From the NCBI GenBank assembly GCA_003142635.1, contig PLMX01000239.1, forward strand, positions 16,607 to 55,295: DNA of 38,689 bases. Reading direction: 5' to 3'. The stretch comes from Syntrophaceae bacterium. Lineage in GTDB: Bacteria > Desulfobacterota > Syntrophia > Syntrophales > UBA2185. A model generated the notes under the pieces. The model was not told the origin of the DNA. It searched no databases and saw nothing but the letters and a program-made list of their open reading frames with translations. Shown piece after piece: positions 1 through 38,689 of the stretch (position 1 is its first letter; every line of letters begins with the position of its first letter). A program made the translations under genes and the position numbers.

Positions 1-1808
1 CCCGCTGCAAACTCCCTCTCCAGGGATAAAATAGCCGCCACTTTCGGGGTTCTCAATGACCGCACCCGAAGCCCTGTACGCTGGCCTGAAACGACTGTTC
101 CTCCCGGAGGCGATTTCATAATCATCCGCTGATAGAGCGCTGTCAAGGCGCCTGTTTCAACGATCTCCTGGGTGGCCAGGTAGGCGGTACCCATCTGGAT
201 GGCGTCCGCGCCCAGCATGGCGGCTAAGAATGCCGTTTCCCGATTAAAGATTCCACCTGCAATGATTACACGACAGTTTCGGAAAAGGGATGGCGTGCGC
301 CGCTTGAGATCCAGAATCATTTGAGCAAGGGTGAGTGTGCTATGCTGACCCACGTGGCCGCCGGCTTCATATCCCTCGCAGACAACGTAACGGACGCCGG
401 CTTCGAGGGCGAGCCTCAACAGGGCCTCATCAGGAGCGATATACACGACCTCTATGCCGCATTCTATCAATTCTCTTAAAGGAGAGAGATCGCCACCTGC
501 AATAACGACAAAGCGGGGTCTCTGTTTCTTTATCCAGGCCAGATGCTTTTCCCTGAAAGGGTTTTCTGCCAAAGAGACGACATTTACTGCATAAGGGCGC
601 CCTCCCATGATCTCCGGCAGGCGTCCCAGCCTCCGGTCAAGGGCCGCCGCGTCCATCATGCCAAAGGCTATGGTGGGCAATCCACCGGCATCGGCAACTC
701 TTGCGGCAAACGCCGGCACATCTGTGATCCAGGACATGGCGCCCTGGATAAAGGGATATTTGGTTCCCATCTCTCCGGCCACAGGGCTGTCTAAAAAACA
801 ATCCCTTTTCGTCTCAGACAGGTGGCATAGGTTTCGAATCTCGCCCATAAAGGCCTTCACGGCCTCCTCGGTTCCGGCCCCAAAACGCTCAACGAACGAC
901 CGGGCAAAGGTGGTCTCCACAGCGAGAGGGATGATTTCGTCCTGGTTGAAATGGCTCTCCAGAGGGTGGATGGCCTTTGCATGCACCTGGCTTATGAAGG
1001 AGCGGCGGCTTTCTTCCGTGATCTCTGCTCCGTACAGGGAGTCCTCGAGCGTCTTGATCTCTTTGAACGCGCGCGAGTTTCCCTTGTTGAAAAGGCGACA
1101 AGGAACCTGCATGTCCAGGCCGACCAGATCGGTAGAGTCCAGGCGGAGATTGGAGATCCGTTGGCGTTGAACATCATCAATGGCAACCAGATCTGTCAGC
1201 CAATGGACGCTCTCAAAAACAATCCCGGTAGCCCCTGTGGACAGGAATGCCGCTGCCGCCTCAGGGGTAGAGACGCCTCCCCAAATGAGAATGTCGAGAG
1301 GCCTTGAGGATGCGCGCAGCATTTCCTTGGCCAACGAATATAGAGCCATGGTCGTCTCGCCGCTTACAAATCCAGAGGCTTCGCATCCCTTTAGGACGAT
1401 GCGCCTGATGCCCGAGCTCTCCTTCAGAATCGCTGTCAGGAGATCCATGTCACCGACGATTGGAAAGCAACGGTAGTCTTCCGACAATTGCCTCAAGTTC
1501 TGTAGAAAGATGGAAGGAGCTCCTTGAAAGAACTGGGGGAGGCATTCTACCCATATGTCGTGGACCCCCGTTTCTTTCAGTAGCCGCCCCAAGGATGGAT
1601 CAAAGAAGGCAGGGACAGAAATCTTTATATCCCTGATATGGCCGGCAGGGGCAGTCTTTCGTAAGAAAGAACATAACCCTTCCACCCCCATCATGGAAAA
1701 ATCGAAAATGGCTCTGCTCCCTGTACGCTGGGCCGTTTGAATCACCGATGGGGTGATCTCCTCAGGCCGCCAGACGAAACCGATGATAGAAACCCGATGC
1801 TCAGCCAC
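1..1808 (-). CDS. Tandem nitronate-monooxygenase-type protein, 3' end beyond window (possible PKS/PUFA-synthase subunit)
   Basis: An uninterrupted frame starts at GTG 1808 (Shine-Dalgarno aaggaagg just upstream) and runs off the left edge after 602 codons, so the protein is partial. Two TIM-barrel halves of the nitronate monooxygenase/PfaD type are visible. The first, about residues 1-230, contains VLKGCEASGF and ILIWGGVSTPEAAAAFL. The second, about 350-600, contains YPFIQGAMSWITDVPAFA, the flavin-site loop CEGYEAGGHVGQH, IIAGGIFNRETAFLAAMLGA and DAIQMGTAYLATQE. Single-barrel enzymes are about 320-480 aa, so this is a tandem or a larger fusion. Such double barrels are known as enoyl-reductase-like modules at the start of, or beside, polyketide and Pfa-type lipid synthases; that role is inferred here. 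It lies 45 nt downstream of the GNAT-like gene and is probably cotranscribed. A plain flavin oxidoreductase remains possible. Confidence 0.8.
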   Translation of the reverse strand, partial: MAEHRVSIIGFVWRPEEITPSVIQTAQRTGSRAIFDFSMMGVEGLCSFLRKTAPAGHIRDIKISVPAFFDPSLGRLLKETGVHDIWVECLPQFFQGAPSIFLQNLRQLSEDYRCFPIVGDMDLLTAILKESSGIRRIVLKGCEASGFVSGETTMALYSLAKEMLRASSRPLDILIWGGVSTPEAAAAFLSTGATGIVFESVHWLTDLVAIDDVQRQRISNLRLDSTDLVGLDMQVPCRLFNKGNSRAFKEIKTLEDSLYGAEITEESRRSFISQVHAKAIHPLESHFNQDEIIPLAVETTFARSFVERFGAGTEEAVKAFMGEIRNLCHLSETKRDCFLDSPVAGEMGTKYPFIQGAMSWITDVPAFAARVADAGGLPTIAFGMMDAAALDRRLGRLPEIMGGRPYAVNVVSLAENPFREKHLAWIKKQRPRFVVIAGGDLSPLRELIECGIEVVYIAPDEALLRLALEAGVRYVVCEGYEAGGHVGQHSTLTLAQMILDLKRRTPSLFRNCRVIIAGGIFNRETAFLAAMLGADAIQMGTAYLATQEIVETGALTALYQRMIMKSPPGGTVVSGQRTGLRVRSLRTPKVAAILSLEREFAA

Positions 1809-1853
1809 TATATCCAGCCCCTTCCTTTAAGGCGATACATTCAACTTTTGAAA

Positions 1854-2975
1854 CTATAAAGATTTTCTGAATATGCGATATTTCTTGTATCTTTTTGCGC
1901 CAGCTTCCTCTATCAATGAGTTGATCGACTCGTTGTCCTCCAGGGTCCAGCCCAACTCCAGATAATTATATTTCTCTTTTTTCCTCACAACCTCAAATAT
2001 GTGGTGGAAGGCTAACATGGGGAGTCCCAGTTGTTGGTACTTCTCCTTGATCCCGAAGATCAAACACCTCAATCCCTTGATCTCCCGCCGGTACATGAGG
2101 AACTTTAGCAAACCCGTCAGACCGATCCGCCCGTTGAAACGCTTGAGTAAAGGGTTGATGTCGGGAAAGATCACGCAGGCCGCTGCGGGTTCATTTTCAT
2201 AATAGATGAAGAAGACTAAGTCCGGATCCACGAATTTCATCACGTTCTTTTGAATGTCCCGCATCTCATTATCGCTGAGGGGGACAAAACCCCAGTTACC
2301 AGACCAAGAGGCATTGTATATCTCTCTGATCAGAGCAAACTCAGAGTCCGCATCCTCAGGATGAGAGGGCCTGATGCGGACACCTTTTTTATTGGAGATG
2401 CGTTCAGCAAGACGATCCATCCACTCGGGAAGCCGGTAATCGCCAGCTATCAGGAAGGCCATCAGGTCCTTCTCTTTTGTGAAACCGCACCGTTCGACCA
2501 GCCCTGGGTAGTACGGTGGGTTGTAAGTCATCATCAAGACCGGCGCATGCGCGAATCCCTCAATGAGCAATCCCACCTCATAATTGGTGGACGGGTTGAG
2601 TGGGCCTCTCATGAAGGACATACCTTTCTCACGAGCCCACGTCTCTACGGAAGCGAAGAGCGCCGCGGCAGCCTCCCGATCGTCAGCACATTCGAAAAAT
2701 CCCCAAACCCCCATCTTCTCGCCGTGGAACTCGTTATAATGACGATCTATGATGCCCGCGATCCTTCCCACCGTCTCCGAACCACGTCGGGCCAGAAAGA
2801 GGATGCGCTCGGAAAACTCCCAGAAAGGATGCCCACCGGGGTCCAGCATCCGGCGAACCTCCTCCTTGAGGGGGGGAACCCAGTTGGGGTACTCAGCATA
2901 GATCCTCCATGGCAGGTCAATGAAGTCCTTTAATTCTGATCCGCCTTCCACATCAAGAATCTCTATGCCGGCCAT
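1854..2975 (-). CDS. GNAT-fold N-acetyltransferase-like protein (YghO-like)
   Basis: This 373-aa soluble protein has no signal peptide. It matches my recollection of the YghO-like/GNAT-fold family: an N-terminal segment with WVPPLKEE and HPFWEFSE, then GRIAGIIDRHYNEFHGEKMG and the conserved MRGPLNPSTNYEVGLLIEGF, a PPYYP motif, and a C-terminal acyltransferase-like half ending in YNYLELGWTLEDNESINSLI. The substrate is unknown. The start ATG 2975 has only a weak purine-rich stretch upstream. The gene is followed after 45 nt by the tandem nitronate-monooxygenase-type gene on the same strand, which suggests a two-gene or longer operon and possibly a role in modifying an acyl or polyketide product. 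The family call is firm; any pathway role is inference. Confidence 0.75.
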   Translation of the reverse strand: MAGIEILDVEGGSELKDFIDLPWRIYAEYPNWVPPLKEEVRRMLDPGGHPFWEFSERILFLARRGSETVGRIAGIIDRHYNEFHGEKMGVWGFFECADDREAAAALFASVETWAREKGMSFMRGPLNPSTNYEVGLLIEGFAHAPVLMMTYNPPYYPGLVERCGFTKEKDLMAFLIAGDYRLPEWMDRLAERISNKKGVRIRPSHPEDADSEFALIREIYNASWSGNWGFVPLSDNEMRDIQKNVMKFVDPDLVFFIYYENEPAAACVIFPDINPLLKRFNGRIGLTGLLKFLMYRREIKGLRCLIFGIKEKYQQLGLPMLAFHHIFEVVRKKEKYNYLELGWTLEDNESINSLIEEAGAKRYKKYRIFRKSL

Positions 2976-3304
2976 GATCGTTCCATTCGAGAGGTTATCA
3001 TCGAACCATTACAAGTTGGCATGCAGACAGTATTGACGCAAATTTCTAAAACACTTATACAGTTTTTTGAGTTATTTCCTCGATCCCTTTTCATATCAAT
3101 TTCCCGGGCGCACATGTCGTCCCTTGTTTTTAACATTTCTCCTTTGCCATAATCAAACCCTTTCTGGGTTGTTCTTTTTTACGCCCAAAAGCGCCGTCTC
3201 TCCACTTACTCAGGCGCCCGGTATAGATACGAGCAGACAAAATCGGCGTGAAAGGAGCGAACGAATTGATTCAGTACGCCATAACGCACAGTCGTAAGAG
3301 AAGG
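2976..3304. other. Intergenic stretch, 329 bp
   Basis: This lies between the divergence-free ends of two minus-strand genes. It is AT-rich near 3040-3180 and contains a small imperfect inverted repeat (gcgcc near 3191, ggcgc near 3212). A minus-strand frame of about 58 codons near 2960-3140 has a cramped ribosome site and no recognisable similarity, so I do not call it. The stretch presumably holds the promoter of the GNAT-like gene, but no convincing -35/-10 pair was picked. Confidence 0.4.
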
Positions 3305-3877
3305 TTACGTTTCCACTTGTTTTCGTATTTTTTCAACGTCTGCATGCTTCACGTAACCAACAACTCCAAACCATATCCATATCCGATGGAATCCATATCC
3401 CCCGTTCACCATCTCCTGAATTGCGTCTTCTTTCGTCCATCCTTGCTCTACCATTCTAATCATCGCGATCATAACACCCGCTCTATCTGAACCATGCGAA
3501 CAGTGTATTAAGAAAGGACCATTTTCCCTTTTGCGGATTATTTGTAGGACTCTGACTACGTCTGCATCTTCAATATTCCATACTTTTACGCTCAATTCTT
3601 CAACGCGCAATCCTGTTTCCTTGATCTCATCAGAATCAGAATAGAACGCCCGCAGGTTTATGATGGTCTTTATCCCCATCCTCTCAATGTTCTTCATTCC
3701 TTCCTGAGTTGGCTGCGAGCTTCTATAAAGATAATCGGTTACCTTATAAAGATTAGGAACTCCCTCCAATTGGACGGGCGTTGCCCATTGTACCGGCCGA
3801 CTGGATTCTACTCCATTTGGAGAACAACCCCAGACGGAGGATACAATAATTAATAGCAAGAAAATTGCTTTTATCAT
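3305..3877 (-). CDS. Dual-specificity/tyrosine phosphatase-like lipoprotein (copy 1)
   Basis: 190 aa with a lipoprotein signal (VSSVWGC, acylated Cys about residue 18), so probably membrane-anchored outside the cytoplasm. The core has the cysteine-phosphatase features YRSSQPTQEGM, GIKTIINLR, the WNIEDAD general-acid loop (Asp104/106 region) and the P-loop HCSHGSDRAGV with nucleophile Cys126 and Arg132. The residue after Arg is Ala133, where active family members normally have Ser or Thr; this could weaken turnover. A paralogue with the canonical Thr sits at 16348-16908 on the same strand, sharing stretches such as ENGPFLIHC and EMVNGGYGFH. A good promoter lies about 50 bp upstream. The gene is monocistronic. 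The substrate is unknown; it could be phosphoprotein, phosphoinositide or polyphosphate ester. Confidence 0.85.
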   Translation of the reverse strand: MIKAIFLLLIIVSSVWGCSPNGVESSRPVQWATPVQLEGVPNLYKVTDYLYRSSQPTQEGMKNIERMGIKTIINLRAFYSDSDEIKETGLRVEELSVKVWNIEDADVVRVLQIIRKRENGPFLIHCSHGSDRAGVMIAMIRMVEQGWTKEDAIQEMVNGGYGFHRIWIWFGVVGYVKHADVEKIRKQVET

Positions 3878-3924
3878 ATTAGCTTTTCCAGAATCTCTTT
3901 TGTCGCTAAAATATTTCTTTAGCT

Positions 3925-3954
3925 ATTATTGCGAACAAAATAGATTCTTGTCAA
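3925..3954 (-). promoter_or_regulatory. Sigma70-type promoter for phosphatase copy 1
   Basis: Read on the minus strand: TTGACA at 3954-3949, then 18 bp, then AATAAT at 3930-3925. It lies about 50 bp upstream of the phosphatase start. The motif is visible in the sequence; its activity is inferred. Confidence 0.5.
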
Positions 3955-4263
3955 GTAATGTCACGACATGATCAGAAAAGCATGCTCACTCTGTAATGTA
4001 TTTACGACCGTCTGCGTAATGATTTGCATAGGCATACTATATGGGCTCTCTTCGGCCCGGTTCTCTCCATAAGTAGCGCTTCCAGAAATGGGGTCCATCC
4101 CTATTGCAACCCCAATGGGGACGTGAGAGACCCACTATCGCACAGCAGAGGTCTCTTTTGCGAGCGGTTAGGAACCCGGTGGCAAAGCCTCGGATTAGTC
4201 TCCGTCTCCGGTGTCCCAACTAAACATGGCGATGAGAACCCTTAAGGACGTGGTTATTAGACC

Positions 4264-4291
4264 TTGAAAAATTCTGCATTCATGCTAAAAT
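4264..4291 (+). promoter_or_regulatory. Candidate sigma70 promoter upstream of the phospholipase D gene
   Basis: TTGAAA at 4264-4269, a 16-bp gap, then TAAAAT at 4286-4291. It is about 180 bp upstream of the start codon, so the transcript would carry a long leader. Confidence 0.35.
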
Positions 4292-4470
4292 CTAATGAAA
4301 AGGAATTGACTCATTGAGGGTTGCTTATCATGCACAACTTGCCGCATCATTCTCCGCGCACGAAGAGATTTTTTCACGCTGGGGGAGGCTTTAATCAGAG
4401 GCGAAGGTCTTAATGCGCGTTTGCGACCCTGTGAACTGGATGAATAAAATTCTCTCTTGATGAAATAGCC

Positions 4471-5895
4471 ATGAAACGAGCCAAGTCTTTCTCTTTCTTC
4501 TTTCTGTTGGTTTCTGTTCTGACCCTCGCTGGCGGATGTGCAACCTTGCCGAACGTTACTGAAAAAATCAGCGAAGCGCCGGCTACCAAGGAAACGCCTC
4601 AAATCGCTTCGATCAAAGGACTATTATCTCCCAAACAGAGCAAAGCCCTCATGGAACGATTGCAGCAATCCGTTGATGCGACGGATGTGCTGCAACGGTA
4701 TCGTGCAGTTATAGAATCGGTGAGTGAAAGCCCGTTGACGAAGGGAAACAAAGCCACTCTGCTCGTTGATGGTGCGGCTACTTATGCGGCTATGTTCAAG
4801 GCGGTGAGGAATGCCAGAGACCATATCAATATTGAAACCTATACCATGGAAGATATTGCAGACGAGACGGGTCATAAATTTGCTGATCTGTTGTTGCAGA
4901 AACAGGCGGAAGGTCTCCAGGTAAATCTCATCTACGACAGTTTGGGCAGTTTCAATACTCCCGCTGCATTCTTTCAGCGTTTGCGCGATGGCGGGATACG
5001 GGTAGTAGAATTTAACCCGACGAGTCCGCTCAGGGCCCACGGAAAATGGCGCCTGGCCAAATCGGATCACCGCAAGATACTGATCGTCGACGGCAAAGTC
5101 GCTATCACCGGTGGTGTCAACATCAGTCAGGATTATTCAAGCGGGCCATCCGGTGCCGGAGATGAAAAAGTGGCAAAGATGCCATGGCGTGATACGGACG
5201 TTCAAATTGAAGGCCCTGCCGTGGCTGAGTTCCAGAAACTTTTTCTTGACACATGGAAGAGACAGAAGGGTGTGACACTCTCCGACCGGAACTATTTCCC
5301 CCATATGAAGGAACAGGGAAACACCCTAGTGGAGGTGCTGGGCAGTACCCAGGGAGAGTCCAACAGGACCACTTTCATTATGTATGTCAGCGCTATCACG
5401 TTTGCAGAAAATTCGCTTTATCTAACGAATGCCTATTTTGCACCCGATCCGCAGATAATAAAAGCCCTCACCGATGCTGCAAAGCGCGGTGTAGACGTAA
5501 AGGTTATTCTTCCCGGGATCACCGACAGATCGCTGGCCTTATATGCAGGACAATATCATTACTCCGATCTTCTGAAAGCCGGGGTGAAGTTATACAAACG
5601 CCGTAATGTCCTGCTCCATGCGAAAACACTGGTGATTGACGGCGTCTGGTCGACAGTGGGCTCCACCAATATGGAGTGGTGGAGCTTTTCAAGCAATGAG
5701 GAGGTGAACGCGGTTATTCTGAGCCGGGAGTTCGCTATTGAAATGGAGAAGATGTTTGCCAGGGATTTTGCGGAGTCCGACGAAATTCGATGGGAAGAGT
5801 GGAAAGAGAGACCGTTGCTCCTGAAGTTCTGGGAGTGGTTTTCGCATCTGTTTGCAAGCCGGTCTGATACTAACGTCGAAAATGCCCTGGCTTAG
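4471..5895 (+). CDS. Phospholipase D family/cardiolipin synthase-like lipoprotein
   Basis: 474 aa. The N-terminus is a lipoprotein signal (LTLAGGC, lipidated Cys23), followed by a linker and two PLD catalytic halves. The first HKD motif is HRKILIVDG (His200, Lys202, Asp207), followed by GGVNISQDY. The second is HAKTLVIDG (His383, Lys385, Asp390), followed by VGSTNMEWWSFSSNEEVNAV. The two-HKD layout and the GSTN/NEE signature are those of ClsB/ClsC-type cardiolipin synthases, which transfer phosphatidyl groups between phospholipids. The lipobox places it on the periplasmic face, unlike cytosolic ClsB; this could indicate a secreted phospholipase or a periplasmic-face synthase. It is apparently monocistronic. 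Membrane-lipid remodelling would fit its stress-gene neighbours, which is an inference. Confidence 0.88.
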   Translation: MKRAKSFSFFFLLVSVLTLAGGCATLPNVTEKISEAPATKETPQIASIKGLLSPKQSKALMERLQQSVDATDVLQRYRAVIESVSESPLTKGNKATLLVDGAATYAAMFKAVRNARDHINIETYTMEDIADETGHKFADLLLQKQAEGLQVNLIYDSLGSFNTPAAFFQRLRDGGIRVVEFNPTSPLRAHGKWRLAKSDHRKILIVDGKVAITGGVNISQDYSSGPSGAGDEKVAKMPWRDTDVQIEGPAVAEFQKLFLDTWKRQKGVTLSDRNYFPHMKEQGNTLVEVLGSTQGESNRTTFIMYVSAITFAENSLYLTNAYFAPDPQIIKALTDAAKRGVDVKVILPGITDRSLALYAGQYHYSDLLKAGVKLYKRRNVLLHAKTLVIDGVWSTVGSTNMEWWSFSSNEEVNAVILSREFAIEMEKMFARDFAESDEIRWEEWKERPLLLKFWEWFSHLFASRSDTNVENALA

Positions 5896-6386
5896 GCGCT
5901 CGGGTGCATTCAGCAGCGCTGCGATTGGACGATGTCTCATCCATGGACAAGAAGAGAGAAACTAACTTTGCGTGCCGCCTGGGAGAATCAAAAGAGCGTG
6001 TCAACAAAACAATTACTCACGCCACGTGTGACCCGGCACCCTTGAACCCCTAACTGCATCTTCCCCAGCCTCTGTACCCCACCTTTTTTCAATCCCTGTC
6101 GTAGAACCGATGACGCGCTTGTGCACATGAAAGTGCCATAAGATGATTGTTGGTTTTGCAACAGACGTGAGTCAGCGCATGTCGTATCATACTGCAGGTG
6201 CCTTATCTGGATTAGATAATGAAGTATTGTGTCCCCGGGATTTTGCCCGGAATTTGCCACGGCTCTTTCACACCCATCTTTCATCACATCGGGTATTTCG
6301 AAGTCACAAATCAGGTTTTCGCCAATGGCGCTCTTATGAATATTCTTAGATAATATAAAATAAAATCAGAGAAAGGAGTAAGGATT
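5896..6386. other. Intergenic stretch, 491 bp
   Basis: No convincing gene was found. Open frames on both strands (for example a 99-codon minus frame at 5988-6287) have composition, start sites and content unlike real proteins. A short inverted repeat, cccgggattttgcccggaa, sits at about 6233-6252. The 3' end is AT-rich (gataatataaaataaaat, about 6348-6366) and leads into a good ribosome site, so it probably contains the BON-gene promoter. Confidence 0.4.
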
Positions 6387-6701
6387 ATGAAAAAGAGATA
6401 CAGCGTTATCCGTCTTATTGTTGTCCTCATGATGATCGCCGCCTTTGTGGCCTGCGCATCGACGCCGAAAAAGGAAGGCACGGGGGAATACATCGATGAT
6501 TCCGTCATCACGGCCAAAATAAAAACTCAACTCGCAAGTGATGATTTTCTCAAGTCGTTTCAGATCAGCGTAGAATCCCGCAAAGGCATCGTTCAGTTGA
6601 GCGGCTTTGTTAATTCTCGAAACGCTGCCGATAAGGCGGGCGAAATCGCACGCAGCGTCGAAGGGGTCAAATCCGTCAGGAATGATCTCATCGTGAAATA
6701 G
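6387..6701 (+). CDS. BON-domain lipoprotein (OsmY-like)
   Basis: 104 aa, with a lipoprotein signal (FVAC, Cys23) followed by a single BON domain from about residue 33 to the end: DDSVITAKIKTQLASDD, then GIVQLSGFVNSRNAADKA and SVEGVKSVRNDLIVK. BON domains are small phospholipid- or surface-associated folds found in OsmY and similar osmotic and envelope stress proteins. The lipobox puts it in the periplasm, anchored to a membrane. The ribosome site gagaaaggag precedes the ATG. A decayed second BON tail lies 560 bp downstream. Single-BON lipoproteins of this size are complete in many bacteria, so no truncation is suspected. Confidence 0.88.
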   Translation: MKKRYSVIRLIVVLMMIAAFVACASTPKKEGTGEYIDDSVITAKIKTQLASDDFLKSFQISVESRKGIVQLSGFVNSRNAADKAGEIARSVEGVKSVRNDLIVK

Positions 6702-6934
6702 GCAGTCGTTTACCCTTTCGCGCGCCGGTCACGCATTCCCGAACAACACGGTGAGAAAAGCCCTATTGTTCGAAGGTGAGGGAGCGTCTCAATGGCAACT
6801 GCCGTTATAGGATGCGCATGATCCACCGGCCGGAAAGGACTTGTTGACCAAACGCGTCACCGACATAAGCGCTGCGATCAGTGTAAAGATCGGATGTTCA
6901 TAAACGGTCCGATTTCAAGATCAAGTCGACCGCT

Positions 6935-6972
6935 CATTGCCGGCTGTCATGAGAATGCGCCAGCCGGTAATG
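6935..6972. repeat. 12-bp inverted repeat
   Basis: The arms CATTGCCGGCTG and CAGCCGGTAATG pair with one mismatch around a 14-nt loop, 28 bp before the start of the 49-aa membrane peptide. No T-run follows, so it is not a simple terminator. It may be a transcript hairpin, an operator or a REP-like unit. The surrounding 6702-7000 stretch is otherwise without a recognisable gene. Confidence 0.55.
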
Positions 6973-7000
6973 AGCTTCAACAATCCGGGGGGTAGATCAT

Positions 7001-7150
7001 ATGCTGTGGACAATTGCTGTGGTACTGGTAATTTTGTGGCTGCTGGGGTTGATAACCGGATATACGATGGGTTATTTTATTCATATCCTACTGGTTATCG
7101 CAATCGTTGTGGTGTTGGTTGGGGTCATTCAGGGGCGACGGCCCGGTTAG
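7001..7150 (+). CDS. lmo0937-family small membrane protein
   Basis: 49-codon gene in a frame easily missed by length filters. The protein begins MLWTIAVVLVILWLLGL, has a short GYTMGYFIH turn, then a second helix (ILLVIAIVVVLVGVI) and ends with the basic tail QGRRPG. Two membrane segments with this exact style of opening and QGRRP-type end are the hallmark of the lmo0937 family of about 50-aa membrane peptides, whose function is unknown. They often sit near general-stress genes, as here beside BON and Usp genes. A purine-rich ggggggtag precedes the ATG. Confidence 0.8.
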   Translation: MLWTIAVVLVILWLLGLITGYTMGYFIHILLVIAIVVVLVGVIQGRRPG

Positions 7151-7261
7151 TTGTGAGTATCTCCGTAACAACACGAATGGGCTTACATCCGGACAGAATA
7201 TGACATTCATTAAATCTCTCTTTTTGTTTCTGCTGTTCTTCTGGGGATTGTTGGAACGTAA

Positions 7262-7345
7262 AGCGAAGCAGACCAAGCCGTTGCTCACGCCCAGAGCGTA
7301 GACGGTGTCGTGGGCGTCGTGTCATACCTAAAGGCGATGCGGTAA
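7262..7345 (+). pseudogene. BON-domain C-terminal relic
   Basis: The frame after the TAA at 7259-7261 reads SEADQAVAHAQSVDGVVGVV followed by SYLKAMR and a stop. This is the last helix and strand of a BON domain. Immediately upstream, in the same frame across the TAA, VLLGIVGT resembles the preceding BON strand. No usable start remains. The intact BON lipoprotein is about 560 bp upstream, so this may be the remnant of a duplicated neighbour. Confidence 0.6.
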
Positions 7346-7431
7346 TCATAAGCACTGGCCCGGAATCCGGTAAGGCAATGAAGATTCTGTTGCGCCGTTA
7401 AGCAATATACTTCCCAGAAAGGAGACAGACA

Positions 7432-7878
7432 ATGGAGGATATTAAACGCATACTTGTCGTCAGCAGGATAACGAAATGCTGTCGCAAAGCCATTCATTAC
7501 GGAATCTTTCTATCTAAAAAATATGGGGCGGAGCTTTCCGTGCTCCATATAATCGATGCGTTCTGGCTAAGGGGATGGAATGTGCCGATGATATCAGGTG
7601 AGGAAGAATATAAGAAGGAACTGAAAAGAACAAAGCAAGAACTGGATGAAATGATCAACGTGGAAAAGAAGAAGGGCATGGTGATTAAAGAATTAGTTAG
7701 AGAAGGTGATCCGACAGAAGAGATATTGAAAGTCATTAAGGAAGAAAACTCTGACCTCGTTATTCTGCTTGCCCACGAGGAAGGGCGTTTCGAGCACTTT
7801 CTTTTCGGACGCGGCAACGAAGCGCTTGTTCGTAAGATGCCATGCTCAATTATGCTGGTCAAAAAGGAACCAGAATGA
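7432..7878 (+). CDS. Universal stress protein, divergent nucleotide motif
   Basis: 148-aa UspA-fold cytosolic protein: strand KRILVVSRITKCCRKAIHYG, AELSVLHIIDAF, the charged central helix, EEILKVIKEENSDLVILL and the closing PCSIMLVKKEPE. The Gly-rich ATP loop of the family (G-x2-G-x9-G-S/T) is not conserved here: the region reads AHEEGRFEHFLFGRGNEAL. ATP binding is therefore doubtful, as in the UspA rather than the UspFG type. A strong ribosome site (aaaggagacag) precedes the ATG. The second Usp gene at 8211 keeps the motif, so the two are probably not redundant. Confidence 0.9.
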   Translation: MEDIKRILVVSRITKCCRKAIHYGIFLSKKYGAELSVLHIIDAFWLRGWNVPMISGEEEYKKELKRTKQELDEMINVEKKKGMVIKELVREGDPTEEILKVIKEENSDLVILLAHEEGRFEHFLFGRGNEALVRKMPCSIMLVKKEPE

Positions 7879-7890
7879 TTACCGGGATGA

Positions 7891-8202
7891 TTAATTTATC
7901 ATGTTGACCGTGAGGCCAAGCTTATCGCTTTCCATCGATGGGATGTATCAGGACCACGTGATAGCGTCGTTGTTGTGGTTATTATGACGAATCAAAATCA
8001 CGATGGTTATGTTATCGGTTCTCGGTGAGCCGGATTATGGAAGACGCGCTTTGACAGCGACTCTTCCAACTACAGCCCAAATTTTGCCAATAATCCCACC
8101 ACTGATGTCAGGACCCGTGCGGAAGGAGCCGATGGGCTGCCCTACTCAGGCGAAATCGGTATTGGGCCGTACACAGCGGTAATTTTTTCACAGGATGAAT
8201 AG
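7891..8202 (+). pseudogene. GH13 alpha-amylase C-terminal domain relic with in-frame TGA
   Basis: From 13 nt after the usp stop, one frame encodes the all-beta C-terminal domain of a GH13 amylase/branching-type enzyme. Recognisable pieces are AKLIAFHRWDVSGPRDSVVV, NQNHDGYVIG, GLWKTRFDSDSSNYSPNFAN, and GLPYSGEIGIGPYTAVIFSQ followed by a stop at 8200-8202. A TGA at 8026-8028 stands where the family has Arg (IGFPRAG-like), consistent with CGA to TGA. The whole N-terminal catalytic barrel is missing, so sequencing error cannot explain the state of the gene. Its last bases supply the ribosome site region (aggagg) of the next usp gene. Confidence 0.75.
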
Positions 8203-8210
8203 GAGGATGT

Positions 8211-8660
8211 ATGATTTCAAAACTGCTCGTTCCTACAGACGGGTCAAAGGCGGCTCAGAAGGCAGCCGTGTATGCGATTGACCTCGCAAAACAGTTGAAG
8301 GCCTCGGTAATTATCCTGAGCGTTATCGATAAACGCTCATTTACTGGCCAGACAGTTCCATCGACGGAGACTGCAAGGCATGTAATAGAGCCTATCGAAG
8401 ATTATTTGAGAGAGGCTGCCGAAGTGTACGCCGGGGAAATAAAGAAGCTCTGCGATAAAGATAGAGTCCGATCAAAGACCATTATATCGTCAGGGCATCC
8501 CGTCGAGGATATTGTGAAAACGGCCTCAAGGGCAAAGGCAGACCTGATTATTATGGGTTCTCACGGGAAGAGCGCCTTGACAGCCGCAGTCCTCGGCAGC
8601 GTTACCTATGGCGTAATCCACAAAGAAACAAAAATCCCGGTGCTCATTGTGAGGAGGTGA
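8211..8660 (+). CDS. Universal stress protein with intact ATP-binding loop
   Basis: 149 aa, single Usp domain: KLLVPTDGSKAAQKAAVYAI, SVIILSVIDKRS, a long helical middle, VEDIVKTASRAKADLIIMG, then the nucleotide loop GSHGKSALTAAVLGSVTYGV, which fits G-x2-G-x9-G-S, and IPVLIVRR. It is cytosolic and predicted to bind ATP. The ribosome site aggagg lies directly upstream inside the tail of the GH13 relic. It is followed closely by the broken kup gene, a pairing that suggests a former usp-kup stress/potassium unit. Confidence 0.92.
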   Translation: MISKLLVPTDGSKAAQKAAVYAIDLAKQLKASVIILSVIDKRSFTGQTVPSTETARHVIEPIEDYLREAAEVYAGEIKKLCDKDRVRSKTIISSGHPVEDIVKTASRAKADLIIMGSHGKSALTAAVLGSVTYGVIHKETKIPVLIVRR

Positions 8661-8741
8661 TGAAGGGAAGCCTTCAGGCTTTTGATGCGTATACGTTTGC
8701 TGAACCTCTTTCCCACATCGGTGCCTCCGGGCGGCGAGCCA

Positions 8742-10668
8742 ATGAAAAAGACTTTAAAAAAAGGAATCCCGGTTGCGCCGGGCGATGCCCGGCATGACGG
8801 AAGCCGGGGATCAGGTACCCACTTTCTTCTATTGAGTCTCTCCGCCCTCGGGGTTGTCTATGACGACATCGGAACGAGTCCCATCTATGCTCTTCGTGAA
8901 TGCTTTCACGGCTCGCATCCCTTTCCACCGATCGAGTCAAACGTCCTTGGGATACTCTCGCTCATCTTCTGGGCGCTCATGATCATCATTTCGGTCAAGT
9001 ACCTGCTCTTTGTGATGAGAGCCGACAACCACGGCGAAGGGGGCATTCTGGCGCTTCTGGCATTGCTCGCGCCCTGGCGTGACAAGACACGGATGAGCCG
9101 GACACTTCTCTTCATCGGGCTGTTCGGCGCGGCTCTTCTGTATGGCTGATGGGGTTATTACCCCGGCGATATCGGTTTTGAGCGCCGTCGAAGGCCTGGA
9201 GATTGCCGCTCCGGGACTGAAGCCCTTCGTGCTCCCGATCACGGTCTTGGTTCTTGTTCTTCTATTCCGCTTTCAAAAACGCGGCAGCGCCCGGATCGGA
9301 ACGGTGTTCGGCCACGTCATGCTTGTGTGGTTCAGCGCCATTGCCTTCCTCGGCATCATCTGGATTATTCGCGCGCCGCGAGTGTTTACCGCCATTGATC
9401 CGAGCTATGGCGTCGACTTTTTTATCCACAACGGTTGGCGCGGTTTCGTCGTCCTCGGGGCCGTCTTTCTTGTAGTGACCGGTGGCGAAGCCCTTTACGC
9501 CGACATGGGGCATTTTGGTCGTTTCCCGATCAGGCTCGCCTGGTTCGCCCTTGTGCTCCCCGCTCTCCTTCTCAATTATTTCGGGCAGGCGGCACTGATC
9601 CTGCTTCATCCTGAGCACTCGAGCCAACCGTTCTTCAATCTCGCGCCGGAGTGGGCGCTCTACCCCCTGGTAGCGCTTGCCACTCTTGCCACTGTGATTG
9701 CCTCGCAGGCCGTAATTTCCGGAGCATTTTCCCTTACCCGGCAGGCCGTACAACTTGGGCAATGCCCGCACGTCCACATTATCCAGACATCCGAGGAAGA
9801 AATAGGGCAGATCTACATTGCCAGTGTTAACTGGTTACTCATGATCGTGACGATCTCTCTTGTACTTGGTTTCGGTTCTTCCGGCAAACTCGCCGGTGCG
9901 TATGGTGTGGCGGTTTCAACCACCATGGTGATCACGGTGATGCTGGCCTTTTTTCTTGCTGTCAGAAAATGGCGGTGGCATCCCGTTATCGTCTGTCTGA
10001 TCTCGGCGCTGTTCCTGACGGTGGACCTTTCATTTTTCGGAGCGAACATGATGAAAATAGAGGCTGGTGGGTGGTTTCCTCTGGCAGCGGGCGGAATCGT
10101 CTTTGCCTTGATGACGACATGACGGCGGGGCAGGGAAATCCTCGCACAACGTCTCAAAGCGACAAAGGAGCCTCTTGATGTCTTACTGCGCCGGATTGCA
10201 GCGCACCCGCCGGCACGCGTACCGGGCACGGCGGTATTCATAGTTGATCGCACTCCCGGAACGCCTCCTCAACTGCTTCACCATCTCGCCCATACCCAAG
10301 TGCTCCATAAACAGGTCGTGCTTCTCAGCGTCGTCACCAAGGAAGTTCCCCGGGTGTCGGCAGAGCAGAGGCTCGAAGTCATCAACCTGAAACAGGGGTT
10401 CTTTCAGGTGACTGTCAATTATGGTTTCATGCAAAGCCCCAATGTACCTGCTGCATTACGGGGATGCGAATCATGCGGCCTGAAGATAGATCCCTACTCC
10501 ACCACATACTACCTTGCCCGCGAAACCCTGATTCCCTCGCTGAAGCGCCCTGGAATGATGCTTTGGCGGGAGAAGTTGTTCTCTTTCATGACCCGTAACG
10601 CCCTTCCTGAGACTGATTTCTTCAGGATACCGCCTGAGAAGGTCGTTGAGCTGGGCATACAGATTTAA
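8742..10668 (+). pseudogene. kup: Kup-family potassium transporter, frameshifted and nonsense-mutated
   Basis: Three consecutive frames spell one Kup protein of about 641 aa. The first part holds GTSPIYALRECF, ISVKYLLFVMRADNHGEGG and LFGAALLYG. An extra T at 9147 (GGC-T-GAT) breaks the invariant LLYGDGVITPAISVLSAVEG. The second frame carries the membrane core to FALMTT, where TGA at 10120-10122 replaces the usual Trp. The same frame continues with RRGREILAQRL and the cytosolic C-terminal domain to LGIQI at 10668. The early YGDIGTSP signature also has Asp for Gly (VYDDIGTSP). Two independent lesions plus a signature change favour a dead gene over a single sequencing error. An intact TrkH-type K+ transporter gene starts at 37859. 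Confidence 0.85.
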
Positions 10669-10979
10669 TTGTAGCTTAGCCGGGATCTTGCGTCAGTAAT
10701 TGCTCCTCGACAGATATATGTCCCTTTGACAAAGGGAGCAGCAGGGGATTTTCCGGCAGGTCAGTTTCGTGAAAGAGACTGTAAGGTCGCGAGTCAAGCA
10801 GACGAAATCATGTCGACCCTCCACATGTCATTTCAATTCCCTCGCTTTACTCGGGATAAACTCCGAGAGAAATCTTTTTTTTATGGACGTAGCTGACGGT
10901 ATCGTCCTCCAGGACAACATTTCACTTTGAGAAAACAAACACGACAAATCATGATCAGCATGCCCGTTGTATAGAAGTT
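10669..10979. other. Intergenic stretch between convergent genes, 311 bp
   Basis: It contains a short hairpin (ccctttgacaaaggg, about 10723-10737). No gene is supported. A minus-strand run of about 22 codons near 10850-10915 (VLEDDTVSYVHKKKISLGV) faintly resembles the end of an RND efflux adaptor, but it is too short to call. Confidence 0.35.
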
Positions 10980-11741
10980 TCATTCATCTCTATCCGCCGC
11001 TGACCCGATTGCCTTTCTCTTGTTAAAAAGATGCCGGGCAATGAGGCGTGTCGCCAATCCGATAAATAACGCCAGAATAATAGCCAAATAGTCGCGCTTA
11101 CGAATGGCATTGATCTCTTGTACGCGTTCGGTCAGTAATTGTTCTTCTTCGTTTTGCATGGAATTTAAGTTGGCGCGTATTTCATCCATCGTCCGTTTCC
11201 CGTAGGCGAGGTGATTATATATTTTTGTATCGAAGGTCATTCCCCTGGTAAAAAAACGAAAGGTTTTCGATTTGGTGACGTACTGCTGTTGCCAAGTGAG
11301 GTCTGCCATTTGCCGATCAATCAGGAGTTGAATTTCTTTCAGCAGGCGCAGCTTATTAAGTCGCGGATCATGGCTCGGCTCTGCTTCAGCTAAAGCGCGT
11401 AGGTCTGACATTGCAAAGCGGACTTTTTGCGACGCAGTAGCATAGGGCTGTAGAAACTCATCGCGCCCGGTTAAAAGATAGCCGCGCATACCGGTTTCAG
11501 CATTGACCATCAAGGTGACAACTTCATTCAAGCCCCTAACCATCTGAAAGTGTCGCTGAATATCGGCTTGGATATTGGCACGCTGATGATTGCCGAAAAG
11601 GGCTAAAGCGGCGGAGATGGTGATTGCAAGCAGCGGCAGTATTACCAGTATTTTCTCCTGCCTGCGCAACGGAATCTGTCGCCATAGGCGCGTCACTGGC
11701 TGAAAGATACGCTTACCTATGCTTATAATTGTTTGCATCAT
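10980..11741 (-). CDS. Stand-alone CHASE3-domain membrane sensor
   Basis: About 254 aa from ATG 11741 (a longer frame would need TTG 11795). A first membrane helix (ILVILPLLAITISAALALF) is followed by a periplasmic CHASE3 domain with the family's ETGMRGYLLTGRDEFLQPY motif, then a helical stretch with NEEEQLLTERVQEINA and a second membrane helix (YLAIILALFIGLATRLIA) close to the C-terminus. CHASE3 normally feeds a HAMP, kinase, cyclase or chemoreceptor output. Here the protein stops some 15 residues after the second helix with no output domain, so it either works through a partner such as the orphan hybrid kinase at 17932, or is a truncated receptor. Confidence 0.8.
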   Translation of the reverse strand: MMQTIISIGKRIFQPVTRLWRQIPLRRQEKILVILPLLAITISAALALFGNHQRANIQADIQRHFQMVRGLNEVVTLMVNAETGMRGYLLTGRDEFLQPYATASQKVRFAMSDLRALAEAEPSHDPRLNKLRLLKEIQLLIDRQMADLTWQQQYVTKSKTFRFFTRGMTFDTKIYNHLAYGKRTMDEIRANLNSMQNEEEQLLTERVQEINAIRKRDYLAIILALFIGLATRLIARHLFNKRKAIGSAADRDE

Positions 11742-11929
11742 CGCATTGCCTGACCTGTGTTTATACTTGTACCATACGTGTGCGGGGCAGGTCAAGACGG
11801 TGAGAGTTCCACAGAAACAGGTCCACCTGAGGAGTTAGTTTTCGGTTATTTGGAAGGTCTTATAGTGTAAGTGGTAACGCAGACGCGGATAAATGAGTCA
11901 TGCCCGAGCGTGACGGGGCGTCCGCCGGG

Positions 11930-12133
11930 TTATTTATGACGGTCGATTTCGATGTTTTCCTTGTTGCCGCTGTGGGAAACTGCCATCATGATGCCGACTC
12001 CAATCAATATTACGACTCCGATCACTGTCCATGCCAGGCCAATGCTGGCCAAAACACCCATTTTCCAGAGCGCGGCCAGAACACCACCGATGAGCACGAT
12101 ATAACCGATAAGATACATGCCGGTCCATTTCAT
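11930..12133 (-). CDS. Small two-helix membrane protein
   Basis: 67 aa starting at ATG 12133 (ribosome site caggagactcatc; a longer reading from 12154 lacks one). Two hydrophobic helices (MYLIGYIVLIGGVLAALW and TVIGVVILIGVGIMMAV) are joined by a short GVLASIGLA linker, with a charged tail NKENIEIDRHK. I recognise no named family. It has an unusually good sigma70 promoter and a pair of direct repeats upstream, so it appears to be an expressed, separately regulated gene. Confidence 0.75.
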   Translation of the reverse strand: MKWTGMYLIGYIVLIGGVLAALWKMGVLASIGLAWTVIGVVILIGVGIMMAVSHSGNKENIEIDRHK

Positions 12134-12193
12134 GATGAGTCTCCTGTGGATCACATACTTCAGTTTGATAAGGTATTGCTTTCGATGGATAGA

Positions 12194-12222
12194 AGTATAG
12201 GGGGGCTGTTTTTACTTGTCAA
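12194..12222 (-). promoter_or_regulatory. Consensus-like sigma70 promoter of the small membrane protein
   Basis: Read on the minus strand: TTGACA at 12222-12217, exactly 17 bp, then TATACT at 12199-12194, about 60 bp before the start codon. It is among the closest matches to consensus in the window. Confidence 0.7.
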
Positions 12223-12223
12223 T

Positions 12224-12251
12224 GGATATCTTGCAACAGGGATATCTTGCA
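12224..12251 (-). promoter_or_regulatory. Tandem 12-bp direct repeat, likely operator or activator site
   Basis: TGCAAGATATCC occurs twice, perfectly, with a 16-bp period (12251-12240 and 12235-12224), ending 2 bp before the -35 box. Direct repeats at this position usually bind an activator of response-regulator type; which protein binds is unknown. Confidence 0.6.
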
Positions 12252-12336
12252 TCGAAAAGCAGGCGCCGGCGCTGCCATTGGAAAGAGAGGTGGAACAACA
12301 TCCGTCCTTATGAGAAATCTGTTTGAGGTCGTCAAA

Positions 12337-12549
12337 TCAAGGCCGGGACCTCACTGCCTTGATTTTCTTTACCCTTGAATCAGCAAGCTTGCGAAACCTC
12401 ATCGCCGTTTCCGGCCCTATGGCCTCTTCCTCGTGTTTAAAAAAAACGAAACCCTCCTTCTATTTCTGCGAAAGGATTCTTTCCATCCACTGCGAAAGAT
12501 ATGCATCCGTGTAATCGGAACGGCGCACATGCATATACCCCCATCTCAC
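12337..12549 (-). pseudogene. DUF72 (YecE-like) C-terminal relic with in-frame TAG
   Basis: Overlapping the last bases of the DinB gene, one frame reads [28 protein letters not shown], then TAG at 12462-12460, then KEGFVFFKHEEEAIGPETAM and RFRKLADSRVKKIKAVR before TGA at 12339. Tyr-x-His/Arg followed by W-x-x-R-I and VFFKHEEE-x-x-GP-x-x-A is the C-terminal signature of DUF72/YecE proteins (about 240 aa). Roughly the first 170 residues are absent. Confidence 0.7.
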
Positions 12550-13058
12550 TTTGCCCGTGCGGCGACACCCTGCAATATCTCACGCATGTGGTTGATGTGA
12601 AATTTAAGATGAGACTCATCTGAACCCCCGAGCAGGCCGATCCAGGTTTCGAGCGTCGGGTATTCTCTAAACGGCGATTCTTTGAGCATGGGAATATGCG
12701 CCTTCCGGCCGAGCTGCTCCCCGGACAGACCTGCCGCAAATTTAGCGATACGTCCGTACTGCCTTTCAACCTCTGCGAGAAGTTGATCAAAGGTCATACG
12801 GGCACGCTTCCCGGTAAAAAAAGGGTTCTCAGGTTCAATGTCGATCAGGGGAGTCTCCCGGTCAAGAAAAGCCTGAAGCATAGACAGGTGGCCTGTCTCT
12901 TCGGGCCCCAAAAGGTGGGAAAGGATTTCTTCAGGCGACCAGCGCCCCGCGGGTGCACAGGAGGCTGCGCTCTCATCAACCCCTTCGCATAATTTCTTCA
13001 GCTCCTCGATCCTCTTGCGGATGCCTTGTGCCAATTGAATGCCTGTTGAAGCTGCCAT
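12546..13058 (-). CDS. DinB-superfamily four-helix protein
   Basis: 170 aa, cytosolic. Helical throughout, with [20 protein letters not shown] near residue 50 and [18 protein letters not shown] at the end. These supply the spaced histidines that bind a metal in the DinB/YfiT/bacillithiol-transferase fold. Members are thiol transferases or of unknown role. A clear ribosome site (ggaggtaataagac) precedes ATG 13058. The gene overlaps the DUF72 relic by four bases at its stop. Confidence 0.8.
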
Positions 13059-13471
13059 GTCTTATTACCTCCGTTTCTGCTTTTTGTTTATTTGCCATTG
13101 CACACTTTAAAAGACTCTACTTAGTGCTCTAAATAATATTTTATGATCTTAGTATAGCTCCTACCATAAGAGATTCCCTGAAATCAGACATCGAAATATC
13201 TGAAGTCGATGTATCGGGAGGGAGACGGCTCTGCCCGCGCCGTCATCTGATTTTTTTGATTTCTAAGTGGAAGATTGTTGACCCTGCTGGTTAGAATTCA
13301 CCGTACTTGCTTTTTAGGCTGAATTCGGTAGCGAGTGCATGCCGCGCGGCTTGCTGCGTGGTAAGCGAGCGAATGACGAACGATACTGTTCCTTAAGAAT
13401 CGAAGATTCTCCGCAGATTGTTGCGGAGAGCTTCAATTTTTCGAAAAAGTCGCGGCAGCGTTTTACGTTTT
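13059..13471. other. Intergenic stretch with hairpins, 413 bp
   Basis: No gene was found. A strong nested hairpin at 13402-13434 (GAAG-CTCCGCA / TGCGGAG-CTTC) adjoins a second one (AGAATC-gaa-GATTCT). It sits just downstream of the acyl-CoA synthetase stop (13472) on the minus strand and may end that transcript or be a REP-type unit, though no clean T-run follows. A gacggc/gccgtc stem near 13220-13245 is followed by a T-run on the plus strand. Confidence 0.4.
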
Positions 13472-15871
13472 TCATGAGTTGCGGAATTGAAGGACGATCT
13501 CTTTTGCATGCAGCCGGCCCTTGATGTACTTGCCGAGGGTCCGCATGGCCTGATCGCCTGAACGGAATACGGGCAGCCCTCCGTCCTCAAGGGCGAGGGC
13601 AAAGGAATCATAGAGGGAACCACTGTCCACTACGGCAATGAGAGGCTTGTCGTATCGCGCCGCCTGTCCGGACAGACGCTCGGTGATGACGCGATTCGTT
13701 TCTCCGGTGTAAGCAGCCATCTCGGCCGGCAGCGTTCTCATAAGCGGCGCCAAGGGCGTCACGCCGACGACGACTGCATCCACGTTTGGATCCTCGCAGA
13801 GAACGCCCACTATGGCCTCATACACTGCCTCGAGCGCCATTGGGGTTAGATCGAGCGGATTCTTGATTTCAACGAGTGTATCGAGCCTGGCTTCGCGCAG
13901 GATTCGTGAAAGCCTCTCTTTAGTCTCTTCTGCATAGGATGCCATAACGAGCGCGTAGTCATCCCCCACAATATTGTCCGCAATTCCGACGGATTCGAAC
14001 CCCGCGTTGCAGACCGCTGCGAGACGGTTTCCCGCGACCGTTTTGTGGTGCAAGGCCTGGGACAGGCAGAAGAGACCCTCGAATTCGACAAACGTCTCGG
14101 CAACCATGGCCCCCGCCTGGCGCATGCATGATTCGCAGACCATATAATCCCCGGCGATGGAAGCGGTGTGACCCGATGTGGCCGTCTTGCCCTCCTGGGT
14201 GCGGCCGGCTTTATACAGTAGTACTTCCTTTCCTAAATGGACGGACTCGCGCACCGCCCTCGCAAAGGCCAGTCCGTCCAAGTCGTTGAATCCTTCCATG
14301 TAGGCGGCGATGATCCGGATCTCCTGCCGCTGGTTGATAAAGTTCACGATATCGCTCGCCGTGAGATCGATCTGATTGCCGATGGAAAGCGCGTAGGCCA
14401 GGTCCATGCAGGGGAGCCTGCTCATCCGCGTAATCATGAAGGCCCCACTCTGGCTGATGAACACGCTCTTCCGCGAATAATCACCCCGCCGCTTGGGAAG
14501 TTTGGCCTCCGGAATGAAGAGCGAATCGTACCTACCCGGATGTGAAAGGACGCCGAGGCTGTTGCCGCCCATGACGATGGGGCCTCCCCCGGGTTCCATG
14601 TGGGCTTGATGGATCTTAGCCTGGATGTCGCGGCCTATTTCCTCGCTGCCCGCGACCTCGCCCAGGCCGCCGGGAACGAGGATCACACTCTCAGCGATGT
14701 CACGCTCCACGACCTCGCCGATCAGCGCCGTCGCCTGGTCGGGTCGGACCGCCAGTATCAGCAGGTCAAGTTTCTCGTGCAGGGCGGACAGGGACGGGAC
14801 AGTGGCTATGCCGTCGATCTCTGCGGCTTTCGGGTGTATGATGTGCAGCGCCGCAGGTGCGAAGCCGTTGGCGAGGATGTTGCGCACGATGATCCTGCCC
14901 ACGTTTTCCTCCCGCTCGGAAACTCCGACCACGCCGATGGAGGCAGGGTGGAGCAGATTGTCGAGTTTCATGATCGGCCGCGGCACGACAGTGGGATAGT
15001 CGGGGAGCGCAAAGCGGCACAGGCCGTCGAGGGGCAACATGAGGTAATTTACAAAGGCAAAGGGATTGACCTCCAGCTCTTTGATGACGAAAGGCGAATC
15101 TCCCTTGGAAGGAGAAAAATAATTTCCCATGGCGATCAGGGCGGAGAAGCACTCAAGGATCTGCTCATCCGTCACCAGGCGTTTCTGCCCGCGCGTCAGG
15201 CCGGCAAGTTTTTTATAGGAGATGGTTTCTTTGAAGAGGTCGAGAAAGGCCTCGCCGTCGGTCATCTCTGTGGACGCCGCAACCACAGCCTGGCCCTTTT
15301 TCAGGCTTTCCGTGTAAAGCTGGGTGTCCGTCCCTCCGAGGCCGGCGCTGATGATCATGCCGAACTCACGCGTTTCGCGGAGGCTCACGATGAGTTCATT
15401 GCCGAATTCATGCGAGACGGGCATGTGCTGCACCAGCAGGAAGCCCCTGATATCCCGTGAAACCGCCGCCGTGAGCGCCTGCCCCCGCAGTCCGAGGTAA
15501 GCGTCGGGGGCGAGATCGGGGGTCTGCATGACGCCCCGTGCGTATTGCTCAGGCACTTCGTAGGTCATGGCCCGGACGGCGGAAAGCACCTGCTCCGGTT
15601 CTTTCGGCACGATCCGGACCGCCCCTACGTCGCTCTTGTGCACGATGTAGGGCGATATCGCCTTGATAACTATTTTTTCACCGGGAATCGCAAGGAGCTT
15701 TTCGTTGCTCAGCCGCTCGCCCTTCGCGAGCACGAGGTAACGTGGAATCGTCTCCCCGCCTACGAGACGAATCAATTGATACACTTCGTACTCGAACAGG
15801 AAATTGCGGTCTTCCCTCCGGGCCTGTTCAAAGAGCACCCTTATGCTTTCGAAATCGACGTAAATACTCAC
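13472..15871 (-). CDS. NDP-forming acyl-CoA synthetase, ATP-grasp domain first
   Basis: 799 aa from GTG 15871. The order is: ATP-grasp subdomain, about 20-290 (IVIKAISPYIVHKSDVGAV, GFLLVQHM, KELEVNPFAF); CoA-binding Rossmann domain, about 305-430 (LLHPASIGVVGVSEREENVG, ILAVRP, VILVPGGLGEV); then the ligase/CoA domain (GPIVMGGNSLGV, SVFISQSGAF, SIGNQIDLTASDIVNFI) with the phospho-carrier loop TATSGHTASIAGD around His568. The enzyme interconverts acyl-CoA + ADP/GDP + Pi with acid + NTP, conserving energy in fermentative anaerobes. Most fused homologues have the CoA-binding half first; here the order is reversed. Acyl specificity cannot be read from the sequence. It is monocistronic. Confidence 0.88.
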   Translation of the reverse strand: MSIYVDFESIRVLFEQARREDRNFLFEYEVYQLIRLVGGETIPRYLVLAKGERLSNEKLLAIPGEKIVIKAISPYIVHKSDVGAVRIVPKEPEQVLSAVRAMTYEVPEQYARGVMQTPDLAPDAYLGLRGQALTAAVSRDIRGFLLVQHMPVSHEFGNELIVSLRETREFGMIISAGLGGTDTQLYTESLKKGQAVVAASTEMTDGEAFLDLFKETISYKKLAGLTRGQKRLVTDEQILECFSALIAMGNYFSPSKGDSPFVIKELEVNPFAFVNYLMLPLDGLCRFALPDYPTVVPRPIMKLDNLLHPASIGVVGVSEREENVGRIIVRNILANGFAPAALHIIHPKAAEIDGIATVPSLSALHEKLDLLILAVRPDQATALIGEVVERDIAESVILVPGGLGEVAGSEEIGRDIQAKIHQAHMEPGGGPIVMGGNSLGVLSHPGRYDSLFIPEAKLPKRRGDYSRKSVFISQSGAFMITRMSRLPCMDLAYALSIGNQIDLTASDIVNFINQRQEIRIIAAYMEGFNDLDGLAFARAVRESVHLGKEVLLYKAGRTQEGKTATSGHTASIAGDYMVCESCMRQAGAMVAETFVEFEGLFCLSQALHHKTVAGNRLAAVCNAGFESVGIADNIVGDDYALVMASYAEETKERLSRILREARLDTLVEIKNPLDLTPMALEAVYEAIVGVLCEDPNVDAVVVGVTPLAPLMRTLPAEMAAYTGETNRVITERLSGQAARYDKPLIAVVDSGSLYDSFALALEDGGLPVFRSGDQAMRTLGKYIKGRLHAKEIVLQFRNS

Positions 15872-15972
15872 TCGCTTTTCTGTTCCCCTTTCTTACAATG
15901 CGGGTTATGCTTTCTCTGCATGAGACATCCTGCCGGGTTCTCGTCAACGATTATATCCTAAAATTATGGTTG

Positions 15973-16248
15973 TCACTTCTTATATCTTTCGAAGAGGTCG
16001 CGGCTGTTGATTTCCTGCATCTGCTCGCTGTACTTCGGGTTCTTGCCTGCGAAGTTAAAATAGTTGTAGGGCTGGCCCTCGTAATAGTCTCCTGTGGCCG
16101 TGTTCTTCGTTCCAGTGCGGTCTGATTGATACACCGTCCCGTCTTCCATCGTTGAAATCCAATCCGACTGTCCGCGGACGTAGTTGGTACGCTGGTAGTC
16201 GATATAGTCCATGCTCTTCTGCCGCTCGTCATAGGCGGCCTGCATCAT
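15973..16248 (-). CDS. Hypothetical 91-aa protein, probably the C-terminal part of a larger one
   Basis: No family recognised. The product is polar and Tyr/Gln/Asn-rich (YIDYQRTNYVRGQSDWIS, EDGTVYQSDRTGTKNT, YYEGQPYNYFNF). ATG 16248 has a usable ribosome site (aaaggag, 9 nt). Yet the same frame stays open upstream to a TGA at 16326-16324 with protein-like content (AQILQEFLHEKRLKEIHE), ending 22 bp from the 3' end of phosphatase copy 2. This suggests that a longer gene lost its 5' part and may still start internally. Confidence 0.5.
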   Translation of the reverse strand: MMQAAYDERQKSMDYIDYQRTNYVRGQSDWISTMEDGTVYQSDRTGTKNTATGDYYEGQPYNYFNFAGKNPKYSEQMQEINSRDLFERYKK

Positions 16249-16347
16249 CTCGTGGATCTCCTTTAGTCTTTTCTCATGAAGGAACTCTTGCAGAATTTGC
16301 GCCGAATTTTGAGAGGAGCTGGTTCAGTAGAGTTCTTAAGAATTTTC

Positions 16348-16908
16348 CTAATTCGCCAGGGACCGCTTAATATTGTCGATGTCGGTATTCTTAACGTAGC
16401 GGATTATATTTGACCACTTTGCATGGAATCCATATCCGCCGTTAACCATTTCTTCAATGGCCTCGTCCTGTGACCATCCCTGCTCCACAATACGGTACAT
16501 CGCACTCATAACGCCGGTTCTGTCTGCACCGTACTTGCAGTGGATGAGAAACGGGCCATTTTCCTTCTTCCTTATGATTCTTAAAACTCGAATGACGTCC
16601 TCATCCTCAATGTGCCAGGGCTTTACGCTTAACTCTTCGTTTAGTAACTCTGTGCCTCTTATTTCATCTGTGTCATAATAGAAGGGGCGAAGGTTTATTA
16701 CGGTTTTTATACCCAATAGTCTTAAGTTTTTCATACCCTGCCTTGTTGGCTGCGCGCTTCTGTAGAGGTTGTCACTTATTTTATGTAAATTCGGAACGCG
16801 AGGCAAGTGTATCGGAACTGCCCATTCGGAAGGACGATTCGGTATATCAGCTAATGCAGGCGAACCGACGACAAAAATTATCAGCAGAAATAGAAATATC
16901 TTTTTCAT
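16348..16908 (-). CDS. Dual-specificity/tyrosine phosphatase-like exported protein (copy 2)
   Basis: 186 aa from ATG 16908, chosen because it begins a clean signal peptide (MKKIFLFLLIIFVVGSPALA, cleavage before DIPN); the frame extends upstream without signal character. The catalytic domain has YRSAQPTRQGM, GIKTVINLR, the WHIEDED acid loop and the P-loop HCKYGADRTGV (Cys124, Arg130, Thr131), all canonical. It is predicted soluble in the periplasm, whereas paralogue copy 1 at 3305-3877 is a lipoprotein with Ala in place of Thr. The proteins are alignable end to end and the DNA is clearly diverged, so this is an old duplication. The substrate is unknown. Confidence 0.87.
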   Translation of the reverse strand: MKKIFLFLLIIFVVGSPALADIPNRPSEWAVPIHLPRVPNLHKISDNLYRSAQPTRQGMKNLRLLGIKTVINLRPFYYDTDEIRGTELLNEELSVKPWHIEDEDVIRVLRIIRKKENGPFLIHCKYGADRTGVMSAMYRIVEQGWSQDEAIEEMVNGGYGFHAKWSNIIRYVKNTDIDNIKRSLAN

Positions 16909-17028
16909 TACAGCTCTTGGTATAAGACGCCCACCGTGCGGGATCAGCCTTGAGACGATTGCACACATCCCTCCTTACGGGGAGACGCCTTGGCCGTCTC
17001 ATCCCCTTTTAATTTCTCTTTCTGGACG

Positions 17029-17881
17029 CTACACCCCGGCCTTTATCAAACGGCCGTAACCGCGTACACTGAGATTGTCATTACGACCTGCAAAGTAGCG
17101 TGCATTTATCTCATCTGGCCCCAAATCTTCCACCTCCTCAAAACCCGACGCCTTCAAGTCGGCAGTGTGCGAGGAAGGGTCAAAGAAGGTTCGCCAAGGC
17201 TCGCCCGCCTTCGCGACTCGATTCGAGAGAGCGTCGAATGCTAACCGCTGCTCAGGATTCAGCAAGGAAGGTGAAATCACATAATCGAAGACGCCGCCGC
17301 TTCCTGTCTTCAGGCCGGCTACAAATTTCAGAGTTGAGGCGATAGTCTCTCCCGTCAAATAGGGGGTTACTCCCAAACACGAGAAAAATATTGGTTTACC
17401 GTGATCAATATCCGCCTGCTTGAGGCCATCCGCCATCGTCTGTGTTTCAAAATCCACCGGGATAAAGGTGAGCGAAGCGGGGATAGAGATACCGGCTTCC
17501 TCCAGTCGCGCGCGTTTCCAACTCTGTATTGCCGGGTGATCAACCTCGAAAACACGCAGTCGGGTCTGCGTATAAGGGTTTCTATAAGCGAAGGTATCAA
17601 GGCCCGCGCCGAGGATCACGTATTGGCGGAGCCCTCTCCGGACGGCTTCACCCAGCGCGTCTTCGGCATAGCGGGGGCGCGGCGATGAAGGCTCTGAGCA
17701 ACTCCGACCCGGGAGGGGCAGCGGACTGTTGCGGCGTAGCCTGCAGCGCCGCCAAATTTTCAGCACCTATGATACGCATTGCCAGGGGATCATCGAAGAT
17801 CCGGGGTTCATCAAATATCTGGTGTGCAGAGCGATGCATCGCAGCTCCTTGCGCAGTCAAGCTGGGACGGCTTTCTATCAT
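17029..17881 (-). pseudogene. SAM-dependent methyltransferase (TIGR00027/LCM-like), frameshifted
   Basis: Two overlapping frames together make one class I methyltransferase of the leucine-carboxyl-methyltransferase-like family. The first (from ATG 17881) gives AHQIFDEPRIFDDPLAMRII and ELLRAFIAA. The second continues with RYAEDALGEAVRRGLRQYVI, the SAM loop LGAGLDTFAYR, FEVDHPAIQSWKRARL, FIPVDFE, FFSCLGVTPYLT and the C-terminal YFAGRNDNLSVRG. The break is at a run of five G at 17673-17677 (plus strand), where family members have the FIAARSR-type junction. A homopolymer shift can be a sequencing error, slippage-tolerated expression or real decay; the decayed neighbours make decay plausible. Confidence 0.75.
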
Positions 17882-17931
17882 AATAGCCCTTATATTCTCT
17901 ATCTTGCCGATGTTTCCTATTGGCGAGTATC

Positions 17932-20900
17932 TTATTTGTCGAGTTCACTTCTTACGGCAATCCCGATTTTCTCCAATAGGTAGGGTTTCTTCACATATGC
18001 GCCGGCCCCGAACTCCTGTGTCCGCCTGACCCGCTCGGTCATCGCAAATCCGCTCACGATGATCGCTTTCTGGTCGTTGCGTACCTCAAGAATCCTGCGG
18101 TACGTCTCCAAACCGTCGATACCTGGATCCATAATCATGTCGAGGATAAGCAGATCAACGGGCTGTTCCTTCACGAACTCTATTGCCTGTTCACCGCTTG
18201 CGACGGAGTCTACCTTGTATCCGAGGCCCTCCAGCATGGCTGACGCGAGGAGACGTTGACCTTCCACGTCATCCACGACCAGAATGTGTTCGCCGCGGCC
18301 CATGTACTCGCTCTGGGGAACGGCCTGTTCAATCTTGGCTAAGGCTTCTCTGGTTACAGGGAAATAGAGGGTAAAGGTGGTCCCCTTTTTCTCTTTGCTC
18401 TCCACATCGATGTACCCATCGTGATCTTTCACTGTGCCCCACACAACCGCCAGTCCGAGACCAGTGCCGCTCCTGCCCATCACCTTCTTCGTATAGAAAG
18501 GCTCGAAGATCCTCCCAATATCCGCGGACGGAATTCCTGATCCCGTATCCGAGACGGTAAGCACTGCATACTCCCCCTCCTGAGTTGTGTCATACCCGTG
18601 AATCGGCTTGTCCACGTAGCGGTTCTCGGTCCCGATCAGCACGTCTCCTGACACGGATATTGCCTCCGCGCCGTTGGAAAGCAGGTTCATCACCGTCTTG
18701 CTCAGATGTATGGGCGAACCCTTGAGATTCAAAAGCTCTGCATCCAGAGATGTTTTAAATTGGACACCGGGATGATGGGATTTGATTCCCTCGAACTCCG
18801 GCGTCTGCAGAAAATCGGCGATGATCCTGTTGAGGTTTACCGTCTCCGAAACCAGCACGCCTCTCCTGGTAAGCGTGAGCAGATCCTGGATGATTGCCGC
18901 GGCGCGCTGGCCGCCTTTGAAAATCTGCATCGCGTGTCTTTGCAGGGGGCTCTCCTGCGGGACATTTTGCAGAAGAAGTTCCGAATAGCCCACCAGGACT
19001 CCGAGGACGTTGTTGAGGTCATGAGCCACCCCGCCCGCAAGCGTCCCCAATGCCTCCATCTTCTCCGCACGCTGCAGGCGTTCCTGCAAAATCTTCTGCT
19101 TCTGTGCTTGCTGCTTGTGTTCTGAGATGTCGCGTGCAATCGCCAGAATGCCGGTTGGCCTTCCCTCCGGGTCTCGCAAGAAGCTGTAGTGAATCTCAAA
19201 CGGTATGATGGAACCATCCTTGTGAAACATGTCGATTTCCAGGATTACCGATCTTTCCGGGTCATATTGACCGCTGCTTTCCTTCGCCATTTCTTCCAGG
19301 AATTTCTGCATGGCCGGTTCAAAAGATGTGGGGGTGAAGACCTCGCTCGTATCAAGGGCCATGGCTTCTTCCGTTGAATATCCGAGTATCCGGAAAACGG
19401 ACGGGCTTATATAGCTCAGCCTTAAATCCATATCCAAACTATAGATCATGTCATTGGCGTTCTCTGCAAGCAGGCGGTATCTCTCTTCACTTTTCTGCAG
19501 ATCCTCCCGCGCCCGCTTGCTGTCTGTGACATCTCGAAAAAGCCCCCTGAATCCCGCGGGCCGTCCTTCGGCGTCCGCTATAAAGGAGGCGGAGCCCTCT
19601 ACGGTTCTCTTGGCTCCATCCTTGGCGATCACATTCCATTCAAACTGCGCGCGTGGAGTATGTGTTCTGTACACTTCGTTATAAAGTTTGAATATCTTCT
19701 CTGAATTTTCTTTATCGGTGTATTTTTTGTAGTGCATACCCAATGTCTCTTCCTTACTGTGGCCAAGGAATCGTCGGGCCGCCTCATTGAAGAAGGTGAG
19801 CCGCCCCGTCAGGTCGAGTTCAATATATCCTTCTTCCATATTTTCTATGATGGCGCGGTATTTCTCTTCACTCTGGCGCAAAGCCGCCACGGCCTGCCTG
19901 CGTTCGGTGATGTCCCGGACGATGGCCTGGATCAGGACGTCATCACAGATCTTGATGCTGTTGAGACTGACTTCCGTGTCAAAGAGTGTGCCGTCATACC
20001 TTATGTGCCGCCATTCAAAAAATTGAAGTTCTCCGGAAAGCGCGCGCGATATCTTCTCAAGGTACTTCTCTTTGGAATCCGTTCCGTCCGGCTGCAAAGG
20101 GGACGATAAGGCATAGGGGTGATTTCCGATGATCTGGTCCATGGTGCATCCGAACATTTCCAAGGTGATGGCGTTGCAGTCGATAAACTTATCCCCCTTG
20201 AGGATGAATATTGCGTCATTCGCGTAATGGAAGAGCGTCCCGTAACGTTGCTCACCTTCTTTCAGAGCCTCCTCCGCCCGCATGCGGTCGGTGATATCCT
20301 TCGAGACGACCGTCACTGCATTCACTTCGCCGCCGCGTCCCACCACCGGAGTGAGTGTCCGGATAAAGAACCTTCCGTCTCTCTCACTCCTATGATCCTG
20401 TTGAATGGAAGCGCCGGTCTCAAAAACGATTTTCACACTTTCCGCGAATTCGTCGGAATCTTTCTGGGAATGAAAATCACTGTATGGTTTTCCCACGATC
20501 CGTTCGAGCGGGATACCGAAGCGCTTCAGGTGTCCTTCATTCATAAAAAGGTACCTTTGCTCCGCGTCAACAATGTATATCGAGTCTACAGTATGTACGA
20601 GCGCGCGATATTTCTCTTCACTCTGACGCAAGGCCTCCTCGGCCTGCTTACGCTCGGTGATGTCTATGATGGTTCCTCTTATCCCCACGGCTTCATTCTG
20701 ATGAATCTTAGGCGAGGCATAGATGAGTCCGATAAACGTGCTGCCGTCTTTCCTGAGAAAGGTAAATTCCTGGCTGGGGATTGATGTCCCCTGCATTACC
20801 CGCCCAATACTCTCTCCGACTCTCTGCCATTCCGCGGGTGGAAAGAACTGAAGTGCGTTCATACCCTCTTTGAAATCCTCTTGATTATACCTGAAGACTT

Positions 20901-21987
20901 CGAGGGCAGTGCGATTAAAGGAAATGATGCTGCCTGCGGTATCAACTTCAAAAATTGATATCGGCAGGAAATCTGTCAATTCACGGTACCGCTTCTCACT
21001 CTCCCGAAGCGCCTGCTGGCTTTCCAATAGCTCGTTATATTTTCGACGGAGTTCCTCACCATAGGCCGATAACTGTCCATATGCTGCACTCAGCTCTTCA
21101 TGCTTCGCCTTTAAGTCTTTTTCTATGCGCCGTTTTTCGGTTACATCTCTGATCGTTCCCCGGTATCCCAATAGATTCCCATCAGCATCCTTCCACACAA
21201 CTGATGTAAGAAGTACGTGAATAACGGAACCGTCTTTCCTCCTCATGTCGAAGGGATATTCCTTGACGTATCCTTCCTCGCGCATGTGAGAGATAAACCT
21301 GTCTCTCCCTTCGGGGTTCGCATACAAGTCCCGAATCTGCACATTCTTCAATTCCTCCTTGTTCGCATAGCCGAAGAGCTCCGCCGCCGCGTCATTCAGA
21401 TCAATCCATCTTCCTTCCGCCGAACTGATAAACACGCAGTCCCTTGATGTCTCGAAGAATGCCCTATACCGCTCTTCGCTGTCGCGGAGGGCTTCTTCCG
21501 ATCGCTTCCGCTCGGTGATATTGGTTGCGGCTCCCATCATCCTGACCGGTTTTCCCTTCCGGTCGCGAAGAATATAGATGCGGTGATTAATATAAACATG
21601 GGTCCCGCCGGCAGTCCGAATCCGGTATTCATTTGAGCCGAATTCCCGGTCGCTCTTCATCAACCTTCCCATACCCGAAACCATCCGGTTACGATCGTCC
21701 GGGTGAATAGCCTGAATCCACCAGTTCCACGGGTCATTTATGACTTCGGGGACGCCTAATGCCTTCTGCATTCCCTCATTACACCAGAGTTGGTTCTTGG
21801 CCACGTCCCAATCGTGGATGGCATCGTTTGTGGCTATTGACAGCATGGCAAGTCTCTCATCAGACTTCCGCAGCTCTGAAGCTTTCAGTCTGAGCTTATT
21901 CCGTGATTCTTCGAGCTTCGACACCTTCAGGCGCAAAGAAATCAATTCATCAATAAGCTCTTTCTTGGTTCTGGCCTCGTCCTTCAT
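17932..21987 (-). CDS. Seven-PAS soluble hybrid histidine kinase with C-terminal receiver
   Basis: 1351 aa, no membrane helix or signal, so cytosolic. A short coiled coil (residues 1-45) is followed by seven PAS/PAC modules, most closing with an ITERK/DVTEKR-type PAC end, and a second coiled coil after module 2. Then come the dimerisation/His domain (GTLAGGVAHDLNNVLGVLVG, His989), a HATPase domain (NLLSNGAEAI, VSDTGSGIP, SGTGLGLAVV), and a receiver domain (ILVVDDVEGQ, phospho-acceptor Asp1283 in LILDMIMDP, IIVSGFA, YVKKPY). No output regulator gene is adjacent, so it is an orphan kinase. The start ATG 21987 has a strong site (gaaggagatccgg). The many PAS domains imply redox, gas or small-ligand sensing, but no cofactor ligand is obvious. 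Confidence 0.92.
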   Translation of the reverse strand: MKDEARTKKELIDELISLRLKVSKLEESRNKLRLKASELRKSDERLAMLSIATNDAIHDWDVAKNQLWCNEGMQKALGVPEVINDPWNWWIQAIHPDDRNRMVSGMGRLMKSDREFGSNEYRIRTAGGTHVYINHRIYILRDRKGKPVRMMGAATNITERKRSEEALRDSEERYRAFFETSRDCVFISSAEGRWIDLNDAAAELFGYANKEELKNVQIRDLYANPEGRDRFISHMREEGYVKEYPFDMRRKDGSVIHVLLTSVVWKDADGNLLGYRGTIRDVTEKRRIEKDLKAKHEELSAAYGQLSAYGEELRRKYNELLESQQALRESEKRYRELTDFLPISIFEVDTAGSIISFNRTALEVFRYNQEDFKEGMNALQFFPPAEWQRVGESIGRVMQGTSIPSQEFTFLRKDGSTFIGLIYASPKIHQNEAVGIRGTIIDITERKQAEEALRQSEEKYRALVHTVDSIYIVDAEQRYLFMNEGHLKRFGIPLERIVGKPYSDFHSQKDSDEFAESVKIVFETGASIQQDHRSERDGRFFIRTLTPVVGRGGEVNAVTVVSKDITDRMRAEEALKEGEQRYGTLFHYANDAIFILKGDKFIDCNAITLEMFGCTMDQIIGNHPYALSSPLQPDGTDSKEKYLEKISRALSGELQFFEWRHIRYDGTLFDTEVSLNSIKICDDVLIQAIVRDITERRQAVAALRQSEEKYRAIIENMEEGYIELDLTGRLTFFNEAARRFLGHSKEETLGMHYKKYTDKENSEKIFKLYNEVYRTHTPRAQFEWNVIAKDGAKRTVEGSASFIADAEGRPAGFRGLFRDVTDSKRAREDLQKSEERYRLLAENANDMIYSLDMDLRLSYISPSVFRILGYSTEEAMALDTSEVFTPTSFEPAMQKFLEEMAKESSGQYDPERSVILEIDMFHKDGSIIPFEIHYSFLRDPEGRPTGILAIARDISEHKQQAQKQKILQERLQRAEKMEALGTLAGGVAHDLNNVLGVLVGYSELLLQNVPQESPLQRHAMQIFKGGQRAAAIIQDLLTLTRRGVLVSETVNLNRIIADFLQTPEFEGIKSHHPGVQFKTSLDAELLNLKGSPIHLSKTVMNLLSNGAEAISVSGDVLIGTENRYVDKPIHGYDTTQEGEYAVLTVSDTGSGIPSADIGRIFEPFYTKKVMGRSGTGLGLAVVWGTVKDHDGYIDVESKEKKGTTFTLYFPVTREALAKIEQAVPQSEYMGRGEHILVVDDVEGQRLLASAMLEGLGYKVDSVASGEQAIEFVKEQPVDLLILDMIMDPGIDGLETYRRILEVRNDQKAIIVSGFAMTERVRRTQEFGAGAYVKKPYLLEKIGIAVRSELDK

Positions 21988-22295
21988 GTCCGGATCTCCT
22001 TCGATTCACTTGGGCGCGAACACGCAAAAACCCCGCCTCCTTTTTTGGGAAAACGGGGTTTCAGTAGTCACTCCATAGCATCCTCATGCAAGGCTGAAGA
22101 GTTTGTGAATTGTTAGCTCTGACATTTCGTGCGCGTCTTTTAACTATCACGGTTCACATTCGAAAGCTACTATGAAAAGAAGGTCCTGACGCCGAGGAGG
22201 AAGAAATCGCTGACGACTACATCTACAAGTTTTGCACCCTCTCAATCGAAAGAAGTGAATATTATGGATGGATGCTATGTGCAGGGCAGCGTTGA
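21988..22295. other. Leader/intergenic region upstream of the hybrid kinase, 308 bp
   Basis: It contains the hairpin at 22026-22061 and nothing else that I can name. I looked for cyclic-di-GMP and other riboswitch cores on the minus strand and saw none. Confidence 0.4.
22026..22061 (-). terminator. Hairpin with T-run just upstream of the hybrid kinase
   Basis: On the minus strand AAACCCCG (22061-22054) pairs with CGGGGTTT (22035-22028) around an 18-nt loop and is followed by further Ts. It lies about 40 nt before the kinase start, so it either ends an upstream transcript or acts as an attenuator in the kinase leader. Confidence 0.55.
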
Positions 22296-22499
22296 TTCAG
22301 TGCCTTAATCTTTCCAATTTTCATCGGGATCATTTTTCTCGTCTATAAGATCACGGAACTGATCTTCAGGAGTGCGCCCCGGAGATGGCCTGTCAGCACT
22401 TTTTTTGCAGTGTTCATTCTTATCATGATCGTCGCGCTGGCCATCATCATTTATTTCCCCTGGTTGTCGACGTACCTGCCTGCGCTCTTTAAGTTGTAG
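22296..22499 (+). pseudogene. TRAP transporter large-permease (DctM-like) C-terminal relic
   Basis: Open for 67 codons after a TGA at 22293-22295, with no start codon near its beginning: ALIFPIFIGIIFLVYKITEL, IFRSAPRRWPV, then a membrane helix (FFAVFILIMIVALAIII) and YFPWLSTYLPALFKL before TAG 22497. The Y-x-PWLST-x-LP-x-LF ending is typical of DctM/TRAP large permeases. All upstream helices are gone. It overlaps the 3' end of the oppositely oriented flavoprotein gene by 11 bp. Confidence 0.5.
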
Positions 22500-23094
22500 C
22501 GCAGGCGTTCATCTTGCTTTGAACCAGCCGTTTTCCGAGTTCGAGGGCTTCCTTCATCAGGGATTTATTCTTCTTGATTTCACCGACGTCCATGGCGCTT
22601 CCGTAAACCATCCCGACAATGCATGCCCCAACGTATCCATAGGCATCCTGAAAAGTGCGGAGGGCGTTGACGCAGCCCGATTTGAAGGGGTCAGAATCTC
22701 CGTAACTCATGGCTATAGCGATCCGTTTGCCCGCAAAAGCATTCTCAGCGCGCGGGAGCAAGGCAAACGAGCGATCCATCCATAGTTTCGTCTGCGCGGA
22801 CATGGTAAACCAGTAAACAGGGCTTGCAATTATCCATGCATCCGAAGTCAACAACTTCTTGTAGACAATCTGCATGTCGTCATTGATGGAGCATCCTTTA
22901 CTGCCTGGTTTCTGACACGCATAGCATGATTTGCAAGGCGCGATCTTCATCCCGTGTATAAAGAGAGTCTCCACTCTTGCGCCCGCGGACTCAGCTCCTC
23001 GGGCAATCGTTTCCGCCAATATGGCGCTATTGCCTCTCTTCCTGGGGCTGCCCAATAAAACGAGTACTTTCTTCACATCACTCTTGCGGGTCAT
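22489..23094 (-). CDS. Iron-sulfur flavoprotein (Isf-like) NAD(P)H-dependent FMN reductase
   Basis: 201 aa from ATG 23094 (ribosome site ggaggtgtaag). Flavodoxin-like fold with the FMN phosphate loop GSPRKRGNSAILAE near the N-terminus, SDAWIIASPVYWFTMSAQTK, and WMDRSF. Between them is the compact cluster CKSCYACQKPGSKGC (Cys54, 57, 60, 68), matching the C-x2-C-x2-C-x4-7-C [4Fe-4S] motif of methanogen and anaerobe Isf proteins. These act in electron transfer or in reductive removal of O2 and peroxide. It lies 35 bp upstream-side of nothing cotranscribed; the M48 gene ends 27 bp before it on the same strand, so a two-gene operon is possible. Confidence 0.85.
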   Translation of the reverse strand: MTRKSDVKKVLVLLGSPRKRGNSAILAETIARGAESAGARVETLFIHGMKIAPCKSCYACQKPGSKGCSINDDMQIVYKKLLTSDAWIIASPVYWFTMSAQTKLWMDRSFALLPRAENAFAGKRIAIAMSYGDSDPFKSGCVNALRTFQDAYGYVGACIVGMVYGSAMDVGEIKKNKSLMKEALELGKRLVQSKMNACATT

Positions 23095-23121
23095 CTTACA
23101 CCTCCATTCCAATGTGTGCTG

Positions 23122-23829
23122 TTAATGGGCATCCGGCCCTGAGTCCGGTGCCGTCTGCAGCGGCGCCTTGGTTGTCTGGCTATTTCCCAGTTTCACCATG
23201 GCTTCGAGACGCTCCCTGGTATTGGGGTGCGAATCGAGGAGGCCACCGCCCGTGGCTCCTGACGACTTTAAGAGAAAGCGAAAGCTGTAGGCCATGGTCC
23301 CCGCGGGGTCCGGGTCGTTGGCCTTGGACAGGATATCAACGGCTTTGCTATCCGCATCGGTCTCCTGGGAGCGCGAATAGGCAGGAAGAGCAAGCATGTC
23401 TGTGACTAACACGGCATTTGAAGCAATCAAACCTCCCAGCCCCGGGATAAAAGACAAAGCGGTACGGGTCAGCTGTTCCGCGGCGATCGCCATCTTCCTT
23501 TTGTCTGCATGACCCAGAACCTCATGGCCTATCTCATGGGCAGCCACCCCGCGAATGAGCCTCTCATCGCCCGTGTTAATCAAACCTGTAGTAAAGCCGA
23601 ACCTGCACTCCCCGAGAGACATGGCGTTCAGTTTCTGAGAGTCGATAAAGAAGATCTGGCAATTTCCCGGGGAACGCCCGGCGCTCTTGAGGAGAGGCAC
23701 AATCTGCTCCGCGACTTTCTTGTGGACGGGATTTTGCCAGTCAGGTTTTACGACCTTTGTCTGTGTCGCCCTCTCCCCTGCACAGCCCACAAGGGACGAG
23801 ATGCAGATACATAATGCCAACCTGCGCAT
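23122..23829 (-). CDS. M48-family metalloprotease lipoprotein
   Basis: 235 aa from ATG 23829, where a lipoprotein signal begins (LCICISSLVGC, lipidated Cys16); the frame extends 51 codons upstream but without sensible content. The catalytic zinc site is HEIGH at 98-102 (AAHEIGHEVLGHADKRKMA) and the third ligand is Glu156 in SRSQETDADSKAVDIL. It ends with the SHPNTRERLEAM motif usual in M48/LoiP/BepA-type proteases. Periplasmic, membrane-anchored, it probably degrades misfolded or damaged envelope proteins. It is 27 bp upstream of the Isf-like gene on the same strand. Confidence 0.87.
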   Translation of the reverse strand: MRRLALCICISSLVGCAGERATQTKVVKPDWQNPVHKKVAEQIVPLLKSAGRSPGNCQIFFIDSQKLNAMSLGECRFGFTTGLINTGDERLIRGVAAHEIGHEVLGHADKRKMAIAAEQLTRTALSFIPGLGGLIASNAVLVTDMLALPAYSRSQETDADSKAVDILSKANDPDPAGTMAYSFRFLLKSSGATGGGLLDSHPNTRERLEAMVKLGNSQTTKAPLQTAPDSGPDAH

Positions 23830-24031
23830 GTCATCGCTTGGTTCCCCTGTTTCTCCGCACAATTTCTCCTTGAAATTTGTTTTCTCTTTTTTACTCGGAC
23901 TGTTGCTGCCTGAATTGCTTAACAGCGAGTGTAGCACAAAAAAGGAAAAACTGAAAATTGAAGCTTTTGGCGACTGCAACATGATGTCTCGTTAAATGTT
24001 GCCGGTACAAGCTCTGAAGAACGAAAAGACC

Positions 24032-24059
24032 TTGAAAGAGACCTGAGAAGGGGTATAAT
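24032..24059 (+). promoter_or_regulatory. Sigma70 promoter of the Cys-rich repeat gene
   Basis: TTGAAA at 24032-24037, 16 bp, TATAAT at 24054-24059, 60 bp upstream of the start codon. Confidence 0.65.
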
Positions 24060-24118
24060 CAAATTAGACGTGCCCTCGGGCAGGAAGTAAAAAAATAAAT
24101 TTCAACCGGAGGAATATC

Positions 24119-24511
24119 ATGAAAACACTCTCAGTTATTCTCTGTGCGGCAATGATTACTTGTTTTATGCTGGCAACGCCCGGACTGGCGCAGGATCAAG
24201 ACCAGACGCTGATGCCCAGAGAGGGTAAGGGGGCGTGCAAGACGGATATTGAAAAGTTCTGCAAAGACATTAAGCCGGGCGGCGGCCGGATTTGGACCTG
24301 TCTCAAGAGCAATGGAGACCGTCTATCGCAGGAATGCGCGAATCATATGGCCTTGGCACGGGAAAAGTCCCGGGAATTCCGTCAGGCGTGCAAAGGCGAT
24401 GTGGAAAAATTCTGCAAGGGCATAGCAGCAGGGAAGGGGAGAATTGTTTCATGCCTGAAGAGCCACGAGGCGGAACTATCCGAGGCCTGCGCGGCAGTCT
24501 TCCGAAGGTAG
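24119..24511 (+). CDS. Secreted Cys-rich repeat protein (two GLG1-type repeats)
   Basis: 130 aa. A signal peptide (to about residue 24, cleaved at GLA/QDQ) is followed by two matching repeats, each with four cysteines at identical spacing C-x7-C-x12-C-x11-C: first CKTDIEKFC, RIWTC, LSQEC; second CKGDVEKFC, RIVSC, LSEAC. This is the Cys-rich FGFR/GLG1 repeat (PF00839-like), found in short exported bacterial proteins of unknown function. The even cysteine count suggests disulfides, or possibly metal binding, in the periplasm. A good ribosome site (accggaggaatatc) and a promoter lie upstream. Confidence 0.85.
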   Translation: MKTLSVILCAAMITCFMLATPGLAQDQDQTLMPREGKGACKTDIEKFCKDIKPGGGRIWTCLKSNGDRLSQECANHMALAREKSREFRQACKGDVEKFCKGIAAGKGRIVSCLKSHEAELSEACAAVFRR

Positions 24512-24542
24512 CATTTTCTCTGCCACATGATATGGGAACACT

Positions 24543-25592
24543 TTACTCCATGTATCCTTTCTCAGGCATCAATCTGTAGTGCGTCAGAATGGCGCCGGTC
24601 GCCTCGATGACGTCCTGGGGAAGGCGAATTCTTTCGTGAAGCATGGGTCCTTCTGTTGTATTTGCCGAAGGCCCGAAGGCGAAAAAATGATCGATAGCCT
24701 TGTTGGCATTGGTGAAGGGATTGCCGTAAGGCAGTGGTTGCACGAGAGCGAAGACCTCACTGACGATGCTGGTCAACTTCTCTGATATCCCCCGTGCTTT
24801 TTCCTGATCGTTCTTTTCCAGACTTTCGATGAGAGATGAAATATCCCGGGAAAAGCAGTTAGCCGTACTTAAAAGAAACCCGTCGTAGCAGCCGCCCGTG
24901 TCTTTGAGCCAATGCGCATAGCCGCCCTCGGCGCCCCTGACGAGATAGCTCCCGCCCTTGTAGACATCGGAAGTCGCAATGCTGTCCTGACCGCTTGAGT
25001 CCTTGAAGAAAACCAGGTTGAAATACTTCTGCACGAGCCTGGCAAAGGTTTCGGGAGCCGCCTCATTTTCCGTCACCTGGGGAAGTTGATACAGTGCGAC
25101 AGGAAGCCCCATATTGAGGACAGCGGAAAGGGCCGCTTCAATTTGATGCTGCGTGAGCGACTTCCCCCGGGGTGGGCAGATCGTGAAACCGCAAACACGA
25201 TTGGCTGTCAGGATTTGGCCGGCGTCTTCTTTTCCCGCCGTATTTTTTTGAAGCATCCTAATCATATTTGAGATCGTCCGCTTCATGGTCTCGACATCGG
25301 CTTTCAGGACACCGAGGAGGAGGCTGATCTCATGCGTCCGGGCCTGTTGTATCGCGAAGTCTGCGACTGCCATTGTTTCATCTTCCGTCAGTTCCCAGCC
25401 GTCACCGGTCGATCCGGGAATGAGAAATCCCTTGACCCACGGGACTACATGCTTGAAATGGGCAAGCATCCGGTCGAAGTCGATTGTGCCATTGCTCCTG
25501 TAGTGTGTGAGGAGAGGGCACCACAGCCTGGGGATAGCGGAAGGAAAAAGCTCCTTGATTAACACCTGGCGCTTCACTGCAATGTCATTCAT
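24543..25592 (-). CDS. DapA/N-acetylneuraminate-lyase-fold aldolase, substrate unknown
   Basis: 349 aa, a TIM-barrel class I aldolase of the dihydrodipicolinate synthase family and longer than true DapA (about 290). Visible hallmarks: RLWCPLLTHY, GTIDFDRM, the carboxylate loop IPGSTGDGWELTEDE, the catalytic Tyr168 in ALYQLPQVTENE and the Schiff-base Lys197 in FFKDSSGQDSIATS, and GAEGGYAHWL. The DapA Gly-Thr-Thr-Gly-Glu loop reads Gly-Ser-Thr-Gly-Asp and YNVP reads YQLP, so a different oxo-acid substrate is likely. It is a single gene, convergent with the Cys-rich gene and divergent from pstS. Confidence 0.8.
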   Translation of the reverse strand: MNDIAVKRQVLIKELFPSAIPRLWCPLLTHYRSNGTIDFDRMLAHFKHVVPWVKGFLIPGSTGDGWELTEDETMAVADFAIQQARTHEISLLLGVLKADVETMKRTISNMIRMLQKNTAGKEDAGQILTANRVCGFTICPPRGKSLTQHQIEAALSAVLNMGLPVALYQLPQVTENEAAPETFARLVQKYFNLVFFKDSSGQDSIATSDVYKGGSYLVRGAEGGYAHWLKDTGGCYDGFLLSTANCFSRDISSLIESLEKNDQEKARGISEKLTSIVSEVFALVQPLPYGNPFTNANKAIDHFFAFGPSANTTEGPMLHERIRLPQDVIEATGAILTHYRLMPEKGYME

Positions 25593-25933
25593 TGAATATC
25601 CTTTCAGAGCCTGAATAATTTTGCAGGCATTCGCTGTTTATCACAGTTGTCACGCGACAGGCAATAGGCGATTGGCGTTCAACGAAGCAGATTCTTTCTT
25701 TTCACAATATTAACAGATTCTTCATCCTTCTTTAACAAATCTGCAACATTTGATGTGTATTGATATAATGCATTTGGAAATGAGTCCGTCTCACAGGATT
25801 CCGTAACGGGCTTGACATTATTCACAGTGCTGAAATGCCGATCAGGTTTTTCGGTTCTTGAAAACAGGTAATAAAAGATGTCTTCTATAAATATTGAAGA
25901 TAAAGTAAAATTGAATAAATGGAGGTTTTGAAA
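25593..25933. other. Divergent regulatory region upstream of pstS, 341 bp
   Basis: It contains the Pho half-sites and -10 box listed separately, followed by an AT-rich leader of about 150 nt before pstS. No gene is present. Confidence 0.5.
25710..25769 (+). promoter_or_regulatory. Pho box (four half-sites) and pstS promoter
   Basis: Four hexamers start exactly 11 bp apart: TTAACA 25710, TTCATC 25721, TTAACA 25732 and GCAACA 25743. This is the direct-repeat geometry bound by PhoB dimers. A TATAAT -10 box follows at 25764-25769, with the last half-site occupying the -35 position, as in PhoB-activated promoters. The geometry is seen in the sequence; PhoB binding is inferred. Confidence 0.75.
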
Positions 25934-26788
25934 ATGGTAAGAAAATTATTGGCGGTCTGTTTGATTTGGCTGGTCTTTGGTGCAAATCTGGTTCTTGCCG
26001 CGGAAAATGTGGTCATCAAAGGATCCACGACGGTTCTGCCTATTGCGCAGGCGGCATTGGAGGTTTACATGAAGGCGCATCCCGGAGTGAATATATCTCT
26101 TTCCGCCGGCGGATCGGGGGACGGGATCAAGGCTCTCATTGATAAGTCTACAGACATCGCGAACTCATCAAGAGAAATTAAGGATAAAGAAATCACCCTT
26201 GCCAGAGCTCACGGAGTGGAACCCGTTGCTCACACGGTTGCGATCGACGCTATCGTTCCTATCGTGCATCCGAAGAGCAAAGTCAATGGATTGACAATTG
26301 ATCAACTGAGTCAAATCTATCAGGGCAAGATTACGAACTGGAAAGAGGTCGGCGGGGATAACCTTACGATTGTCGTTGTTTCGAGAGACAGCAGCTCCGG
26401 GACATTTGAGTCCTGGGGGCACCTCGTTTTAAATAATGCCCGTGTAACTCCCAAGGCGCAGTTACAGGCGTCAAGCGGAGCTGTTGTGCAAGCGGTTTCA
26501 AAAAACAGATATGCCATCGGTTATATTGGTCTCGGCTACTTGAACACGTCGGTCAAAGGTCTGACCGTCAACGGCATTACGGCCTCGGCGAAGACCGCGC
26601 TTTCCAAGGAGTACCCGGTGTCAAGACCCCTCTATATGTATACGAACGGGCAGCCAACCGGTGAAGTTGCAAATTTCATCAAATTTGTACTGAGCCCTGC
26701 CGGACAGAAACTTGTTGCCACGGAGGGATTTGTACCTGTAGCGGGCGAAGCCAAAGAAAACCCTTTGAACAAAGGCAAAAAACGCTAA
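25934..26788 (+). CDS. pstS: Phosphate ABC transporter substrate-binding protein PstS
   Basis: 284 aa from ATG 25934, preferred over the upstream ATG 25919 because ggaggttttgaaa forms its ribosome site and the signal peptide (LLAVCLIWLVFGANLVLA) then starts cleanly. The mature protein has the phosphate-loop motifs IKGSTTVLPI, SAGGSGDGIKALIDKSTDIA, NSSREIKDKE, the IYQGKITNWKEVGG signature and RDSSSGTFESW, then AIGYIGLGYL. It binds Pi in the periplasm for the PstCAB importer. It is the first gene of the pst operon, directly under the Pho box. Confidence 0.95.
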   Translation: MVRKLLAVCLIWLVFGANLVLAAENVVIKGSTTVLPIAQAALEVYMKAHPGVNISLSAGGSGDGIKALIDKSTDIANSSREIKDKEITLARAHGVEPVAHTVAIDAIVPIVHPKSKVNGLTIDQLSQIYQGKITNWKEVGGDNLTIVVVSRDSSSGTFESWGHLVLNNARVTPKAQLQASSGAVVQAVSKNRYAIGYIGLGYLNTSVKGLTVNGITASAKTALSKEYPVSRPLYMYTNGQPTGEVANFIKFVLSPAGQKLVATEGFVPVAGEAKENPLNKGKKR

Positions 26789-26794
26789 ATTACT

Positions 26795-27682
26795 ATGTCC
26801 AGACATCTCAAGGAGACAATCATCAGAGGCATCTTTGCCTTGTTTGCTTTCGCGTCCGTGCTTATTCTGGCGCTGATTGTCATGTTCCTGTTCCGTGAAG
26901 GATTACCCATATTCAAAGAGGTTTCCGTCGCAGATTTCCTATTCGGACAGGAATGGTATCCCACATATGACCCTCCCGCTTACGGGATATGGCCCTTGAT
27001 TTTTGGTTCTGTGATCGTCACTGTATTCTCATGTCTTATTGCCGTCCCGTTGGGTGTCCTTTCCGCTGTGTACGTTTCTGAAATAGCGCCCGCTTCCATC
27101 AAGGATATTACGAAGTCGATAATAGAGCTCCTGGCAGGGATTCCCTCCGTAGTCCTCGGTTTCTTCGGCATGGTCGTTGTGGCCCCCTTCCTCCAGGACA
27201 CTTTTGATCTCCCAACTGGTCTTAACATCGTGAATGCTTCCGTTATTCTCGCGATCATGGCGATACCTACGATTTCGAGCATCTCGGAGGACGCCCTTTA
27301 TGCCGTGCCCAGTGAGTTTAAGGAAGCGTCGTACGCCCTGGGTGCAACGAAATACGAAACCATAACCAATGTCATCATGCCGGCCGCCCTGTCGGGGATT
27401 TCCACGGCTGTAATTCTGGGCATGGCAAGGGCTATAGGCGAAACCATGGTGGTGCTCATGGTTGCAGGCGGTGCGGCGGCCGTGCCGGAGAGTATCTTTG
27501 ATTCTGTCAGGCCGATGCCCGCCTCCATTGCCGCGGAAATGGGCGAAGCGCCCTTCGGGAGCGGGCATTACCATGCCCTCTTTGCCATAGGCATTGTGTT
27601 GTTTTTCCTGACGCTCTTCTTTAACCTCATTGCCGATTATATCTCACAGAAATTTAAGGAAGTGGGATCAGCAACACTATAG
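26795..27682 (+). CDS. pstC: Phosphate ABC transporter permease PstC
   Basis: 295 aa inner-membrane permease with six hydrophobic helices. Typical blocks are YGIWPLIFGSVIVTVFSCLI, AVPLGVLSAVYVSEIAP, IELLAGIPSVVLGFFGMVVV, and the EAA loop containing EASYALGATKYETITNVIMP and MARAIGETMVVLMVAG. It begins 6 nt after the pstS stop. It forms the channel with PstA, powered by PstB. Confidence 0.95.
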   Translation: MSRHLKETIIRGIFALFAFASVLILALIVMFLFREGLPIFKEVSVADFLFGQEWYPTYDPPAYGIWPLIFGSVIVTVFSCLIAVPLGVLSAVYVSEIAPASIKDITKSIIELLAGIPSVVLGFFGMVVVAPFLQDTFDLPTGLNIVNASVILAIMAIPTISSISEDALYAVPSEFKEASYALGATKYETITNVIMPAALSGISTAVILGMARAIGETMVVLMVAGGAAAVPESIFDSVRPMPASIAAEMGEAPFGSGHYHALFAIGIVLFFLTLFFNLIADYISQKFKEVGSATL

Positions 27683-27701
27683 GGTAATGGAAGTTTGCAT
27701 T

Positions 27702-28580
27702 ATGCAGGCAGCGCTCACGACATCCATGAAATTTAGATATTTCAAACAGCACGTATTTTTTGCCGTCGTGCGATTGTCGGCGCTGTTGATTGCATTAGCC
27801 TTGGGCGGTCTGATTGCTTACATCGTGGCAAATGGAATATCAGCAATTAGTTGTGATTTTCTCACCCTTCCGCCGACGGATTCCATGACGAAGGGCGGGA
27901 TCATGCCTGCCATTTTGGGCACCCTTTATCTGACAATCGGCTCAATAGCCGTTGCGCTCCCTCTCGGTGTAGTCTCGGCAATCTATCTCACTGAATATGC
28001 GAAGCAGGGAAAATTTGTCAGACTTATCCGCATTGGTATAAATTGTTTGGCGGGGGTTCCGTCGGTGGTTTTCGGATTGTTCGGACTCGGGTTCTTTGTT
28101 GTTTTTCTGCATTTCGGATCATGCATTCTTTCCGGAGCCTTGACGCTTGGCATACTCGTCCTGCCGACAATTATCGGGGCATCGGAAGAAGCCTTGAAAG
28201 CGGTTCCACAAACATTCCGGGAGGCGTCGCTGGCCCTCGGTGTATCCAAATGGGAGACTATTTATAAGATCGTCTTGCCGAATGCTTTACCCGGAATACT
28301 GACAGGATCGATTCTGGGCATCGGCAGGGCGGCGGGTGAAACAGCACCGATTATGTTCACTGCAGCGGCGTTCTTTACAGCGAAGCTTCCCAGCTCCGTC
28401 TTCGATGAAGTTATGGCTCTTCCCTACCACGTATATGTTCTTGCTACGGCGGGCACCCATATAGACCAGACGAGATCGATTCAATATGGGACGGTGCTCG
28501 TTCTTGTCGGTCTTGTGCTGGGGGTGGATCTCATTGCCATTGTCATCAGGAGTTATGTAAGGAAGAAAAAAAGGTGGTAA
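27702..28580 (+). CDS. pstA: Phosphate ABC transporter permease PstA
   Basis: 292 aa from ATG 27702 (ggaag 9 nt upstream); the frame is open further upstream into pstC, but that part does not look like protein. Six membrane helices, with [57 protein letters not shown], and the EAA loop [20 protein letters not shown] and [15 protein letters not shown]. It partners PstC. Its last bases overlap the likely pstB start. Confidence 0.94.
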
Positions 28581-29344
28581 TTGTGGAAGGCAACAGTATA
28601 ATCGAATTGCGGAATGTAAATTTCTTCTACGGAAAGACCAGGGCACTGACCGATATCACCATGGATTTTAGCAAGAACCGGGTTACCGCCTTGATAGGAC
28701 CGTCCGGCTGCGGCAAGTCCACGCTGTTGAGGCTCCTCAATCGCATGAATGATCTGATTGATGGAACCAGGGTCGAGGGAGAAATCATTTTTGAAGGCAT
28801 AAATATTTATAAGCCTGATGTCGATCCCGTCGACGTTCGGAGAAAGATCGGCATGGTTTTTCAAAAGCCTAATCCGTTTCCTAAGTCGATATTCAGCAAT
28901 ATAGCCTATGCCCCGAGACTTGCGGGGATCACTAAAAGGAGTGATCTTGAATTTCTTGTCGAAGAAAGCCTGAAACAGGCGGTGTTGTGGGATGAAGTAA
29001 GGGATATCCTGGGAAAATCGGCAATGACGCTCTCCGGCGGGCAGCAGCAGCGCCTGTGCATTGCCAGGGCGCTCGCCATGAAGCCGGATGTCATCCTCAT
29101 GGATGAGCCGACGTCGGCGCTCGATCCTATATCAACGGCAAAAATTGAAGAGCTGATCGATGAATTGAGGAGGAATTATACCATCATCATAGTTACTCAC
29201 AACATGCAGCAGGCAGCCCGCGTTTCATCGAAGACCGGTTTTTTCTATTTAGGGAAGCTCATCGAATATAACGCCACGGAAAAGATCTTTACCAATCCCG
29301 ACGTGAAGCAGACGGAAGACTATATTACCGGGAGATTCGGCTGA
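28574..29344 (+). CDS. pstB: Phosphate ABC transporter ATPase PstB
   Basis: 256 aa from GTG 28574, overlapping pstA by 7 nt; GTG 28583 with aaggtgg upstream is an equally good start. Complete ABC ATPase: Walker [10 protein letters not shown] at 42-50, the Q-loop [18 protein letters not shown] typical of PstB, signature LSGGQQQR, Walker [14 protein letters not shown] and the switch His in [10 protein letters not shown]. It drives phosphate uptake and, with PhoU, signals phosphate status to PhoR. Confidence 0.95.
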
Positions 29345-29458
29345 TCAAGGGATGGGAGGACTTCTCCCGTCTGCGCAGGGACAAGGATCGAAATAAGAAA
29401 GTAGAAATTGTTAGAACGATAAATCGCCGCCGATGATCTAAAGGCATGGAGATGACAA

Positions 29459-30133
29459 ATGGCTGAAAAAAAGCACACAAGCACCCACTATGAAAAAGAA
29501 CTTCGGGACATCAAGGAATGTCTCATATATTTGGGCGCCCTCGTAGAAAAAGCAATAGAACTTGCAACAGAAGCCCTTGTCGACAGGAATACGGAACTGG
29601 CCCACAAGGTAATCTGCGATGACAATACGATCGATCAGCTTGATGTGGAAATCGAGGAAAAGTGTATCCGTATACTGGCCTTGAGGCAGCCGACAGCGAG
29701 GGACCTGAGATACATCACAACGGCCATTAAAATCAATGGGCATCTGGAGAGGATCGGCGATATGGCGGCTAATATTGCTGAAAAGGCTATTCTCTTAAGT
29801 GAGGAATCGCCGATGAAGCCCTATATAGATATTCCCCGCATGGCGGAAATTGCCCGGGGAATGATAAAGGAAAGCCTCGATGCCCTGGTTAATGAAGATA
29901 CCGATCTGGCGCGCAAAGTACGGATGGAGGATGAAACCATCGATAACCTCAATGAACAGGTTTTCCGGGAGCTCCTCACCTTCATGTTGGAAGATCCCAA
30001 AAAGATCCATAGAGCTCTCATAATTATGCAGATTTCCAAGAGCCTCGAGAGGATTTCCGATCATGCCGTGGGTATTGCAGACATGGTCATGTATATGGTG
30101 ACGGGAAAGATTGTCAGGCACGAACCATCCTGA
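29459..30133 (+). CDS. phoU: Phosphate signalling protein PhoU
   Basis: 224 aa, two PhoU helical-bundle repeats with their acidic metal-binding motifs: DNTIDQLDVEIEEKCI and ITTAIKINGHLERIGDMAAN in the first half, DETIDNLNEQVFRELL and MQISKSLERISDHAVGIAD in the second. It is a cytosolic regulator that couples PstB to PhoR and limits phosphate uptake. It lies 114 bp after pstB; the gap holds a short hairpin (gggag/ctccc) that might moderate downstream expression. Confidence 0.95.
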   Translation: MAEKKHTSTHYEKELRDIKECLIYLGALVEKAIELATEALVDRNTELAHKVICDDNTIDQLDVEIEEKCIRILALRQPTARDLRYITTAIKINGHLERIGDMAANIAEKAILLSEESPMKPYIDIPRMAEIARGMIKESLDALVNEDTDLARKVRMEDETIDNLNEQVFRELLTFMLEDPKKIHRALIIMQISKSLERISDHAVGIADMVMYMVTGKIVRHEPS

Positions 30134-30152
30134 AAGGTTTAGGAGCGACTGA

Positions 30153-31916
30153 TTGAAGAATCGTCTATTATACAGGATTCTTGCCGGTTATGTCGCGTTG
30201 ATACTCGCAACCGCCATAGTCATGGGATTGATGTATGCCCGGCAGATCAAGACTGAATTGATAGACGGGATCAAGAATGACCTGATTGCTCAAGCACGAA
30301 TCTCTGCATTATTGGGGACAGGCGATATTGAAAGGAAGCTGTCAAATCTGGCTGATATATCCCGCTCCCGTGTTACCCTTATTGATGCTTCGGGCCGCGT
30401 CAAGGCGGATTCAGAGAAAGACTTGGCGGAGATGGATAGTCACCTCAACCGCTCGGAAATTCAGGAAGCCAGGATCAAGGGACAGGGGGAAGCCATTCGT
30501 TACAGTCGCACCCTCGGTGTAGACATGCTCTACATTGCTTTTCCGGTTACAGAAGGCTCTGAAGTTACAGGCTACATACGATTTGCCCGTCCGCTTTTCG
30601 AGGTGAGAAAATCCATCGATCAACAGTACACTTATATATATAAGTGTCTCCTGATCGCCATCATTCCTTCGTTCGTCATTGCATTTCTTCTGGTCAGAAG
30701 ATTTATATCGCCAATCGAGAAAGTAATTTCATATACGCACAAGGTCTCCGGCGGCGAGTCATTAGGAACACTTCTGGTAGAGGCAAATGACGACGTTGGA
30801 CAATTGGAAAAAGACATCAATCGTATGGTCCTTGAACATCAGGAAAGGGTGAGGGTTGCGGATCAGGATAAGGCGCAACTTGAAGCGGCCTTTGCCAGCA
30901 TGACAGAGGGCGTGCTTGTAATCAACAATCAGGACCGCATCGAGTTTCTCAATAGAAGCCTGAAAGACGTCCTCGGAAATGAAGGCATCACTGACATTTT
31001 GGATAAGACGCCGCTTGAGGCGTTCAGGAATGTTGAGTTACAGGATGCCCTCGATCTGTTCAGAGATTCCGGAACACCTGTGTTGCGGAAGATCAACCTC
31101 GGCCAGGAAGAGCCGATTATTCTGGATGTCACTATATCAGCCGTTCAAGGACTGCCCGAAGGGAAGCAAAAGACGATGATGGTATTTCACGACGTCACGC
31201 GTCTCAAGAAACTGGAAAAGATACGTGAGGACTTCGTGGCTAATGTTACCCACGAGATTAAGACACCACTTACGGCCATCATAGGATTTATTGAGACCCT
31301 TGAGGATGGCGCCATCAATGAAGAAGAGACGGCGAAAAGATTTCTTCACATAATTTCCGAGAATGCTCATCGTCTTGAAAGGCTGGTGGACGACCTGCTG
31401 GTTCTTTCGAGCATTGAGCTGGGAGAAATGAAATTGCGGATCGAAAATGTCTCCATAGCCGATGCAATTGATAACGTGTTGCCTATGTTCGAGACGAAAG
31501 CGGCGGATAAATCCCTTGCTATTGATAAAAAGATTTCCGATAAACTCCCTTTTATTGGGGCTGACAGGGATAAATTGGCGCAGATTCTTGTGAACATCCT
31601 CGATAATGCCATCAAATTTACGCCGAGCGGCGGAAAGATTTCTATTGCTGCGCTCCAAGATGAAAAGGGTTTTGTGGTCGTCAGAGTGATGGACACGGGC
31701 ATAGGCATACCGAAAATGGAAATTCTCAGGCTTGGAGAACGGTTCTACCGGGTGGATAAGACACGCTCAAGGGAGTTGGGAGGCACCGGTCTCGGATTGT
31801 CAATAGTAAAACATCTCATGAGAGCACATAACGGAAGCGTTGATATCGAAAGTCAGGTGGGAAAAGGTACTACGGTTTCTCTCAGTTTTCCCCAAAATAG
31901 GGCGCCGATAACATAA
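30153..31916 (+). CDS. phoR: Phosphate-type sensor histidine kinase PhoR
   Basis: 587 aa from TTG 30153 (taggagcgac upstream). Two membrane helices (about 8-26 and 165-185) enclose a periplasmic domain of some 135 residues; then a HAMP-like linker, a PAS domain (ASMTEGVLVINNQDRIEFLN), the His-box FVANVTHEIKTPLTAIIGFI with His367, and a HATPase domain (NILDNAIKFTPSGG, DTGIGIPK, RFYRVDKTRSRELGGTGLGL). The FVANVTHE-LKTPLT form and position after phoU identify PhoR. No phoB response regulator lies in this operon or elsewhere in the window, so the partner must be encoded elsewhere. The larger periplasmic domain differs from E. coli PhoR, which lacks one. Confidence 0.9.
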   Translation: MKNRLLYRILAGYVALILATAIVMGLMYARQIKTELIDGIKNDLIAQARISALLGTGDIERKLSNLADISRSRVTLIDASGRVKADSEKDLAEMDSHLNRSEIQEARIKGQGEAIRYSRTLGVDMLYIAFPVTEGSEVTGYIRFARPLFEVRKSIDQQYTYIYKCLLIAIIPSFVIAFLLVRRFISPIEKVISYTHKVSGGESLGTLLVEANDDVGQLEKDINRMVLEHQERVRVADQDKAQLEAAFASMTEGVLVINNQDRIEFLNRSLKDVLGNEGITDILDKTPLEAFRNVELQDALDLFRDSGTPVLRKINLGQEEPIILDVTISAVQGLPEGKQKTMMVFHDVTRLKKLEKIREDFVANVTHEIKTPLTAIIGFIETLEDGAINEEETAKRFLHIISENAHRLERLVDDLLVLSSIELGEMKLRIENVSIADAIDNVLPMFETKAADKSLAIDKKISDKLPFIGADRDKLAQILVNILDNAIKFTPSGGKISIAALQDEKGFVVVRVMDTGIGIPKMEILRLGERFYRVDKTRSRELGGTGLGLSIVKHLMRAHNGSVDIESQVGKGTTVSLSFPQNRAPIT

Positions 31917-31931
31917 AAATGAGAAAAAATT

Positions 31932-31983
31932 GAAGGGAAAAGGGTCTTTTTTACTAAAAAATGCTCTTTTCCCTCATTTTTTT
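31932..31983 (+). terminator. Terminator after the pst-phoU-phoR operon
   Basis: aagggaaaag pairs with cttttccctc, with an inner tttttt/aaaaaa stem, followed by a run of seven Ts. It starts 16 nt after the phoR stop. Confidence 0.8.
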
Positions 31984-32004
31984 CATAAATCTGCTCAAAA
32001 CGTC

Positions 32005-32032
32005 TTGACATGTGGAAATTTGTGTATATTTT
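32005..32032 (+). promoter_or_regulatory. Promoter of groES-groEL
   Basis: TTGACA at 32005-32010, followed by TATTTT at 32027-32032 (16 bp) or TATATT at 32025-32030 (14 bp). No CIRCE inverted repeat (TTAGCACTC type) and no clear sigma32 site were found in the 197-bp upstream region. Confidence 0.55.
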
Positions 32033-32112
32033 ACTGCCAAGCTGGTTAACGGATATAATTTCCTGACAAAAAATAGCAAAAAATAAATAAATAAGGAAGG
32101 AGAAATGGGGTC

Positions 32113-32403
32113 ATGAAGATTAGGCCATTACAGGATCGAGTGATTATCAAGAGGTTGGAGGAAGAACAGAAGACAAAAGGCGGGATTATTATCCCCGACA
32201 CCGCCAAAGAAAAGCCGATAGAGGGTGAGGTTGTAGCCGTAGGCAAGGGAAAGACGACAGAAGACGGCAAACTGGTAAAGCCCGATGTCAAAGCCGGAGA
32301 CAGGATTCTCTTCAGCAAGTATGCTGGTACGGAAGTCAAGATCGACGGCGTGGAACATCTCATCATGAGAGAAGACGATATATTGGGAATCATTGAAAAG
32401 TAA
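32113..32403 (+). CDS. groES: Co-chaperonin GroES
   Basis: 96 aa, full length. [34 protein letters not shown] (the mobile loop that docks on GroEL), [20 protein letters not shown] and the C-terminal [10 protein letters not shown] are all standard. It forms the heptameric lid of the GroEL folding chamber. The ribosome site aaggaggagaaatggggtc precedes the ATG. groEL follows after 28 nt. Confidence 0.97.
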
Positions 32404-32431
32404 TAATATGATCATAAGGAGGATATGTTAA

Positions 32432-34066
<1,635 letters not shown>

Positions 34067-34093
34067 GAGGTTTTTAAACTTATCTCATTATGA

Positions 34094-34127
34094 AAAAGCC
34101 CCCTGTTTTACGGCAGGGGGCTTTTTT
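34094..34127 (+). terminator. Rho-independent terminator after groEL
   Basis: The stem AAAAAGCCCCCTG / CAGGGGGCTTTTTT around an 8-nt loop is a textbook terminator, and its symmetric A/T flanks may allow it to work from both sides. Confidence 0.92.
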
Positions 34128-34149
34128 AGTGTCCCTTTCGGGGATGGTG

Positions 34150-34400
34150 GAAACCCCTCGCCTTTAGGCGAAGAGAAGTTTATATACTGTCGCTATGCGA
34201 CGTTATCAACTTGGAGCACATACAAAGAGTGACCTCAAAGTTCACTTAATCTGGATACCGAAATACCGTAAGAAGGTATTGGTAGGGCGAGTGGCGGTTC
34301 GCGCAGCAATATATTCAAGAGCAAGAAGGGGAGCCGGTGACTGATGACAGTCGATTTGAAATCGACCCCTCTTAAACCCCTCGACTTATAGTCGAGGGTA
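34150..34400 (+). mobile_element. Internally deleted IS200/IS605-family element
   Basis: Both ends carry AAACCCCTCG leading into subterminal hairpins: left TCGCC-ttta-GGCGA (34158-34171), right CCCTCGAC-ttata-GTCGAGGG (34378-34398). Between them lie the two ends of a Y1 transposase gene fused with loss of the middle. Hairpin ends without inverted termini are the IS200/IS605 pattern. At about 250 bp and without a working transposase it is a non-autonomous derivative that could be moved only in trans. Exact termini are uncertain by tens of bases. Confidence 0.8.
34195..34375 (+). pseudogene. tnpA: tnpA (Y1 transposase) deletion relic
   Basis: ATG 34195 begins MRRYQLGAHTKSDLKVHLIW, then IPKYRKKVLVGRVAVR, the N-terminal strand and HxH-preceding region of IS200 TnpA. 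After about 36 codons the frame breaks and the C-terminal end of the same protein appears in another frame: QYIQEQEGEPVTDDSRFEID, then PS and stop at 34373-34375. The HUH active site and catalytic Tyr are in the missing middle (about 80-90 codons lost). Confidence 0.8.
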
Positions 34401-34516
34401 ATTCAGTTCTGCTTGTAAGAGGTTAATTTCTGTGATAGCCTCATCGACTACTAGTTTACCCATAATTATATTAATGTATAAATTAGCACTGATTATGAAG
34501 AGTTGAGGAGTTTCCC
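34401..34516. other. ileS upstream region
   Basis: It is AT-rich with several TATA-like hexamers (for example tataaa near 34475); no -35 could be fixed and no T-box leader is visible. The ribosome site gttgaggagtttccc precedes ATG 34517. Confidence 0.4.
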
Positions 34517-37297
34517 ATGGACTATAAGGATACATTGAATCTGCCGAAAACAAGTTTTCCCATGAAGGCTAATCTTTCCCGGAAGGAACCGGAATTGCTC
34601 AAGATGTGGGAGGACATGAACATCTATGAAAAGATCAGGCAGCACTTGAAGGGAAGAAAAAAGTTTATCCTTCATGACGGGCCTCCTTATGCAAATGGGA
34701 ACATTCATCTCGGTACGGCGCTGAATAAGGTGATTAAGGACATAGTGATTAAGTCAAAAAATATGTCCGGGTTAGACAGTATTTACGTCCCCGGTTGGGA
34801 CTGTCACGGTCTTCCCATAGAGCATCAGGTCGAGAAAGAACTGGGCGCAAAGAAGAACGAGATGTCCCATGCCGATATAAGGCGGTTCTGCCGGGCGTTT
34901 GCGGAAAGATATGTGGGAATACAGAGGGGACAGTTCAAGCGGCTCGGGGTCTTCGGAGAATGGGAAAATCCCTACCTTACCATGTCTTACGACTACGAAG
35001 CCGCGACTGTTGAGGAGTTCGGGAAGCTTTATTTCAGCGGTGACATCTACAGGGGGAAGAAGCCAGTGTACTGGTGCGCTTCCTGCAAGACCGCCCTGGC
35101 CGAGGCCGAAGTTGAATACATGGATCATACGACGCCGTCCATTTATGTCAAATTCGCGATGATCTCGGACATATCAAAGGTCCGGCCGAAACTGGCCGGA
35201 GAAAAAGTCAGCGTCGTAATATGGACGACAACCCCCTGGACCATACCGCCCAACCAGGCAGTCGCCTTGCATGAGGAATTTATCTACGTGGCAGTCAAGG
35301 TGAATAGTGAGACCCTGATACTCGCCAAGGAGCTTCTGGACTACTGCATGGACGCCTTCGGCTACAAGAATTATAAGATACTCGACGAATTTCCGGGCTC
35401 GGTTCTGGAAGGCCTGAAGGCCAAGCACCCGCTTGTCGACCGCGAGAGCCTTCTGATCCTGGCTCCCTTTGTCACCCTCGATGCGGGAACGGGACTGGTG
35501 CATATCGCGCCCGGGCATGGGCAGGAAGATTATGAGATAGGCATGAAGTACGGTCTCGACAATTACGCACCTGTTGACGACGACGGCAGATATACTTCCG
35601 AAGTCAAGGATTTTGCGGGGCAGTTCGTCTTCGACGCCAACGAATCGGTCATTAAGAAATTGGCAGAGGTAGGCGCCCTGCTTGGCCGTGTTGACATAGA
35701 GCATACCTATCCTCACTGCTGGCGGTGCAAGAATCCCATCATCTTCAGATCCACGGAGCAGTGGTTTATCTCTATGGACAAAAATAACCTGAGGCAGAAA
35801 ACCCTCGAAGCCATCGAGACCGTGGAGTGGCTGCCGGCGTGGGGCCGTGACAGGATATCCGGAATGATCAGAAACCGTCCCGACTGGTGTATCTCCCGGC
35901 AGAGATTTTGGGGCGTACCTATTACCATGTTCTCCTGCAGCCGGTGCAAGAGAGACCTCATGACTAAGGACATCATCGCGCACGTCGTAAAGCTTGTCAA
36001 TGAATACGGCGCCGATGTGTGGTTCGAGAGGGATACGAAAGACCTGCTGCCCGTAGGAACGGTCTGTCCCGTGTGTCAGAGTGACCAATTTGCAAGAGAG
36101 ACGGATATACTCGATGTTTGGTTTGATTCCGGTGTTAGTCATGCTGCGGTGCTCGAAAAGAGACCTTACCTCGGCTCCCCGGCGGATATGTACCTCGAAG
36201 GCAGCGACCAGCACAGAGGGTGGTTCCATTCCTCTCTGCTCGAGTCTGTGGGAACAAGAAACCGCGCCCCGTACAGGACGGTGCTGACACACGGGTTTGT
36301 CGTTGACGGCGAAGGAAAGAAGATGTCCAAATCCACGGGCAACGTCGTTGACCCGGAGGAGATCATCGATAAGTATGGTGTTGAGATATTGCGACTTTGG
36401 GTGGCTGCAGAGGATTATACACAGGACATAAGGATTTCCGACGAAATCCTTGAACGCCTCGTAGAGGCCTACAGGCGCATTCGCAATACTAGTCGCTTCA
36501 TTCTGGGGAATCTGTATGATTTTGACCGCAGTAAGATGGTATCCTGTCAGGATATGGAAAAAATCGACCGGTGGGCCCTTCACAGGCTGCAGGAAATTAT
36601 CGAGCGCGTGAAGGCGGCCTACAATCAGTATCAATTTCATCATGCGTTCTTTACGCTTCATAATTTCTGCGCCGTTGACCTGAGCGCCCTTTATCTGGAT
36701 GTCCTGAAAGACAGACTCTATACGTCCAGGGCGGAATCACGGCAGCGACGGTCTGCGCAAAGCGCCATGCTCGTAATCCTTGACACCATGACACGCCTGC
36801 TTGCCCCCATACTTTCCTTCACTGCGGAAGAGATATGGCTGTCTTTGCCTCCGCATCAGGGCAAGGAAATCAGCGTTCACCTGACTCAATTCCCTGAAGT
36901 GAATAGGGAATATGTGGATGCGGATCTGGCCCAGAGCTGGAACAAGATGATTGCGCTCAAGGGAGAGATATCGAAGGCAATTGAGACGGCAAGGAAGAAT
37001 AAGGTTGTCGGCCATTCGCTCGATGCCGGTGTGGATATCTCTGCATCGGGCGAGCTCCGCACGTTTTTGGAGGCGCATCTTGATGATCTAAAAGCCCTGC
37101 TCATTGTGTCCGAGATTGCTATAGTAAAAGAAGATATCATCAAAGACCCTTATGCAAGCTCTGAATTTACAGGTCTGACAATTGGGGTGAGGAAGACGCG
37201 GGGAAAGAAATGCGACCGATGCTGGGTGTACAGCGAGAAAGTGGGCATTAACGACGAACATCCTACTATCTGTGAAAGGTGCGTTGCGAACCTCTAA
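34517..37297 (+). CDS. ileS: Isoleucyl-tRNA synthetase
   Basis: 926 aa, full length for the bacterial type. Class I signature [10 protein letters not shown] at 57-66, an editing (CP1) domain with [17 protein letters not shown] and [29 protein letters not shown], the KMSKS loop at 602-606 ([18 protein letters not shown]), a helical anticodon domain, and a C-terminal zinc knuckle with two Cys pairs (KCDRCW and CERC). It charges tRNA-Ile in the cytosol and edits Val. It is followed by lspA, a very common ileS-lspA pairing. Confidence 0.97.
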
Positions 37298-37367
37298 GAA
37301 CTATCTTCCCTCTACGTCTGTCTATCTTCACGGGGACGCATAGAGTGACGTTTCATGGAGAGATTAT

Positions 37368-37862
37368 TTGAAAAAAAAGTATCTTATCCTCTCAATCACC
37401 GTAGCTGTGGTGGTGCTCCTCGACTTCATTACCAAGGCCTACATCGACTCGCACATGTGCCTCCATGAATCGGTTGTGGTCATACGGGGTTTTTTCAATA
37501 TTACGTACGTCAGGAATCCGGGAGCGGCCTTCAGTTTTCTTGCCGGTGCTTCACCGGGTTTTCGGTCCGTATTCTTCCTCGCGGTAACGGTCTTGGCCAT
37601 AATACTCGTTCTCTACTATGTCGCCAAGAGCAAGGCCGAAGAACCGTTCATGATATTTGCCCTTTCCCTGATTCTATCCGGTGCCCTCGGGAATTTTATC
37701 GACAGGGTGCGTCTGGGAGAAGTTATTGATTTTATCGATGTTCATTTGAGCGGCTACCACTGGCCCGCGTTTAATGTTGCTGATTCGGCCATAACCGTTG
37801 GAGCCTTCATTATGTTTTTTGCATTGTTTAAACGCCCAAAGGAGCATGAGAATAGTCCATGA
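37368..37862 (+). CDS. lspA: Prolipoprotein signal peptidase (signal peptidase II)
   Basis: 164 aa from TTG 37368 (atggagagatta upstream). Four membrane helices and the aspartyl protease residues Asp112 (GNFIDRVRLGEVIDFID) and Asp139 (FNVADSAITVG), with VRNPGAAFSFL. It cleaves lipoprotein signals before the lipidated Cys; several candidate substrates are encoded in this window. Its stop overlaps the trkH start (ATGA). Confidence 0.96.
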   Translation: MKKKYLILSITVAVVVLLDFITKAYIDSHMCLHESVVVIRGFFNITYVRNPGAAFSFLAGASPGFRSVFFLAVTVLAIILVLYYVAKSKAEEPFMIFALSLILSGALGNFIDRVRLGEVIDFIDVHLSGYHWPAFNVADSAITVGAFIMFFALFKRPKEHENSP

Positions 37863-38689
37863 AGCGGTTTGTATCGAAGCTGTTATCTCCCCAGAGGTTT
37901 TTCATCGTCAGTTTTGCCTTCTTGATACTTATGGGAGCCATCCTCCTCTGGCTGCCTTATTCCGCCAGCCGCGGTCATATAAACTTTATTGACGCCCTCT
38001 TCACGTCTGCCTCGGCGGTTTGCGTTACAGGTCTTGGCGTTTTGGACATCGGCAAGGATCTGTCTTTAAGCGGGCAGATCGTGACCCTTTGTCTCATTCA
38101 AATCGGCGGGCTCGGCATTATTACATTCTCCGTCGTTCTTTTTGGGCTGATGGGCAGAGGCATTTCGTTTAAGGGCAGGGAAATTTTTCAGTCGGCATTT
38201 CTGCATACCCCGCGACGAGATTTCTTCGTTATCATGAAATGGGTCTTCGGCCTCACCTTTATCATCGAGGCTGCGGGGACATTCTTATTATTTATCCGGT
38301 TTTCCCGGGATTTCTCTCCAAGCCGCGCTTTTTATCAGGCTCTTTATCATGCCGTTTCCGCCTTTAACAATTGCGGACTCTCCCTCCTGACGGATAAATT
38401 GGTCCGTTACCAAAGTGATGTAATTATCAATCTCACGATCATGGCATTGATTATTCTTGGTGGGATAGGCTTCATCGTTCAGTATGAGGTGGTTTCCATG
38501 TGGAGGGGATATCAACAGAAGATTTCCGTGCATTCAAGGGTTGTTCTCTTGACTACGGCTACTCTCATTCTCGGCGGCGCGGCATTCTTTTATCTGTTTG
38601 AGATGAACCACATTCTGAAAGACGCACCCGTCACGACGCAGCTTCTCACATCCTTTTTTCAGTCGGTAACTCCCCGTACGGCCGGGTTC
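37859..38689 (+). CDS. trkH: TrkH-type potassium uptake protein, 3' end beyond window
   Basis: 277 codons are visible from ATG 37859, which overlaps the lspA stop by 4 nt, so the two are translationally coupled. Membrane helices and K+-filter loops of the TrkH/KtrB superfamily: FTSASAVCVTGLGVLDIG (first pore loop), LIQIGGLGIITFSVVLFG, AFNNCGLSLL (second pore loop), IILGGIGFIVQYEV, and FFQSVTPRTAGF (third pore loop) at the edge. It moves K+ across the inner membrane with a TrkA/KtrA partner, which is not in the window. The TrkH versus KtrB subtype cannot be settled from the visible part. Confidence 0.9.
   Translation, partial: MKRFVSKLLSPQRFFIVSFAFLILMGAILLWLPYSASRGHINFIDALFTSASAVCVTGLGVLDIGKDLSLSGQIVTLCLIQIGGLGIITFSVVLFGLMGRGISFKGREIFQSAFLHTPRRDFFVIMKWVFGLTFIIEAAGTFLLFIRFSRDFSPSRAFYQALYHAVSAFNNCGLSLLTDKLVRYQSDVIINLTIMALIILGGIGFIVQYEVVSMWRGYQQKISVHSRVVLLTTATLILGGAAFFYLFEMNHILKDAPVTTQLLTSFFQSVTPRTAGF

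Follow-up and report, generated by a model that had tools for sequence, protein, structure and literature searches.

What does a gene encode when it is cut off in the middle of its reading frame, and what does it have to do with the gene beside it? This question is raised by the left end of the window, the whole stretch of 38,689 nucleotides analysed here from a Syntrophaceae bacterium (assembly GCA_003142635.1, contig PLMX01000239.1). There the first-pass annotation had described a two-barrel protein of the nitronate monooxygenase type, a module also found in Pfa-type and polyketide synthases (PKS) of anaerobes, behind a GNAT-like gene.

Two tandem barrels resembling enoyl reductases

The cut gene and its parts are as follows.
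3..1808, minus strand: N-terminal part of a type I synthase, made up of two TIM barrels in tandem (ER'-ER); the gene extends past the window into KS (and AT-ACP-KR-DH)
804..1808, minus strand: barrel 1, residues 1-335, divergent and ER-like, with invariant K140, G141, E143, G146 and H202, lacking the catalytic His
1368..1370, minus strand: codon of F147, the aligned counterpart of the catalytic His in barrel 2; His in 0/36 relatives
3..803, minus strand: barrel 2, residues 336-602, predicted FabK-type FMN enoyl reductase (ER)
354..356, minus strand: codon of H485, the presumed catalytic His of the EAGGHVG loop; His in 36/36 tandem relatives

The frame encodes 602 residues in the window and is open at its edge. 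That it holds two related barrels, as had been proposed, was confirmed by BLASTP of one barrel against the other (E 3e-05), by a profile-profile comparison that aligned EASGFVS of barrel 1 to the EAGGHVG loop of barrel 2 (E 1e-07, 163 columns), and by an AlphaFold2 model of the 602-aa protein with two TIM barrels (pLDDT 90.5, pTM 0.92). The complete flavin loop noticed in barrel 2 and the divergence of barrel 1 also held up, with the catalytic His of the former replaced by F, L, W or V in the latter throughout the alignment of tandem relatives.

Pfam NMO matches the frame in two stretches at 94.5 bits, and its top NCBIfam match is FabK (TIGR03151) at 141 bits, under the cutoff of 453; the PfaD model (TIGR02814) scores far lower, at 28.9 bits (cutoff 449). 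FabK structures match the barrel 2 model at Z 29, in a structure-match list (VIA list) that covers barrel 2 almost exclusively. A nitronate monooxygenase as such was rejected on these higher FabK scores, and barrel 2 is, as judged from sequence and model, a FabK-type enoyl reductase with a putative FMN site and catalytic His.

Barrel 1 appears to be an ER pseudo-enzyme, whose role we infer. FabK-type barrels function as dimers. FabK and the thraustochytrid ERb and ERc are described as FMN TIM-barrel ERs with a conserved catalytic His, and ERb/ERc as a heterodimer of two non-identical barrels that both keep the His and bind FMN (PMC13311796). Because of these precedents, barrel 1 probably pairs with barrel 2. 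The protein studied here shares with ERb/ERc the FMN-type TIM-barrel ER with a catalytic His (in barrel 2) and the presence of two non-identical barrels, but it carries them as a tandem fusion, and its barrel 1 lacks the His.

The gene continues into a type I synthase

A 2-N assembly gap falls at position 1 of the window, so the edge is an artefact of assembly and the gene itself does not stop there. A gene end at this point was rejected, since the contig runs on to the left through KS and AT-ACP-KR-DH to a PPTase gene. The suspected continuation into ketosynthase domains was thus correct, and instead of an early stop with no synthase genes, the extended contig held every domain that had been looked for (KS, AT, ACP, KR and DH). 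Two 2-N gaps break the gene, and its single frame is therefore deduced from relatives. The frame runs uninterrupted from the barrels into KS in a genome of the same genus (G001), and relatives encode the order ER'-ER-KS-AT-ACP-KR-DH in one ORF of 2505-2714 aa (48/49 loci examined).

The Cys, His and His of KS are kept in 48/48 full-length single ORFs, which include six pairs in which one contig bears two ids (at most 42 different), and AT GHS, ACP Ser, KR Tyr and DH His are kept in 49/49 rows; L186 was excluded from alignment A2 owing to a frame stop. The AT carries an AFHS motif. Counted by motif, one ACP is present in 42 of the 48 ORFs and in the source genome, two in five ORFs and three in one. 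No thioesterase domain was detected in the synthase. Downstream lie genes for an ABC-2 exporter and an EptA-like transferase. Judged by predicted domains, the two-barrel protein forms the N-terminal portion of a giant iterative fatty-acid/polyketide synthase of type I.

Is it a Pfa-type enzyme? The Pfa/PUFA secondary lipid synthases, types A-T, are likewise multidomain iterative FAS/PKS enzymes with an ER, a neighbouring PPTase and horizontal spread (PMC3098273), and the common logic of KS, malonyl-AT, ACP, KR, DH and ER beside a PPTase would fit a secondary lipid or polyketide synthase that releases a free or phospholipid-bound fatty acid. The Pfa-type label nevertheless did not survive closer inspection, and we rejected it on four counts: the ER is of the FabK and not the PfaD type, with two fused N-terminal barrels; two relatives of full length scored 451 and 472 bits with the PfaA model (TIGR02813), far under its cutoff of 1010; neither a KS-CLF pair nor a paired FabA-like DH was found in the one 2657-aa relative searched with Pfam, which has one KS and one PS-DH; and there is mostly one ACP, with no Pfa-like array of 4-6 ACPs among the 48 ORFs and the source genome by motif count.

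The upstream gene belongs to the ceramide synthase family

Two genes precede the synthase gene.
1854..2975, minus strand: N-acyltransferase of the bacterial ceramide synthase (bCerS/YghO) family with a predicted tandem GNAT fold, separated from the synthase gene by 45 bases
3305..3877, minus strand: gene next to bCerS on its upstream side, for a protein predicted to resemble dual-specificity/tyrosine phosphatases

No Pfam or NCBIfam family matches the 373-aa product of the first gene. In keeping with the earlier description as GNAT-like, this product is predicted to adopt a tandem GNAT fold (Z 23.5 against 7q3a and 23.1 against 5kga), and it matches E. coli YghO at about 32% over 99%; in E. 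coli, yghO adjoins genes for an SPT-type AOS, an ACP, an epimerase and a fatty acyl-AMP ligase. By sequence, the protein is a member of the bCerS/YghO family, an assignment made through YghO. The suggestion of a tailoring enzyme was too weak: this N-acyltransferase of the ceramide synthase family is a conserved companion of the synthase and points towards the making of sphingolipids. The phosphatase-like gene adjoins bCerS in G001 and L113 also, and its membership of the cluster is uncertain.

The bCerS of synthase loci form a tree branch of their own (support 100/100) beside the SPT-operon bCerS, and three genomes (G396, G309, G222) carry a bCerS of this branch with no match to the synthase. 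Both kinds occur together in G437, L137 and L120. The separate branch and this co-occurrence, together with the dimethylargininase-like, glycosyltransferase-like and radical SAM genes conserved nearby in some loci, are what one would expect if the synthase and a bCerS paralogue made some other N-acylated lipid, such as an acylated amino-acid or aminosugar lipid, and the bCerS of this clade could have an acceptor amine other than a sphingoid base. We consider such a product unlikely, given the gene content of the source genome (G000) and of its sister genome (G063) described below.

The synthase and bCerS are linked across phylum names

The scan of named genomes covered the best 80 of 478 confirmed relatives, of which 61 loci (L112-L172) entered the linkage counts. 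The named loci overlap with the genomes under G handles, and L116 and L167 are one genome; contigs present in both sets, as matched by their lengths, are L112 (G437 C41), L116 (G502 C143), L125 (G334 C243), L139 (L096), L144 (L098), L145 (L101), L147 (L100), L158 (L107) and L171 (L106).

Among these best 80 of 478 relatives, every close locus whose upstream sequence spans 1.2 kb or more (28/28) has bCerS at most 2 kb upstream of the synthase, and these 28 fall under eight phylum names, several of the non-Desulfobacterota ones being MAGs that may be misbinned. In the distant group of the same 80, bCerS is nearby in only 9/25 loci with enough flank, and in the distant PKS family L173-L182 in 0/10. 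Across the phylum, bCerS was found in 14 of the 15 genomes with a synthase (the exception being G394) and in 110/395 overall (Fisher p 1e-7, kinship ignored). The 16 distant loci with no bCerS nearby would suit a Pfa-type synthase whose linkage to bCerS is incidental, but such chance is at odds with the 28 linked loci, their eight phylum names and the matching bCerS branch, leaving that explanation highly improbable. Recurring in distantly related, mostly anaerobic bacteria, the pairing suggests the provision of a special fatty chain for sphingolipids.

A synthase of this kind might instead feed SPT and build the sphingoid base, with bCerS adding an ordinary fatty acid. PKS-derived sphinganines have been shown for PfSgaAB of Pseudomonas fluorescens MYb115, where PfSgaA serves PfSgaB (PMC12134224), and within the fetched flanks of the best 80 of 478 relatives, SPT is present in 6/31 close loci; in G063 it is contiguous with the synthase. 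However, the constant neighbour is bCerS and not SPT, SPT sits on a different contig from the synthase in the source genome, and L121 and L130 combine SPT with a fatty acyl-AMP ligase of their own. The separate acyl-AMP ligase and SPT of these two loci favour an N-acyl role, and we regard the sphingoid-base route as improbable.

Ceramide pathway genes in the source genome

The canonical bacterial ceramide pathway consists of SPT, CerR and bCerS (CC_1162, CC_1164 and CC_1154 in Caulobacter; PMC11324152). Members of the same three families are predicted in the source genome, which shares the bCerS family with E. coli YghO. Contig C130 carries CerR-SPT-PAP2; its SPT scores 549 bits in NCBIfam, under the cutoff of 640, and 435 bits against SPT in the PDB, where the next non-SPT match has 314. 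A second AOS, on C71, was set aside as probably BioF-like. Here SPT and CerR share no contig with the synthase, which speaks against a ceramide product, whereas in G063 SPT, CerR, bCerS and synthase are contiguous. Since 1854..2975 is the only bCerS gene of the source genome and SPT and CerR are both present, it is the best candidate there for ceramide synthesis.

Four fetched genomes of the phylum (L194, L195, L196, L198) have the SPT-linked arrangement CerR-SPT-bCerS; in the loci studied here, by contrast, bCerS has split off, groups in a separate branch and keeps a fixed place next to a type I synthase. A phylum search for SPT at 1e-65 matched 251/395 genomes, a threshold too loose to split SPT from Kbl/BioF, and for this reason we claim no association with SPT across the phylum.

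A proposed dedicated synthase for sphingolipid acyl chains

With architecture, families, linkage and catalytic-residue conservation read from the sequences, we think it fairly probable that a dedicated iterative type I FAS/PKS loads a long acyl chain on its ACP and that the adjoining bCerS N-acylates a sphingoid base with it. Several counts weigh against this reading: among the best 80 of 478 relatives, the fetched flanks of the close loci show SPT in only 6/31 and CerR in only 10/31, and 16/25 distant loci have no bCerS nearby; G394 has a synthase and no bCerS; and G396, G309 and G222 have a bCerS of the synthase-linked branch and no synthase match. In such a pathway, the adjacent PPTase would activate the ACP, the AT (AFHS motif) would load malonyl units, the single KS would condense them, and KR, DH and barrel 2 would reduce the chain fully, presumably giving a long saturated product. 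bCerS would take the finished chain directly off the ACP and transfer it to the base made by SPT (on the other contig) and reduced by CerR. The resulting ceramide would be moved by the ABC-2 exporter and decorated by the EptA-like transferase.

PKS-derived sphingolipids are already known from PfSgaAB; what differs here is a megasynthase fixed beside its own branch of bCerS. The PfSgaAB(C) cluster, compared through the published description of SgaA, also links an iterative type I PKS to sphingolipid genes, its partners there being SPT (SgaB) and a KDS reductase resembling eukaryotic ones, and the available text of that report names no ceramide synthase in the cluster (PMC12134224). Here, bCerS is the constant partner; some loci add CerR or SPT, and the synthase has FabK-type barrels in tandem and a PPTase beside it. 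In our literature search, which covered few subscription papers, bacterial ceramide synthase, polyketide synthase and sphingolipid appeared together only in PMC12134224, a paper that also notes how often SPT by itself is taken to predict sphingolipid synthesis in bacteria.

Black Sea 1-deoxyceramides are reported to carry acyl chains of 32-39 carbons, with Desulfobacterota among the likely producers (PMC11334938). A more specific version of our reading, in which a horizontally spread cluster encodes a dedicated one-protein synthase that makes N-acyl chains of more than 31 carbons for the sphingolipids of anaerobes, with a specialised ceramide synthase receiving them directly off the synthase's ACP, is doubtful; if true, it would explain those chains.

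Ordinary fatty acid synthesis is usually taken to be the source of the acyl chains of sphingolipids. If the favoured reading is right, many uncultured anaerobes would make the N-acyl chains of their sphingolipids with a separate machine, and where the unexplained, very long chains of euxinic waters come from would become a question testable at the level of genes.

A multidomain synthase continues past the window edge

The two-barrel open reading frame (3..1808, minus strand, 602 aa) is open at the window edge, and the first-pass annotation had guessed that the gene might run on into ketosynthase domains. It does: the window corresponds to G000:C21:16607-55295, and KS, AT, ACP, KR and DH domains were found left of position 1 on contig C21 (stretch L002), where a stop codon with no synthase genes after it was sought and not seen. 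The cluster left of the window, running in the same direction as the two-barrel frame, comprises:

L002 15126-16604: KS
L002 11050-15168: AT, ACP, KR and DH, beyond the KS
L002 10286-11032: ACPS-type PPTase
After the PPTase: ABC ATPase and ABC-2 permease
In the cluster: EptA-like phosphoethanolamine-transferase-type protein
In the cluster: radical SAM proteins and others

A 2-N assembly gap immediately precedes the first base of the window and a second interrupts the KS/AT junction; in G001, a genome of the same genus, a single frame leads from barrel 1 via a linker into the KS. The synthase is encoded at full length by one ORF (2505-2714 aa) in 48 of the 49 loci examined for long ORFs (six same-contig pairs carry two locus ids, leaving at most 42 different), and in L058 of genome G063 it is divided (1061 + 1509 aa).

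The KS Cys and both His were present in all 48 ORFs, and the AT GHS, ACP Ser (in DLxIRSSRLP), KR Tyr and DH His in 49/49 rows each, with Glu as the DH acid in all 49. By regular expression, AFHS occurred in 46/48 AT domains and YASH in 0/48; following the usual motif rules, we take AFHS to indicate malonyl. Where ordinary ACPs have Asp, 48/49 rows carry Arg and the other Lys, a substitution that may be the reason for a dedicated PPTase. Pfam detected no thioesterase in one 2657-aa relative.

Several further genes recur in these clusters. A dimethylargininase/amidinotransferase-like gene at the far end of the cluster (L002:822-1796, plus strand) reappears beside CerR-like and PAP2 genes in L118:1-966 and L204:3280-4350. 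A DUF4833 gene (L002:1846-2487) has a counterpart adjoining SPT in G063 (L058:1660-2205), and DUF4833 is possibly an uncharacterised sphingolipid-linked protein. A glycosyltransferase-like protein (L002:4130-5119), with no Pfam family and weak NCBIfam GT matches, is kept in several synthase clusters. Between bCerS and synthase, L112:9053-9898 and nine other close loci encode a conserved 277-311 aa protein without a Pfam or NCBIfam family, whose HSW and NNC stretches recall, we presume, permuted NlpC/P60-LRAT enzymes.

The two barrels

Both barrels are homologous, and the protein is predicted to fold as two TIM barrels. Barrel 2 is FabK-like and keeps H485 in 36/36 tandem relatives; the corresponding position of barrel 1 is occupied by Phe, Leu, Trp or Val, and by His in 0/36. 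Since it lacks this His yet has its own invariant residues (K140, G141, E143, G146 and H202, 36/36), barrel 1 is, on sequence grounds, conserved for a role other than FabK chemistry. TIM-barrel ERs function as dimers. Excerpts of a thraustochytrid study describe ERb/ERc as a heterodimer in which ERb folding depends on ERc (PMC13311796); by analogy, we infer that barrel 1 is a built-in structural partner of barrel 2.

The GNAT-like gene belongs to the bCerS/YghO family

The GNAT-like gene (1854-2975, minus strand) had no match in Pfam or NCBIfam, and its protein matched 44 plasmid records by tblastn, E. coli YghO among them. In E. coli PN43, yghO lies next to genes for an SPT-type AOS, an ACP, an epimerase and a fatty acyl-AMP ligase; the Roseomonas homologue neighbours LptF/LptG, CDP-alcohol transferase and lipid kinase genes, and that of Rubrobacter an AOS-type gene and an oxidoreductase. 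In excerpts of the published work, the N-acyltransferase CC_1154 is put forward as the ceramide synthase of the Caulobacter pathway (PMC11324152). The modelled fold is a tandem GNAT, and N-myristoyltransferases rank lower in its structure match list (Z about 15). The Syntrophaceae genome has exactly one bCerS match (E <= 1e-15), and its contig C130 carries SPT, CerR and a PAP2 protein together, the SPT scoring 549 bits against the NCBIfam SPT model (cutoff 640) with solved SPTs as best fit.

bCerS is linked to the synthase

Within the order, 14 of 149 genomes have bCerS, four of them the close type, which adjoins the synthase in G000 (the window's genome), G063 and G112; in G001 the two genes lie at the ends of two contigs. 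G063, from another family, has FabF, DUF4833, SPT (88%), CerR (83%), bCerS (82%) and synthase contiguously. Across the phylum, 20 of 395 genomes had tandem-barrel matches (E <= 1e-35), 15 full-type (E <= 1e-180) and 5 distant; bCerS occurs in 14/15 full-type genomes, G394 being the sole exception, versus 110/395 overall (Fisher p 1e-7, kinship uncorrected). Twelve phylum genomes have bCerS of at least 49% identity: 11 have the synthase, and G433 has its bCerS at a contig end.

A scan of named genomes kept the best 80 of 478 confirmed relatives, and we split L112-L172 at 75% barrel-2 identity into close (31 loci) and distant (30 loci) groups. In the close group, all 28 loci with at least 1.2 kb of upstream DNA had bCerS within 2 kb upstream, with SPT in 6/31 and CerR in 10/31 loci; in the distant group, bCerS was near the synthase in 9/25 loci that had 2.5 kb or more of flank on one side, and CerR in 4/30. 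The close group is named under Deltaproteobacteria/Thermodesulfobacteriota, Nitrospirota, Verrucomicrobiota, Lentisphaerota, Planctomycetota, Acidobacteriota, Aminicenantes and Gammaproteobacteria. Its 67-85% identity over the 602-aa stretch under so many phylum names suggests horizontal spread, subject to the caveat that MAGs may be misbinned. A second, distant type I PKS family with N-terminal barrels (27-31% identity; L108-L111, L173-L182) has open frames of 2466-3734 aa, and bCerS was near 0/10 of the unrelated-type loci L173-L182.

In the bCerS tree (73 rows, 70 different; second copies of L137 and L120 relabelled beforehand), one 100/100 branch held 46 synthase-linked rows and nine others: five belong to genomes with a synthase elsewhere (G519 twice, G449, G248, G466), one lies at the end of a contig (G433) and three belong to genomes that gave no synthase match (G309, G396, G222). 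SPT-operon bCerS, including the second copies in L137, L120 and G437, fall outside this branch. The synthase-linkage label changed 4 times versus a mean of 22 in shuffles (0/500 as low), a contrast inflated by near-copies. In the three genomes without a synthase match, the branch's bCerS sits beside a CerR-like gene (L192, L193, L197), perhaps using another acyl source.

Proposed destination of the acyl chain

From gene content, we think that the synthase chain would go to the amide nitrogen: the constant neighbour is bCerS rather than SPT, and L121 and L130 have their own acyl-AMP ligase plus SPT. PKS-derived sphingolipids have been published (PfSgaAB, in excerpts of PMC12134224), so this kind is already known; our searches of an open-access library gave no description of a bCerS-fixed ER'-ER-KS-AT-ACP-KR-DH system. 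Excerpts of a Black Sea study report 1-deoxyceramide classes whose acyl chains have 32-34 and up to 39 carbons and which, as far as its authors knew, had not been described from any living organism; some of the classes may, they suggest, be produced by Desulfobacterota and/or Bacteroidota (PMC11334938). Conjecturally, the synthase-bCerS cluster might be linked to these long-chain 1-deoxyceramides.
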